Origin: Candidatus Zhuqueibacterota bacterium
GTDB taxonomy: Bacteria > Zhuqueibacterota > QNDG01 > JABMRT01
Reading direction: 5' to 3'
Assembly (NCBI GenBank): GCA_013202295.1
Contig: JABMRT010000106.1
Location: 1 to 64,000 of the forward strand
DNA length: 64,000 nt
Part shown: in pieces, positions 1 through 64,000 of the stretch
Position numbering within the stretch: the first letter of the stretch is position 1
Layout of the letters: each line of letters opens with the position of its first letter
The notes under the pieces: model-generated
Told to the model about the DNA's origin: nothing
Seen by the model: only the letters and a program-made list of their open reading frames with translations
Databases searched by the model: none
Made by a program: the position numbers and the translations under genes

Positions 1-52
1 CCGACCTCTTGACCCCCAGTCAAGCGCGCTAACCGGGCTGCGCTACGCCCCG
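1..52 (-). tRNA. tRNA-Pro (anticodon GGG), 3' part beyond window edge
   Basis: Reverse complement CGGGGCGTAGCGCAGCCCGGTTAGCGCGCTTGACTGGGGGTCAAGAGGTCGG: 7-nt acceptor strand, U8-A9, D-arm GCGC..GCGC, anticodon stem CTTGA/TCAAG with 7-nt loop CTGGGGG, so anticodon GGG. Truncated by window start. Confidence 0.9.
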
Positions 53-161
53 AATGCTAAAAAAATAGCGAAAAAAGATAAGCATAAACCGATTGAATGT
101 CAAGCGCATTCATGCCATTTTCGGATATTCACAATCGAATTTAAGAGATGATTGATCACGC

Positions 162-190
162 TTGACATTATATAGCATAAAGTATATATT
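162..190 (+). promoter_or_regulatory. sigma70-type promoter upstream of DUF2723 gene
   Basis: TTGACA (162-167), 17-bp spacer, TATATT (185-190). Confidence 0.65.
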
Positions 191-221
191 GGATTGCCAA
201 TAAAAACCAACTCAGCGCATA

Positions 222-2129
222 ATGATCCTACAATCAAAAAACCGGACACCTTTGATTTTTCCACTCATATTCGGAGTGCTCGCATGGCTCTTGTACGAAA
301 GTACCAATGTACACGGTCTGATCTGGGGTGATGCTGGCGAATTCATCGCCGTTTCAAAAATTCTTGGAATAGGACATGCGTACGGTCATCCCCTGTTCTG
401 GCTGCTGGGACGTATTGCGATCATGCTCATGCCGGGTGATCCGGCTGCAGCCATGAACCATCTCACTGCCTTCTTCTCCGCCCTGACTTGTGGAACTGCT
501 ACAATACTCGCAATTCGTTGGCTGCCAGAGGGATTGAAATCCTGGCAAAAATGGACCGCCGCCAGTCTTCCCGTACTGGTTCTCATGACCTCGGAAATCG
601 TTTGGGGTCAGGCTGTATTTACAGAGGTTTATAATATTCAGGCGCTATTTATTATCCTTGCCCTGCTCAACTGGGATAATTATTTCAGGGATGATGGAGA
701 CATCCGCCACTTTGCAGTCGCAACCTTTTTCTGGGCCCTCAGCATCACGCTCGGCTTATATGTGGGATTGCTTGTCGTTCTTCCCATTCTGTTCTGGTTT
801 GTATGGGATAAAAAACAAATTCAACTTTCATCATCCTTGTTAGTCATTCTGGCATTAATAGCGGGATTCTCAATCTGGATCTATCTTCCTGTACGATCTT
901 TAGTCAAACCTCCATATATGCACTCGAACATCGATTCACTGCACAGTCTGATCAATTACCTGTCGCGTTCCCAATATTCGGCTGAGCACATTGCCGGATC
1001 TGTGGCCATCCCCTATTTTTTATGGAAATCCGTTAAAGTCTTTTTCTCAAATCTGGACATTGCAGGATCCATCCTGGTTTTAGGAGGAGTTTTCAGCATG
1101 ATTCGGGCAAGAACCAGACAGCTTTTACCCTATGCATTGACAACCGGACTACTCATCCTGATTTTTGGAGTAATCCTTCCACTCACACTCAACTTTCGTC
1201 AAATCTATGGTATGGGCGTCTACTTCACGCCCATCCTTCTGCTTTCAATACCAATCATGGTCTCAGGTGCCGGCCTGATCGTGAAGCAACTCCATAGGTC
1301 GGTCTTTTGGATTCTCATCCTCATCGCCATGTTTTCTGGAGTCTCACGTTATATGTCCATAGATTTATCAGGTCACACATTCACGGAAAAGTACCTCAAT
1401 TATATTTCAACAACACTGCCGCAAGGCGCTTCCATTGCAGCCAATTCAGACGAAACCCATTATCCTCTTCTCTATGATGTGTTTGCACAGGGCAATGCCA
1501 GCCAATACAATCTATGGTATGTTCGGGAGAGTGAGCCAGTGGAAACTTGGTTAAAACGACTTGAAAATCCTGGAACGATTGTGAACAATTATGGACCCTA
1601 TTTAAAAGCAATTTCGGATTATGACCTGACTTCTTTGGCCGGATCCTTTTTCACGTCTTCAAATAACGATTCATTGGCAAAGCGTCTGAACAATGGATTC
1701 CTAAAATTATTTAGTTTGGATGCTGATGCCATTCAGGAACTTCATCCAGTCGAACGGATTGACGGAGCCGTACTCTGGTCCAAGCATGCCCGGTATTGGA
1801 CGACTTGGTCGGAACGCTTGAAATACACCGATCCGGAAGGCGCCAGAGAAAAATATGCCCAAGCCATTCATGCCATGTACAAAGCGTATGAATTCGATGA
1901 CTTTTCTTATATGGCATCCTTTTACGCGGGCAATCTCGCGCAAATGATGTTATTGGCTGGCCATCTGGATAATGCTGAATCCTTCGCGAAACAGGGATTG
2001 AATCGATATCCTTATTCTGTGGAATGTTTGCAGGCACTGGCTGGCGTTTATTATCAAACCAATCGGGCGGAACAGGCAGAAAATATTCGTAGTCGCATTA
2101 AAAATTTGAATCAAAAAACCGATCATTGA
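222..2129 (+). CDS. DUF2723-like multi-pass membrane protein with C-terminal TPR-like region
   Basis: N-terminal GLIWGDAGEFIAVSKILGIGHAYGHPLFWLLGRI resembles the DUF2723 signature; many TM segments; C-terminal helical repeats. Confidence 0.8.
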   Translation: MILQSKNRTPLIFPLIFGVLAWLLYESTNVHGLIWGDAGEFIAVSKILGIGHAYGHPLFWLLGRIAIMLMPGDPAAAMNHLTAFFSALTCGTATILAIRWLPEGLKSWQKWTAASLPVLVLMTSEIVWGQAVFTEVYNIQALFIILALLNWDNYFRDDGDIRHFAVATFFWALSITLGLYVGLLVVLPILFWFVWDKKQIQLSSSLLVILALIAGFSIWIYLPVRSLVKPPYMHSNIDSLHSLINYLSRSQYSAEHIAGSVAIPYFLWKSVKVFFSNLDIAGSILVLGGVFSMIRARTRQLLPYALTTGLLILIFGVILPLTLNFRQIYGMGVYFTPILLLSIPIMVSGAGLIVKQLHRSVFWILILIAMFSGVSRYMSIDLSGHTFTEKYLNYISTTLPQGASIAANSDETHYPLLYDVFAQGNASQYNLWYVRESEPVETWLKRLENPGTIVNNYGPYLKAISDYDLTSLAGSFFTSSNNDSLAKRLNNGFLKLFSLDADAIQELHPVERIDGAVLWSKHARYWTTWSERLKYTDPEGAREKYAQAIHAMYKAYEFDDFSYMASFYAGNLAQMMLLAGHLDNAESFAKQGLNRYPYSVECLQALAGVYYQTNRAEQAENIRSRIKNLNQKTDH

Positions 2130-2224
2130 GCCACAATCAGAAAACAGGATATATTCGCACTATATTCTGTTAAAATGAATATTTTAACCTTAAATATTGA
2201 TTATTATCAATAGATAGTTTGTTC

Positions 2225-2253
2225 TTGCATTTCATATTCATTTTGTATATACT
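2225..2253 (+). promoter_or_regulatory. sigma70-type promoter upstream of M64 peptidase gene
   Basis: TTGCAT (2225-2230), 17-bp spacer, TATACT (2248-2253). Confidence 0.5.
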
Positions 2254-2292
2254 ATCAATTCATAGATTGGATAGCAAACAGGAGCATCATTC

Positions 2293-3696
2293 ATGAACTT
2301 GCGAACTGGCATCATCATCGGATTTGTGGCCTTCAATCTGCAAGCGCAATCTGCATTTGAGGACTTCTTCACAGATCAAACCATGCGCGTTGATTACATC
2401 CACTCCGGCACGGCGAAAACCGAAGCCTTTTCCGTGGATGAAATTTACATCGAATCAGTTTGGGCGGGCAGCCATAAAAATCTGATCGACACCCTGAACC
2501 TCGGCAAATATCTGTTTGAGATTTATGATGTCAAGACCAATCAATTAATCTATTCAAGAGGATTTTGCTCCATCTTCGGTGAATGGCAAACCACGGATGA
2601 AGCAAAGAATCGCCGCCGTGCGTTCAGTGAATCGATTCGTTTTCCGAATCCGAAAAACAAGGTGAAGATAACGCTTTCTTCAAGGGATGACAACAACATT
2701 TTCATGGAACGCTGGGCCATTCCTGTGGATCCGTCAAAAGCCAATATTCGCAGGACAAACTTTTACGAGAATATTAATATTTCGAAGATTCTGGATAATG
2801 GTGATCCAGCCACGAAGGTGGATATATTGATCCTGCCGGACGGGTATACGAAAAAAGAGATGAAGAATTTTCTAAAGGATGCGCGTGAAATGTGCGATGT
2901 GCTGTTCGCGACATCTCCGTTTAAAGAGCGCAAGTCGGATTTCAATATCCTCGCCATGGAACTGCCGTCCAACGCATCCGGCATTGACAATCCGCGCAAA
3001 GAAGTTTATGTGGACAATGCCCTCTCATGCTCGTTCAACAGTTTTGAGAGTGACCGTTACATCCTGACCTGGGACAACAAAACCGTGTGTAAAGCCGCTT
3101 CGGCCGCACCGTACGACCAGCTTTACATCCTTATAAACAGCAAGAAATATGGAGGCGGTGGCATATTCAACCTCTATTCAACCTGTATCGCGGATAACGA
3201 GTGGAGCGGATATATCTTTGTGCATGAATTCGGACATGCTTTCGCCGGATTAGGTGATGAATATTATACGTCGGATGTGGCGTATGACGAGTTTTATAAC
3301 GCCGGGGTAGAACCCTGGGAACCCAATGTCACTGCACTGATGGACAAAAAAAATGTCAAATGGAAAGCATTAATGGATGATGAAACGCTTGTGCCCACAC
3401 CATGGGACAAAGTGGTCTTTGACAGTACAAATCGTGCGCACCGTAAAACAACAAATCAGTTGAAGGAGAAGGCCGCAAAAGACAGTGCCAAGGCAGCACA
3501 TGATCAATGGCGCTGGGATTTCCTGCGAGCGCAGGAGGCTTGGGGCACAGTAGGAGTGTTTGAAGGAAGTGGATACAGCTCAGAGGGGCTCTATCGACCC
3601 TATCTGGATTGCCGAATGTTCTCAAGGAGTTTGACGGGATTTGATCCCGTCTGCTTGCGCGCCATCGAACAGATGATTGATTTTTATTCGGAATAG
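2293..3696 (+). CDS. Peptidase M64 (IgA-peptidase-type metalloprotease), secreted
   Basis: Signal peptide; KVDILILPDGYTKKEM and zinc motif HEFGHAFAGLGDEYY typical of M64. Confidence 0.85.
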   Translation: MNLRTGIIIGFVAFNLQAQSAFEDFFTDQTMRVDYIHSGTAKTEAFSVDEIYIESVWAGSHKNLIDTLNLGKYLFEIYDVKTNQLIYSRGFCSIFGEWQTTDEAKNRRRAFSESIRFPNPKNKVKITLSSRDDNNIFMERWAIPVDPSKANIRRTNFYENINISKILDNGDPATKVDILILPDGYTKKEMKNFLKDAREMCDVLFATSPFKERKSDFNILAMELPSNASGIDNPRKEVYVDNALSCSFNSFESDRYILTWDNKTVCKAASAAPYDQLYILINSKKYGGGGIFNLYSTCIADNEWSGYIFVHEFGHAFAGLGDEYYTSDVAYDEFYNAGVEPWEPNVTALMDKKNVKWKALMDDETLVPTPWDKVVFDSTNRAHRKTTNQLKEKAAKDSAKAAHDQWRWDFLRAQEAWGTVGVFEGSGYSSEGLYRPYLDCRMFSRSLTGFDPVCLRAIEQMIDFYSE

Positions 3697-3732
3697 ATCA
3701 AATCAGATTCAATTATTAATAGGAGCAAATAA

Positions 3733-4935
3733 ATGACATCGAAAGAACTGATTCAAATAGAAGATCAGTACGGCGCCCACAACTATCATCCATTGGATGT
3801 GGTACTCGCAAAAGGTAAAGGAATCTGGGTATATGACCTCGAAGGCAACAAATTTCTGGATTTCCTGTCTGCCTACTCTTCAGTCAATCAGGGCCACTGC
3901 CATCCACGCATCGTGAAGGCATTGACGGATCAAGCTCAGAAATTGACGATCACGTCGCGAGCGTTTCGAAATGATCAACTCGCCCTTTTTTGCAAGCAGG
4001 TCTGTGAGCTGGCTGATATGGATATGCTGCTTCCCATGAACAGCGGTGCGGAAGCCGTAGAAACCGCGATTAAGGCGATGCGGAAATGGGGTTACAAGGT
4101 CAAAGGAATCGCAAAGGATAAGGCAGAAATCATCACCTGCGCGGGTAACTTTCACGGACGGACCACAACAATCGTAGGATTTTCTACGGAGGAACTCTAC
4201 AAGGAATATTTCGGTCCATACACACCCGGATTCAAATCAGTCCCTTATGGCGATGCATTGGCTATTGAGAACGCGATCACGGAGAACACAGCCGCAGTGT
4301 TGATTGAACCCATCCAGGCGGAAGGCGGAGTTTTAATCCCACCTGAAGGTTATCTCAAGCAGATTGCGGAAATCTGCAAAAAACACAATGTCCTGCTGGC
4401 TATGGATGAGATCCAGACCGGATTGGGCCGGACCGGAGAAATGTTCGCCTGCCGTCATGAAGGCGTACAACCCGATATATTTATTTTAGGAAAAGCATTG
4501 TCAGGTGGTTTTTATCCGGTTTCAGCGGTCGTAACCAATAAAGAAGTTCTTGGACTGTTTACTCCCGGTGAACATGGCTCCACTTTTGCGGGAAATCCCC
4601 TGGCATGCGCTATCGCGCGCGAAGCTTTGAATGTGATAGTGGAGGAAGAACTTCCCCGAAAGGCCACGGAACTTGGCAAATATTTTATGGATCAGCTGCG
4701 AACAATCAACAGCGACCACATCAAAGAAGTTCGCGGTAAGGGCCTTCTCATTGGTGTGGAGTTAAAAGATAGCGCTGGCGGCGCCCGACGTTTCTGTGAA
4801 GCAATGCAGGCAGAGGGCCTGCTTTGTAAAGAGACCCATGAAACTGTGATCCGGTTCGCCCCTCCTCTCGTGATCACGAAAAAGGATATTGACTGGGCTT
4901 TTGAACGAATTAAAAAGGTTCTTGAAACATTGTAA
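3733..4935 (+). CDS. rocD: Ornithine aminotransferase (class III PLP)
   Basis: ADMDMLLPMNSGAEAVETAIKAMRKWGY, AGNFHGRTTTIVGFS, DEIQTGLGRTGEMFACRHEGVQPDIFILGKALSGGFYPVSAV. Confidence 0.92.
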   Translation: MTSKELIQIEDQYGAHNYHPLDVVLAKGKGIWVYDLEGNKFLDFLSAYSSVNQGHCHPRIVKALTDQAQKLTITSRAFRNDQLALFCKQVCELADMDMLLPMNSGAEAVETAIKAMRKWGYKVKGIAKDKAEIITCAGNFHGRTTTIVGFSTEELYKEYFGPYTPGFKSVPYGDALAIENAITENTAAVLIEPIQAEGGVLIPPEGYLKQIAEICKKHNVLLAMDEIQTGLGRTGEMFACRHEGVQPDIFILGKALSGGFYPVSAVVTNKEVLGLFTPGEHGSTFAGNPLACAIAREALNVIVEEELPRKATELGKYFMDQLRTINSDHIKEVRGKGLLIGVELKDSAGGARRFCEAMQAEGLLCKETHETVIRFAPPLVITKKDIDWAFERIKKVLETL

Positions 4936-4951
4936 AAATCGGAAGTGATAC

Positions 4952-4989
4952 AAAAAGCCTCCTGTATCTAAAATTCAGGAGGCTTTTTT
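4952..4989 (+). terminator. Rho-independent terminator after rocD
   Basis: AAAAAGCCTCCTG-tatctaaaatt-CAGGAGGCTTTTTT. Confidence 0.9.
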
Positions 4990-5139
4990 ATAATCATCCT
5001 GGCTGAAAATGGGCATGATTGATAGTTTCGGATAAACACATCATATTTCTTTTTAAAATATTCAAGCTCATGGAATTTTTGCTTGAACTTGGATGGATTG
5101 TTTTATATCTTTAGCGTTATTATTAGGGAACCGGTTTTT

Positions 5140-6249
5140 ATGCGAAAATTAACATTGCCATATCATGACAGACGCATCAAATGGCAACGTGAATATCATG
5201 ATCGGCTCGGCATACAAGATAAAGCTCAGAGGAAGGACAAATCCGTGACTGAATTAAAATCCAAGAACAATACGATCTCTGCCTCCGGGAGATGGGTTTC
5301 ATATAGATCGGACATCAAAGTGCTCGATTGCACTATTCGGGATGGCGGTCTGATGAACAATCATCATTTCACCGACGAAGTGGTCAAAGCCGTTTATGAG
5401 GCATGTGTGGCTTCAGGAATCGATTATATGGAATTGGGCTACAAGGCCGATGACAAGATTTTTTCAAGGGATGAATTTGGCGTGTGGAAATTTTGCGCAG
5501 AAGATGATATTCGTCGCATTGTTGGAGACAATGAGACGGATCTGAAGCTCTCTGTCATGGCCGATGCTGAGCGTACGGACTATCATCGTGACATCTTACC
5601 CAAAGATCAAAGTGTGTTCAATTTGGTTCGCGTGGCTACATATATCCACCAAATACCGACCGCATTGGATATCGCGCAGGATGCACACGAAAAGGGATAC
5701 GAAACCTCCCTCAACTTGATGGCGGTTTCCACTGTGCCTGAACATGACTTAAACAGCGCTCTGGATTTGATCTGTAAATCGTCCGTTCAGGCCATTTATC
5801 TGGTGGACAGCTTCGGCGCCTTCTACAGCGAGCAGATCCATTACATGTTTAAAAAGTATATGAAATACGCCCGTAATGCCGGGATAACAGTCGGCTTGCA
5901 CGCGCACAACAATCAAATGTTAGCCTATGCCAATACCATTGAATCCATTATTCTTGGAGCGAACATGGTCGATGCTTCTATGGCCGGACTCGGTCGTGGC
6001 GCGGGCAACTGTCCCATGGAACTGCTGCTTGGATTTCTGCACAATCCCAAATATAAACTGCGCCCTGTTTTGGATTGCATTCAGAATCAGATTGAACCCA
6101 TGCGTGAAAAACTGATGTGGGGTTTTGATATTCCCTATATGATTACGGGATTGCTAAACCAACATCCCCGTGATGCGATCAAATTTAACAGCTCTGATGA
6201 TCGTGGAGATTTTATCAAATTCTTTGATGACATCATTTCTGATTATTAA
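5140..6249 (+). CDS. Aldolase-type TIM barrel protein (HMGL/4-hydroxy-2-oxovalerate-aldolase-like)
   Basis: LDCTIRDGGLMNNHHFTDEVVKAVYEACVASGIDYMELGYK and GLHAHNNQMLAYANTIESIILGANMVDASMAGLGRGAGNCPMELLL. ORF track start 5083 is possible; ATG at 5140 also in frame. Confidence 0.8.
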   Translation: MRKLTLPYHDRRIKWQREYHDRLGIQDKAQRKDKSVTELKSKNNTISASGRWVSYRSDIKVLDCTIRDGGLMNNHHFTDEVVKAVYEACVASGIDYMELGYKADDKIFSRDEFGVWKFCAEDDIRRIVGDNETDLKLSVMADAERTDYHRDILPKDQSVFNLVRVATYIHQIPTALDIAQDAHEKGYETSLNLMAVSTVPEHDLNSALDLICKSSVQAIYLVDSFGAFYSEQIHYMFKKYMKYARNAGITVGLHAHNNQMLAYANTIESIILGANMVDASMAGLGRGAGNCPMELLLGFLHNPKYKLRPVLDCIQNQIEPMREKLMWGFDIPYMITGLLNQHPRDAIKFNSSDDRGDFIKFFDDIISDY

Positions 6250-6273
6250 TAGATCATGATTTTTGGATAATTC

Positions 6274-6303
6274 AATGCGTCCTTCTGGGACGCATTTTTT
6301 TTG
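6274..6303 (+). terminator. Rho-independent terminator
   Basis: AATGCGTCC-TTCT-GGGACGCATTTTTTTT. Confidence 0.88.
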
Positions 6304-6325
6304 CCCCGTGTGCAATCAGAACCGT

Positions 6326-6354
6326 TTGTAAATCGAATTCAAATACTGTATATT
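6326..6354 (+). promoter_or_regulatory. sigma70-type promoter upstream of reductase gene
   Basis: TTGTAA, 17-bp spacer, TATATT. Confidence 0.5.
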
Positions 6355-6401
6355 ATCCATCATATTTTTAATTATGACTTCGGGAAAAGCACCTTAGCCC
6401 T

Positions 6402-7583
6402 ATGACCAATATTAATCATGATATCATCATCGCAGGCGCCGGCCCCGCAGGATCGGTTGCAGCTGCTTTTTTGGTCCGTGCTGGACATGATGTGCTTCTC
6501 ATTGATCAATATGAATTCCCCAGGGATAAAATCTGCGGCGATGCGATAGGTCCTTTCGCGCTGCGTATTCTGCACGAAATCGGATTAAAAGATCCACTCG
6601 ATGGAGCAGGATGCTACCCCATCACATCCGGACGCATTGTTTCTCCTTCCGGGCACAGCATCTCTCTCAAATTTTCAGATAACCATCCAGATCAGATTAC
6701 CACCCTCGTAGCCCCACGCAAGCAGTTGGACGGTCTTGTTCAAAACCGCGCCATACAGCTCGGTGCCACATTCATGCAAGCAAAGGTTTTGGATGTGGAG
6801 CAATCAGATAAAGGCGATGTTATAATTAAAGTCAGGGATAACCAATCGGAGAAAACACTTTCCTCCCGACTGCTCCTTGCTGCTGACGGCTCCAACTCGA
6901 TCATCGCCCGTAAATTAAATGGACAATATCCTGCAACCCACTTAGCTGTGGCAGCTCGTGCATATGTAAAAGGCATTTATATCCGGGAGAATACTATCGA
7001 GGGATTTCTCGATTCCTCCATCTGGCCGGGATATGGCTGGATCTTTCCTATCGGCCCCAACGAAGCCAACATCGGAGTGGGTCTTTCAATGAAAGCGTTC
7101 CGTAAAATGAATGTGACTTTAAGACAGGTCTTCGACCTTTTTCTGTCAACTCCTGAGATTAAAGAGCGATTGTCTTCCGTTGCAAGTGTGGAATCCTATG
7201 CGGGTTGGCCATTACGATTGGGCTGGGACCGCAAACTCCAACGCGTATGGGACGGTGTGATTCTTCTCGGTGATGCGGCTGGACTCATCAATCCCTTGTC
7301 TGGTGGAGGCATCGCCAATGCGATGTTCTCTGCTAAAGTTGCGGCAGAAGTAGCCATTGAGGCACTGGACAGTAACGACTTTTCCATGAAATCACTCTCT
7401 TCATATGAATCGCGGATTCGAAAAGTTATCCACAAAGAACTGATTCAATCCGAATGGCTGCGTCGGTTGATCTATAACTCACCCGGTTTGGTCGACCGAT
7501 CGGTCCGGCTATTGCGTAATCATCGCGTGCTGCCCGCATTGTTATCCAGATTATACACGGACTTGCAATTTACAATCAATTAA
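6402..7583 (+). CDS. Geranylgeranyl reductase family FAD-dependent oxidoreductase
   Basis: N-terminal DIIIAGAGPAGSVAAAFLVRAGHDVLLIDQYEFPRDKICGDAIGPFALRIL; GVILLGDAAGLINPLSGGGIANAM. Confidence 0.85.
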   Translation: MTNINHDIIIAGAGPAGSVAAAFLVRAGHDVLLIDQYEFPRDKICGDAIGPFALRILHEIGLKDPLDGAGCYPITSGRIVSPSGHSISLKFSDNHPDQITTLVAPRKQLDGLVQNRAIQLGATFMQAKVLDVEQSDKGDVIIKVRDNQSEKTLSSRLLLAADGSNSIIARKLNGQYPATHLAVAARAYVKGIYIRENTIEGFLDSSIWPGYGWIFPIGPNEANIGVGLSMKAFRKMNVTLRQVFDLFLSTPEIKERLSSVASVESYAGWPLRLGWDRKLQRVWDGVILLGDAAGLINPLSGGGIANAMFSAKVAAEVAIEALDSNDFSMKSLSSYESRIRKVIHKELIQSEWLRRLIYNSPGLVDRSVRLLRNHRVLPALLSRLYTDLQFTIN

Positions 7584-7641
7584 CAATTTTGTAAAATATA
7601 ATTCTTTATATTGAGTACAACCAATTACACATCATCATATC

Positions 7642-8514
7642 ATGGAGGACATCATGAAATCCCGATTCACCAAAGCAATGAAACGACGTCATTTCCTGAA
7701 TGCATTTACTGGGCTTGTTGTTGCCTCACTCCTTTTCGGATGTGGCACCATGACAAACGCGCAAAAGAGCGAGATTCCGGTTGCTCTACAGCTGTACTCT
7801 GTACGGCATGATTGTGAAAAAGATTTCCCCGGTACAATCGCGAAAGTGGCTGAGATGGGGTATCAGGGTGTTGAATTTGCCGGTTTTCATGATTATTCTG
7901 CTGAAGAGGTTCGCAAGATGTTGGACGACAACGGACTGAAATGCGCTGGAGCACACGTCGATTTAAGCCTCATGTTGGATGATGCTCTGGAACAAACCAT
8001 TGAATTCCATAAAATCATCGGAAATAAATACCTGATCGTGCCTTGGCTGAACGAAGAACGAAGAAATTCAAAAGAAGCATGGCTGGAGACCGCGAAACTT
8101 TTCAATGAACTGGCCGAAAAAGTAAAACCTCATGGCATGATGATCGGGTATCACAATCACACATTTGAGTTTGAACTCATTGATGAGGAAATGCCCTGGG
8201 ATATTTTCGCCCAGAACACAACAGATGACGTGATTCTGCAGTTGGACACCGGGAATATGGCCGGAGCTGACGCGGAGGCCGTTCCTTATCTGAAGCGCTA
8301 TCCCGGCCGGTCTGTTACAATTCATCTGAAAGAACATTCAGTAACCAAACCGGATGCCCTTATCGGTCAGGGCGACATTCCATTTAAGAAAATCTTCGAA
8401 GTCTGTACTAAAACGGGCGGCACCGAATGGTACATTATAGAAGAGGAAAAAGAAGGATTGCCACCCATTGAAGCTGTGAAGATCAGTTATGATAATTTAA
8501 TAAAGTTGCTTTAA
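7642..8514 (+). CDS. Sugar phosphate isomerase/epimerase-like TIM barrel, Tat-type/lipoprotein signal
   Basis: KRRHFLNAFTGLVVASLLFGC; then VALQLYSVRHDCEKDFPGTIAKVAEMGYQGVEFAGF, IGYHNHTFEFE, QLDTGNMAGA, IHLKEHS. Confidence 0.85.
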   Translation: MEDIMKSRFTKAMKRRHFLNAFTGLVVASLLFGCGTMTNAQKSEIPVALQLYSVRHDCEKDFPGTIAKVAEMGYQGVEFAGFHDYSAEEVRKMLDDNGLKCAGAHVDLSLMLDDALEQTIEFHKIIGNKYLIVPWLNEERRNSKEAWLETAKLFNELAEKVKPHGMMIGYHNHTFEFELIDEEMPWDIFAQNTTDDVILQLDTGNMAGADAEAVPYLKRYPGRSVTIHLKEHSVTKPDALIGQGDIPFKKIFEVCTKTGGTEWYIIEEEKEGLPPIEAVKISYDNLIKLL

Positions 8515-8529
8515 TCGGATAAAAATCAA

Positions 8530-9336
8530 TTGCTCATTCGGATTGTCATTTACATCATCGCCGGATACCTCATCCTGTGTATGCTGTTTTACTTTGGACA
8601 AAACCGGCTCCTCTACTTTCCGGATACTAACCGGCCGGATGCATCAGAGATTCATGCGCTTGGACTTGAATTTTGGCCGAATTCAGATGCATCGTTTCGC
8701 GGATATCTCTTCAACCTGGAAGACGAATCGCACAGGGGAACGATCATCATATTTCATGGCAATGCCGGAGCGGCATGGAATCGCGATTATTACTGCAAAC
8801 CGCTCAGTACTTTGGGATATCAGGTACTGCTCGCGGAATATCCGGGATACGGAGGACGACCCGGAAAACCCTCTGAGAATGTTTTGGTTAATGACGCGCG
8901 TGAGACAATCCGGCTCGTTCGGGAGCACTATTATTCCGACCCCGTATTTGTGATTGGTGAGTCGCTCGGAGCGGGCGTGGTTGCGTCCGCTTTGGCAGAC
9001 TCATCACTGACTGTGGATGGCATCTGTCTGATTACACCTTGGGCCAGGTTGACAGAGCTTGCCAGATCCATCTATCCTTTTATACCAGCTCATCTGCTGG
9101 CTCAGGATAAATATGACAGCATTAAAAATTTGACCGGATATTCAGAGCGAATCGCAGTCGCGGTAGCGGAGAACGATGAGGTCGTTACTACAGAACAGGG
9201 ACTCAAACTGTTTGATTCCCTCAAAGCGGATAAAAAATTGTGGTTGATGGATGGCACATCACACAACACCTGGATGTATCGGGTTGATCCGTTATTTTGG
9301 GAAAAAGTTATTGAATTTATTGCACATTCAGATTAA
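8530..9336 (+). CDS. Alpha/beta hydrolase (BEM46/ABHD-like), TTG start
   Basis: IIIFHGNAGAAWNRDYY, VFVIGESLGAGVVASALA (GxSxG), C-terminal SHNTW His. Confidence 0.85.
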   Translation: MLIRIVIYIIAGYLILCMLFYFGQNRLLYFPDTNRPDASEIHALGLEFWPNSDASFRGYLFNLEDESHRGTIIIFHGNAGAAWNRDYYCKPLSTLGYQVLLAEYPGYGGRPGKPSENVLVNDARETIRLVREHYYSDPVFVIGESLGAGVVASALADSSLTVDGICLITPWARLTELARSIYPFIPAHLLAQDKYDSIKNLTGYSERIAVAVAENDEVVTTEQGLKLFDSLKADKKLWLMDGTSHNTWMYRVDPLFWEKVIEFIAHSD

Positions 9337-9365
9337 GTAGTGATTTGAAGGAACGATAAATAGAT

Positions 9366-10439
9366 ATGAGAGCAACAGAGAAAAAAGCGGCCCTCCTCGA
9401 ATTCAGCACCGGGCACATTGAATGCCTTTATTCTCAGGCAAGCTTTCTCAAGGATGCGGGTTATGAGGTCCATTTAATCTGCCCTTGGGAATGCCGGGAC
9501 CGTGTTTCGATTTATGACAAGGTGGATAAGTTTCACTATCTTTCTATAGAGCGTTCCAATCACGGATATTTTAAGCAGGCACTTCGCATCCGAAAGATTC
9601 TGAAATCCAATACGATCCGAATGCTCATCATCAATACGTTCATGGGCAAAGAAATTCTCTGGTTGATTCCCTTCATGCGCGGTGTGAGAATGGGTTGTAT
9701 CCTGCACTGGCTCGGCAAGTTGAAGAAAAGCGTTTCTCTTCGGATGATTCAACTCAAGATCCGCAATTTTTTCGTTCTAAGCGATCATTTGCTCAATCAG
9801 ATCCCTGAAAAAATACGGACACATTATCAGGCATTTTATCCAATCTTCATGCCCAAGTTTGCGGAAGTGGCACTGCCAAGATCCGATCAGGATTTCTGGA
9901 TCTGCATGCCAGGAAATATCGAGTACCGCAGACGCAATTATCATCTGCTTCTGGAGCATCTGGATGATGCACTGGATACTCACATCAAGTTCATCCTGCT
10001 GGGTAATATCTTTCATCAAAGTGGAGACGGGCTTGATTTCAAACAGAAACTTTCTCGAAAAGGATTGGCGGATCGATTCATCACATTTGAAGGCCCGATT
10101 GAGGATGAGATTTTTCAGGCATATGTAAAGCATTCTGATCTCATCATGCCACTCCTTAGCGGACGGGAACGCTATCTGACCAGTGCAATTTCAGGCGCGT
10201 TCAATCTTTCCTTTTACTACAAGATCCCCATGTTGATTGAAAAAGAATACTCTGGGATTAAGGACCTGATGAGATCGTCAATTATCTATGATCCTGCGCA
10301 TCTGACAGCCACATTGAATCATTTGGTTCAGAACAGAGATCCCATCCAGTCACGAATTCAAAGCATGAAGAATTATCCGGTTTTTTCTTATGAAGTCCAG
10401 CAAAAAAGATATGTGGATTTCTTGGAAAAGCTTCCATAG
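9366..10439 (+). CDS. Putative glycosyltransferase-like protein
   Basis: Rossmann-like N-terminus LLEFSTGHIECLYSQASFLKDAGYEVHLICP; overall GT-B-like organisation. Family not certain. Confidence 0.5.
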   Translation: MRATEKKAALLEFSTGHIECLYSQASFLKDAGYEVHLICPWECRDRVSIYDKVDKFHYLSIERSNHGYFKQALRIRKILKSNTIRMLIINTFMGKEILWLIPFMRGVRMGCILHWLGKLKKSVSLRMIQLKIRNFFVLSDHLLNQIPEKIRTHYQAFYPIFMPKFAEVALPRSDQDFWICMPGNIEYRRRNYHLLLEHLDDALDTHIKFILLGNIFHQSGDGLDFKQKLSRKGLADRFITFEGPIEDEIFQAYVKHSDLIMPLLSGRERYLTSAISGAFNLSFYYKIPMLIEKEYSGIKDLMRSSIIYDPAHLTATLNHLVQNRDPIQSRIQSMKNYPVFSYEVQQKRYVDFLEKLP

Positions 10440-10593
10440 ACCCAGGAATGACAAGTATTGACATTTCACTCTTCTTTCATCTTGATTTTCATATTTTTTA
10501 TCTCGTCCTTTAATATCAAGAATTATAAATAGAATTCCAATGCGGGGCGAAAACATCTCGCCTTTTTCAATTTTCATGAGAGGATAAAATTCT

Positions 10594-11277
10594 ATGAAAC
10601 GGTTTCTCGTACTTTTGCTAGGACTCATTATTCTGACATCAACCATGTGCTCAAAAGACAAGGATGAAAACGAAAAACTCATTATTAATGCAGTTCAAGT
10701 TCTGCTGAAGGCAACCGGTCCCAGATTTGAAGGCAATGGATATCCTGCCAGTCTTCAAGTCACCAGCGACTATGTGATCTGGGTTGAGGATGCAGACCGG
10801 AATTACATAAAAACCCTTGAGGTCACACCGGTTGCTGTCACTGTGGACACGGCCCATGGATCACATATCGAGCACCTTCCCAATTGGGCTGCTGCTGCCG
10901 GTCTGAGTTATGCTGATCTTGAAACCGAAACTGAAGACGGAGTGGCCCCATCATTTGATGGTCTCACCGGCGCGAGCCCCTATTTTGAATCGGATACATC
11001 TGAACAAACCATTACCGTGGATTGGAATCTGATAGATGCAGCCGGTCAATCCCTTGAAGCGGGAGTCTATTACTGCTGCGCCGAAGTGGCGAACTTTATC
11101 AAGGAAGTCGATGGTGAGGGAGTGATCACACGATTTGAAATCAAGTCAGAGACATTGGCGATGCAGATCAATTCAAGCACAGGAACTTATGCAACTGAAA
11201 CACCGACTGCGAATTTGAAGGATATGACCGCAGCATTCAGTTCAAGTACAGTAGCCAAAACAATTGTAGGCCCATAA
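10594..11277 (+). CDS. Hypothetical lipoprotein
   Basis: Lipobox MKRFLVLLLGLIILTSTMCSKDK. Confidence 0.6.
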   Translation: MKRFLVLLLGLIILTSTMCSKDKDENEKLIINAVQVLLKATGPRFEGNGYPASLQVTSDYVIWVEDADRNYIKTLEVTPVAVTVDTAHGSHIEHLPNWAAAAGLSYADLETETEDGVAPSFDGLTGASPYFESDTSEQTITVDWNLIDAAGQSLEAGVYYCCAEVANFIKEVDGEGVITRFEIKSETLAMQINSSTGTYATETPTANLKDMTAAFSSSTVAKTIVGP

Positions 11278-11301
11278 AGTTTCTTTATAGAGATTTGAAT
11301 A

Positions 11302-11333
11302 AAAAAAGCCCCTCAAGTTCGAGGGGCTTTTTG
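11302..11333. terminator. Bidirectional Rho-independent terminator between convergent genes
   Basis: AAAAAAGCCCCTC-AAGTTC-GAGGGGCTTTTT between + gene ending 11277 and - gene ending 11347. Confidence 0.92.
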
Positions 11334-11346
11334 TTTGAGAATTGGA

Positions 11347-12264
11347 TCACTTCCCTTTTCGAATTACAATATCCCCGTTAAATGTCTTTAAATTAAACTC
11401 CGGTCCGCCGCCATTGACCATACCGTAATACGACCGGTCTATCTTCACATGATACGCACCATCCTCATCATGCGTTTTGTCCTGAACGATACTGGCCGGG
11501 TCCTTGGATTTCTGAATCTCAAAATCCGTGTATATTTCACCGTTCTGTGTCTTCATCTTCACATTGGCTTTTATCAACGCGGGCAGGGTGATATCTACAT
11601 CTCCATTGAACGAAGTAAACGCCATGGGCTTGCCCGCATCCAGCTTGTTCATCACGACCGTGACTCCACCATTGTGTGAATTGGCGACAACCACACCCCC
11701 CACATTTTCCATCCGGACCGATCCATTTATCGCTTTCACTTCCAATTCACCGGTCACATCCGTGACCACGATATTGCCATTGTTCACCGTGCTGAGTTCC
11801 ACTGAAGTCCGATGCGGAACCTTGATCCGCAGATCCACGTCATTTTTCCAGGATGCGGCGTTGATCTCCATGAAATTGTCCTCTTCACTCACTTCAAGAG
11901 ATGAGGTTGTACCGGAAAGACGTTTGAGTCCGGATAAATCTTTGTCGTTCTCTTCATCATCGCCCGTTCTGCTTCGGCTTCTACTTCGGCCGGTGGATCG
12001 ACCTCCGCCATCAAAAACTATTTCCTCATCCACATCAAAATCATCATCAAGCTGCTTCATACGGCTCTCTGCCTCGATCACCACTTCTTTGCCCGGATAC
12101 CCAGTCACTGTGATGCTGCCATTGATCAATCCGGCTTCAATTTTACCTGGTTTAGATGGATCGCTGAACGGTACAGTTAACCGGTCCACCAGATCATCCT
12201 GTGCTATCACGTGAATCGCGGATAAAACTACTATCGCAATTAATATTCGTGTTAAAGTCTTCAT
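11347..12264 (-). CDS. DUF4097 (beta-helix putative adhesin) protein
   Basis: Signal peptide; repeated VNNGNIVVTDVTGELEVKAINGSVRMENVGG pattern. Confidence 0.8.
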   Translation of the reverse strand: MKTLTRILIAIVVLSAIHVIAQDDLVDRLTVPFSDPSKPGKIEAGLINGSITVTGYPGKEVVIEAESRMKQLDDDFDVDEEIVFDGGGRSTGRSRSRSRTGDDEENDKDLSGLKRLSGTTSSLEVSEEDNFMEINAASWKNDVDLRIKVPHRTSVELSTVNNGNIVVTDVTGELEVKAINGSVRMENVGGVVVANSHNGGVTVVMNKLDAGKPMAFTSFNGDVDITLPALIKANVKMKTQNGEIYTDFEIQKSKDPASIVQDKTHDEDGAYHVKIDRSYYGMVNGGGPEFNLKTFNGDIVIRKGK

Positions 12265-12312
12265 TTCTTTACTCCTTTCAATACTATTTCTTTAAAGTAT
12301 CCTTTGAGTTTA

Positions 12313-12346
12313 TCCGCCGTATCCCGCATCGGCGGGAGAAGGCGGA
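12313..12346. repeat. Short palindromic intergenic repeat, copy 1
   Basis: TCCGCCgtatCCCGCatcgGCGGGagaaGGCGGA: nested inverted repeat in the gap between two DUF4097 genes. Confidence 0.75.
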
Positions 12347-12357
12347 CCTCTTACCCC

Positions 12358-13197
12358 TTACCGATTTTTCAGTACAAACAAATCCCCATTAATCCCACTC
12401 GCTGCAATGAGGGCCCCACCATTGCCAGCCCGAACCTTCATGGGCCGTTCCGCTTTATACATAGTCTTGCCATGCTTTTTTGTCTTTGTAAATTGACTTT
12501 CCGGCACATGCGAAACTTCGAAATCAGAATACATCTCGCCATTCATTGTTTTAAACGTGACATCAACAGAAAGCGGGTCCTGAAAATAAATACGAATATC
12601 ACCATTGATGGATCTGAATTCGCAGTCATCTTCAGGATTCTCATCAAACTGACAGGATACCGGTCCGTTCACAGTGATCGCATCCCCGGATCCGGCTATA
12701 CCAGCCATCTCAATCCCACCATTCACATTGTGTACATCATAATCACCACGGATGTCATGAACCGTGATATCACTACCATTCACTGTTCGTACTTCGATGG
12801 ATACATCCCGTGGGACTTCAATCTCAAAATCATAGGTGACCGTATACCGCTTTTCATTATATGAGGATCTCTTATCTTCCCTGTCTCGAAACGGACCATC
12901 CACATACAACTCAATCATGTCCGTTTCCTGGATGATGTCCAGGGAGACCTCTTCCTGGGCTTTCTCAAATTGTTCTTCAGATCGTGCCCAAACAGTTTTC
13001 TGGATTGTCGAAGTCACGGATTTGCCTTTTGTGCCGTTGACCTTGATCGATCCAAACACATTGTCAACCACAATCAGAAAGTCTTTGGATGGTTTTTCAA
13101 TCGTGAATGTCTTTTCGATCGTCTCGGACTCTTCGATCTCTTTCGCACTCAAAATTGACACGAATATGATTATGAATAATAAAATATATCTTTTCAT
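12358..13197 (-). CDS. DUF4097 (beta-helix putative adhesin) protein
   Basis: Signal peptide; VRTVNGSDITVHDIRGDYDVHNVNGGIEMAGIAGSGDAITVNG repeats. Confidence 0.8.
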   Translation of the reverse strand: MKRYILLFIIIFVSILSAKEIEESETIEKTFTIEKPSKDFLIVVDNVFGSIKVNGTKGKSVTSTIQKTVWARSEEQFEKAQEEVSLDIIQETDMIELYVDGPFRDREDKRSSYNEKRYTVTYDFEIEVPRDVSIEVRTVNGSDITVHDIRGDYDVHNVNGGIEMAGIAGSGDAITVNGPVSCQFDENPEDDCEFRSINGDIRIYFQDPLSVDVTFKTMNGEMYSDFEVSHVPESQFTKTKKHGKTMYKAERPMKVRAGNGGALIAASGINGDLFVLKNR

Positions 13198-13215
13198 TTG
13201 ATCCTCACTTTTTAA

Positions 13216-13241
13216 TCCGCCATAGCCTTGGCGAAGGCGGA
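13216..13241. repeat. Short palindromic intergenic repeat, copy 2
   Basis: TCCGCCataGCCttGGCgaaGGCGGA: same outer arms as copy 1. Confidence 0.75.
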
Positions 13242-13253
13242 CAACCTTTTATG

Positions 13254-14078
13254 TCAGGACATTTCCAACGACTTCTGCTCTGCGTACTCGCGCACTTCCG
13301 GATCTAAATCCTCTTTCTGAATGAGTGATCGGATGGCATCCAACGCCTTCTGTTCGCGTATCTGAGTGATCAGATCAATGAGTGCAACCTGGATCATCGG
13401 CGAATCCTGCGCATTGAGCGACTGTATCAGCTGGTCACGTACATGCGCTTCATCGCGGAACAGATAGAGCGCATCGACTGCTGCGAGCCGCACATTCACA
13501 TTCGGGTCGGATTGCAGCGTTTCAAACAGAGCATCCAGCAATGAGACATCTGGATTCTGTACCTGCCGTGTCAGACTCACGCCCTGAATTCGCTGCACGG
13601 ATGAAGACTGATTCATAAGTGAAAGTGACATGAACTGGCGCATCTCATGAACCTCGGAACGCAATTGCAGCATCTCACCATTTTTAATTGTTTTGGAGGA
13701 GATGCTCCCACCCATCCATAAACCGATCAGGAGAACCGCGAAGGAAACACCAAACTGAACAGCCGGACGTCTCGGCCACCATTGGATCAACCACTTATCC
13801 ACCTTATCCCAAACGGTTTCTTTCTCTGTGTACTGTGTACTGTGTACCGTAGACTGCTTTTCCTTCTCCAACATGGAATAGAAAAGACTCCACAGCATCG
13901 GGCTGGGCTTGGACTCTGGAATGGATTCCAATCTCTGCCATGCGGATTGCAGCCGGACGAATTCCGCCTTGCAATCCAGACAGGATTGAAGATGCTTTTT
14001 TAAATCCTGTTCAAATTCTGAATCCAGCTGTTTAAGGACATAATCCGTTAAACCTGATTTGACTTCTTTACAGTTCAT
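13254..14078 (-). CDS. Zinc-finger anti-sigma factor with C-terminal HEAT repeats
   Basis: MNCKEVKSGLTDYVLKQLDSEFEQDLKKHLQSCLDCKAEF (H-x3-C-x2-C); one TM; HEAT-like ETLQSDPNVNVRLAAVDALYLF. Start 14078 overlaps the sigma stop (ATGA). Confidence 0.82.
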   Translation of the reverse strand: MNCKEVKSGLTDYVLKQLDSEFEQDLKKHLQSCLDCKAEFVRLQSAWQRLESIPESKPSPMLWSLFYSMLEKEKQSTVHSTQYTEKETVWDKVDKWLIQWWPRRPAVQFGVSFAVLLIGLWMGGSISSKTIKNGEMLQLRSEVHEMRQFMSLSLMNQSSSVQRIQGVSLTRQVQNPDVSLLDALFETLQSDPNVNVRLAAVDALYLFRDEAHVRDQLIQSLNAQDSPMIQVALIDLITQIREQKALDAIRSLIQKEDLDPEVREYAEQKSLEMS

Positions 14079-14635
14079 GATGCACTCTCGCCTGATAACT
14101 CCAAGTAAATGGTGGATAATGCTTTCAATGCATGATGCACGCGGGCTTTGATGGTGCCTACTGCGCATCCCGTGACTTCGGCAATCTCTTCGTATTTCAT
14201 GTTCTGAAACCGACTGAGAATCAAGACTTCCCGTTTGTCCTCCGAAAGCCGCTGAAGTGCCTGATGAACAAGATGGGCTTCATTATTCTTCTCGGTCTGA
14301 GTATCCGGTTCTGGATCTTTCGAAGCAACGCGATTGGCATTGTCTAACGCAACAGTTTTCATTTTTTTCTTTCTGTAATAATCCATTTTGACATTATGCC
14401 CGATTGAATACAACCATGTTGAAAACTTGCTTTCACCCCGATACGTATGCCGATACTTTAAAATCCGGAAGAAAACCTCCTGAACCAGATCCTCGCTGAT
14501 TTGTGTATGGCCAGTCTGCATTAAAAAGTGATGGTACAGCGCTTTATTATATTTCTCAAAAAGGGGCCCAAGCGCATCCAAATCACCATCGCGGACAGCC
14601 ATCATCTGTTCTTGGTCGGTGTGATCGATCAACAT
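14075..14635 (-). CDS. ECF-family RNA polymerase sigma factor
   Basis: DLVQEVFFRILKYRHTYRGESKFSTWLYSIGHNVKMDYYRKKK (region 2) and REVLILSRFQNMKYEEIAEVTGCAVGTIKARVHHALKAL (region 4). Confidence 0.95.
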   Translation of the reverse strand: MLIDHTDQEQMMAVRDGDLDALGPLFEKYNKALYHHFLMQTGHTQISEDLVQEVFFRILKYRHTYRGESKFSTWLYSIGHNVKMDYYRKKKMKTVALDNANRVASKDPEPDTQTEKNNEAHLVHQALQRLSEDKREVLILSRFQNMKYEEIAEVTGCAVGTIKARVHHALKALSTIYLELSGESAS

Positions 14636-14778
14636 CTTCCTTCCTTCGTATCGGCGTTCATTAGATTAGACTGCTTTTTTTAAAAAGGGTTGCCATGAAA
14701 ATTATTTCAAACTTGATTTTATAAGGATGATCCACTAAATTGTCACCTCTTTGACAATATAATGAAGGCTGGATTGAA

Positions 14779-15732
14779 ATGAAAAAACTATTACTGACTG
14801 GATTCCTTTTGGGAATGGCGCTCTTCCTCCTTCATTGTGCGGCGGGAAATCAAGCGCAACAATCCTATAACGCAAAGGATTACAATCAGACTCTCACACT
14901 TTGTAAACAAGCAATTGCCGTGGATTCCATGGATTCAGAATCTCTACTGCTCATGGCAAAAGCTTACTTGGAATTGGATTCCCTGCTCCAAGCAGACACT
15001 GCATTGGAACGCGCCCTTCATATCAAATTGGATGATCCTGAATCAGAAAAGGAAGCATCAAAGATTTATTTTCAGCTTGCGGAACGAAGTCAGAAGAACA
15101 GCAATGTGATTGTTTATTTAAAGAAAGCGGAAGAACTGAGTCCGGAATCTCCGGAGGTTTTAGAGCAGCTTGGTGCATTATATGAAAAAGCTGGAGAGTT
15201 GGAAGAGGCCAAGATTCGTTATGAAAATTTAGTTGAGATTGCCAGAGATCCGACTCAATTTGTTCCTTTGGTAAATACCCTCGAAAGTAAGATTGGTTTT
15301 GCCAGTGACGCTTATGCCAAAGGCAAACAATCATATGATGAAAATGATTATGATACTGCGATCAAGCAAATCTCTGCTGCGGCTGAAGCTTATCCCGGCA
15401 TGAGTGAGGCGGTATATTATCTCAACCTTTCCAGAACCAAGATTATCAAACGAAATCCAAATGAAGCCGCCCGCATACAGGCGAGAAAATATCTTCGGAC
15501 TGCATCCGAAGCAAACCCCACCAAAGCCGAATCCCACTTTCTCATGGCTCAATTTTACGAAATGGAGAATGACAAAAATCTATTGGACGAAGCCATTCAT
15601 CACTATACCCTTTCCTTCAAGCTGGAACCCAGTGGTCCATTCGCTAAAAAATCGAAAGCCAAAGTAAAAAGTCTGACGAAGAAAAAAGAGAAGCTGGATA
15701 AGTTTTGGGGCAAAGGACGAAACCCCAATTAA
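14779..15732 (+). CDS. TPR-repeat lipoprotein
   Basis: Lipobox ALFLLHC; several TPR motifs. Confidence 0.75.
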   Translation: MKKLLLTGFLLGMALFLLHCAAGNQAQQSYNAKDYNQTLTLCKQAIAVDSMDSESLLLMAKAYLELDSLLQADTALERALHIKLDDPESEKEASKIYFQLAERSQKNSNVIVYLKKAEELSPESPEVLEQLGALYEKAGELEEAKIRYENLVEIARDPTQFVPLVNTLESKIGFASDAYAKGKQSYDENDYDTAIKQISAAAEAYPGMSEAVYYLNLSRTKIIKRNPNEAARIQARKYLRTASEANPTKAESHFLMAQFYEMENDKNLLDEAIHHYTLSFKLEPSGPFAKKSKAKVKSLTKKKEKLDKFWGKGRNPN

Positions 15733-15751
15733 TTCTATTCAAAATTTATTT

Positions 15752-15790
15752 TCTCACAAAGCTCTCTAAGTCACAAAGAGGGCTTTTTTA
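15752..15790 (+). terminator. Possible terminator / degenerate intergenic repeat after TPR gene
   Basis: AAAGCTCTCTaagtcacaaAGAGGGCTTTTTT; imperfect stem followed by T-run. Confidence 0.45.
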
Positions 15791-15828
15791 ATATCAATAT
15801 TTTATTTGTGATTTTTATCACTTTTTTC

Positions 15829-15857
15829 TTGACAATCATGTTTTGATTTTGTATACT
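15829..15857 (+). promoter_or_regulatory. Strong sigma70-type promoter upstream of marR-like gene
   Basis: TTGACA (15829-15834), 17-bp spacer, TATACT (15852-15857). Confidence 0.7.
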
Positions 15858-15912
15858 TGCCATTGACACTTAATGCTCTTAACATTTATTGTCCATAACA
15901 AAGGAGTTAGCA

Positions 15913-16323
15913 ATGAGCATGCAATTATTTGAACTTATCCTTGCGATAAAACGAAAATGTCAATCCAGTGAGTATCAAATCCAAAAAGATTTGGGATTAT
16001 CACCCGCGATATTTGGTGCCCTACTAGTCCTACAACCTGATGAAACGATCTTAGTCAATGAACTTGCAGAGCGCATGGCACTCTCCCCATCCCGATCAAG
16101 CCGGGTGTTGACCAAACTGATGGAAAAGAAATACGTAAATGCCAAATTCAAACCAGATGACAGACGCAGTGTAGAAATCATCCTGACAGCATCGGGTAAA
16201 AAAACCAAATCAGCGATCATTAAACGAATGCAGGAATGTGAAACGCGCATCTGCTCGAATTTAGAGGATTGCCAAATCGATGAAATAAAATCATCTCTTG
16301 AATTATTACTTAAGGCGCTCTAA
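15913..16323 (+). CDS. MarR-family transcriptional regulator
   Basis: Winged helix TILVNELAERMALSPSRSSRVLTKLMEKKYVNAKFKPDDRRSVEIILTASGKK; AAGGAG RBS precedes ATG 15913. Confidence 0.85.
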   Translation: MSMQLFELILAIKRKCQSSEYQIQKDLGLSPAIFGALLVLQPDETILVNELAERMALSPSRSSRVLTKLMEKKYVNAKFKPDDRRSVEIILTASGKKTKSAIIKRMQECETRICSNLEDCQIDEIKSSLELLLKAL

Positions 16324-16371
16324 TTCATCATTCAAAATTAATAATTCATAATTCTATATTTGGAGGCTTTC

Positions 16372-19300
16372 ATGAGCCGTTTTAACAGCCGACAACAAAA
16401 TGAACTGCAGGAAATAACACCTCATGTTCGTTTTGACAAGCATGAGCGCATTCTGTATGGCCACGATATCGCCGCCATGCCCAGTCTGGTGAAACCCCTG
16501 GTTGGCAATACCACACCCGACGGAGTAGCCCAGCCGCAAACAGAAGAAGAACTCATCACCCTGTTGAAATGGGCCTATCGAGAAAATATCCCGGTTACAC
16601 CAAGAGCCAAAGCGTCTTCAGGATATGGTGGTGTCATCCCCATAAAAAAGGGGCTGGTTATTGATTTCTACCGATTAAAGAACGTGGTCAGCCTCGACAA
16701 GAAAAACCAGGCCGTCACAGTCGAAGCGGGTATGACCTGGGAGGCTCTTGACAAAGAGATTAAGAAAGAAGGTTATACAATCAGGCTTTACCCGACCAGC
16801 TACCCTTCATCTACCGCAGGCGGATGGCTGGCCCAGGGAGGAGCAGGAATTGGCAGTTATGAATATGGATATTACAGAGGAAATGTCTTGTCCGCTCGCG
16901 TGGTTCTCCCCAATGGTGATGTGAAGGATTTCAGCGGTGACGATTTGGATCTTATTTCTGAAGCAGAAGGTGTGACCGGCTTTATCAGTCAGGTGACGTT
17001 AAAAATCATGCCGGATGAGGAACTCGATATCATTTCACTTGCTTGCCCCAATGGATATGATTTGCAAATAATGATGGAAAATTTTGTTGAAAAAGATCTT
17101 CCGATCTGGGCGCTTATGTTTATCAATCCCCGCATGGCTGAATTGAAAAACAGGGCCCCCCTGATGGAGCATGACGGCCATCCTGCTGAGGAACGTGTGA
17201 TTCTGCCTGCATCCTATGTGGTCACCCTTGCCGTACGCGCAAAGGACGCAACAACAGTCCGTGAACAGTTGGAGAAACTGGTCAAACCCTGTCAAGGTGA
17301 AATCCTTTCGGATCGCATCGCTCAGCATGAATGGGAGCAGCGTTTCAAGCTCATGGTTGTGAAACGGCTGGGACCCTCATTGGTACCTTCCGAAGTCATC
17401 GTACCACTGAACAAGCTTGGGGATGTGATGAGCGAGATCGAACGCAAAGTCGATCAGCCGGTCGTCAAAGAGGGCGTGATTATAAAGAAGGGCCCGGATG
17501 GGAATCCGGAAGTCGTGATCCTTGGATTCATCCCCGGTGACCAACGTAAACTCAGTTACAACTTTGTGTTTGGATTGGTAATGACGATCATGAAGATCGC
17601 CAAAAAATTCGGCGGTCGCCCCTATTCCACGGGTATGTATTTCGGTAAAGAGGCGGATGTCATCCTGGGCAAAGAGCGATTGAAGAAAATGAAAGAATTT
17701 AAAAAGAAAGTCGATCCTAAGGGGCTTCTTAATCCTGGCAAAGTTTTTAAGGGAGGAATCCTCGGAACCGTAATGACCGTAGCGAAAACCTTTGAACCCA
17801 TGATTCGTCCATTTGGAAATTTGGTTTTAACCAGGGTTGGTGAACGACTGGACAAACCAGTCAAAGACATTCCTGCCGATGTGGCCTGGTACGCTTACTC
17901 GTGTTCGCAATGCGGATATTGTGTGGACGAATGCGATCAATTCTACGGCCGAGGCTGGGAAAGCCAAAGCCCACGCGGCAAGTGGTACTGGCTGAGAGAA
18001 TATATGGAAGGGCGCGTGGACTGGGATCAGCAAATGGTCGATACCATGCTGGTCTGTACAACCTGTGAACTCTGCAACTTGCGCTGCTCCGCCGCCCTTC
18101 CAATTGAACCATCATGGATGAAACTGCGCGGTAAGCTGATTCATGAAGACAAACGAATGACTATCCCGCCGTTTGAAATGATGGCCGCTGCTTTGAGTGA
18201 TCAGGGCAATATCTGGGCGGGATATCGCAAGAATCGTCAGGATTGGTTTCCTGAGGAACTGATGGAAAAACACGGCCCGCAGGTCAAATCTAAAAATGTC
18301 TATTTCGCGGGATGTACGGCCAGTTATGTCGAACACGATATCGGTCAGGCCAGCGCACGCTTATTGGATAAAGCAGGTGTGGATTTCACCACACTGGGTA
18401 GCAAGGAAAACTGCTGCGCCACCCCGATGCTGGTTGCGGGCAAATGGGACCTTTTCCTTGAGACTATGGAAAAAAATATATCAGCCGTGAAAGCAGCGGG
18501 AGCCAACACGGTAATTTCGTCATGCCCTGCCTGTGATATGATGTGGCGACAAGCGTATCCCAAATGGGCCGAGAAACACAATATTGAATATGGCATCACT
18601 GCAAAACATTACAGTGAAGTTATTGCAGAACAATTGAAAGCTGGCACATTTAAATTCCCCGAATCCGGGAACGGCGAAACCACTGTGACCTGGCATGACT
18701 CCTGTCACATGGGCAGAGTATCCGAGATTTATGACGAACCGCGGGAGATGATTCAAGCGATCCCTGGTGTAAAGTTTGTTGAAATGGAAAACAACCGCGA
18801 TGAAGCCCATTGCTGTGGTTCAGTTCTGACTTTACTCAAGGATCCGGATGTGGCAGCAGATATTGGCAAAAGCCGGCTGGATGAAGCCATTGAAGCTGGC
18901 GCTGAAAAAGTGCTGGCGGCGTGTCCTTGCTGTCAGTTCCAACTACGTGTCAGCGCTGATAAAAAGAAGGTTCCGGTTGAGGTTGTGGATCTTGCTCGAT
19001 TCGCTGCATCTCAATTCGGATACGAATTCCCTGATCCCAATCCGGAAGTGCAGAAACAATGGGCAGTGTTTGATGGTATGATCAAGCTCATGACACCTGC
19101 AGGATTTGCGAAACTTATGGGATCTATGTGGGACGAATTGATCGACGCCATGCCCTTCGGTATGGGCGGCATGATGCGCGTGATGGGCAAGGTTCCGGGA
19201 GCGCTGAATTTAATGAAACCCATGTTCCCCTTCCTCTTCCCGAAATTGCTGCCCATGATGATGCCCAAGGTCATGCCCAGAATGCTTGAACTTGTGGCCG

Positions 19301-19452
19301 ATCAAATCCCCATGCCCGATTATATGGCCGAACAAATGCCAGATATGATGCCTAAAGTAATGGACAACCTCATGCCCCACATGATCGATGAGGTGGTGCC
19401 TTTGGTGACACAGCCCATGATTGATCATTTGCAGGGCAAAAAAGCCGCTTGA
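16372..19452 (+). CDS. Fused FAD-linked oxidase (GlcD-like) / ferredoxin / CCG-type Fe-S protein with Met-rich C-terminal tail
   Basis: FAD_binding_4 region (VTPRAKASSGYGG...AGGWLAQGGAGIGSYEYGYY); CSQCGYCVDEC and CTTCELCNLRC; CCG-domain motifs NCCATP, SSCPACDMMW, HDSCHMGR, HCCGS, ACPCCQ. ATG 16372 preceded by GGAGG. Confidence 0.85.
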   Translation: MSRFNSRQQNELQEITPHVRFDKHERILYGHDIAAMPSLVKPLVGNTTPDGVAQPQTEEELITLLKWAYRENIPVTPRAKASSGYGGVIPIKKGLVIDFYRLKNVVSLDKKNQAVTVEAGMTWEALDKEIKKEGYTIRLYPTSYPSSTAGGWLAQGGAGIGSYEYGYYRGNVLSARVVLPNGDVKDFSGDDLDLISEAEGVTGFISQVTLKIMPDEELDIISLACPNGYDLQIMMENFVEKDLPIWALMFINPRMAELKNRAPLMEHDGHPAEERVILPASYVVTLAVRAKDATTVREQLEKLVKPCQGEILSDRIAQHEWEQRFKLMVVKRLGPSLVPSEVIVPLNKLGDVMSEIERKVDQPVVKEGVIIKKGPDGNPEVVILGFIPGDQRKLSYNFVFGLVMTIMKIAKKFGGRPYSTGMYFGKEADVILGKERLKKMKEFKKKVDPKGLLNPGKVFKGGILGTVMTVAKTFEPMIRPFGNLVLTRVGERLDKPVKDIPADVAWYAYSCSQCGYCVDECDQFYGRGWESQSPRGKWYWLREYMEGRVDWDQQMVDTMLVCTTCELCNLRCSAALPIEPSWMKLRGKLIHEDKRMTIPPFEMMAAALSDQGNIWAGYRKNRQDWFPEELMEKHGPQVKSKNVYFAGCTASYVEHDIGQASARLLDKAGVDFTTLGSKENCCATPMLVAGKWDLFLETMEKNISAVKAAGANTVISSCPACDMMWRQAYPKWAEKHNIEYGITAKHYSEVIAEQLKAGTFKFPESGNGETTVTWHDSCHMGRVSEIYDEPREMIQAIPGVKFVEMENNRDEAHCCGSVLTLLKDPDVAADIGKSRLDEAIEAGAEKVLAACPCCQFQLRVSADKKKVPVEVVDLARFAASQFGYEFPDPNPEVQKQWAVFDGMIKLMTPAGFAKLMGSMWDELIDAMPFGMGGMMRVMGKVPGALNLMKPMFPFLFPKLLPMMMPKVMPRMLELVADQIPMPDYMAEQMPDMMPKVMDNLMPHMIDEVVPLVTQPMIDHLQGKKAA

Positions 19453-19468
19453 TTTGTAGTACCCTCTC

Positions 19469-19503
19469 AAATCCATCCCGCCCCGGCGGGATGGATTTTT
19501 TTC
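19469..19503 (+). terminator. Rho-independent terminator
   Basis: AATCCATCCCGCC-CC-GGCGGGATGGATTTTTTT. Confidence 0.9.
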
Positions 19504-19588
19504 TTTTCCTGTTAAACAATATAAAAATTTACATTTATTGACAACTATTCATTTGATTTTTAGCAATTTTATTATATAATATTACATC

Positions 19589-20140
19589 ATGAATTCGACA
19601 AACGAAAAAACCTATGTCGGTTCTATTGAACGTCTTCGCCGTCCTGAGCGCGTTGCCCTGATTCAGCCAGAAACGGCTGTTGCGGCTTGTGTGAAGGAAT
19701 TGGATATTCAATCCGTATTGGATGTGGGTACCGGCACTGGATTGCTCGCCGAACATTTCGTTAAACTGGGGATAGATGTCACAGGCGTAGATCGTAATCC
19801 CGAGTATTTGAAAGAGGCCCGCAAGCTGATTCCAGCAGCCAATTTTCAACTTGGCAATATGGATCAATTGGAATTTGATCCGGATTCATTCGACCTGGTC
19901 TTCATGGGCCAAGTATTCCATGAAACCAATCATCATGAGAAGGTGCTGGCTGACTGTAATCGGATCGCCCGCAAGTTGGTCTGCATTCTTGAATGGCCGT
20001 ATCAGATTGAGGAAAATGGACCGCCTCTTGAGCACCGTCTCCAAACGGACGATATTCTGAAATGGGCTGAGCAAATTGGATTCTCAAAAATCCGGTCAAT
20101 CAATCAAACCCACATGATCCTCTATAGTTTGGAAGTATAA
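19589..20140 (+). CDS. Class I SAM-dependent methyltransferase
   Basis: VLDVGTGTGLLAEHFVKLGIDVTGVDRNPEYLKEARKL, FDLVFMGQVFHE. Confidence 0.85.
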   Translation: MNSTNEKTYVGSIERLRRPERVALIQPETAVAACVKELDIQSVLDVGTGTGLLAEHFVKLGIDVTGVDRNPEYLKEARKLIPAANFQLGNMDQLEFDPDSFDLVFMGQVFHETNHHEKVLADCNRIARKLVCILEWPYQIEENGPPLEHRLQTDDILKWAEQIGFSKIRSINQTHMILYSLEV

Positions 20141-20143
20141 CGG

Positions 20144-21493
20144 ATGGCTCTGTTCAAACAGCTTGTTCTTAATAATGAGATCGAGGAACGTCTTGAGTGG
20201 CTCATCAAGTTGCGATGGTTCGCAATTGCCGGAGTGATGCTGGTTATCCTCAGCACCAGATTTATTCTGAAATTTGACATTCAACTTTTTCCCCTTCTAA
20301 CTGGCGTGGCAATTCTTTTAATATATAATTTCTTCTGTGGATTCTGTATTAAACAAATCCATTCAGGTAGGGACAATCCGGACTGGTTCAAAAAAGCGAC
20401 CCGCTTCGGCAATATCCAGATTTCTGTGGATCTGACGTTACTCGCCTACCTCATCCATTTTTCGGGTGGTGTCGAAAATCCTTTCATCTTTTTTTTCATC
20501 TTTCATATGGTGATTGGGTCTATCCTCCTTTCCAACCTTGCAGCGTTCCTGCAGGCAACCTACGCATCTACCCTGCTCTGGGGGCTTTATTGGCTCGTAT
20601 CATCTGGTACTGTCCGTCATTTTCATCTGGTTGGATTCCTGCCGCCAAACATCTGTCCCTATGATTCTAACTACTTGTCAGGATTACTTGCTGTTTTCAC
20701 ACTTACACTCTTCCTTATTGTATTCATGGCCACCTCCATTGTCAACCGGATGCGTGACGGAGAGCGTGAATTGGCGATTGCCAATGAAAAGCTCGCCAAA
20801 CAGGATAAAATCAAATCGCAGTATGTACTGAAGGTTTCACACGACATGCAATCTTCATTATCCACAATACAAAGTTTGATGGACAATATTATTCAAGGCT
20901 ACACAGGGCCGGTTTCGGATGAGTCTCTGGATATGGCGAATCGCGCTGAAAAACGTACCGTCTCTCTATTACGTTTTGTCAAGGAACTATTGGATCTCTC
21001 GCAAATGCGCGCAGTGGATGAGATTGAAAAAAAACCATGCAACTTGAGTCAGCACGTGCGGAGTACAGTGGAACAGCTTCAGGTGCTTGCGAATAATAAA
21101 AACCAGACAATAGAACAATCCGTTGAGTCGGATGCCACAGTCCTGGCCAATCCTACTGCATTGGATGAGCTAATCGAAAACCTTGTGGGCAACGCGATCC
21201 GCTACACCCCCGATAGTGGGCAAATTAAAATTAAGCAACAGGACTCGGAGAATAGCTTCATCCAGATTGCAATTTCGGATACCGGCATTGGTATCCCGGA
21301 AGAATCGCTACCCCATATCTTTGAGGATTTCTATCGCGCGAACAATGCCAAGGGCCACGATAAAAACGGCACTGGCTTGGGAATGTCCATCGTCAAGCAA
21401 ATCGTCGAAGGCCACAACGGAAAAATCTGGATAGACAGTGAAGTGGGCAAAGGCACGACATTCACATTTACTTTACAACGAGTAAAAACCTGA
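20144..21493 (+). CDS. Membrane-bound sensor histidine kinase
   Basis: Six-TM N-terminus; HisKA KSQYVLKVSHDMQSSLSTIQSLMDNI; HATPase ENLVGNAIRYTPDSGQIKI, DTGIGIPEESLPHIFEDFYR, GTGLGMSIVKQIVEGHNGKI. Confidence 0.92.
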   Translation: MALFKQLVLNNEIEERLEWLIKLRWFAIAGVMLVILSTRFILKFDIQLFPLLTGVAILLIYNFFCGFCIKQIHSGRDNPDWFKKATRFGNIQISVDLTLLAYLIHFSGGVENPFIFFFIFHMVIGSILLSNLAAFLQATYASTLLWGLYWLVSSGTVRHFHLVGFLPPNICPYDSNYLSGLLAVFTLTLFLIVFMATSIVNRMRDGERELAIANEKLAKQDKIKSQYVLKVSHDMQSSLSTIQSLMDNIIQGYTGPVSDESLDMANRAEKRTVSLLRFVKELLDLSQMRAVDEIEKKPCNLSQHVRSTVEQLQVLANNKNQTIEQSVESDATVLANPTALDELIENLVGNAIRYTPDSGQIKIKQQDSENSFIQIAISDTGIGIPEESLPHIFEDFYRANNAKGHDKNGTGLGMSIVKQIVEGHNGKIWIDSEVGKGTTFTFTLQRVKT

Positions 21494-21541
21494 TAAATAG
21501 AAAAGTATTTATTATATTATTTGAAATGATGAAAGGAAACA

Positions 21542-22894
21542 ATGGCACTGCATAAAATTCAAAAGGGACTCGACCTGCCAATCTCCGGCAAACCGGTTCA
21601 GGAGTTTTCACAAGCTCACCTGGTGAAAACCGTGGCCCTGATCGGCCCCGATTATGTGGGTATGAAGCCCAAGTTCGAGGTCGCTGTCGGTGAGAAAGTT
21701 AAACTGGGACAGGTGCTCTTTTTAGACAAAAAGAAGCCAGGTATCAAATATACTTCGCCTGGAGCGGGCAAAGTCACTGAAATCAATCGCGGAGAAAAAC
21801 GCGCCTTTCTCTCCATTGTCATTGAATTGGATTCCAATGAAGAAGCTGTCAGATTCAAATCATTTAACAAGGACAAGCTTTCCACACTGAAACGGGATGA
21901 GATGGTGAAGCAGCTCGTGGAGTCTGGTGCCTGGACCGCATTACGCGCCCGCCCCTTTGGGCATGTGGCCAATCCCGATACCACACCCCATTCACTTTTC
22001 GTTACAGCCATGGATTCCCATCCAATCGCGCCTGTGATAGAAAAAGTACTCAAAGGTCGGGAATCGAATTTCAGAAACGGACTGCAAATACTGGCCAAAC
22101 TTACGGACGGCAAGGTCTTTGTTTGTAAACATCCGAATGAAAATATACCAGTAATTGATTCGGATCAAGTCGTTGTGGAAGAGTTCTCCGGCCCGCATCC
22201 TTCCGGACTACCCGGTACGCATATCCATTTTCTCGACCCGGTCAATGCGCAAAAAACCGTCTGGCACATCAGCGCACAAGACGTGGCCATGATCGGAAAA
22301 CTATTCACAACCGGAGAATTGGAGGTCGAACGTGTTGTCGCCATCGGTGGTCCTGCCGCGAAAATTCCCAGGCTCATTCGTACTAGAATTGGAGCATCAC
22401 TTGAGGATCTGCTGGATGGAGAAATCAAGGATATGGATCACCGTATTGTATCTGGCTCGGTATTTTCCGGTATGACTGCTGAAGGCCCTTCAGAATATTT
22501 GGGACGATACCATCAGCAAATCGCGATCCTGCCAACGGACAAGGAGCGTAAGTTCTTCGGCTGGCTTAGTCTAGGATTCGAACTTTTCTCCATCAAACCA
22601 ATTCTTATATCCAGCCTGCTTCGCAGAAAAGCATTTGATTTTTCCACCAATCTGCACGGCGGGAAGCGCTCCATCGTACCCATCGGCATGTACGAAAAAG
22701 TGATGCCGCTTGATATCCTGCCTACATTTCTGCTTCGTGCTTTGGCTGTGGATGATATTGATGAAATAGAGAAACTTGGCGGGCTCGAACTCGTGGAGGA
22801 GGATCTGAGCCTCTGCACCTTTGTCTGTCCCTCGAAAATGGATCATGGGACCAATCTGAGACGCGTGCTCACCACAATTGAAAAGGAAGGCTAG
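21542..22894 (+). CDS. nqrA: Na+-translocating NADH:quinone reductase subunit A
   Basis: [41 protein letters not shown]; first gene of nqr cluster. Confidence 0.93.
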
Positions 22895-24105
22895 TGAAAG
22901 CATTTCTAAATTTTCTGGATAAAAAAATAACCCCCCAATTCGAAAAGGGCGGTAAACTGCATGGCATGTATTACCTCTGGGAAGCACTGGACGGATTTCT
23001 TTACACCCATGGCGAACAAACCAAGGGGCCATCCCACTCAAGGGATGCCATGGATCTCAAGCGCATGATGATCACAGTATTCTGGGCACTCATGCCAGCT
23101 GTATTTATGGCCATGTATAACACGGGATATCAAGCCAACCTCATTCTTTCGAAACTGGTAGAAATCCCTGGCGGAAGCTGGCAGCGCGTTGTAATGGGTT
23201 GGATCGGTCTGGGATTCGATCCATCCAACATTCTATCAAATCTGATTCATGGCATGCTCTATTTCGCGCCCATGTACATCCTCAGCCTGGCCATGGGCGG
23301 CACCTGGGAAGTGATCTTCGCCTGTGTGCGCAAACATGAAATCAATGAGGGATTTCTAGTAACTTCCCTCCTCTTCCCGCTCCTTCTTCCTCCGGATATT
23401 CCCTATTGGCAGGCCGCACTTGGCATCACCTTCGGGATTGTGATCGGCAAGGAAGTCTTCGGCGGCGTGGGCATGAACATTCTCAATCCTGCATTAACAG
23501 GACGGGCCTTCCTTTTCTTCGCCTATCCGGCACAGATCTCCGGCGACAAAGTCTGGGTCGCAGTGGATGGCATAAGCCAGGCCTCTCCCCTCGCTCAATT
23601 GGCGGATACTGGCATGACTTTGTCCGTTTCATGGATGGACGCTTTTCTTGGTTTTGTACCTGGCTCCATGGGTGAGACTTCGGCACTGGCCTGTCTGATT
23701 GGTGCAGCCATTATCATTGTTACCGGTATTGCCTCCTGGCGCATCATGCTCAGTGTGGTGCTCGGAATGACTGGATTGTCCTTACTTTTTAATATGATTG
23801 GAAGTTTGACCAATCCCATGTTCGCCGTCTCCCCCCTATGGCATTTTGTATTAGGTGGATTCGCTTTCGGAACCGTGTTCATGGCAACCGATCCTGTGAC
23901 TGCTGCGTTTACAAATCAGGGTAAAATTATTTATGGACTGTTGATTGGCATGCTGGTGGTTCTGATCCGCGTTATTAATCCAGCCTTCCCTGAGGGTGTG
24001 ATGTTGGCAATCTTGTTCATGAATGTGTTCGCCCCGATCATCGATAAAATTTTTGTAAATAAACATATTAAACGTCGATTATCAAGGATTGAGGCCTCAC
24101 TCTGA
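22894..24105 (+). CDS. nqrB: Na+-NQR subunit B
   Basis: [37 protein letters not shown]; multi-TM; starts 1 nt overlapping nqrA stop. Confidence 0.93.
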
Positions 24106-24149
24106 TCTGAAGTGATCTTAAAATATATCAGCACTGGAGACAATAAAAG

Positions 24150-24974
24150 ATGTCCAATGATTCAACCAAAAAAACAATCACTGTCGCGCTCGGCGTCTGT
24201 CTGGTCTGTTCGATTCTGGTATCAACTGCAGCCGTGTCTCTCAAATCCATACAGGATAGAAACAAGGAACTGGACAAGCTGAAGAATATCCTTTCTGCTG
24301 GTGATCTCTATCACGACGGCGTGGATATCAATGCCGTGTACGCGGAGCGTATCCAGCCTGAACTAATCGATCTTGAAACGGGACTCATTATACCTGAAAC
24401 GGATTTCACGAAAAAACTCAATCCTGCCAAATTCGACATTAAAGCCATGGCCAAAGATCCGGAGTTCAGCAAAGAGATTCCATCCGAATTGGACAAAGGA
24501 GACATTGGCCGCATGCCCACAAAAATGGCTATTTATAAGGTGATGGATGGCAACGATGTGTCCAGATACATTTTGCCCATGTACGGCAAGGGCCTTTGGT
24601 CAACCATGTACGGTTTCATGGCCCTGCATACCGATATAACCACGATCATGGGATTTACCTTTTACGAACATGGCGAAACACCCGGCCTTGGTGGCGAGGT
24701 AGACAATCCGCGCTGGAAACGGCTCTGGATCGGCAAACAGGCTTTTGATATGGATGGGAACATTCAAATCACAGTGGTGAAAGGGATTGTCGATCCCATG
24801 AGTGAAGAAGCAGATTATCAGGTGGATGGACTTTCCGGCTCTACATTGACAACTCGCGGTGTGGACAATCTGGTCAAATTCTGGTTAGGTGACACAGGAT
24901 ACGGTACTTGGTTCAGCAGGATAAAGGAACAGCAGATCACCCAATCCAACTTGTTGGAAGGCGGGGATTTATAG
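24150..24974 (+). CDS. nqrC: Na+-NQR subunit C (FMN-binding)
   Basis: MYGFMALHTDITTIMGFTFYEHGETPGLGGEVDNPRW; flavinylation motif VDGLSGSTLTTRGV. Confidence 0.93.
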   Translation: MSNDSTKKTITVALGVCLVCSILVSTAAVSLKSIQDRNKELDKLKNILSAGDLYHDGVDINAVYAERIQPELIDLETGLIIPETDFTKKLNPAKFDIKAMAKDPEFSKEIPSELDKGDIGRMPTKMAIYKVMDGNDVSRYILPMYGKGLWSTMYGFMALHTDITTIMGFTFYEHGETPGLGGEVDNPRWKRLWIGKQAFDMDGNIQITVVKGIVDPMSEEADYQVDGLSGSTLTTRGVDNLVKFWLGDTGYGTWFSRIKEQQITQSNLLEGGDL

Positions 24975-25026
24975 TCGTATTTCATTTTAGGCACTTTAGT
25001 CATTTTATATATAAATTGGATCAAAT

Positions 25027-25647
25027 ATGAGCTCACTGAAAAAAATTATCATCAATCCGATCTTTAATGAAAATCCGATCGTGTTCCAGATACTTGGAAT
25101 ATGTTCGGCATTGGCAGTCACTTCCAAGCTGGAAACCTCAATAGTCATGTCTCTGGCCGTGATTTTCGTACTCTCACTCTCGAATTTGGCTGTGAGTCTG
25201 ATCCGGAATCACATTCCGTCAAGTGTGCGCATCATTGTCGAAATGACTATCATCGCCTCACTCGTGATTATCGCCGATCAGCTCATCAAAGCATTCGCAT
25301 ATGACATCAGCAAACAGCTTTCTGTGTATGTGGGACTGATCATCACCAACTGCATTATCATGGGCAGGGCTGAAGCATTCGCGCTGAAAAATCCACCCCT
25401 GCAGAGTTTTATGGATGGAATAGGAAACGGATTAGGATATACGGTCATTCTGCTGACGGTTGGATTCTTCCGCGAATTGATCGGCTCAGGCAAGGTGCTG
25501 GGCATGACAGTACTCCAGCTCAACACAGACGGTGGCTGGTACATTCCAAATGGATTGTTCCTGCTCCCGCCCAGTGCGTTCTTTCTGATCGGATTGATCA
25601 TCTGGGCCCTTCGCACCTGGAAACCCGAACAGATCGAAGAGGAATAA
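25027..25647 (+). CDS. nqrD: Na+-NQR subunit D
   Basis: [68 protein letters not shown]. Confidence 0.93.
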
Positions 25648-25737
25648 TCATAATTATGGATATTAATTCTATAATATTTATCCGTACAAATCTATCAAAT
25701 CCGTTCAATCCGCGTTCTATATAACGGAGACTTAAAC

Positions 25738-26349
25738 ATGTTCGAACATTATTTAAGCCTTTTCATTAAATCCATCTTCATCGAGAATATGGCCCTCGCC
25801 TTTTTTCTCGGAATGTGTACTTTCCTCGCGGTTTCGAAAAAGGTGAACACTGCTGTGGGATTGGGAATCGCGGTGGTGGTTGTACAAGCCATCACTGTAC
25901 CGGTCAATAACCTGATCTATCACAATGTACTCAAAGAAGGCGCTCTCGCCTGGGCTGGACTGCCTAATGTAGATCTGTCTTTTCTCGGACTGATCACCTA
26001 CATCGGTGTGATTGCGGCCATAGTACAGATTTTGGAAATGGCATTGGATAAATACGTACCTTCTCTATATAATGCGTTGGGTATATTTCTCCCTCTGATC
26101 ACAGTGAACTGCGCCATTTTAGGTGGATCTCTCTTAATGGTTGAACGCAGTTATGATTTCGGCGAAAGTATCGCTTACGGTCTCGGCTCGGGAACTGGAT
26201 TCGCACTTGCGATCATCGCCTTGGCCGGTATCCGTGAAAAAATGAAGTACAGCGATGTTCCAAAAGGACTTCGAGGGCTTGGTATCACATTCATTACGGT
26301 CGGACTCATGGCCATTGCGTTCATGCTCTTTTCAGGAATACAGTTATAA
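25738..26349 (+). CDS. nqrE: Na+-NQR subunit E
   Basis: [72 protein letters not shown]. Confidence 0.93.
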
Positions 26350-27911
26350 TGCAATCGAAGCAAAATCAAAAACTTTTTTATATCATCTTCGGCACATTCA
26401 TTGGTCTGCATGTGCTCATGATATGGATGATTCGCCTGTTCCCCTTTATCGATCTGCCTATGCATTTGGCTTGCGCTCAGATTTTCCGGGATTATAACCA
26501 GCCCGATAACGCATTTCATCAATTCTTCGTACTGAGGAACATCCTATTTCAACCCAATATTGCCCATCTGCTATTTTGCAGTTTCAAGGGATTCCCATCA
26601 GTGGAATTTGCCAACAAACTTTTTTACTCACTTTACGTCATTCTGCTTCCGATTAGTGTGTTCTTCCTGATTCGGAAATTAAAGGGAAATATCTGGTTCG
26701 CGCTGCTTTCAATGATCTATTTATACAATTACAGCGTCACTTGGGGATTTACAGATTACGCTCTAGGTATTCCTCTTTTTCTTTTCTACCTGATTAAGCA
26801 ATATGATTATATTACAAATCCAAATTGGAAGGATGGCGTCCTGCTCAGTTTGTTCCTGATCATTCTTTTCCATGTGCATGGATTGATTACCTTCTTCGCG
26901 ATTGCCTTGCTAGCTTTCCAAATTATTCTTTTTAATATAAAGAATCTGAAACGAATGGCCCTGAGCGGGCTCATTCTACTTCCTATTCTTTTAATAGTTG
27001 GATTCTGGCTTTCCATCCGCGCTACTAGTTCGGGAGACGGCGGGCATATGCTCTCCCGATTGATTCATTATTATTTGACTGACTTTCTGCCTTCGCTTCC
27101 CCGCCGATTGGGAATAATATACTGGGACCACTCATTTCTTGCCTCGGGCCAAACAGGACATTGGATAGGCCTGGGATTCTCAGCATTTATACTGATGATT
27201 GTCTCAAGTTTCCTAATCCGGCCAGCGATATCGATCAAGAATAGGATGAATGAGCCGGAGTTCCGATTTGTGTTGTCATTCCTTCTTTTTAGCCTGATAG
27301 TCTATTTCTTCATTTCATCCATTCGCGGTATGTTGCTCTTATCCTATTATCGTTTTTCTGTCTTGGTCTTCATCAGTTTGATAGTGATTGGATCACTCTT
27401 CTCTGCGCAGCAAAAAATGAAATGGCGGCCAATATTTATTGTAACTGCCGTACTCATACATTTTGGATTGTGGATGGATTATTTTACGGACTTTCAGAAA
27501 GTAAATCAGGATTTCACTCCCGATCTGCTTCCTAAAAACACCCAGGAGAAAGTACTTGCAGGATTGATGTACGACAGTCTGTTCAGGGGACAGCCTGTTT
27601 ATATGCACGTGCCCAATTACTTTATGGTTTGGAGAAAAGGAATTGCAACAAACCGGTTTGTCGAGTTCCCTACTCCCTGGGCTGTTGGAAGGAAAGTAGG
27701 GCCCGATCTGCTTCCCTATTATCAGGAATGGCTTTGGTTGTTCAAGAACTATCAGGGACAGTACACCGATGTAGAGTATTTATTAATTCGTGGCAGAGTA
27801 CCACAGAAAGACCTGGATTATTTTAAATCTTTTAATATGATTACTATGCAGAATGAATGGCTCGTACTTCAAAACACACATCCCGGATCTTCTGATAGGA
27901 AAGAGGAATGA
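26349..27911 (+). CDS. Polytopic membrane protein, GT-C glycosyltransferase-like
   Basis: 520 aa, many TM helices, early acidic loop FPFIDLPMHLACAQIFRDY; overlaps nqrE stop (TAATG). Family not certain. Confidence 0.6.
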   Translation: MQSKQNQKLFYIIFGTFIGLHVLMIWMIRLFPFIDLPMHLACAQIFRDYNQPDNAFHQFFVLRNILFQPNIAHLLFCSFKGFPSVEFANKLFYSLYVILLPISVFFLIRKLKGNIWFALLSMIYLYNYSVTWGFTDYALGIPLFLFYLIKQYDYITNPNWKDGVLLSLFLIILFHVHGLITFFAIALLAFQIILFNIKNLKRMALSGLILLPILLIVGFWLSIRATSSGDGGHMLSRLIHYYLTDFLPSLPRRLGIIYWDHSFLASGQTGHWIGLGFSAFILMIVSSFLIRPAISIKNRMNEPEFRFVLSFLLFSLIVYFFISSIRGMLLLSYYRFSVLVFISLIVIGSLFSAQQKMKWRPIFIVTAVLIHFGLWMDYFTDFQKVNQDFTPDLLPKNTQEKVLAGLMYDSLFRGQPVYMHVPNYFMVWRKGIATNRFVEFPTPWAVGRKVGPDLLPYYQEWLWLFKNYQGQYTDVEYLLIRGRVPQKDLDYFKSFNMITMQNEWLVLQNTHPGSSDRKEE

Positions 27912-27912
27912 C

Positions 27913-28809
27913 ATGGAAACCCATTTAAAGAAATCATCAGAAGTTTCCATCATTGTACCTGCATACAACGAGAGCAAAGGAATTGGAATTACTCTTGAGA
28001 AATTAAAGGAAATTGCTGAACCAAATCGTTGGGAAATCATTGTCGTAGATGACGGCTCTACGGACGATACCTGCAAACTCGCGGAATCTCGCGGTGTCAA
28101 AGTCATCCGCCACAAGCGCAATCTGGGGTATGGTGCCGCATTAAAGACGGGAATACGCCAGGCAATCCATGAAATTATTTGCATCACCGACGCGGACGGC
28201 ACCTATCCGACAGCCTGTATTCCTGTTCTCGTTAAAGATCTTGTAGATCACGAGCAGGATATGGTTGTGGGAGCCAGAACGGGCGATTCGGTAAAAATGC
28301 CCAAAGCGCGGAGTCTGGCAAAATGGTTCCTGAAAAAAATCGTGAACTGGATTGTTGAAGATAAAATCCCTGATTTTAATTCCGGATTACGAATCATCAG
28401 ACGGGAATCGCTTGATCCCTTTTTAAGATTCTTGTCAAACGGTTTTTCATTTACAACCACAATCACCCTTGCAATGCATCTGAACGATTATCAAGTCACA
28501 TATCATTCGGTCGATTACCATGCCAGAAAGGGCAAATCGAAAATTCGTCCGATTCGGGATACGGTTAATTTTATTAACCTGATTTTTCGAATCGGACTCT
28601 ATTTCGCGCCATTAAAAATATTTCTGCCATTAAGCAGCCTTTGTTTCCTTCTTGCCTTTGCTTGGGGCCTTATCAGTATAATTGTGTTGGGTAGATTTGC
28701 TGATGCGAGTACACTCACTATCGTAATGGCAGGAATACAAATCGGTGTAATTGGATTGCTCTCAGATTTGATTAATCAACGTACATACGACAGCCATAGA
28801 AAGAGATAG
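27913..28809 (+). CDS. Family 2 glycosyltransferase (polyprenyl-phosphate mannosyl/glucosyltransferase-like)
   Basis: VSIIVPAYNESKGIGITLEKL, IIVVDDGSTDDTCKLAESRGVKVIRHKRNLGYGAALKTGI, ITDADGTYP; C-terminal TM pair. Confidence 0.9.
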   Translation: METHLKKSSEVSIIVPAYNESKGIGITLEKLKEIAEPNRWEIIVVDDGSTDDTCKLAESRGVKVIRHKRNLGYGAALKTGIRQAIHEIICITDADGTYPTACIPVLVKDLVDHEQDMVVGARTGDSVKMPKARSLAKWFLKKIVNWIVEDKIPDFNSGLRIIRRESLDPFLRFLSNGFSFTTTITLAMHLNDYQVTYHSVDYHARKGKSKIRPIRDTVNFINLIFRIGLYFAPLKIFLPLSSLCFLLAFAWGLISIIVLGRFADASTLTIVMAGIQIGVIGLLSDLINQRTYDSHRKR

Positions 28810-28818
28810 AGCATCTTC

Positions 28819-30234
28819 ATGCAAGTTTTATTAATAAATCCTCCCTCAGAGAATGAGATTATCGGGAATAATCCCGAGATCATTGAAGAGGAGCGCGGAA
28901 ACAATCCACCGCTTGGATTACTATACATTGCGGGATACCTTGAAGTCAATTCTGACTATACGGTGCGTGTTTTGGATTGTCAGGTTGAGGAATTGACCTA
29001 TCCACAGATCGAAACCCGGTTAAGTCAGATGGATTTTGACGTGGTCGGAATGACTGCCATGAGCTTCACACTGCTGGATGTGATGAAGACCATTCATATC
29101 GTCAAGCAAATCAATCCGAACGCTTGTATTGTACTTGGTGGCCCGCATCCTCACTTGTTTCCAAATGAGACCCTTGCCCTTGATGGTGTCGATTTTGTTA
29201 TTCTGGGTGAAGGAGAAAAGACTTTCCTCGAACTTCTTCACAATTTGGAGAAGCCGGATGAACTTTTTAAAATTCCCGGGATTGTCTTCAGATCAGGAAA
29301 TCAAATCATCAACACTGGAAATCCGCCATTTATAGAAGACCTGGATGCACTTCCTTTTCCCGCCCGACATCTGACTCCCTACCAAAAATACGATTCCCTG
29401 CTCGCCAAGCGCACGCCGGTGACAATCATGATGACCAGCCGGGGATGCCCTTATCAATGTGCGTTCTGCGACCGGCCGCAGCTTGGCAAACGATTCCGCG
29501 CCCGCTCAACCCTGAATGTAGTGGATGAAATCGAAGCTTGCATTAAAATGGGCATCCATGAATTCATCATGTATGATGACACCTTCACTGTGAAGAAGGA
29601 TCGAGCCAAAGGAATTTGTGATGAAATCGTGCGGCGTAAACTGGACATCGGCTGGGACATCCGCGCCCGTGTGGATACGATCGACGAGGAATTGCTAATC
29701 AAGCTGAAACAAGCAGGCTGCCGCGGAATCCATTATGGCGTGGAAGCCGGCACTGAAAAAATTCTTAAAGTGCTGAACAAGGGAATCACATTGGACTGTG
29801 TGGAGGAAGTATTCCGCATGACCCGCAAACATGGACTCATGACTCTTGCCTACTTCATGATTGGCAGTCCCGGAGAAACCAGAGAAGATATCCTGCAGAC
29901 TTTCGCATTCTCACGAAAACTGGATGCGGACTTTGTACATATGACCATCCTCACTCCCTTTCCAGGCACTAAAATCTATTTCGACGGAATGTCCAGTGGG
30001 ATTATTGATCGGGATTACTGGCGCGAATTCGCGGAAAATCCGACTCATGATTTCATTCCTCCACATTGGAATGAGAACTTTACATTGGATGAACTCCGGG
30101 AACTTCTTGTATATGGGTATAAGCAGTTTTACACCCGTCCTGGATACATTCTCAAACGCCTGGTAAAAGTGGAATCATTCGGCGAATTGAAACGCAAGGT
30201 CAAGGCCGGGATCAAAGTCATTTTTATGAAATAA
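28819..30234 (+). CDS. B12-binding-domain radical SAM protein
   Basis: N-terminal cobalamin-binding-like VLLINPP...PPLGLLYIAGYLE...GGPHPHLFP; radical SAM CPYQCAFCDRPQ (CxxxCxxC); GIHYGVEAGTEKILK. Confidence 0.9.
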   Translation: MQVLLINPPSENEIIGNNPEIIEEERGNNPPLGLLYIAGYLEVNSDYTVRVLDCQVEELTYPQIETRLSQMDFDVVGMTAMSFTLLDVMKTIHIVKQINPNACIVLGGPHPHLFPNETLALDGVDFVILGEGEKTFLELLHNLEKPDELFKIPGIVFRSGNQIINTGNPPFIEDLDALPFPARHLTPYQKYDSLLAKRTPVTIMMTSRGCPYQCAFCDRPQLGKRFRARSTLNVVDEIEACIKMGIHEFIMYDDTFTVKKDRAKGICDEIVRRKLDIGWDIRARVDTIDEELLIKLKQAGCRGIHYGVEAGTEKILKVLNKGITLDCVEEVFRMTRKHGLMTLAYFMIGSPGETREDILQTFAFSRKLDADFVHMTILTPFPGTKIYFDGMSSGIIDRDYWREFAENPTHDFIPPHWNENFTLDELRELLVYGYKQFYTRPGYILKRLVKVESFGELKRKVKAGIKVIFMK

Positions 30235-30317
30235 ATAATATGCATTTCTGATCACAGCGTGTAAATCATTGCCTAAATAAGAAACATCGTTGAAAAATAA
30301 TATTGGAGGTTAATAGA

Positions 30318-30980
30318 TTGGCGTTTGATCATCACACATCACAGCGTGATTTTTGGGAACGGAATGATCTCGGTCGTAGAAGAAACCCCACACATCCCGT
30401 TGTAAAAGCCTATGTGTTATCTAAAATTCTGGAAATACAAAAACATATTTCGATCGAAACCGAAACAACGCTTTTGGATGTCGGTTGTGGAAATGGTTTT
30501 TTTACGACCCATTTCAATCAAATATGTAATACAATCGGCATCGATTCATCAAAGAAAATGATCGAATTAAACCCGAATAAAAATGTCTCTGTAATGGATG
30601 CGAGGAAAATAGAATATCCGAATGATACATTTGACATTGTGTTCTGCCATGCACTGTTGCATCATGTAGTTGAAAGAGATAAAGTCATCCAGGAAATGAA
30701 ACGAGTTTCAAAAAGATTTGTCATCATTTTGGAACCCAATCGGAACAATCCTTTCATGTACTTATTTGCCTTGATAGTCAAAGAAGAAAGAGGGGCGCTT
30801 ATTTTTTCATTAAAATATCTGAAAAACTTTGTTGAAATAAATGGTCTGCGCATAATGACTGCTTTCTCTCAAGGGTGTATTGTACCAAATAAATTTCCGA
30901 CTCTTTTATTACCCTTTGTAAAAGGTCTGGATTGCCTTAATGCTCAAGGTGTCACAAATTTTATTATTTGTGAGAAATAG
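30318..30980 (+). CDS. Class I SAM-dependent methyltransferase
   Basis: LLDVGCGNGFFTTHFNQICNTIGIDSSKKMI, FDIVFCHALLHHV; TTG at 30318 preceded by GGAGGT (ORF track uses upstream TTG 30303). Confidence 0.85.
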   Translation: MAFDHHTSQRDFWERNDLGRRRNPTHPVVKAYVLSKILEIQKHISIETETTLLDVGCGNGFFTTHFNQICNTIGIDSSKKMIELNPNKNVSVMDARKIEYPNDTFDIVFCHALLHHVVERDKVIQEMKRVSKRFVIILEPNRNNPFMYLFALIVKEERGALIFSLKYLKNFVEINGLRIMTAFSQGCIVPNKFPTLLLPFVKGLDCLNAQGVTNFIICEK

Positions 30981-31017
30981 TTACAAGGGACATCAACATA
31001 AACAGTATTTAAATACA

Positions 31018-31959
31018 ATGAGTAAATCTTTAAAAAATATTTTTTTGCTTTTAATTGGGATCACAATTTTCATAATTTTCATTCTTGAAATTGGGAGTCC
31101 CAAACATTTGAATATGATATTCAATTTTGGGTGGTTAAACACATTCATTGTGACGCTCCTCACCTTTATCATTATTCTAATTGCAGCATTTCGCTGGTAT
31201 CTGCTTATCAATCTGCAGAAAAACAGTGTTGTTTCTTTCAACCCGATTCTTAAGGCCTCTGTATGGGCTCGATTGTCAAGCCAGACCACAAGTCAGATTT
31301 TTGGTGATGTAGGAATGAAAATGCTGATGGCGAAAAATATTAATGTCTCATTTCCTGAAATTATTTTTTCAGTGATATGGGACAAATCATTTGAGTTATT
31401 AATGCTTATTTCTGCTACAATTGGATATATTACGATCACACATATATTCAACATGGAAATACTACAGTGGTTATTTATTCCGTTTTGTTTTCTTCTTTTA
31501 TTCCCCCTCTCCATGCTTTCAATTTTCATCACGCAACTTTTCTTGAAAACAAAGAAAAAAATGAATAATAATTTCAAGCCGCGTTTCTCAATAAGTAATG
31601 CAGCATCCATCAGCATTCTCTCTTTAATGAAATACATCCTTGTTTCTTTCCGTTACTATATAATCATCGCTTACTTTAACTTTCAAATCAAGTTTTTTGA
31701 TGTTTTTCTAGGCACCGCACTTACCCAACTTGGCAATATTGTTGCTGTCACACCCGGTGGTCTCGGATTTATTGAAACGGGCTGGATCGGATTCTTTAAA
31801 TACTTAAACATTCAAGATGAGTATTTAGGTGCATTTCTTTTAACACAACGGATGATAATTCTATTATCAGTATTCATTGTATTTGCTATCTTTAACGGAT
31901 ACTACTTTATAACAAATTATAATAAATTAAAACATCATCAAGCAAAGGAAGCTGAATGA
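31018..31959 (+). CDS. Flippase-like (lysylphosphatidylglycerol synthase TM / UPF0104) membrane protein
   Basis: Polytopic; C-terminal [30 protein letters not shown] signature. Confidence 0.82.
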
Positions 31960-33191
31960 ACGGTTTTGAACTTATTTTACTTGGCGTAGGCATGTTTACA
32001 ACCATTGTGCTTGCCTTGGTTATACTCATTTTACTTGCGAAATCCAGACTGGTACCGAGTGGTGAAGTCAATATCACTATCAATGATGATCCAAAACATG
32101 TGTATGCGGTGAATCTCGGTGATAAATTGCTCAATACTCTTGCCGACCAGAAGATCTACCTTCCCTCGGCATGTGGCGGCGGTGGAACATGCGCACAGTG
32201 TAAATGTATCATCACTGAAGGCGGCGGATCTCTTCTGCCTACTGAAGCATCTGTACTCACACGCCGGGAAGCCAGAGATGGATATCGTCTGTCATGTCAG
32301 GTTGCTGTCAAAGATAATTTAAAGATTGAAATACCGGCTGAGGTCTTTGATGTCCGCAAGTGGGAGTGCACTGTCAAATCAAATAGAAACGTCGCCACCT
32401 TTATTAAAGAACTCGTTCTGGAATTACCGAAAGGTGAGGATGTAGATTTTCGTGCTGGAGGATATATTCAGATTGAAGCCCTCCCGCATGTTGTGAATTA
32501 TAAGGATTTTGAAATCGATCCTGACTATCGCGGGGACTGGGATAAATGGAATATGTGGCGTTATGTTTCAAAAGTATCTGAGGATGTCTCCCGGGCATAT
32601 TCGATGGCAAGCTATCCTGAGGAAAAAGATATAATCATGCTCAATGTCAGGATTGCTTCACCTCCCCCCAATAAGCCCAATGTGCCACCCGGGCAGATGT
32701 CATCCTTCATCTTCAATTTAAAACCTGGAGACAAAGCAGTTATTTCCGGACCGTATGGCGAATTTTTCGCGAGGGAAACAAATAATGAGATGGTCTTCAT
32801 CGGCGGCGGTGCAGGCATGGCACCTATGCGGTCACATATATTCGATCAACTCAAACGGCTGGATTCTAAACGCAAAATCTCCTTCTGGTATGGCGCCCGG
32901 AGTCTTCGCGAAGCATTTTATACAGAGGAATTTGACGCTTTGACGAAAAAACATCCCAATTTTTCGTGGCATCTGGCATTATCTGAACCACAATCAGAGG
33001 ATAAATGGAAGGGTCTCACCGGCTTTATTCATCAGGTTTTATACGATGAGTATTTAAAGGATCACCCGGCGCCAGAAGACTGCGAATATTACCTATGCGG
33101 TCCGCCCATGATGAATGACGCAGTGCTGCATTTACTCAATAATTTGGGTGTGGAGGATGAAAATATTCTTTTCGATGATTTTGGAGGATAA
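31956..33191 (+). CDS. nqrF: Na+-NQR subunit F (NADH- and FAD-binding, 2Fe-2S)
   Basis: [16 protein letters not shown]...RLSCQ 2Fe-2S ligands; [56 protein letters not shown]. Confidence 0.95.
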
Positions 33192-33236
33192 GACTATTAA
33201 ACTTCAAAGGTTTAAATGAATCAATTGGAGGAAACA

Positions 33237-33686
33237 ATGAAAACAGCTGAAGATATATTGAAGGAAAAGAACAAAGAAATGATTTGTATCGCGCCGGACA
33301 CCAGCATCTTTGATGCGGCACGCACAATGGTTGTAAACAACATAGGTGCTGTAATTGTGAAAGAAGGTGAAACCATTCATGGAATATATACTGAACGCGA
33401 CTACCTTCATGACAGCGTAAAAGAAGGATTTGATCCCAAGAGCGGCCGTGTCAGAGATTACATGACCTGTAACTTGATATTTGCTTCATATGATGATCCG
33501 TTATACAAACTTCAGGATATGATGCTCGGCATGCGCATCCGGCATCTACTGATTCAAAAGAACAAACAATATATCGGAATGCTTTCAGCGGGGGACGTTA
33601 CACGGGCCGGTCTCAACGAGTCTGAAAACAAACTCAAATCTGTAAGCTGGAACTATTACGAAGACTGGAAATGGAAAAAGAAATAA
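33237..33686 (+). CDS. Two-CBS-domain protein
   Basis: MICIAPDTSIFDAARTMVVNNIGAVIVKEGETIHGIYTERDYL and VRDYMTCNLIFASYDDPLYKLQDMMLGMRIRHLLIQ. Confidence 0.9.
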   Translation: MKTAEDILKEKNKEMICIAPDTSIFDAARTMVVNNIGAVIVKEGETIHGIYTERDYLHDSVKEGFDPKSGRVRDYMTCNLIFASYDDPLYKLQDMMLGMRIRHLLIQKNKQYIGMLSAGDVTRAGLNESENKLKSVSWNYYEDWKWKKK

Positions 33687-33708
33687 ATCTGAATGGAGAA
33701 ATAATTTG

Positions 33709-33879
33709 ATGCAGCAATTTTTAGTAATTTTCATTGCAATCGTATTGATTTTCGGGATGATGATGCTCAGTCTGAAATTCGGAAAATATAAGGAGCGATC
33801 ATCTGGATGTTGTGGCGGGGGTCATTGTGAATCACCAAAAGAGGACGAAGATTCCTGCTGCGGTGAACACAAGCATTAA
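33709..33879 (+). CDS. Small Cys-rich single-TM protein, candidate NqrM-like Na+-NQR maturation factor (absent from ORF track)
   Basis: Hand translation: MQQFLVIFIAIVLIFGMMMLSLKFGKYKERSSGCCGGGHCESPKEDEDSCCGEHKH* (56 aa, 5 Cys), last gene of the nqr operon before its terminator. Confidence 0.7.
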   Translation: MQQFLVIFIAIVLIFGMMMLSLKFGKYKERSSGCCGGGHCESPKEDEDSCCGEHKH

Positions 33880-33902
33880 ATCTGTCTTGAAATTTTTGGA
33901 TG

Positions 33903-33937
33903 AACAAAGCCCCGGAACGGTCAACCGGGGCTTTGTT
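33903..33937 (+). terminator. Rho-independent terminator at end of nqr operon
   Basis: AACAAAGCCCCGG-aacggtcaa-CCGGGGCTTTGTT. Confidence 0.88.
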
Positions 33938-33989
33938 TGTGGAGGGTGCATTCCGTATTACAGCGGAATGGTCAAGAGTGAGAGGAAAT

Positions 33990-34706
33990 TTAAAAAGAAT
34001 AAGCAAGACCGATTCTTACATCACTGATTAGAAAATCCCAGCCATTTTCATTCGAATCTCTAACTGAATTTTGAGACCATGGTTCACTATCTTCTGAATC
34101 ATATTTGGATGTATGCTCACTTTCTCCCGTTGAATACCACTTTTTTATCGATATTTCATATTCGCTATAAATATGAAATCCTTCTGTAATTTTTGCCATA
34201 CAACCAAACGATGAGAGAACACCCACAGTAATTCTTCTACTACTCGATGTGCTTATATCCAAATGGGATGATTCATTACTATCGTGTGAGCTGTTGGAAG
34301 TATTTTTTGACACACCCAGTCCAAGATATGGTCCTAAACCACCAAATAATGTAATACCAGAGTTAAATTCTTTCATCAACAGATATTGAGCAGTAAATGA
34401 AACAGAAAATGAATTTCTTTTTCGTTCACTATCACTATCCTCGGCGCTGTCGTCGTCCTCATAAATAATTTCAGCATCTTGATGTCCTTTACTATAACTT
34501 TTAGCGCCATTAATGTGTAGGCCTAATCGGAATGCTTCAGATTCTCTCAGTTTCTTTTGATAGGAAACTGATAATCCATTAATCAAATTGAAAAATAAAT
34601 ACTTTTCCTTTTGAATGGATAAAGAGTCCGTTGTTTCTGACACAAGCAAATCGTGCTTGAGAAGCAATACACAGATCGTAATCAAAAACAGATATTTACC
34701 TTTCAT
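33990..34706 (-). CDS. Hypothetical outer-membrane-barrel-like protein
   Basis: Signal peptide MKGKYLFLITICVLLLKHDLLVS; alternating beta pattern; C-terminal RIGLAYSF. Confidence 0.6.
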   Translation of the reverse strand: MKGKYLFLITICVLLLKHDLLVSETTDSLSIQKEKYLFFNLINGLSVSYQKKLRESEAFRLGLHINGAKSYSKGHQDAEIIYEDDDSAEDSDSERKRNSFSVSFTAQYLLMKEFNSGITLFGGLGPYLGLGVSKNTSNSSHDSNESSHLDISTSSSRRITVGVLSSFGCMAKITEGFHIYSEYEISIKKWYSTGESEHTSKYDSEDSEPWSQNSVRDSNENGWDFLISDVRIGLAYSF

Positions 34707-34726
34707 TCTCTCTCCTTCCTCATAGA

Positions 34727-35098
34727 TCATTTTGGGCTAATTTCACCCAATCCAATTTTCTCTGGTGTATCGTCTTCGTTGTATACCTGTGGATCACAAA
34801 CTAACGCCTCAACAACCACCATTACCTCATCGCGGCTGGCCTCAATATCCAGGATGCGCATCGCATTCCCCCCAAGATTTGCGACCTGGTTTCGTGCCTG
34901 ATTCATTGCGCTTTGTGCCCGCTCCCCAGGTGACGGATTAAACCGTTCTCCTGTTGCGACTACCGTAATGAATGTACAACAGCAATCACGTTGTTCTTCT
35001 GTAACGGTTTGGACATGCGATCCCCTGTCTGTCAAAGTAGCAGCACATTGGATGAGAATGAGTGAGATCGGAATGAATATAAAAATCCTCTTTTTCAT
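34727..35098 (-). CDS. Small lipoprotein, DUF4156-like
   Basis: Lipobox SLILIQC; SAMNQARNQVANLGGNAMRI pattern. Confidence 0.6.
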   Translation of the reverse strand: MKKRIFIFIPISLILIQCAATLTDRGSHVQTVTEEQRDCCCTFITVVATGERFNPSPGERAQSAMNQARNQVANLGGNAMRILDIEASRDEVMVVVEALVCDPQVYNEDDTPEKIGLGEISPK

Positions 35099-35162
35099 GA
35101 TTTTGCTCCTTTATTTTGGTTGGAAACTTAGCCTCTTAAATGTGACTTCACTTATCTTTCAT

Positions 35163-36527
35163 TTAAAAATGATAGACTATTCCCGCGAGTACACGATCTG
35201 TTTCAATGGTTTCCTTTGTACCACCCGGTGTCCATCCATCTTCACTGTACCGTTTCCAGGAGCCATGGCTGACAGAGATATTAAAAGATGTAGAAGGATC
35301 GATATCATATCCGATGCCCCCACTGAGTGTTGTGCGATTCATAGATTTATCAGCTTCAGCAAGCGAAGAAGGTGTGACCTGATATCCACCGCGCAGCCGC
35401 ACATTCGGACCGGTAAATCGAAACTCTCCTCCGACACTCCATGACAACACATCACGAAAATCAGTAGTAAACGTTTGATTCTCTGCAAGTAAATCCTGAT
35501 AATCATAAGACAGGCCATATTCATCCGGTCTTTCAAACTTAGTATCCGTCCAATCGCGGTAGGAGGCAGAAGCAGCCAGGAGCAGTCTTTCAGAATCAAT
35601 TGCCAATCCGCCCGACAATTTACCAGGATAACGAACCGCATACTCCCATTCACCGGTTCCAAAATCCATCATGGATTCATATCCATCATCAAAGATCAGC
35701 AAATCATTCGAAGAGTATATTTCATGAACATTCAGCTTGCTTGGAAAATCATAAGAAACACCGGCGCGTAGTTCATCACTCAGATGAAAAAGTCCACCGA
35801 TTGAGACTCCCCCACCGGAAAATTCGGAATCAATCAACTGGTTCAATTGATAATAATCGTAATTGGCCGGGTAGCTCTCATAAATCTGATCGAAATCTTC
35901 CTGAGTAAATGCAAATGCATATCGATTGGCTCCAGTGTAGACATGAAAGGAAAGGCCGATTGAAAATTGAGGAGACAAAGCCAATCCACCACCAAACGAC
36001 CAGGCTCCCAGATTGCCGCTTTGAAGAATCTCTTCAGTTTGCCAGACATTACGATCGAACGGAAAATATTCAGCCTCCTCTTCGCCCAGATCAAACTCGA
36101 GACCATTACTATACCCGTTAAAACCACTAAACGACAGGTAATCATCATAATTCTTGAAATTATGACGTCCAATTGCAAGTACAAAACTTCCCCGCGATGT
36201 GGGAAATTTATAGGCCAGACCAAACTCTTTAAACTCAGTGAATGCATCATTTCCCATCTGCACTTCACCGCCAAATGTGGCATTGTTCGTGAATTTCGTA
36301 TGATAAAACGCACCTGATATTTCACTGGTTTCAAGTAATGTTAACCCCGCCGGATTCCAGTACAACGCAGACCAGTCATCAGCCACTGCAGTAAACGCGT
36401 TTCCTAAACCTTGTGCACGAACACCGCTGCCAGTTTCATTATCCAAAAAAGCGATAGCTTCTCCGGGAGATTGAGCAAGGATTTGAACAGTAAAAATCAA
36501 GCTGAATAGAAGAATAAACCGTTTCAT
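35163..36527 (-). CDS. OmpP1/FadL/TodX-like outer membrane protein
   Basis: GVRAQGLGNAFTAVADDWSALYWNPAGLTLLETSEIS; C-terminal VLAGIVYHF barrel end. Confidence 0.82.
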   Translation of the reverse strand: MKRFILLFSLIFTVQILAQSPGEAIAFLDNETGSGVRAQGLGNAFTAVADDWSALYWNPAGLTLLETSEISGAFYHTKFTNNATFGGEVQMGNDAFTEFKEFGLAYKFPTSRGSFVLAIGRHNFKNYDDYLSFSGFNGYSNGLEFDLGEEEAEYFPFDRNVWQTEEILQSGNLGAWSFGGGLALSPQFSIGLSFHVYTGANRYAFAFTQEDFDQIYESYPANYDYYQLNQLIDSEFSGGGVSIGGLFHLSDELRAGVSYDFPSKLNVHEIYSSNDLLIFDDGYESMMDFGTGEWEYAVRYPGKLSGGLAIDSERLLLAASASYRDWTDTKFERPDEYGLSYDYQDLLAENQTFTTDFRDVLSWSVGGEFRFTGPNVRLRGGYQVTPSSLAEADKSMNRTTLSGGIGYDIDPSTSFNISVSHGSWKRYSEDGWTPGGTKETIETDRVLAGIVYHF

Positions 36528-36566
36528 GATATACCTCCGTTTAAACTAGAGTCAAAGATTTAAGGA

Positions 36567-37775
36567 TTATCGACGTCTCCCTTTTGAAGAGGACGAGGAG
36601 CTTGAACGACTTCCCCCCGAAGATGATCCACTGGACCGGCTGCTCCCGGACGAGGAGCCACTGGATCGGCTTGGACTGGATGACCGCGAGGAAACAGACG
36701 GCGTCGATTTACTGGAGCTGGAAGAGGACGGCGTTCGTTTTACCGATTTGCCAGAAGAAGACGATCTGGATGTCCGGTTGTTGCTTGACACTTTGGGCCG
36801 GGAAGATGTACGTTTTGTCTGTTGTACTGCTTTTGATGTGCTTCTTACAGCATCACGAGTCCGTTGCTTGACAGCAGTACTTCTGGAGGAAGATGCGTTT
36901 TGCCGATCATTTTGACTCCGGCGTGTATTTTCACGGACCTTTGATTCTGACTTGGATTGAGATCCGGAACGTCGGTCGGCTATCCTTCTTCTGGTATTAC
37001 TTGTGGAACTTGAACGCTGACCGTTGTTTTGATCCGTACGGCGATCTGTTATGCGACGTTCACTTGGCGGATCAGGACGAATATCCCGTATGGTTGTGGG
37101 CCGACGACGGGTAGATCCTCGTTCATTCGTCTGATCAGATGTTCTTGGGTTGGATTGATCCCGTACAGCCACAGCTCGACGTCTATTTGGATCTGTGGTA
37201 CTGTTCGATCCTTCTCGGCTTCGACTGGAGGGAGGAATTGCAGTTCTTCGGGCGAATTGTCTTTTTTCATTTGAACTTCCGGAATAATTACCCGGAGTGC
37301 TGTAGTATGGATAATCATAATAAGGATGATGATAGTATGGCGAATAATATGCGTAATACGGCGCATGATGCCAATAGGGATAAGGTTCGTAGTGACAGTA
37401 GGCATATGAGTTATAATACCAGGGATCCCAGTAGCAGTCATAATACCAGGGATCATCCCAAAAGCTCACCCAGAAATAATTGGAATAGTATCTGGTTCGC
37501 CAGGTAGGACCGAAATTGAGATGCACAACAACACCCGGATCACAATCTTCAACCACATAGTGACGCTCATGCAGCACCATTCCCGGGTCTCCGGATAGCG
37601 TATCCTCATACGACTCCACAGTTGTAACGCTATAGTTATCCGAATACATGTCATAGGATTCGTAATTGGATGACGTATAACCGGTCTTTGATGCAGCGAA
37701 TGTAGTATAACATCCACTCACTAGCAATCCATAGCCAAACATGACAATGGAAAGGATGAATAGTCTAACTTTCAT
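36567..37775 (-). CDS. Lipoprotein with Tyr/Trp/His-rich segment and long Ser/Arg-rich tail
   Basis: ATG at 37775 with GGAGG RBS; lipobox LLVSGC; low-complexity C-terminal half. Confidence 0.7.
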   Translation of the reverse strand: MKVRLFILSIVMFGYGLLVSGCYTTFAASKTGYTSSNYESYDMYSDNYSVTTVESYEDTLSGDPGMVLHERHYVVEDCDPGVVVHLNFGPTWRTRYYSNYFWVSFWDDPWYYDCYWDPWYYNSYAYCHYEPYPYWHHAPYYAYYSPYYHHPYYDYPYYSTPGNYSGSSNEKRQFARRTAIPPSSRSREGSNSTTDPNRRRAVAVRDQSNPRTSDQTNERGSTRRRPTTIRDIRPDPPSERRITDRRTDQNNGQRSSSTSNTRRRIADRRSGSQSKSESKVRENTRRSQNDRQNASSSRSTAVKQRTRDAVRSTSKAVQQTKRTSSRPKVSSNNRTSRSSSSGKSVKRTPSSSSSSKSTPSVSSRSSSPSRSSGSSSGSSRSSGSSSGGSRSSSSSSSKGRRR

Positions 37776-37815
37776 GGCACACCTCCTTAGTGTGTTTATG
37801 GAGGAAAATTCTGTA

Positions 37816-38184
37816 CTAATGACGTGTGAATGTCCTGCGGTGTCCTGATTGACTGGATCTAGTGTCGTCTGTGTCATTGCTGGATGTTTCCTCTCGTTTG
37901 GACATCTCACGTTTCTGGTAATCATAGCTACTGCTATGATCCTCTATCTCTTCACACTCTATACTCAATGCAACACCTGCATGGATGAACAGATCAAACC
38001 AATATATTTCTTCATCAATCATCTCAGCCTCTACCTCATATGGTGCTTCAAACATGGAAAAACAAATATCCATGACAGTTAAACAGGCAGATCCGTACGA
38101 AGAACAGTTTGTCAAGCTAAATGACAGCATAATCAGTGATGAAATAAGTAGGATTTTTTTTGCATGCGGCACGACTGCCTCCAT
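37816..38184 (-). CDS. Small hypothetical lipoprotein
   Basis: MEAVVPHAKKILLISSLIMLSFSLTNCSSYG lipobox. Confidence 0.5.
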   Translation of the reverse strand: MEAVVPHAKKILLISSLIMLSFSLTNCSSYGSACLTVMDICFSMFEAPYEVEAEMIDEEIYWFDLFIHAGVALSIECEEIEDHSSSYDYQKREMSKREETSSNDTDDTRSSQSGHRRTFTRH

Positions 38185-38416
38185 ACCGATTAATTGATTC
38201 GAGCAACTAATAGACAAAGGCTGTGCCACGGATTTAGAAAATGCCACAAGCTATTTATAATTGGTATGTTGGATGTTTTTATAATCCGCTAAATAAATGG
38301 AGAGGAAGGTGTTTTGATTATCTTGTTTACAGAGAATTGCTTACTTTGTTTACACTTGCCCGATTTTACTCAATGTTATTTTAAGCAGATTGAATTAATC
38401 AACAAACATGAATTCG

Positions 38417-38514
38417 CCACGGATTTTCACTGATGCACACCGATTTAAATAGCGGCTATTCTCTTAATCATTTCGTTCTACCTATCCGTGCTTCATCCGT
38501 GTTTACCAGTGGCG
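38417..38514. repeat. Diverged long inverted-repeat (REP/BIME-like) intergenic element
   Basis: Left arm GCCACGGATTTTCACTGATGCACACCGATTT; right arm ATCCGTGCTTCATCCGTGTTTACCAGTGGC; centre AAATAGCGGCTATT. Confidence 0.65.
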
Positions 38515-38552
38515 CATTGTATTTAGGATACCCACTCGATTCAACAGAGCAC

Positions 38553-39989
38553 TTAAATTTTAATCTGATAACGCTCCAGTTTTTTATGCAGCCCCATTCG
38601 GCTCAAACCCAGTGTTTCGGATGCCCGAGATATGTTTCCTTTATGCATCTCAAGTGCTTTTTGGATCAGTTGCTTTTCAAGCGCTTCAACCTGTGTTTTT
38701 AAATCAGTATCCAGAGAAACTGGGGAGGAACTTTCAGACTTGTATACATGAAAGCGATGCGACAATAGTTCCGGCGTAATTTGCTGATTCGGCTCAGCAA
38801 GGGTCACTGCGCGTTCGATTTCATTCTCAAGCTCACGAATGTTCCCCGGCCAGGGATAATTCTGAAATAGGTTCAATACTTCTGGAGTAAATCCTTTCAC
38901 TGTCTTATGCAGTCTGTTACAATTCTTCAGGATGAAGTGATTCATCAAATCCGGGAGATCTTCAATCCTGTCTTTTAGAGGAGGCAAATGGATGGGAAAA
39001 ATATGAAGCCGATAGAACAGATCCTCACGAAAGCGTTTTTCCCGGACTTCCACCTCAAGATCTTTATTGGTGGCTGCGAGAATACGCACATCAATATGCT
39101 TGACCTGATCACCTCCCACGGGTTTGATCTCCCCCTCTTGCAGTACGCGAAGAAGACGTAACTGCATAGCCGGAGAGGTGTCTCCCACTTCATCCAGAAA
39201 GACAGATCCGCCTTCAGCCTGTTCGAATAATCCCTTTTTATCAGAAATCGCTCCCGTGAACGCTCCCTTCACGTGGCCAAACAATTCGCTTTCAAGCAGC
39301 GTATCCGGAAGCGCGCCACAATTCTGTGCGACAAAGGGTTTGTCCTTTCGAGCTCCGCTGCTGTGGATGGCTCTTGCAAGAAGTTCTTTGCCTGTTCCGG
39401 TATCTCCGAGAAGTAAAACCGTGGTGGGCGTATCCACAATTTTAGAAGCGAGTTTATAGGCCTTTAACATGCCGGGACTTTGACCAATTACTTCTTTAAA
39501 ACGAACATCGTGCACAATATTTTGACGGAGGGTTTTATTTTCATCCCTGAGGTGCAGATTGAGCTCTTTTAATTGCTGAGTCAGCTGCTTGTTTTCTTGA
39601 ATCAGGCTGTACCGTTCTTCTGCTTTTTGGATGATAAGTAACAACTCATCCGGCTCCCAGGGCTTGGAAATATAATAATAGATCTGCCCCTGATTCACAG
39701 CTGCGATGGAAGCGTCGATATCCGCATACGCTGTGATGAGAATACGAATCGTGTCAGGTTGCAATTCGATGGATTTTGAGAGGAATTCCACACCAGTCAT
39801 ACCGGGCATACGCTGATCCGATATCAGGATTGAAATCGGATTTCCTTTCATTAAATCAAGAGCCGCCGCGCCATTATTTGCTTTATAGACCTGGTATTGA
39901 TCTTTAAGTAGCCTCTCAAGAGAGTGCAACACTTCAACTTGATCGTCAACCAGAAGTATAGTCGGTTTATTAGGGCCTTTACCTATCAT
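38553..39989 (-). CDS. NtrC-family sigma54-dependent response regulator
   Basis: Receiver ILLVDDQVEVLHSLERLL...ISDQRMPGMTG; AAA+ with GAFTGA; C-terminal Fis HTH NISRASETLGLSRMGLHKKLERY. Confidence 0.93.
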   Translation of the reverse strand: MIGKGPNKPTILLVDDQVEVLHSLERLLKDQYQVYKANNGAAALDLMKGNPISILISDQRMPGMTGVEFLSKSIELQPDTIRILITAYADIDASIAAVNQGQIYYYISKPWEPDELLLIIQKAEERYSLIQENKQLTQQLKELNLHLRDENKTLRQNIVHDVRFKEVIGQSPGMLKAYKLASKIVDTPTTVLLLGDTGTGKELLARAIHSSGARKDKPFVAQNCGALPDTLLESELFGHVKGAFTGAISDKKGLFEQAEGGSVFLDEVGDTSPAMQLRLLRVLQEGEIKPVGGDQVKHIDVRILAATNKDLEVEVREKRFREDLFYRLHIFPIHLPPLKDRIEDLPDLMNHFILKNCNRLHKTVKGFTPEVLNLFQNYPWPGNIRELENEIERAVTLAEPNQQITPELLSHRFHVYKSESSSPVSLDTDLKTQVEALEKQLIQKALEMHKGNISRASETLGLSRMGLHKKLERYQIKI

Positions 39990-42900
39990 GCTTCTTTTTT
40001 CCTCTCATTTGGCAGATATACAGTAAACCGGCTGCCCTTACCTTCTTCACTATCAAATGTAATTTGACCACTGTGATTTTTAATAATGGAGTATGAGATG
40101 CTTAGTCCAAGACCCGTGCCCTCTCCCACGGGTTTGGTAGTAAAGAAAGGATCAAAGATACGTCCCTGATCTTTCTTCAGGATACCCATCCCATCATCTT
40201 GAAATGAGATCTCAATTCCCTTCTCCATTTGCTCGGTCCGGATCTGAATTATTCCTTTTTTTGGAATGGCCTGCGCAGCATTGGAAAGCAGGTTTAAAAA
40301 AACCTGATTCAATTGACCCGCATTGCCGGTTATTTGCCTTTTTACATTATAGAATTTCTTGATTTGAATCCGGTTTTTGAGCTGCGGACGGAGAATCATC
40401 AAACAAATATCCAAACCTTCATGCACATCGCACTCTTTCCATTCAGCCTGATCCAGATGTGAAAATTTTCTTAAATTATCCACAAGTACTTTTACGGACT
40501 GACTGCCTGTGATCGTATCCTGAATCAATCCCTCAAGATCGGGGAGCAGCTTTTCAAGATCTTTTTGAAGTGTATCGGATTGAACCGCTTTTTCAAGACG
40601 CTGGATATAACGATTCAATTGTTTGATATTGCCGTAAATAAATCCGACTGGATTGTTCAACTCATGTGAAATACCGGCCACAAGTTGTCCGAGTGAAGCC
40701 ATTTTCTCTGATTGGATGAGCTGCATTTCTGTCTGTTTCAATTCATCAAACAAATGCTGAAGTTCCTGATTCTTTACGTCAAGCGATGCGTTCGCATCTT
40801 CGAGCTGTCTGAGGTATTTTTCTCTTACTTTCGCTTCAGTCAGCTGTTTGACCATGGCATTGGATTTTCGAATGAACGCATTGTTCTCGATAGAAATGGC
40901 CATCTGATTCGCCATGGAGGAAAACAGAGAGTGATCATCGGGATTCAAGGAGGCAAACGGGCCTTGTGTACCCAAAGTGAGTATGCCATAAATATGATTC
41001 TCACGTGTCATGGGAATCACCAGATGCGCATGGCACAATTCGAAGAGCGGTGCCAGACTCGAGTACTCGGATGTTTGGAGGATGGGTTCTCTCAACAGCA
41101 GTTCTTTGTTTTGAGTAAGGTTTATTCTGGCCTGCATTTCTGTTTTAGAAGTTTGGATTCCCTCACACACACCTTTTCGAAATTGAAGTGTTTTCTGATC
41201 AACCAGCCAGGCGCATACAGTATCAAATTCAGTATGCTCTCTCAATGTGAGTACCAGTGTATGCAGAAGCTTTGTATTGTCATGGATATGCACAATTTCC
41301 TGGTTGAGCTGAATCAAGACACCCCGGTATCTTCGCCGGATACGGTCAGATCGAGCAAGCCGTTCAGAATAAAATGAAAAGATCAGGATGGAGATAAATG
41401 TCAGAATGTTTACAGTTGACAAAGCGGTCATACGCCCGAGAGGTTGAAGCACAGTCAAGATGAGAACGGCCATGAAAAAATATCCCACAGCAAATCCAAT
41501 AGTGGTTGCCGGACGCCAGAAATATCGCCGTAATCCAAATACCATAAACAGAGCGGTTTGCACAATAAACACCAGGAAAAGCAAAGCTTCAATCCAGAAA
41601 CGCGATGAATAGACTTGATGAAGGATACGCTGATAAGCACGAATGAGACCGTGACGTATTCCGCCATATTCCGCGATGTGATACCTGTGTCCTGCCGACA
41701 ATCCTCTTCGCGTAATAACTTTGCCTGAAGTGAAACGGAACACCGCATCCACGGATCGGACTGTATCCAATCCAAAATGCACAACCGGATCATCCATGGA
41801 TAAATAACCGTTTCCACCTGATATTTCCCGACATCCCAGTAAGGTTGGATTTCGTGAGAATTGACCGGATTTATAGATCTCAATCCGGGTGCCGATACCA
41901 TCGCGATTTGACAGAACTCCTTCAATTTGAAATTGAATATATCTATCATCATTTAATGGATTCTCATATAAAATACAGAATGTGTCCTTATTCGCGACGC
42001 AAAGATCCATGTCTCCATCAAGGTCATAATCAGCCGATGCGGCGGCAGTGCTGTACCCGATCAAAGCTCCCCGCGTGTTGGAAGGATCACGGTAAACCTC
42101 GTCAAATCGCTCTCCATTGACATTAAGATAGCATATATTCGAACCAATATTGGTTACAAACAAATCCAGCCAGCCATCATGATTGAGATCCAGAAACTTA
42201 CACGAATAGGACGGCCCTGTGGCTGTGATTCCGAAAGGTTCGGTGACATCGGTAAATCGCCATGTGGTGTCACCTTGGGTGAATTCATTTCGATAAAGAA
42301 AATCCCGTCCACCACGATGTGTCACGAAAAGATCATAATCCCCATCATTGTCTATATCTGAAAAACTGACGCCATTGGTATTGATCACCTTTTGGCAAAC
42401 TTCAATATCAATGGACGACCGATGGAAAACTCCATTACCCTTATTTCGATACATCAAATCCGGACCAAACCAATTGGTCACATACAAATCCGGATCGCCA
42501 TCCAGATCGATATCGCAAAACGAAGCACTTTGACTGACACCATTATACTGCAAACCTGCGGATGCGGTCTGTTCAGTGAACAGTTCCTGACTGTTTTGCA
42601 CAAAAAGCCGATTGGTAAAATGCTCATCGGTGAGGAAAAAATCCAATCGGCCGTCAAGATTCACATCCGCAACCGCGATTCCGTTTGCGTCAATCGTTTC
42701 GTTGAGGATCTCTTTTAAAGTCATATCCTTAAATATGAATTGACCATTATTGTAAAAGAATCTGGTCGTGATACTGCCCCAGCCCGCGATAAGAATTTCA
42801 GGAAGACCATCATTGTCAAAGTCAGCAGATGCAGTGCCAAGCTCCAGGTTGGACGTACCATGAGGCATCAGGTTACCACCCAAACCGGATTGAATCGTGG

Positions 42901-43159
42901 CATCATCAAAAGCAATTCCGGAACCACGATTTACAAGCAGTCGATTGAGCGATCGAAAACCCACCAAATAAAGATCTGGAAATTGATCTCCATTCATATC
43001 ACGGAAAGCGATGCCGTAGCCATCATTGATGTCAGGCAGCAGCGGCTCAGAGGGTGGCCGTTCAAACATCTGAACCACAGTGCTGTCGCGGAAATCTGCG
43101 CCATGCAGGAACGGGATGGAAACACATAAATAAATAATAAGTGTACGGAGAATCGGCAT
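39986..43159 (-). CDS. Sensor histidine kinase with extracytoplasmic FG-GAP/VCBS repeats and ASPIC/UnbV domain, TM region, GAF, HisKA-HATPase
   Basis: Seven DxDxDGxxD-type repeats (e.g. DIDLDGDPDLYVTN, DYDLDGDMDLCVAN); UnbV-like YIQFQIEGVLSNRDGIGTRIEI...GGNGYLSMDDPVVHFGLD; H-box KMASLGQLVAGISHELNNPVG; N/G boxes. Confidence 0.9.
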   Translation of the reverse strand: MPILRTLIIYLCVSIPFLHGADFRDSTVVQMFERPPSEPLLPDINDGYGIAFRDMNGDQFPDLYLVGFRSLNRLLVNRGSGIAFDDATIQSGLGGNLMPHGTSNLELGTASADFDNDGLPEILIAGWGSITTRFFYNNGQFIFKDMTLKEILNETIDANGIAVADVNLDGRLDFFLTDEHFTNRLFVQNSQELFTEQTASAGLQYNGVSQSASFCDIDLDGDPDLYVTNWFGPDLMYRNKGNGVFHRSSIDIEVCQKVINTNGVSFSDIDNDGDYDLFVTHRGGRDFLYRNEFTQGDTTWRFTDVTEPFGITATGPSYSCKFLDLNHDGWLDLFVTNIGSNICYLNVNGERFDEVYRDPSNTRGALIGYSTAAASADYDLDGDMDLCVANKDTFCILYENPLNDDRYIQFQIEGVLSNRDGIGTRIEIYKSGQFSRNPTLLGCREISGGNGYLSMDDPVVHFGLDTVRSVDAVFRFTSGKVITRRGLSAGHRYHIAEYGGIRHGLIRAYQRILHQVYSSRFWIEALLFLVFIVQTALFMVFGLRRYFWRPATTIGFAVGYFFMAVLILTVLQPLGRMTALSTVNILTFISILIFSFYSERLARSDRIRRRYRGVLIQLNQEIVHIHDNTKLLHTLVLTLREHTEFDTVCAWLVDQKTLQFRKGVCEGIQTSKTEMQARINLTQNKELLLREPILQTSEYSSLAPLFELCHAHLVIPMTRENHIYGILTLGTQGPFASLNPDDHSLFSSMANQMAISIENNAFIRKSNAMVKQLTEAKVREKYLRQLEDANASLDVKNQELQHLFDELKQTEMQLIQSEKMASLGQLVAGISHELNNPVGFIYGNIKQLNRYIQRLEKAVQSDTLQKDLEKLLPDLEGLIQDTITGSQSVKVLVDNLRKFSHLDQAEWKECDVHEGLDICLMILRPQLKNRIQIKKFYNVKRQITGNAGQLNQVFLNLLSNAAQAIPKKGIIQIRTEQMEKGIEISFQDDGMGILKKDQGRIFDPFFTTKPVGEGTGLGLSISYSIIKNHSGQITFDSEEGKGSRFTVYLPNERKKEA

Positions 43160-43351
43160 AATAACTCGATCAGCAATTTATCAGGTACTGTGTAGTTTTA
43201 AAATACGAAAAGAGAAAGCAGCATTCAAGAAATAAGATTATTTCATGGAGATTCTATGAAAGAAAGATAATACATGGTATCAAGGGTGTACAACCATTAA
43301 GGAATCAATTCTTGCGTTTAAAAACAGGAATATACGTTTTATTTCATATAA

Positions 43352-43380
43352 AAAGCACGGATGGAAATCCATCCGTGCTT
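43352..43380 (-). terminator. Rho-independent terminator downstream of minus-strand gene
   Basis: AAGCACGGATGG-AAAT-CCATCCGTGCTT, T-run on minus strand. Confidence 0.85.
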
Positions 43381-43416
43381 AATCGTGGAGAAGATAAAAT
43401 ATAAGAGTGCCTGCAG

Positions 43417-44484
43417 TTAGTCCCAATTTTCAATTAAACGTTCGATAAAATCTCCGAATGATGACTTACCTCTGTCTTTAAATTTCAAGTATTCCTCACG
43501 TAATACAAAACCTATGGGCCCTTCATAAATACCACCAATTTGCCAGACATCATAGACGCGAATAGCAATAGTATTCGGACGGTCCCACTTTAAAGCATTG
43601 GGTGTGATATAGTAAAATCGGTCTTGATTGAAATAAGAGCTGTTTTTATCAATATAGAGTTCACCAGGAAAACGGCCGGTTCGGCCGATACGCTCTCCGT
43701 TTATATAAACTTCATCGATATCATCGATTTTTCCTAGTACAAGAAGAACCTTCTCATCTTTGAGTGATGGATCCGGAACAAATGTTTTTCGATACCAACC
43801 ATATCCATCATAATCGGGATAACCATAATCCGCCCAGGTCGCAGGAACCATGACTTCATCCCAGTTGCTATCGTCCGCATTGGATTCTTTCCAATTCATA
43901 TCGTCACCAAGGGTAAAAAGCCACGCACCCGATAGATCCTGGTTCATTCTCAATCTTTTTTCGGCATAAATTCCAACACGGCCACCCACCAGACCTCCAT
44001 CCCCTTCTTCATCGTAAACCTGAATGGCAATTGTATTTTCATCATCGAATTTTAAAAGAGATTGCGGCAATGGATAAAAACGTCTCACATTAAAAGCCGT
44101 TGAATAGGGATCAACAATACCTTTCCCGCTTAAATGTTTACCATTGACATAAACACGATCCACATCATCGATGTATCCAAGGTCTATCCCAAGAGACAAA
44201 TTTTTCAATTTCGAAGGAAGCATGAATGTAATTCGGTACCAACCATATCCATCATAACCCGGATACCCTTGTCGTTCCCATGAGCGTCCGGGTCTGATCA
44301 GGGTCCATTCAGAATCATCATATTCAACCAAAGCATATTCGGGATCATTTCCGATTTGAAATTTCCATTTTTTATTTAAACTCAATTTCATTACCCTATC
44401 GGAGCCCATCAAAGTTGAAGAAATTCCGATAAGTACAATGAGCAGAAATAGGGTTCTGATGGCTGCTTGTCGCGTTGTTGACAT
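43417..44484 (-). CDS. Secreted protein with duplicated GH2-type sugar-binding (jelly-roll) domains
   Basis: Two copies of W(K/L)F...GYP.YDGYGWYR.TF...IDD.D.VY(V/I)NG...NTIAI.VYD. Confidence 0.8.
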   Translation of the reverse strand: MSTTRQAAIRTLFLLIVLIGISSTLMGSDRVMKLSLNKKWKFQIGNDPEYALVEYDDSEWTLIRPGRSWERQGYPGYDGYGWYRITFMLPSKLKNLSLGIDLGYIDDVDRVYVNGKHLSGKGIVDPYSTAFNVRRFYPLPQSLLKFDDENTIAIQVYDEEGDGGLVGGRVGIYAEKRLRMNQDLSGAWLFTLGDDMNWKESNADDSNWDEVMVPATWADYGYPDYDGYGWYRKTFVPDPSLKDEKVLLVLGKIDDIDEVYINGERIGRTGRFPGELYIDKNSSYFNQDRFYYITPNALKWDRPNTIAIRVYDVWQIGGIYEGPIGFVLREEYLKFKDRGKSSFGDFIERLIENWD

Positions 44485-44649
44485 AAATCCACTCCTTTGT
44501 ATGTAAAATCTTTAATTTTGTAAACGAATTTTATTCATGTTTTGTTGCATAAATTTATACTTTTTGTGCCAGTAAACTATTATATTTATCCATATAAGTA
44601 ACATTGCCGATTTGGATTATATCTTTATTAGCAATGGAGGAGTTGTCTC

Positions 44650-45642
44650 ATGTCGCGCATCTTGTATTCATTCCTGTTTATCTTCATATCTTCTTGTGGG
44701 TTATGGGCCGACAATCCCAAAATTTCCGGACTCGTTCACACCTATTCCATTGTCGCCAGAGATTCTCTGACCGGAGAAATGGGAGTCGCCGTTCAATCGC
44801 ATTGGTTTTCTGTCGGATCCCTCGTTTCCTGGGCAGAGGCTGGTGTGGGAGCAATCGCAACACAGTCTTTTGTGAATCCGGCATTTGGTCCTGAAGGATT
44901 GACTCTTTTAAAAAATGGCCATTCAGCAGGTGAAGTTCTTAAAATACTGATAGGCAAGGATGATGGAGAATCCGTGCGCCAGCTCGCAATCGTGGATGCA
45001 CAGGGCAATGTGGCCGTACATACGGGAGACAAGTGCATACCCGAAGCGGGACATCAAACTGGAAAAGGATATTCTGTTCAGGCGAACATGATGCTGAACA
45101 ATTCGGTCTGGCCCGCAATGGCAGATGCATTTGAATCCTCCGATGGCACCTTGGCAGAGCGTCTTCTTTCTGCGCTTGAAGCGGCTCAAACGGATGGAGG
45201 CGATATAAGGGGGTGTCAATCTGCATCACTTTTAGTTGTCAAGGCAGAGAATACGGGAAAGGTCTGGGAGGATCGTTTGGTCGATCTGCGAATTGAAGAT
45301 CATCCTGAACCGCTGGTGGAATTGAAACGCCTGCTTCGTGTGCATCAGGCGTATGAATACATGAACGCAGGAGATCTGGCTATTGAGCACAATGATATCG
45401 CTGGAGCATTAAAAGCTTACAGCACGGCGGAGCGCATGTTTCCTGAAAATCTTGAAATGAAATATTGGCACGCGGTCTCCTTGGTGAATATCGGACAAAT
45501 CGAAGAATCATTGCCCCTGTTTCAAGCGGTTTTTGATGGAGATTCAAACTGGCGAATCCTGACAGAACGATTGCCAAGTGTGGGATTATTACAGGTTGAT
45601 CCGGCCCAGCTTCAATCAATTTTATCCGAGCAGGAAAGATAA
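44650..45642 (+). CDS. DUF1028 (Ntn-hydrolase-like) protein with TPR-like C-terminus
   Basis: TYSIVARDSLTGEMGVAVQSHWFSVGSLVSWAEAGVGAIATQSFVNPAFGPEGL. Confidence 0.9.
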   Translation: MSRILYSFLFIFISSCGLWADNPKISGLVHTYSIVARDSLTGEMGVAVQSHWFSVGSLVSWAEAGVGAIATQSFVNPAFGPEGLTLLKNGHSAGEVLKILIGKDDGESVRQLAIVDAQGNVAVHTGDKCIPEAGHQTGKGYSVQANMMLNNSVWPAMADAFESSDGTLAERLLSALEAAQTDGGDIRGCQSASLLVVKAENTGKVWEDRLVDLRIEDHPEPLVELKRLLRVHQAYEYMNAGDLAIEHNDIAGALKAYSTAERMFPENLEMKYWHAVSLVNIGQIEESLPLFQAVFDGDSNWRILTERLPSVGLLQVDPAQLQSILSEQER

Positions 45643-45740
45643 TTCCTTCAGGCTGAAATCCTCATAATATTTTTGGAACCTTTTCAGCCTGAAGCACGTT
45701 AATCAAGGGAATTTAATCCAAAATTTTTTCGGAAATAAAT

Positions 45741-45769
45741 TTGACATTCATGTCTGAGTTGTATAAATT
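45741..45769 (+). promoter_or_regulatory. Possible sigma70-type promoter upstream of ABC exporter operon
   Basis: TTGACA (45741-45746), 17-bp spacer, TAAATT. Confidence 0.45.
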
Positions 45770-45914
45770 AACAGAGTTTTATATTGAGCATGATCAGGAA
45801 ACAGCAAAGGTTAGACAATGATTATTGATGGATCATGATACACTTTCCTGTTTAAATACAATTGTTGTTCTAATATTATAATCCTAATTCATAATCGTAA
45901 CATGAGGACAAGTT

Positions 45915-46871
45915 ATGATTGAACTGCAAAACGTAGGTAAGAACTATGGCCCCATTCAAGCGCTGAATGATGTATCATTCAGCATCAAGAAAGGGGAAAT
46001 CGTGGGGTTCGTCGGACCTAACGGTGCCGGCAAATCAACCGCCATGAAAATCATCACCACCTATACCATGCCCTCTTCGGGATCTGTATCCGTTGGTGGG
46101 TATGATGTGGTGGACAATCCACTCGAAGTGCGGCGTATTATCGGATATCTGCCTGAAACCGCGCCGCTTTATGCCGACATGCTGGTCTATGAATATCTAC
46201 AATTTGTAGGCCGGGCCAGGCATTTGAACGGTAACTTCAGGAAACAGTACGATTGGGTGGTTGAAGCTGCAGGTCTGGGATCTGTACTCAAACGTAAAAT
46301 CGGTGAGCTATCAAAAGGATTCAAACAACGCACTTGTCTTGCCCAGGCATTGATACACGATCCGGATGTGCTGATTCTCGACGAACCGACTTCAGGGCTG
46401 GATCCCCTTCAGATTATCGGTATTCGCAAATTGGTCAAGGATCTCGCACACGAGAAAACCATCATTCTCAGCACGCACATTCTTTCTGAAGCCGCAGCGA
46501 TTTCTGATCGCATTCTCATGATCCACAACGGAAGTATCGTGGCAGATGGTAAATTTGAGGATCTCGTAAAACAAGTATCGGATCGCAATTCGATTTATGT
46601 GTCTGCCAAATTAACGAAAAAAGAGTTTGAGTCTGCTGTCAAATCAATCGATGGAATCAAGAATATCATTTACGATGAAGCGCTTCCGCGCGGTGTGGTT
46701 GGCGCCCATCTGGTTTCTGATCCCAAGACGGATCTCACTGCGAGTGTGAATGAAATCATCCGCAAACAAAAGTGGGACATTCTCTCATTCGCAAGAGAGC
46801 AGCTCTCTCTTGAGGACGCTTTTATCCGCCTGACTCAGGGTGGCAGCCAACCCGAGGGAGGTGTAAAATGA
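45915..46871 (+). CDS. ABC transporter ATP-binding protein (GldA-like)
   Basis: Walker A GPNGAGKST, signature LSKGFKQR, Walker B VLILDEPTSGLD. Confidence 0.92.
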   Translation: MIELQNVGKNYGPIQALNDVSFSIKKGEIVGFVGPNGAGKSTAMKIITTYTMPSSGSVSVGGYDVVDNPLEVRRIIGYLPETAPLYADMLVYEYLQFVGRARHLNGNFRKQYDWVVEAAGLGSVLKRKIGELSKGFKQRTCLAQALIHDPDVLILDEPTSGLDPLQIIGIRKLVKDLAHEKTIILSTHILSEAAAISDRILMIHNGSIVADGKFEDLVKQVSDRNSIYVSAKLTKKEFESAVKSIDGIKNIIYDEALPRGVVGAHLVSDPKTDLTASVNEIIRKQKWDILSFAREQLSLEDAFIRLTQGGSQPEGGVK

Positions 46872-47596
46872 ATGATATGAAGATTATTTTCAAACGGGAA
46901 TTTGAAGCTTACTTTTACTCCCCCATCGCCTATGTATTCAGTGTGATCTTTATCTTTTTGAATACAGGGTTGTACATGTTTCATTTCTTTTTCTTTGGAA
47001 ATGCAGACATGCGCGCGTTCTTTTCCTCTTTGCCGCTTGTTCTCGGGATGATTTTCATCCCCGCGATCTCGATGCGGCTCTGGTCTGAGGAAAAGAAACT
47101 GGGGACCGTTGAATTGCTGCTGACACTGCCGATTAAAACTGTGCATATTGTGCTTGGCAAGTACCTCGCCAGTCTGGCCTTTTATCTGGTCGCGCTGGCC
47201 GGCACGTTGACCATTCCGATTGTGCTGCTCTTTTTGGGAAAACCGGATATCGGACCGATTTTTGGCGGATATTTCGGTTCTATTCTTCTGGGTGCGTTTT
47301 TTCTCGCAATCGGGATTTTTATATCCGCCTTCTTCTCGGATCAAATCATATCCCTCATCATCACCAGCCTTGTTTGCGGATTCTTTGTACTCATCGGCTG
47401 GCAGTACGTGCCCATGGTGGTAGACGGCTGGATCCCTGGACTTGGATCATTACTTTACAATTACGTCGGCGTCACGCGCCATTTTAATGACATCGAACGC
47501 GGGGTGATTGATATTCGAAGCATCATCTACTTTCTCAGTTTTACCACGCTCTTCCTTTACCTGAACACTAAAGTATTGGAAAGGAGAAATTATTAA
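46868..47596 (+). CDS. ABC transporter permease (GldF/ABC-2-like)
   Basis: Six-TM; IIFKREFEAYFYSPIAYVFSVIFIFLNTGLYMFHFFFFG; SMRLWSEEKKLGTVELLLTLPI. Confidence 0.9.
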   Translation: MNDMKIIFKREFEAYFYSPIAYVFSVIFIFLNTGLYMFHFFFFGNADMRAFFSSLPLVLGMIFIPAISMRLWSEEKKLGTVELLLTLPIKTVHIVLGKYLASLAFYLVALAGTLTIPIVLLFLGKPDIGPIFGGYFGSILLGAFFLAIGIFISAFFSDQIISLIITSLVCGFFVLIGWQYVPMVVDGWIPGLGSLLYNYVGVTRHFNDIERGVIDIRSIIYFLSFTTLFLYLNTKVLERRNY

Positions 47597-47598
47597 TC

Positions 47599-49383
47599 AT
47601 GAAAGACTGGAAGAATAATTTTACCACGACTTTCGTGATCGGCGCGTTGCTGCTTGGCGGAATAGCTGTGGTGTTAAACATGGTGTTTGGAAATTTTAGC
47701 CTGGGTCGGTTTGATCTGACTTCTGATCAGGTTTATAAACTTTCACCCTCCGTGAAAAACATACTCACACAGCTCGAAGCGCCGATTGAGATCACCTATT
47801 ATGTGTCTTCGTCGGAGAAGATGCCCACGCTCTGGAAAAATCTCGAGCGGGATGTCATCGACAAACTTAAAGAACTGCAAATGTCATCTGAAGGCAAACT
47901 CACTTTTACGGTTTTTGATCCTTCTGCTGAAGAGGAAAAGGAAGTTTTTGAGGAGCAGAAATCCAAGGAAGGAGATCAACCCAAAGTCACACGCAAGAAA
48001 ATCGCTGAGCGATTGTTCGAAAAGGGTGTCATTCCTTTTGGTGTTCAGAGCACTGAACGAGATGAATTTGCGATCAAACGTGTCTACTCCTCCATAGTGC
48101 TTTCTTATTTGGATCGCAAAGAGGATGTCATCGAAGAAGTCCGGCCTGAGACATTCGGCAGCCTGGAATATGAAGTCATGTCCAGAATCTACAAGCTGGT
48201 ATCCAACAGCAGACCAAAGATTGGATTCTATCCGAGTCAACCTGAGATGACCCCAGAAATGCGCCAGTACTATCGTCAGGGGCCACCGCCGGATATGTAT
48301 GAAGTTACAGCGAACGTGCTAAAAGAAGCTGGATACGATGTAACGCGGACCAACATTACGAAAGACGATCCCGTACCGGATGGCATTCAAACCATGATTG
48401 TGATGGTCGATCAAACGTTGAATGATCGTCAGATGTATGAAATCGACAAACTGATTCATAATGGTGTGCGTGTTATCCTTGGTGCGCAAACCAATAATTA
48501 TCAGGTGCAATACATGAAGCCTGGTGAATTTGATTTGCGCGGCATGCCCACACAGATCAATTTGAATACTCTGACTCAAAATTATGGATTTGAGTTTGAC
48601 ACCAAGATGTTCATGGATAAGAATACAGCCTTCATTCAAGTACCTGTATATAACACGCGTAATGTGGGATTCATGCAGGTTCGCGAACAGCGTCTGGAGC
48701 CGGTCACCAAACCGGTCATGATTCGGGTAGAAGCGGAGAACATCAACTCCAAGCTCTCCATATCAAACAAAATCACAGAACTCTTCTTTATGTACGGCAC
48801 GCGTCTGCTCCTAAATGAGGATAAATTCGATGCAGACACACTGGATCACAAAGTTTTCTTCACATCCAGTGAGGAGAGCTGGACACGTGAAGCGTATGGA
48901 TACGCGCCCGTGAACACCGATCCTCCCGCTGAGGAAAACATTCTCCGTCGGCAACCTCTGGCAGTTTTGGTAGAGGGACAATTTGCACCCAAGTACGCTA
49001 GCGGAGATATCCCTGCCTGGCCGGCAACACCCGGTGAAAAACAGGAAATGCAGGAAGCAGTTATGCCGACTGAGCTGAATGGCAAGGGCATGGAAAACAA
49101 GATTATTGCGATTGGATGCAGCAACATGTTCAAGAGCGATATGCTGCAATCCCTGCCGAGCCATCGGGCTCTGCTCAGAAACTGCGTGGATGCCCTGACG
49201 TTGGGTGATGATCTCATCAACATCCGCTCGAAAAACATTTCAACACGGCGGATTCGAGCTGTCGGCCCAGTAGGTAAAGCTGTAGCTAAAACATTTGTGG
49301 TCTGGTTCTCACCGGTCATTTTCGTGATCATAGGCATCTACCTGTCTTTGCGCCGTAAACAACGGTCCAATGAACAGGCATGA
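47599..49383 (+). CDS. GldG-family ABC-associated auxiliary protein
   Basis: N-terminal TM, RFDLTSDQVYKLSPSVKNILTQLEAPIEITYYVS, C-terminal TM. Confidence 0.88.
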   Translation: MKDWKNNFTTTFVIGALLLGGIAVVLNMVFGNFSLGRFDLTSDQVYKLSPSVKNILTQLEAPIEITYYVSSSEKMPTLWKNLERDVIDKLKELQMSSEGKLTFTVFDPSAEEEKEVFEEQKSKEGDQPKVTRKKIAERLFEKGVIPFGVQSTERDEFAIKRVYSSIVLSYLDRKEDVIEEVRPETFGSLEYEVMSRIYKLVSNSRPKIGFYPSQPEMTPEMRQYYRQGPPPDMYEVTANVLKEAGYDVTRTNITKDDPVPDGIQTMIVMVDQTLNDRQMYEIDKLIHNGVRVILGAQTNNYQVQYMKPGEFDLRGMPTQINLNTLTQNYGFEFDTKMFMDKNTAFIQVPVYNTRNVGFMQVREQRLEPVTKPVMIRVEAENINSKLSISNKITELFFMYGTRLLLNEDKFDADTLDHKVFFTSSEESWTREAYGYAPVNTDPPAEENILRRQPLAVLVEGQFAPKYASGDIPAWPATPGEKQEMQEAVMPTELNGKGMENKIIAIGCSNMFKSDMLQSLPSHRALLRNCVDALTLGDDLINIRSKNISTRRIRAVGPVGKAVAKTFVVWFSPVIFVIIGIYLSLRRKQRSNEQA

Positions 49384-49434
49384 TTTTGAGATGATATTAA
49401 TTTTCTATCGCATTTTATTATAGAGGAACTGCGA

Positions 49435-50517
49435 ATGAAAGAGAAAGATTTAAAACTATTTGCGGGAGTATTTCTGGCACTTTTAATACTCTTTTTTATC
49501 ACCAAACCGAGACATACTTCTGTAAATCTGGATGAATTCGTCCAGAGTATATTGATCGGAATTACTGCCGAGGATGTGGCGGAAGTTGAAGTCTATAAAG
49601 AGACCGGTGCGGAAGAACCCCCACGCTTGATCCTCAATCGGATTGATGAACAATGGTGGATTCCGACCCATTTTAACGCAAAGGGCCAAAAAACCCGTAT
49701 CGAACAATTGCTTAAGGATCTCATTGAAATGACAGGCAAAGTGCGATCCGAGGATGCCAAACATCATGAGATGTATGGCATCCTGGATGAGCAGGGCATC
49801 CATTTGATTCTGAAGGATGAGACTGGCAAGCCGCTTGCAAACCTGATCCTTGGTAAAAAGGGTGAAGACTCCGGCTCGGGATTTATTCGGTTTGCAGGAA
49901 AAGAAAAGGTTTATTTCACAGACAAGGATCTGCTTACTTCACTGAATGTACCTACAAACGCGGATACCATGACCCATTTCAAAGATCGCGCCTTTGTGGA
50001 TCTTAAGGCCATTGATGAGAAAAAAGAAGATCTGGTCGAAGTCGCGATTTGTAAGGATCGTGTACAGCGTCACATTAAAAAGATGGAACGCGAGGTCGAA
50101 GTCGAAGTTAATGACTCGACAACCACAATACAGAAAGAAACGTATTGGGTGCTGGTAAAAGGTGGTCAGGAAATTGAACTGGATCAGAAAGAAATTGATA
50201 AATTCTTAAGCGACGTGACCAGCATCCATGCATCCCATGTGGTGGATCGCATGGGTGAAAACCCTCTGGAAGCTCAGCTTTCTAACAAGCCTCGTCAATA
50301 TGGTCTCGAGTTCCGCAATCCGAAAACATATATGGTTTTCAAGCCAGCAGATGGAGAGCAGAAAAACATCTACTTTGGTAACGAATATGAAAAAGACAAG
50401 GGCTACTATCTTTATATGCAGGAAGACGGCCTGATCTATAAGGTGAACAAATCCAACTATGACAAGATATTCAAATGGGTGGATGACTTGCCGACGAAAG
50501 AAAAACAAGAAGAATAG
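49435..50517 (+). CDS. DUF4340 protein
   Basis: Single N-terminal TM; position after gldG-like gene; LNRIDEQWWIPTHFNAKGQKTRIEQLLKDLIEM. Confidence 0.8.
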   Translation: MKEKDLKLFAGVFLALLILFFITKPRHTSVNLDEFVQSILIGITAEDVAEVEVYKETGAEEPPRLILNRIDEQWWIPTHFNAKGQKTRIEQLLKDLIEMTGKVRSEDAKHHEMYGILDEQGIHLILKDETGKPLANLILGKKGEDSGSGFIRFAGKEKVYFTDKDLLTSLNVPTNADTMTHFKDRAFVDLKAIDEKKEDLVEVAICKDRVQRHIKKMEREVEVEVNDSTTTIQKETYWVLVKGGQEIELDQKEIDKFLSDVTSIHASHVVDRMGENPLEAQLSNKPRQYGLEFRNPKTYMVFKPADGEQKNIYFGNEYEKDKGYYLYMQEDGLIYKVNKSNYDKIFKWVDDLPTKEKQEE

Positions 50518-50536
50518 AAGGAATAGTCTTTTATAG

Positions 50537-50570
50537 AAAAGGCCATCCCTATTTTAGGATGGCCTTTTTT
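50537..50570. terminator. Bidirectional Rho-independent terminator between convergent operons
   Basis: AAAAGGCCATCC-ctatttta-GGATGGCCTTTTTTT. Confidence 0.92.
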
Positions 50571-50584
50571 TATTAAATTTAGGA

Positions 50585-52363
50585 TTAAAAACTGTTCGCC
50601 ACACCCACATGGATTTTCCCCTGCATCAATCCATCCCCCTCTCCAAGTCCATAATCCACACCCATGAGGCCAAGTCGGGTTTCAAGCCGGATTCCAAACC
50701 CATACCCGAATTTATCCTGACGGATCAAACCAGCTTCTTCCTCTCGTCTCTGATACATGCCTCCATCCAGAAACATAAATGCCCTGGAACGGCGCCCCAG
50801 AAAATATCGATATTCCAGATTGAACCAGGCTGCCAGATCGCCCCGGAATGCATCCTCTGCATACCCCCTCAGAGTTGTGGCACCCCCGAACCGGATCTGC
50901 TCGGTAATGGGTGTATACCGTTCTCCGCTCTTCACTTCAACACCGTGTAATCCGGTATAGATGACCTGCCGACGAAAAACCGGGATACACAATTCAACAT
51001 CCACTTCAATCTGGCGGGTGTTGCGCACATCCTGCCAGCCAGGCTGATCTGCCAGAAATTCAGGACCGATAAACCGCTTCCGGCCCACAGTACCCATTGT
51101 GTGATAATGTACGCCCTGACTCGGATTGACAGGATCATTCAAATTGTTAAAATCGATCCGGCCTGAAATCACCCAAGCGCGTGTTTGCGCCAATCCTTTT
51201 CTCGCACTGCTGAGTGAATCCGGCAAAATGGATCGCTGCCCCCCCTCAATTCCAAGTGATATTGTGCCCCAGGGAACCCACCTACTCGAAAGCCGCCAGT
51301 TTCTCTCAATATACGTACTGTCACGAATCTCTTGCTCGAACCGTCCCCCGGCAAACACAGGTTTGCCCAAAATCCACGGTTCTTCCGCACCGAGTTTCAT
51401 GGTTTGAGAAAATTGATCTTTCTTCTCCCAGTACACTTCCAGGAGTCGGCCCGTGCCGAACAGATTTCTGAAAGATAAGTCCAATCGGCCCGTAAAATAC
51501 CCCTTCTGATTCTCTGTTTTAGGAGGCACATATCCAACAACCCCTTCAAAGGTGTTGGCTCTTCCCTCTTTTACTGTGAAAATGATATGTGCTTCATCTT
51601 CGATAAAACGGATCTCTGGAGGATCGACCTGTTTAAAATAATTTAGACGGATAAGATTCTCTCGCGCGCGCTGAACTTCAGTATGATTATAAATAGCGCC
51701 GGATTGAAGTCGTGTTTCACGTTCAATAACTGACAGTTTTGTAAGCGAATTGCCTGATGCCCGGATAGTGCCATATTTGACAGGCATCTCTGATTTCAAT
51801 GAGAGAGAGATTCCAATCCCTGCCGTCTCTTGGTATGGGATGTAATTTATTGTATCAATTGCAATTCTACCTAATGGAAGGCCATGATTCTCCAGATAGG
51901 TCAATGAGATTTCAAGATCATTATGCAAAGTGATGGGATCAAAGGTTTTACCGGATCGCGTTTCCATCTCCCTCAGCAATCTGACATTCAGCGTGGAATC
52001 CGGACTTCTTAAAGTGATGGATTCCGTATTAAATCGACGGCCTTCGTTTATCCAGAGGGTCAATCCTATGGCTGTAGAATCTGTATTCCAATCTGTGCGC
52101 AGAGAATCCACACGGAACAGAAAATACCCTTCTCGATGGGCTGACTGAACAAGTTTTTCAACAGGGACTTCAGCCCAGCGGTCAGGAAGTTGCCTGCCTC
52201 TTTTTACACCGATCCAATCCAGAATCTGTCGGGTGCCCAATCGCTCATTCCCCTTAATATCGATATTCCGGACAACAGGAATGGATCTTTGCGCATGTAC
52301 CCATCCATTCTGTAAAAGGAAGAATATTACCAAAATAGGAAGTTTTTGTTTTGTCTGCTTCAA
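50585..52363 (-). CDS. Omp85-superfamily (BamA/TamA-like) outer membrane protein
   Basis: POTRA-like repeats; C-terminal barrel FGGATTLRGYAEDAFRGDLAAWFNLEYRYFLGRRSRAFMFLDGG, terminal VGVANSF. Confidence 0.88.
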   Translation of the reverse strand: MKQTKQKLPILVIFFLLQNGWVHAQRSIPVVRNIDIKGNERLGTRQILDWIGVKRGRQLPDRWAEVPVEKLVQSAHREGYFLFRVDSLRTDWNTDSTAIGLTLWINEGRRFNTESITLRSPDSTLNVRLLREMETRSGKTFDPITLHNDLEISLTYLENHGLPLGRIAIDTINYIPYQETAGIGISLSLKSEMPVKYGTIRASGNSLTKLSVIERETRLQSGAIYNHTEVQRARENLIRLNYFKQVDPPEIRFIEDEAHIIFTVKEGRANTFEGVVGYVPPKTENQKGYFTGRLDLSFRNLFGTGRLLEVYWEKKDQFSQTMKLGAEEPWILGKPVFAGGRFEQEIRDSTYIERNWRLSSRWVPWGTISLGIEGGQRSILPDSLSSARKGLAQTRAWVISGRIDFNNLNDPVNPSQGVHYHTMGTVGRKRFIGPEFLADQPGWQDVRNTRQIEVDVELCIPVFRRQVIYTGLHGVEVKSGERYTPITEQIRFGGATTLRGYAEDAFRGDLAAWFNLEYRYFLGRRSRAFMFLDGGMYQRREEEAGLIRQDKFGYGFGIRLETRLGLMGVDYGLGEGDGLMQGKIHVGVANSF

Positions 52364-52428
52364 ATCAAACTTTCATTTACATGGATCATCTTCATTGGTA
52401 TATCGAATTCATAATCAGTATCTATATT

Positions 52429-55400
52429 TTAGAAAAATGCCCGTACTTCAACCTGTCCGGTTTGGAACAACTGCTTGCGCCACGGTTCCTGGCGACCGCG
52501 ATAGGTTACTGTACATTGCACATGTCCGGTGACGCGATACGTGAACAGCATATTCCAGCGTATTGTTCTGCCGGGCTGGTCGCCGCTCAACATCTCATAA
52601 GGCAGTGAGACATCTATCGGATCGGTTGTCACATTGCCAAACTCCATTTCTGCGCGAAGATGGCCCTTCATCCGAAAGGCATAACTGAACCTGGGAAGTA
52701 GAAAAAATGAGAATGCCTTTGTATGGTAATCAGGAAATTTGTCTTCTGACTGTCGAATCTGTGTTTTCAAAGCAAATTCGATTTGTTGCCTGGGCCGATA
52801 GGAAACTTCTCCGGTGAACGTCTGAATCTCAATATCACGATCCGATCTCAAGGCATTCTCATAATCCTTGTCATCTGTACGCAACCCATATTCAGCCAAC
52901 ATGCCAAGAGATCGTACTGGATTCAATTTCAGGCGGACACTTTTTTCATCGGTCAGGTGCACCTGACCTTCCTGAGCCAGCTGATGATTCTCGGAGTCAT
53001 TGTTCTGATATAACAGTCGCAATGACATCCAGCCGCCCGTGGGTGAGTATTCAATATCCTGATAAATTGAAAACACACCAGTAACCACGGTACTGTCACT
53101 TCCCCAGTCTGGCTGAAAAGCAGATTTATTTACAGCCCTGAAGTTTTCGGCACGATCCCGGCGTTCAGTGCGAAATCGTGTACGTCCCTTTAGGTTGGAG
53201 AAGATGGATTTGAGATGCTTCCTGCTCTTAAACAGACCTGATCCATCCCAGCGCAACTCAAGACCGGTTTTAAGGTCGTTGACCGGAATGAATTCTCCTG
53301 TCTGGATCATACGAATCAGAAGATCCCCATCCGGATCGGGGATTAATTCATTCAAAGTTTCATCGAATCTGTAATTACCGAGCCCGGGACCGACTTGAAT
53401 GGTGTCGCGTACCATCTCGGAAACTTGTGTGGATGAAAACTGATAATTCAATGTGCCATCCACGAGCCGGGGTCCCAGAGAGAACCGCATCTTCATATCT
53501 GCCAGGTCCGCGATTTGATCCTTGAATCCCGGATCGACGTAATCGCGTGTGCGATGTGTGAACATGATTGAAGTGGAATAGTTCGGGCCTAAATTAAGTT
53601 TCATACTTATACGATCGGTGCGTGCTTTGGAGTTTGGCTTGAGAAGATTTGATTCATATTGCCGATCGTCCCGCATGGTTTCCTCTGCCAGAAGTTGTAT
53701 CGGACCCAGATCCACTCCCATTCCGCCCCGCCATTCTTCGAAGCGAAATCCCGTGGTCAGCGTGTCTCCCAGTACTTGTTTTCGATGCTCCCCTTCATAG
53801 GCGATGGTAGGCCTCAATCGCCAGAGCCCAGCCTCAATCCGGCCGTTTTGTCGCTTCCATTCGCCATCCCCTGTCGAACCATTTTTAGTATCAATCCACT
53901 CATTCTGAAAATTGAACCGCGGCAGACCCTTTTGATCGAGCCGGGTGGAAATCAATTTACGGTCGGATTGAAATCCTTCTGTTCTGGAGAAGTTGCCCAT
54001 CTCGCCGGTAATCTGCCAGTTTGCAAAGGGCCGATATGTGGCCTGCGCTTCCCTGGAATCCTCACCCCAGACACGGCCCTCCTCCGTGCCCCACTTGCGG
54101 CCGTGCTCCACATCAGACATCCGACCCACAGGGCGATACTGATCCCCAACATGCCGTAGCTGGAGATTGAGGTCCATTTGCCCGAATGACTTGCCAAACC
54201 CGCGAAGGGCTGTGTCTTTCATGTTGAATACGGAACGATAGGCCTGATCGGTATTGTCCCCATCATCGAGGGCCGAGAACTGATTGAGATCCTGATTGCT
54301 TATGGCCGCCTCTCCGGATAAAGAGATGTTTTTGCTGAGATGGATTTCTGTGACGGCATTTGCCATCTGATGTTTTCGCGCCAGAGGAAGCAATATCACA
54401 GGAAGATACGTACCCAGATGTGCACCTTCATATCGATAGATGCCGTACCCTTGAAAGCTGTAATCGCCCTTACCGTATCCGACATGCGAAAACCGGACAC
54501 CGTAGTCGCCATTGCCCTCGCCCACATATTTATAAATCACCTGATCCAGGGTGTCAATTTGGATGTAATTTCCTTTTCCTTCTCCCAGATAATTCCCACC
54601 GGAAACAACCGCCGAATCCGGATTATCACCGGCTGATTCAAGCGCGGACAAATACGCATCCGTGATTGGAAATTCAATGGGATTGTCTTTATTGTCCGAT
54701 TCCTGAAGGAAGGAAGTGCGGAACTCAATCCGGTCGTTCCAGAATCGTGCATTGCCCTGTGCACCGTAAACACTTTTTTGAAATTTCTGATCCGAGTATT
54801 CAAAATCCACGGTAATGCGGGAGTCCCCTGTGATCAATCGATTCCGCGTGAACGTGATCTGTCCCAGACCATACTCGATCACATAATCATGATCCTCTCC
54901 GCGTGTCATGGTTTCACCGTCGATCCAAATGCGTTCTGTGCCCGCCAGCACAATGATATCCTGCTGCCCCTCGTTACCCGTCAATTGATACGGCCCCTGA
55001 GTGCCCTCCTGCCCGATGAAATGATTTGTCGTGAACTCTCCCTTGGAAGCCGCACCCATCAAGGTCACCGATCCCATATTGGATTCTGCAGTGGCCATTC
55101 CGCCTTGCAGTTTTCGGGAATACGTCCCGAAATAAGATCCGCCGGATTCGTACATAAAATCACCCATTGTGGCCTGAAAGTGAGGAGCAAAGATATTTAC
55201 GAATACCTTGTCAATTTCCTGCAGGGATTGTGTATTGCCTTCAGGCTGGATGGGTGTATTCTGATCGGTCAATGAGGCCACGACTTCCACATCCGGTGCA
55301 ACCTTGCCTGCTACCTGCAATCGCAACCCGGATTGTAATCGCATGCCTTGATTTGTGCCTAGAGAGATACCGCGAAAAATGGAGCCGCTACGCTGAAGCG

Positions 55401-55827
55401 ATTCATCTCCATACGCGACCGACGTGCCGGATTGGATTGTTTGGCGAATGCGTGCGGGGTGTACCGACTCCTCCGTTGTGTCTGGTGTGGAGAGTGCCCA
55501 GCGCTGATATACCGGCCGAAGTTGAAACGGCCAGGCCTTGTACCAGACATGAATTGACACGCCGGAATCAGGCAAAGATATAAAGCGGACGATGCCTTTT
55601 ATCCAGTCAACTTGATATTGCGTATTAAGGATAGCCAAACTGTCAATTGTGATGCGAAGTGAATCCTGTATTATGAAGGGATGTTCCAGTGTGTAATCGG
55701 TATCACGCTTGGTCACTGTGAATGATTCCTCATGCACAAGTGGATCAGCAAACCGTTGTATCGTTTGTCCGAGAAGTGTCGATGCAAGCAACGACAGGAA
55801 TAGCATGTAAATGAAGGGATGTTTCAC
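52429..55827 (-). CDS. Large (1132 aa) putative outer-membrane beta-barrel protein
   Basis: Signal peptide; barrel-like alternating pattern; terminal VEVRAFF; repeated GxGxGxY motifs. Confidence 0.7.
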   Translation of the reverse strand: MKHPFIYMLFLSLLASTLLGQTIQRFADPLVHEESFTVTKRDTDYTLEHPFIIQDSLRITIDSLAILNTQYQVDWIKGIVRFISLPDSGVSIHVWYKAWPFQLRPVYQRWALSTPDTTEESVHPARIRQTIQSGTSVAYGDESLQRSGSIFRGISLGTNQGMRLQSGLRLQVAGKVAPDVEVVASLTDQNTPIQPEGNTQSLQEIDKVFVNIFAPHFQATMGDFMYESGGSYFGTYSRKLQGGMATAESNMGSVTLMGAASKGEFTTNHFIGQEGTQGPYQLTGNEGQQDIIVLAGTERIWIDGETMTRGEDHDYVIEYGLGQITFTRNRLITGDSRITVDFEYSDQKFQKSVYGAQGNARFWNDRIEFRTSFLQESDNKDNPIEFPITDAYLSALESAGDNPDSAVVSGGNYLGEGKGNYIQIDTLDQVIYKYVGEGNGDYGVRFSHVGYGKGDYSFQGYGIYRYEGAHLGTYLPVILLPLARKHQMANAVTEIHLSKNISLSGEAAISNQDLNQFSALDDGDNTDQAYRSVFNMKDTALRGFGKSFGQMDLNLQLRHVGDQYRPVGRMSDVEHGRKWGTEEGRVWGEDSREAQATYRPFANWQITGEMGNFSRTEGFQSDRKLISTRLDQKGLPRFNFQNEWIDTKNGSTGDGEWKRQNGRIEAGLWRLRPTIAYEGEHRKQVLGDTLTTGFRFEEWRGGMGVDLGPIQLLAEETMRDDRQYESNLLKPNSKARTDRISMKLNLGPNYSTSIMFTHRTRDYVDPGFKDQIADLADMKMRFSLGPRLVDGTLNYQFSSTQVSEMVRDTIQVGPGLGNYRFDETLNELIPDPDGDLLIRMIQTGEFIPVNDLKTGLELRWDGSGLFKSRKHLKSIFSNLKGRTRFRTERRDRAENFRAVNKSAFQPDWGSDSTVVTGVFSIYQDIEYSPTGGWMSLRLLYQNNDSENHQLAQEGQVHLTDEKSVRLKLNPVRSLGMLAEYGLRTDDKDYENALRSDRDIEIQTFTGEVSYRPRQQIEFALKTQIRQSEDKFPDYHTKAFSFFLLPRFSYAFRMKGHLRAEMEFGNVTTDPIDVSLPYEMLSGDQPGRTIRWNMLFTYRVTGHVQCTVTYRGRQEPWRKQLFQTGQVEVRAFF

Positions 55828-55834
55828 AAAGGAC

Positions 55835-56764
55835 TCAACGTTTTAGAGGAATCAATTCGAAACAATCGATCACACAACGGGTTTTATCCAGTACAAAAAT
55901 ACGGTTCTTCCAAACAGCCACTGCGACCGGTTCCTTGAACTGTTGGCCCGTAATGGGCGGTAGTTCGAATGATCCTGCGGGAAATCCCGGTTTATTAAAT
56001 CGAAAAACACGTTTCGCGGAAGCATCGGCAATGAGCACGCCGTTCTCACCGAATTCCGCCATGTCGCCGGGCTTCATCAGTATATCCTTGCCAAATGAAT
56101 GCAAGAAATTCCCAAGAGGATCAAAAACCATAACTTGCGCACCCTCTTCATCACTCACATACACATTCCCGATGCGTGACAACATCATTCGCTGCGGACG
56201 AATTAACCGGCCTTCCCCTGAATCATAATCCCCGAAACTAATTTGCGGATTGCCCGTTATATCCAGTTTTAACACACGTCGGTTTCCTCCATCTAGGCAG
56301 AACAGTTCGCCTTGAGACGAGAGCACTGCGTCAAGAGGATAAGCAAATTTAAGATATTCCGGTGCGTCCCAAGACGAGTTGAAATCTCCAATAAAGTGAA
56401 GGTCTTTGTCGAATCGCTGAATGCGATGATTCCCATGATCAGCAACAAACACGTCCAGACCATTGCCGGCCCAGACTGACACCGGCCTGTCAAACTGTTC
56501 TGCATCCCAGCCAAATCCGCCAATCTCGGTTAAATAGTTTCCAGAGGGATCCAGCTTCTGAATACGCTGATTTCCTGTATCTGCGACATACAAACAGCCG
56601 CTCGGATCCACAGCCAAATCTTCTGGCGCTTTGAATTCTGATTGCCCGGAACCCAGACCGCCCCAGCTTGCTATATAACAGACAGGGATTATCTCTTGTG
56701 TTTGTTGACTAAATGCGTAACCGGCGATAGACAACATTATAAAAATCAAGGTGAATTTATTCAT
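55835..56764 (-). CDS. NHL-repeat beta-propeller secreted protein
   Basis: FKAPEDLAVDPSGCLYVADTGNQRIQKLDPSGNYL and further NHL units. Confidence 0.9.
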   Translation of the reverse strand: MNKFTLIFIMLSIAGYAFSQQTQEIIPVCYIASWGGLGSGQSEFKAPEDLAVDPSGCLYVADTGNQRIQKLDPSGNYLTEIGGFGWDAEQFDRPVSVWAGNGLDVFVADHGNHRIQRFDKDLHFIGDFNSSWDAPEYLKFAYPLDAVLSSQGELFCLDGGNRRVLKLDITGNPQISFGDYDSGEGRLIRPQRMMLSRIGNVYVSDEEGAQVMVFDPLGNFLHSFGKDILMKPGDMAEFGENGVLIADASAKRVFRFNKPGFPAGSFELPPITGQQFKEPVAVAVWKNRIFVLDKTRCVIDCFELIPLKR

Positions 56765-56833
56765 AGCCGCTTCCTGATGATTTAGGGATAGATTGATAAT
56801 AAATTACAAGTTATGAGGCGCATTGTCAATCAA

Positions 56834-56870
56834 TAAAAAACCTTCCCGATTTTAAAAACCTGGAAGGTTT
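56834..56870 (-). terminator. Probable terminator downstream of plsC-like gene
   Basis: AAACCTTCC...GGAAGGTTT with T-run on minus strand. Confidence 0.65.
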
Positions 56871-56892
56871 GAGATTGTATTTTTATGGATGA

Positions 56893-57612
56893 TTACTCTT
56901 CCGGTATCGCCGATTCGATCATTGCCCTAATTTTATCAGGCAACGCTTTTTTCTCTTCCGCACTCAATCCGGATGTTTCGATAAGAGGATGCACCTGAAT
57001 GCTGACTCGTGTCGGATGAACGCGCCAATCCTGTTCAAATATTTTGTAGGTTCCATTGATGCTTAAGGGTACAATAGGAACCCCTTCTTTGATTGCCATA
57101 TTTAAACCACCCATCCTGAACGGCCCCATCTCCCGTTTTCGGCTTCGCGTTCCCTCGGGGAACAGGACGATTGTGTGTCCCTTATAGATATCTTGCACGC
57201 CCCGTTTGATATTACGCAGAGACTGATGCATTTGGGTGCGATGAATAAAGATACAATGCAACGCCCACATCCATAAATTGAGAATCGGCAAGCGCATCAG
57301 CTCGATTTTAGCAATAAATCCCACTTTATGTGGAATTGTGGCAACAACAAGAGGAATGTCAAAATATCCCTGATGGTTACCGATAAGACACACCGCTCTG
57401 TCCTTCGGAACGTTTTCAATGCCCGATTTAGAGATCCGTGAACCGGTCATCCAGATAATACTTCTTGACCAACAGGAGGTCGCGACATTTACAAATGCAT
57501 TTCGCGCTTTATTTAAACCAAACAGTTGAAGTAATAAAATGGGAATAAACATAACCAGGGTCAACAGTAAAACCGTGACAAACCAGATAACATAAAGCAC
57601 AGTACTGATCAT
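56893..57612 (-). CDS. plsC: 1-acyl-sn-glycerol-3-phosphate acyltransferase
   Basis: LIGNHQGYFDIPLV (NHxxxxD), LFPEGTRSRKREMGPFRMGG, VPIVPLSINGTYKI; alternative upstream start 57684. Confidence 0.9.
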   Translation of the reverse strand: MISTVLYVIWFVTVLLLTLVMFIPILLLQLFGLNKARNAFVNVATSCWSRSIIWMTGSRISKSGIENVPKDRAVCLIGNHQGYFDIPLVVATIPHKVGFIAKIELMRLPILNLWMWALHCIFIHRTQMHQSLRNIKRGVQDIYKGHTIVLFPEGTRSRKREMGPFRMGGLNMAIKEGVPIVPLSINGTYKIFEQDWRVHPTRVSIQVHPLIETSGLSAEEKKALPDKIRAMIESAIPEE

Positions 57613-57757
57613 TTGAATACTCCGTGTAACTTTAAAATAAACTTTTGGCGTTAAAAGCATACGCCATTTATTGCAATTTGTCAAGCGGAAAGTGATGATG
57701 CATCAAAACTCAAACTTATACTTTTACTACACTATGCTGGATACAATGAAAAGAATA

Positions 57758-57786
57758 TTGACAATTCCACAACATGTAACTATATT
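57758..57786 (+). promoter_or_regulatory. sigma70-type promoter of toxin-antitoxin operon
   Basis: TTGACA (57758-57763), 17-bp spacer, TATATT (57781-57786). Confidence 0.75.
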
Positions 57787-57815
57787 GTAACTATTATGAA
57801 ACTTGTTAGTAACTA
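57776..57815 (+). promoter_or_regulatory. Candidate operator: GTAACTA direct repeats phased at 11 bp
   Basis: GTAACTA at 57776, 57787 and 57809, with degenerate GAAACTT at 57798; overlaps the -10. Confidence 0.6.
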
Positions 57816-57829
57816 CCTGAGGTAATAGA

Positions 57830-58114
57830 ATGAATATCACTGTCCGAAACATTCCAGAAGAGGTTGTTAATAAAATTAAAACACTCTCCCAAAAATCTAA
57901 GCGAAGCTTGAACAATGAAATTCTTATAATCCTTGAGCAAAGTCTTCAGGATGAAATGCGCGTGAATTTTAAACTGAATTCACATTTATCCAAAGATGTT
58001 CAAGTGAGTATCTGGAAAAAACTTTCATCCGCGTGGAATGATGAAAGATCTACTCAGGATATCATTGATGATATTTATGACAGCCGCACATTGGGAAGAG
58101 AGTTTCACCTGTGA
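57830..58114 (+). CDS. Ribbon-helix-helix (FitA/Arc-like) antitoxin
   Basis: MNITVRNIPEEVVNKIKTLSQKSKRSLNNEILIILEQSL; overlaps downstream PIN toxin by 4 nt (GTGA). Confidence 0.88.
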   Translation: MNITVRNIPEEVVNKIKTLSQKSKRSLNNEILIILEQSLQDEMRVNFKLNSHLSKDVQVSIWKKLSSAWNDERSTQDIIDDIYDSRTLGREFHL

Positions 58115-58503
58115 TTCTGCTGGACACGGATATCTGCATTGAAATTTTGCGGGGCAATCAAAACGTGATTTCCCGTCGGCTTTCCACGGAGGAAACCACA
58201 GCTATCTCATTTATCACAGTGGGTGAGCTTTATTACGGTGCCGAGCGTTCCTCCCGAAATTCTCAAAATAAACATATTGTGGATGAATTTATACTTTCTG
58301 TACCGATTATAAATCCGGATCTGGATATATTAAAAAAGTTCGCTGAACAGAAGGCATACTTAAAAGGAAAAAATATATTGCTCCCTGATGCGGATATTTT
58401 TATCGCTTCAATCGCTATACTAAGATGTTCAAAACTGATAACCGGCAATACTAAGCATTTTAACAGATTTGATAATCTGAACCTCGAAAACTGGGCGTAT
58501 TAG
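58111..58503 (+). CDS. vapC: VapC-type PIN-domain ribonuclease toxin
   Basis: Acidic residues in LLDTDICI, VGELYYGA, LLPDADIFIA, plus ITGNTKHF. Confidence 0.92.
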   Translation: MILLDTDICIEILRGNQNVISRRLSTEETTAISFITVGELYYGAERSSRNSQNKHIVDEFILSVPIINPDLDILKKFAEQKAYLKGKNILLPDADIFIASIAILRCSKLITGNTKHFNRFDNLNLENWAY

Positions 58504-58680
58504 CCAATTTATTCGAGGTATAATAAAAAAAGACATCTGTTTCGAGAATTATTTCTATATTACTACAATAGTCACACTTTTGTACAACGAATATGAATGA
58601 ATTGCAATTTCATCTTGATAATACATTAACAAACCAGTATCTTTAAACAGTCCAATAATAACTATTTGAGAGCCAATAGA

Positions 58681-59589
58681 ATGAAACTTTTCTCATTTAA
58701 AATATCGGAACATGAAGTCCATATTGGCGCAGAGACCGAAGAGGGTTTGTTTGATATGACTGAAGCTTTCGCCGTTTATCAGCATGCCAAGAGAATTTCA
58801 CCTCCGGTTTCATTCGCCTTTCTACAGGTTATGGTCGAGATGGGTACCTGCTCCGCAGACGCCGTGGAAAGGGTATTGAGCGATTCATGGGTGCAATCGA
58901 AAATCCATAGATTGAGGATTGAAGAGAATGTCGATTTTGATCTACCCATTCACCGCCCGTCAAAGATCGTGGCAATCGGCCGCAATTACAAAGACCATGT
59001 AAAAGAGCTGGATCATACCATGCCCGATGAGCCGCTTTTTTTCTCGAAAGCCACATCTTCCCTGCTCCCTCATAATGGTGTCATTCAAATCCCGGATTGG
59101 CTTGAAGGCCGTGTAGATTATGAAGGCGAGCTCGGGCTTGTCATTGGCTCCACTTGCAAGGATGTGGATGAGGATCATGCCATGAGTGTGCTTGCCGGCT
59201 ATACAATCATCAATGATGTCACCGCACGGGATATGCAAAAATCGGATATGGATCAGGGAAATCCCTGGTTCCGGTCAAAAAGTTTGGATACCTTCTGCCC
59301 GGCCGGCCCCTACCTCGTTCCCGCGGATGCGGTGGATGATCCACAAGATTTGGATCTCACTCTGAAAGTGAACGGAGAGATCAAGCAGCAGGCAAATACA
59401 TCCATGATGATTTTTACCATACCCAAGTTGATCAGTGCAGTGAGCCGTTTCATGACTTTACATCCGGGAGATATGATCGCCACAGGCACACCATCCGGTG
59501 TAGGCGCACTGCAAGATGGCGATGAAGTGGAGGTAAACATAACTGGCTTGGGTACATTGAAAAACAGCGTACGCAGATCTGGTTCTTAA
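58681..59589 (+). CDS. Fumarylacetoacetate hydrolase family protein
   Basis: KIVAIGRNYKDHVKELDHTMPDEPLFFSKATSSLLPHNGVI; VDYEGELGLVIG; NDVTARDMQ. Confidence 0.92.
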   Translation: MKLFSFKISEHEVHIGAETEEGLFDMTEAFAVYQHAKRISPPVSFAFLQVMVEMGTCSADAVERVLSDSWVQSKIHRLRIEENVDFDLPIHRPSKIVAIGRNYKDHVKELDHTMPDEPLFFSKATSSLLPHNGVIQIPDWLEGRVDYEGELGLVIGSTCKDVDEDHAMSVLAGYTIINDVTARDMQKSDMDQGNPWFRSKSLDTFCPAGPYLVPADAVDDPQDLDLTLKVNGEIKQQANTSMMIFTIPKLISAVSRFMTLHPGDMIATGTPSGVGALQDGDEVEVNITGLGTLKNSVRRSGS

Positions 59590-59629
59590 AGCACATACAA
59601 CTCTGAGTTCAGAAGGAGAAACAACCTCT

Positions 59630-60544
59630 ATGAAAATTCTGGTCACCGGCGGCGCCGGATTTATCGGTTCCCATATTACGGATGGATTACTCAACCTCGG
59701 TCATGAGGTCTGCATTATCGACAATCTGTCTACCGGACAAATTGAAAATGTGAATCCCGAAGCCAAATTCTATTTAATGGATATCCGCTCTGAGGAAGTA
59801 TCGAAACTGTTTAAAATGGAAAAACCTGACGTGCTGATCCATCAAGCAGCACAGATGGATGTGCGTAAGTCCGTGGCTGACCCGCTGTATGATGCGGATG
59901 TCAACATCAAGGGCACGCTCAACTTATTGCAGAATTGCATTAAAAACGATGTGAAAAAAGTATTGTTTGCCTCAACAGGCGGCGCAATCTACGGCGAACA
60001 GGAAACCTTCCCGTGTGATGAAACCCACCCTACCCGACCGATTTCACCCTACGGAGTCGCCAAACAAACTGTGGAGCGATATCTGCATTTTTATCAGGTG
60101 GAATACGGGTTGTCATATTCTGTCCTTCGATATGCGAATATTTATGGTCCCCGGCAGAATCCTAAAGGGGAAGCCGGAGTGATTGCCATCTTCGCAAATA
60201 AGATGCTCGCAGGTGAGCAACCCGTGATTAATGGCGATGGCAAACAGACCCGCGATTATTCCTATGTGGGCGATGTGGTTCAGGCCAATTTGAAATGTCT
60301 GCCCCGGACTGAAACTGAAGTTTTCAATGTGGGTACTTCAATCGAAACCGATGTGAATGAGTTGTTTAATTTGATCAATGGATTAACGGGCAATAAAGTT
60401 GAAGAAAAGCATGGTCCGGGCCTCGCGGGAGAACAGAGTCGTAGTGTGATCAGTTACCAGAAGGCCAAAGAGGTTCTCGGCTGGGAGCCGAAAGTGGATT
60501 TAAAGACCGGTCTCGCCAATACCGTAGAGTTTTTTCGAGGATAG
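59630..60544 (+). CDS. NAD-dependent sugar epimerase/dehydratase (GalE-like SDR)
   Basis: ILVTGGAGFIGSHITDGLLNLGHEVCIIDNLSTG; SPYGVAKQTVERY; RYANIYGPRQNPKGEAGVIAIF. Confidence 0.9.
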   Translation: MKILVTGGAGFIGSHITDGLLNLGHEVCIIDNLSTGQIENVNPEAKFYLMDIRSEEVSKLFKMEKPDVLIHQAAQMDVRKSVADPLYDADVNIKGTLNLLQNCIKNDVKKVLFASTGGAIYGEQETFPCDETHPTRPISPYGVAKQTVERYLHFYQVEYGLSYSVLRYANIYGPRQNPKGEAGVIAIFANKMLAGEQPVINGDGKQTRDYSYVGDVVQANLKCLPRTETEVFNVGTSIETDVNELFNLINGLTGNKVEEKHGPGLAGEQSRSVISYQKAKEVLGWEPKVDLKTGLANTVEFFRG

Positions 60545-60549
60545 ATCAG

Positions 60550-61311
60550 ATGAGAATCACCTTGGCGGGGACATCATCCGGAATGGCGGTTGCTAACCGG
60601 GCGCCTTCCGCATTGTTCGTTGAAATTAATCAGGATGCCTTTTTAATTGACGCTGGAGACGGCACAGCGCGTCAACTCGTTCGTTTAGGTCTGGATTATA
60701 AACGGATTCGCGCGATCATTATCACGCACACCCATGCAGATCATGCTGCCGGATTGATTGGCATGCTGCAGCTCATGCATCTCTCAGGGCGCGAAGAACC
60801 TGTCCAAATTTTCGTGCCGGATGTGGTCAGAGATCGCATGAATGATCTGCTGCCATTGTATCATATCTTTTCGGAGAAATGGCCTTTCAAGATTGATTTT
60901 TTTGAAATAAAGAACATGACTGAGAAAACAGTCTCAACCCTGACATTCAAACCCATTCTGAATTCACATCTGGCCAAAAATGAGAAATTTGCTCTGAAGC
61001 ATCAAGTGGGTACGGAAAGTTTCAGTTTAATTTTTAGGGAAGCGGGTCATCAAGATTGTCTTTATACATCAGATATAAATGACTTTTCTCATCTGGAAAA
61101 TGCAACTGAAAATGTGCAAATTCTTATCTCTGAATGCACGCATATCGACGTGGAACAAGGCATCCGGTTTGCGGAGTGTAAGGGTATATCACGAGTTTTG
61201 TTTACCCACATCCCACCTGATGTGGATGAGAATATCAATGCTATAAAGAGACGTTTTACAGATCCATCCATCCGGTTTGCTTCGGATGGTGAAACCATAG
61301 AGATTGTATAA
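60550..61311 (+). CDS. MBL-fold metallo-hydrolase (RNase Z-like)
   Basis: FLIDAGDGTARQLVRLGLDYKRIRAIIITHTHADHAAGLIGML. Confidence 0.88.
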   Translation: MRITLAGTSSGMAVANRAPSALFVEINQDAFLIDAGDGTARQLVRLGLDYKRIRAIIITHTHADHAAGLIGMLQLMHLSGREEPVQIFVPDVVRDRMNDLLPLYHIFSEKWPFKIDFFEIKNMTEKTVSTLTFKPILNSHLAKNEKFALKHQVGTESFSLIFREAGHQDCLYTSDINDFSHLENATENVQILISECTHIDVEQGIRFAECKGISRVLFTHIPPDVDENINAIKRRFTDPSIRFASDGETIEIV

Positions 61312-62462
61312 TGGCAGATGCAAACAAAACATCTAATCTTGAATCCTTTGGATTAATTGGTGATTCTGAAGCCTTCCATCAAATGATGGAGAGTATTCGT
61401 CAGGTGGCTCCCACACAGATCACTGTCTTGATTCAAGGCGAAAGCGGCACGGGCAAAGAGGTGGTCGCACGTACCCTTCACAAGCTCAGCCAAAGAAATA
61501 GCAAACCTTTATTAACAGTGAACTGCGGCGCCATTCCCGAAGGCATTCTGGAAAGCGAACTTTTCGGTCATGAGAAAGGCGCATTTACAGGTGCCGTGGA
61601 CTCCCGTAAAGGATATTTTGAACTGGCTCATGAAGGTACGCTTTTTTTGGATGAAATCGGTGAAATGCCACTGAATACACAGGTGAAATTACTCCGGGTT
61701 TTGGAGGAGCAGGATTTCATGCGTGTGGGCGGCAATCAAATGGTTAAAGTTGATGTGCGTGTCATTGCAGCTACCAATCGTGATCTTGAGGGAGCCGTCA
61801 ATCGAGGCGAATTCCGCAAGGATCTCTTTTACCGTCTAAATGCTGTGCGTATTCATGTGCCGTCGCTGCGGGAGCGAAAGTCTGATATCCGTGATCTGAC
61901 TCTGCACTTTGCTGATGAAATCTGCCGCATCAACCACATCCAGTTTCATGGATTTACCAGAGAAGCTTTTTCAGCAATGGAAGACTATGACTGGCCCGGC
62001 AATATTCGGGAACTGCGCAACGTAGTCGAAAGAATCCTGATTCTTGAAAAAGGGGAAAAAGCGGATGGCGCGATGGTTCAAAGGCATCTAAAACGGATTG
62101 GATTTGTTGTGGATCCTGCGTTGCCGATGATCATCAACAAAAGCTCGGATCAATCTGAGCGTGAACTCATCTATCGCGCATTACTGGATATCCGAATTGC
62201 CTTGGAAGATTTAAAAACGCTCATGATCTCCTATCGTCCGAGACAGATTGAACAATATCCAGTAGCACATCCTGCTGATCATGATGGAACTGGAATAAAC
62301 ACCAATCAAGAGGTTGTGGATTTCACAATAAAAAATATTGAGAAACGAACTATCCAAAGCGCATTGCTGGCGCATAAAGGAAATAAAAGGAAGACAGCCA
62401 AGGCGCTCGGAATCGGGGAAAGAACATTATATCGCAAACTGAAGGAATATGATCTTGAATAG
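61311..62462 (+). CDS. Sigma54-dependent Fis-family activator without receiver domain
   Basis: AAA+ GESGTGKEVVARTLH, GAFTGA, C-terminal HTH KGNKRKTAKALGIGERTLYRKLKEY. Confidence 0.93.
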   Translation: MADANKTSNLESFGLIGDSEAFHQMMESIRQVAPTQITVLIQGESGTGKEVVARTLHKLSQRNSKPLLTVNCGAIPEGILESELFGHEKGAFTGAVDSRKGYFELAHEGTLFLDEIGEMPLNTQVKLLRVLEEQDFMRVGGNQMVKVDVRVIAATNRDLEGAVNRGEFRKDLFYRLNAVRIHVPSLRERKSDIRDLTLHFADEICRINHIQFHGFTREAFSAMEDYDWPGNIRELRNVVERILILEKGEKADGAMVQRHLKRIGFVVDPALPMIINKSSDQSERELIYRALLDIRIALEDLKTLMISYRPRQIEQYPVAHPADHDGTGINTNQEVVDFTIKNIEKRTIQSALLAHKGNKRKTAKALGIGERTLYRKLKEYDLE

Positions 62463-62949
62463 ATTATACGCAACCATCCTGACAATATTTGTATTTGTAT
62501 CGGGACTGCTGTCTCTGCGCTGTGGGGTATACAGTTTTTCAGGCTCAACTTTACCTCCGCATATCAAGACGGTTGGCATCCCGTTGTTTGAAGACCGCAC
62601 AACTGAATTTGGTATTGATCAACTTTTAACAGACGCATTGATTGAAGCCATCACGGATGACAATACTTTGAAAATCGCCAATCCCCGAGAATCTGACACA
62701 ATTATAAGCGGAGTGATCATGTCCGTTAAAGATCGCACCGGCCAGTATAATGCCAATGAATCCGCAGGTGACTATCGAGTTTTTGTCGGGGTAAAAATCC
62801 AGTTTGAGGATGTAAAAAAACGAACAATCCTTTGGGAAGATACCATCAACCAATGGGGTTCTTATGAAAGTAACCGTGATGACGGGATCGAGGAAGCACT
62901 TGATAAAATCTCAACCGAGATTATAAATAGATCCGTATCGGGATGGTAA
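62449..62949 (+). CDS. lptE: LptE-like LPS-assembly lipoprotein
   Basis: RCGVYSFSGSTLPPHIKTVGIPLFEDRTTEFGIDQLLTDALIEAI; position after sigma54 activator. Confidence 0.8.
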   Translation: MILNRLYATILTIFVFVSGLLSLRCGVYSFSGSTLPPHIKTVGIPLFEDRTTEFGIDQLLTDALIEAITDDNTLKIANPRESDTIISGVIMSVKDRTGQYNANESAGDYRVFVGVKIQFEDVKKRTILWEDTINQWGSYESNRDDGIEEALDKISTEIINRSVSGW

Positions 62950-63026
62950 TAAGAATGTGCTTGAATTTAGAATGACTTTTTTTTACATTGCATCAATCTA
63001 ATTTATTACAAAGTATTAAACATCCA

Positions 63027-64000
63027 ATGTCAACTGAAGAACAAATCACATATCTCGAATCTCGCCTGGAAGACAATCCAAAATCTCTGGTGTTCGCAAG
63101 ATTGGCAGATCTTTATCTTGATCAAAATCGTGTGGATGAAGCGATCCAGCTTTGTACCGCGGGTGTCAAACACAATCCTTCATATGTCACAGGCCATTAC
63201 ATCCTTGCCAAAGCCTACATTCTATCAGAGGATTATGAGAACGCTGAATCTGCACTCAAGCAGGTCATCTCACATGATCGGGAGTTTTTAACAGCACATA
63301 AACTTCTCGGTGATTTAATGCGCAAACTGGGCTGGGAAAACAAGGCAGCCACGCATTATCGTGATATCATTCAAATTGATCCTTTGGAAGAAAAGGTTCG
63401 ATCCATTCTGGAATTGCTGGATGAATCGCTAGTTGAAGAAGGTAACGATCAGCCTGATTCCGATCCGGTGGAAGAATCAATTGAATATCCTGCAGCCATC
63501 GATTCTGAAATTTCTGACTGGATGAATGAAATCAAAGAAGTCTTTCCGGATGAGATCAAGCCTGAAACCGAAATTTCACAATCCGATACTTCAGCTTCTG
63601 AAGAGGTAGTTCCAATCCTGAAACTTGAATCCGAGTCCGTAGAAACATTTTCTGAATTGGGATTGGATGAACCCGAAGCATCTGCGGTTGAGGAAACGAA
63701 CAACAGTATCGAATCTCATTCAAAGCAGGAAGAGCCCGTCATCTCTGAGACACCCGAGTTCTTTACTATTAAGGGTGAGGAAGGTGATGGGAAAGGTTTT
63801 CCAGAGGAAGAAATCGCAGCTGAATTCCTCTCACCCGAACAGTTATCTGAATCACCAGAGACCCAGATTGGAGAAGAAGTGGTCTCTGATGAAGTTGAGA
63901 TCTCTGAAGTAATTGTGCCATTAGAGATTGAAGAGTCGGTGGAACCTGAAGAGAGTTCAACAAAAAGCATCCAACCAGAGAAAATCTTGGATGTTGATTC
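63027..64000 (+). CDS. TPR protein with acidic Glu/Ser-rich C-terminal region, runs off window (absent from ORF track)
   Basis: Hand translation from ATG 63027: MSTEEQITYLESRLEDNPKSLVFARLADLYLDQNRVDEAIQLCTAGVKHNPSYVTGHYILAKAYILSEDYENAESAL..., no stop through 64000. Confidence 0.85.
   Translation, partial: MSTEEQITYLESRLEDNPKSLVFARLADLYLDQNRVDEAIQLCTAGVKHNPSYVTGHYILAKAYILSEDYENAESALKQVISHDREFLTAHKLLGDLMRKLGWENKAATHYRDIIQIDPLEEKVRSILELLDESLVEEGNDQPDSDPVEESIEYPAAIDSEISDWMNEIKEVFPDEIKPETEISQSDTSASEEVVPILKLESESVETFSELGLDEPEASAVEETNNSIESHSKQEEPVISETPEFFTIKGEEGDGKGFPEEEIAAEFLSPEQLSESPETQIGEEVVSDEVEISEVIVPLEIEESVEPEESSTKSIQPEKILDVD

What the first reader, a model, noticed from the sequence alone, without database searches (positions are those of the whole stretch)
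39986..43159. Histidine kinase with FG-GAP/VCBS propeller and ASPIC/UnbV sensor domain
Seen: 1057-aa ORF with signal peptide, seven Ca-binding-like DxDxDGxxD repeats, an ASPIC/UnbV-type domain, about three TM helices, GAF, coiled coil, and HisKA-HATPase, overlapping (ATGA) an NtrC-type response regulator. Established: ASPIC/UnbV with FG-GAP occurs in secreted CRTAC1-like proteins; propeller sensors in kinases are better known as Reg_prop/Y_Y_Y (HTCS). Inference: an integrin-like Ca2+-dependent sensor for a surface ligand or glycan feeding sigma54 transcription.
Basis: partly seen in the sequence, partly recalled or inferred. Interest (0 to 1): 0.78.

Follow-up and report, generated by a model that had tools for sequence, protein, structure and literature searches.

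The report
CRTAC1-like sensor histidine kinase system
A bacterium of the little-known KSB1 phylum carries a histidine kinase whose sensor is a calcium-type propeller resembling the animal protein CRTAC1, and which very probably switches on one small neighbouring operon of cell-envelope proteins; I found no description of this sensor type in the literature I could search.

Summary
The ORF at 39986-43159(-) encodes a signal peptide, a seven-bladed FG-GAP propeller with seven calcium-type loops, UnbV/ASPIC, three TM helices, GAF, HisKA and HATPase. It overlaps (ATGA) a sigma54 activator with a receiver domain. It is not a mis-assembly: full-length orthologues (42-49% identity) occur in six other genomes of its order (7 of 12 in all). 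The ectodomain's only solved sequence relative is murine CRTAC1 (9etn), also the top fold match. Kinases with this ectodomain but other catalytic cores occur elsewhere in the phylum (KSB1) and in one Flavobacteriaceae genome.

Kinase and regulator are present or absent together in all 12 genomes. In all seven carriers the regulator lies upstream of an aromatic/His-rich lipoprotein gene, usually followed by a FadL-like porin gene. In front of that operon all seven have a TGGCAY-N4-TTTGW promoter at sigma54 spacing and a pair of TGTAAAC-N3-GTTTACA-like dyads about 90-100 bp upstream. Best reading: a periplasmic CRTAC1-like sensor driving a sigma54 activator and a local envelope operon. The stimulus is unknown; 'surface glycan' is unsupported.

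The parts
39986..43159 (-). CRTAC1-like sensor histidine kinase, 1057 aa
   Evidence: orthologues
43097..43159 (-). signal peptide, about residues 1-21
   Evidence: hydropathy; cleavage site is my inference
41960..43027 (-). seven-bladed FG-GAP propeller with seven calcium-type loops, residues about 45-400
41672..41941 (-). UnbV/ASPIC beta domain, residues about 407-496
41360..41605 (-). three transmembrane helices, residues about 519-600
40889..41275 (-). GAF domain, residues 629-757
40448..40693 (-). HisKA, residues 823-904, phospho-acceptor H832 in HELNNP
40004..40321 (-). HATPase_c, residues 947-1052, with N, G1 and G2 boxes
38553..39989 (-). sigma54-activating response regulator (REC, AAA+ with GAFTGA, Fis-type HTH), overlapping the kinase gene by ATGA
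38338..38354 (-). first dyad of the presumed enhancer, TGTAAACAAAGTAAGCA
38315..38331 (-). second dyad of the presumed enhancer, TGTAAACAAGATAATCA
38214..38228 (-). sigma54-like promoter TGGCACAGCCTTTGT
37816..38172 (-). short presumed lipoprotein gene, probable start GTG at 38172 rather than 38247 because the promoter lies at 38214-38228
   Evidence: start and lipobox are inference from sequence
36567..37775 (-). presumed lipoprotein (lipobox SGCYT), Tyr/Trp/His-rich with Arg/Ser-rich tail; probable start ATG at 37775
35163..36527 (-). FadL/OmpP1-type outer-membrane porin

Best explanation
It is a two-component system that works like AtoS-AtoC or ZraS-ZraR, with a CRTAC1-like periplasmic input: a seven-bladed propeller with calcium loops joined to a UnbV/ASPIC domain. 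A change at that module (a ligand or a cell-envelope condition, possibly dependent on Ca2+ or another divalent metal) is passed through three TM helices and a cytoplasmic GAF domain to the kinase, which phosphorylates the adjacent sigma54 activator. The activator binds two dyads about 100 bp upstream of a -24/-12-type promoter and turns on the lipoprotein(-porin) operon beside it. Shown by sequence: domains, conservation, co-occurrence, conserved promoter and dyad layout. Inferred: phosphotransfer, DNA binding, sigma54 use, calcium occupancy. Unknown: the stimulus.
For: Complete kinase and regulator domains and motifs. Orthologues full length in 7 of 12 genomes of the order; the regulator is present in exactly the same seven, also where the genes are apart. 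Regulator-lipoprotein order kept in all seven, porin following in four and by contig ends probably in a fifth. Promoter TGGCAY-N4-TTTGW 36-49 bp before the start codon and paired dyads 21-23 bp apart, centred 87-99 bp upstream of -24, in all seven. RpoN found in six of the seven genomes. Ectodomain matches CRTAC1 by sequence (E=1.6e-15) and fold (E=2.7e-26).
Against: The -12 element is TTTGW, not TTGC. The promoter motif is enriched over its reversed control (105 vs 17) also in two genomes where no RpoN was detected. In the window the right halves of both dyads are degenerate. In G005 and G010 the kinase gene is not next to the regulator. No experiment; the porin is missing beside the operon in the genus of G004/G009.
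Confidence: 0.72

Rival explanations
1. The system is a divalent-metal sensor: occupancy of the propeller loops by Ca2+, Zn2+ or Mn2+ is itself the signal, and the His-rich lipoprotein and the porin handle metal.
For: In two genera of one family the kinase gene lies just downstream of a ZnuA/ABC/ABC-3 transporter gene set, directly in G005 and with two short genes between in G010. Seven Asp-rich loops are conserved. The long lipoproteins are His-rich.
Against: No transporter gene of this kind beside the kinase in the other five genomes. Loops of this type are often structural (PMC3123361). FadL-type porins usually carry hydrophobic compounds (general knowledge). Lipoproteins of this composition are richer in Tyr/Trp than His.
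Confidence: 0.15
2. The ectodomain recognises a glycan or other exogenous ligand, by analogy with HTCS propeller sensors.
For: Propeller sensors of HTCS recognise glycan breakdown products (general knowledge; PMC3243724 was listed, not read). A gene with GH2 sugar-binding folds lies directly upstream in the window.
Against: That gene has no counterpart near the orthologues. The genes that are conserved with the regulator are lipoproteins and a porin, not carbohydrate enzymes. A periplasmic sensor could see only imported fragments.
Confidence: 0.1
3. The regulator beside the kinase serves mainly another kinase, and the CRTAC1-like kinase signals elsewhere.
For: Kinase and regulator genes are on different contigs in G005 and about 11 kb apart in G010.
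Against: Both proteins are present or absent together in all 12 genomes, linked or not, and overlap by ATGA in the window.
Confidence: 0.07

Closest known systems
CRTAC1 / ASPIC-UnbV secreted proteins (FG-GAP_3 + UnbV_ASPIC; mouse CRTAC1, PDB 9etn)
   Same: Whole ectodomain: propeller with calcium loops followed by UnbV; only significant PDB sequence relative and top fold match
   Different: CRTAC1 and most bacterial relatives found here are not kinases; this one is anchored by three TM helices and fused to GAF-HisKA-HATPase
AtoS-AtoC and ZraS-ZraR two-component systems
   Same: Kinase core of the same kind (AtoS model 172.8 bits; ZraS cytoplasmic domain among the best fold matches) and a REC-sigma54 AAA-Fis regulator (AtoC model 400.8 bits); promoter with upstream dyads
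   Different: Far below the equivalog cut-offs; different ectodomain, three TM helices, GAF domain, -12 element TTTGW
HTCS (Reg_prop/Y_Y_Y hybrid two-component systems of Bacteroidota)
   Same: Periplasmic propeller plus beta domain feeding a histidine kinase
   Different: No Reg_prop or Y_Y_Y match; one seven-bladed calcium-loop propeller; separate sigma54 regulator instead of a fused receiver and AraC-type output
Integrin alpha propeller (calcium blades)
   Same: Seven blades and Dx[DN]xDG loops between the first two strands of a blade (PMC3123361)
   Different: No significant PDB sequence match other than CRTAC1; no evidence for adhesion

Membership tests
HisKA-type sensor histidine kinase | HisKA with phospho-acceptor His and HATPase_c with N, G1, G2 boxes | tested here: met
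NtrC-type sigma54-activating response regulator | REC, sigma54-AAA+ with GAFTGA, Fis-type HTH | tested here: met
NtrC-type sigma54-activating response regulator | paired upstream sites and a -24/-12 promoter at the target | tested here: inconclusive
   conserved in seven genomes at the expected spacing; -12 element is TTTGW instead of TTGC
CRTAC1/ASPIC-UnbV ectodomain | FG-GAP propeller followed by UnbV_ASPIC, similar to CRTAC1 | tested here: met
Calcium-blade propeller | Dx[DN]xDG loops placed between strands one and two of the blades | tested here: met
Calcium-blade propeller | bound Ca2+ | not testable with these tools
   needs protein
HTCS | Reg_prop and Y_Y_Y domains, fused AraC output | tested here: not met
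AtoS / ZraS equivalogs | score above the NCBIfam cut-off | tested here: not met
   AtoS model 172.8 vs 646; ZraS model 125.1 vs 479

The most novel reading that the evidence does not exclude
CRTAC1-like sensor kinases are an undescribed class of histidine-kinase input module, centred on KSB1, assembled once and then combined with several kinase cores (HisKA, a HATPase core without a HisKA match, HisKA_3) and regulator types; this member monitors the cell envelope and controls a local lipoprotein/porin operon through sigma54.
Probability: 0.55. Interest if true: 0.65.

Novelty: new variant of a known kind. Interest (0 to 1): 0.56.

Why it matters
CRTAC-like FG-GAP/UnbV proteins turned up in many bacterial phyla in this scan and their function is mostly unknown. 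A family in which the same module is hard-wired to a kinase, with its probable regulator, enhancer, promoter and target operon identified, gives a direct way to ask what such modules recognise and whether calcium is signal or scaffold. It would also give KSB1, here represented by metagenome assemblies, a defined and testable regulatory circuit.

Tried and rejected
Mis-assembled fusion: rejected, seven genomes plus one further MAG carry it. Integrin or HTCS membership: rejected. A first pass with a strict TTGC -12 matrix found no good site before the operon, partly because my stretch stopped at 38240; comparing the upstream regions of the seven genomes revealed the TTTGW variant. One genome pattern search used a spacing wrong by one base; it serves as an unplanned control: 63 hits vs 38 in the reversed control, against 105 vs 17 for the correct spacing. 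Single dyads are not enriched genome-wide, so only the paired site is claimed; the list was cut, so a wider regulon is not excluded. Literature searches for UnbV, FG-GAP or VCBS histidine kinases found none; absence from an open-access library is not proof of novelty.

Full report
What is there. The ORF at 39986-43159 on the minus strand is real and has the stated architecture. Pfam gives five significant FG-GAP_3 stretches, UnbV_ASPIC at 421-493, GAF 629-757, HisKA 823-904 and HATPase_c 947-1052. The AlphaFold model (mean pLDDT 77, ten sequences in the alignment) shows seven blades between residues 47 and 398, a beta domain to 496, a helix 500-516, helices 521-545, 550-574 and 576-622, then GAF and kinase; pTM is 0.55 and the DHp region is poorly defined, so domain arrangement is not settled. 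Each of the seven Dx[DN]xDGxxD-type loops sits between the first two strands of a blade. Across ten proteins position 1 is always Asp, and position 9 is Asp (once Glu). The kinase gene overlaps the regulator gene as ATGA.

The ectodomain. Against all PDB sequences the ectodomain has one significant relative, murine CRTAC1 (9etn, E=1.6e-15, residues 23-461 of the query). CRTAC1 is also the top Foldseek match of the whole model (E=2.7e-26, TM 0.69 by target length). 'CRTAC1-like' is therefore more exact than 'integrin-like'. Loops of this type bind calcium in integrin, PilY1, a rhamnogalacturonan lyase and a fungal lectin (PMC3123361); for this protein binding is inferred.

Distribution. Full-length orthologues occur in 7 of the 12 held genomes of the order, in six genera, the window's own included, and in one further MAG labelled Deltaproteobacteria (L019). 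Genomes of loci titled candidate division KSB1 have the same match coordinates as genomes of the window's phylum (G018/G102 and G048/G100), so I take the phylum to be KSB1. Elsewhere in the phylum there are related but different kinases: a Ycf48-like domain + FG-GAP + UnbV + HisKA-HATPase (L099, L100; L171 by similarity), and FG-GAP (+ UnbV) + HATPase without a HisKA match (L102, L108, L023; L106 by similarity). One Flavobacteriaceae genome has FG-GAP + UnbV + HisKA_3-HATPase (L020). The neighbouring regulator fits the core: a sigma54 activator beside L100's gene and a LuxR-type regulator beside L020's. In a 48-row tree of ectodomains all 15 kinase rows lie on one side of a branch with SH-aLRT 97 (quick method, sampling biased towards relatives of this protein). 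That fits one origin of the sensor module followed by changes of kinase core, but does not prove it.

Output. The regulator has the same presence/absence pattern as the kinase in all 12 genomes, including G005 and G010 where the two genes are apart. In all seven carriers it lies upstream (within about 2 kb) of a presumed lipoprotein gene, with a GCYT-type lipobox, Tyr/Trp/His-rich and basic at the end; in the window and G001 a shorter presumed lipoprotein gene stands in front of it. A FadL/OmpP1-type porin gene follows in the window, G001, G007 and G010. In G005 one contig ends inside the lipoprotein gene and another ends just upstream of the porin gene, which fits the same order. G004 and G009 have only distant porins elsewhere.

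Promoter. In front of the first lipoprotein gene all seven genomes have TGGCAY-N4-TTTGW, 36-49 bp before the start codon, and two 17-bp dyads related to TGTAAAC-N3-GTTTACA, 21-23 bp apart, the second centred 87-99 bp upstream of the -24 element. In mononucleotide shuffles of each upstream region a dyad pair as good is rare (0 to 0.35% of 2000). In the window the promoter is 38214-38228 and the dyads 38338-38354 and 38315-38331. This is the usual layout of targets of NtrC-type activators (general knowledge). RpoN was found in six of the seven genomes. The -12 element lacks the usual C of TTGC, so sigma54 use remains an inference. The motif at this spacing is enriched over its reversed control (105 vs 17), but also in two genomes in which no RpoN was detected.

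How it works. Best reading: a periplasmic CRTAC1-like sensor of the cell envelope drives a sigma54 circuit that controls a local lipoprotein(-porin) operon. Metal sensing is the main rival, because in one family the kinase gene lies just downstream of ZnuA/ABC-3 transporter genes. Glycan or surface sensing lacks support. The stimulus is unknown.

Novelty. Two-component systems and CRTAC-like proteins are both known; their combination as a sensor class was not found in the literature library, and a review of kinase sensing does not mention propellers, FG-GAP, integrin or VCBS (PMC8534201). I rate it a new variant of a known kind.

Noticed in passing
window 43417-44484 (-): 355-aa protein with two GH2-type sugar-binding jelly-roll folds and no catalytic domain match, directly upstream of the kinase gene; no counterpart near the orthologues.
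   Followed up: partly
L175, L188, L204 (also L178, L201 with one change): TGGCACACTATTTGT recurs in intergenic-looking DNA of several genomes of the order; in G003, G005, G007 and G008 it lies 9-12 kb from rpoN on the same contig.
   Followed up: partly
L012 7549-7564 (-): Canonical sigma54-like site TGGCAATGTTTTTGCA just after the kinase gene in G007, upstream of an unrelated 447-aa gene that separates kinase and regulator there.
   Followed up: no
L019: MAG titled Deltaproteobacteria bacterium PRO9 carries a full-length orthologue (43%) and may be a mislabelled member of this KSB1 order.
   Followed up: partly
L017 909-3506 (-) and L018 45-1595 (+): Two further FG-GAP/UnbV proteins in the window's genome, not kinases by their length and BLAST match to the ectodomain only.
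   Followed up: no
window 52429-55827 (-): 1132-aa protein with only a very weak match to the T9SS translocon SprA model, far under its cut-off.
   Followed up: no
window 49824-49839 (+): Best canonical sigma54-type match in the window, TGGCAAGCCGCTTGCA, inside the 49435-50517 ORF; probably chance.
   Followed up: no
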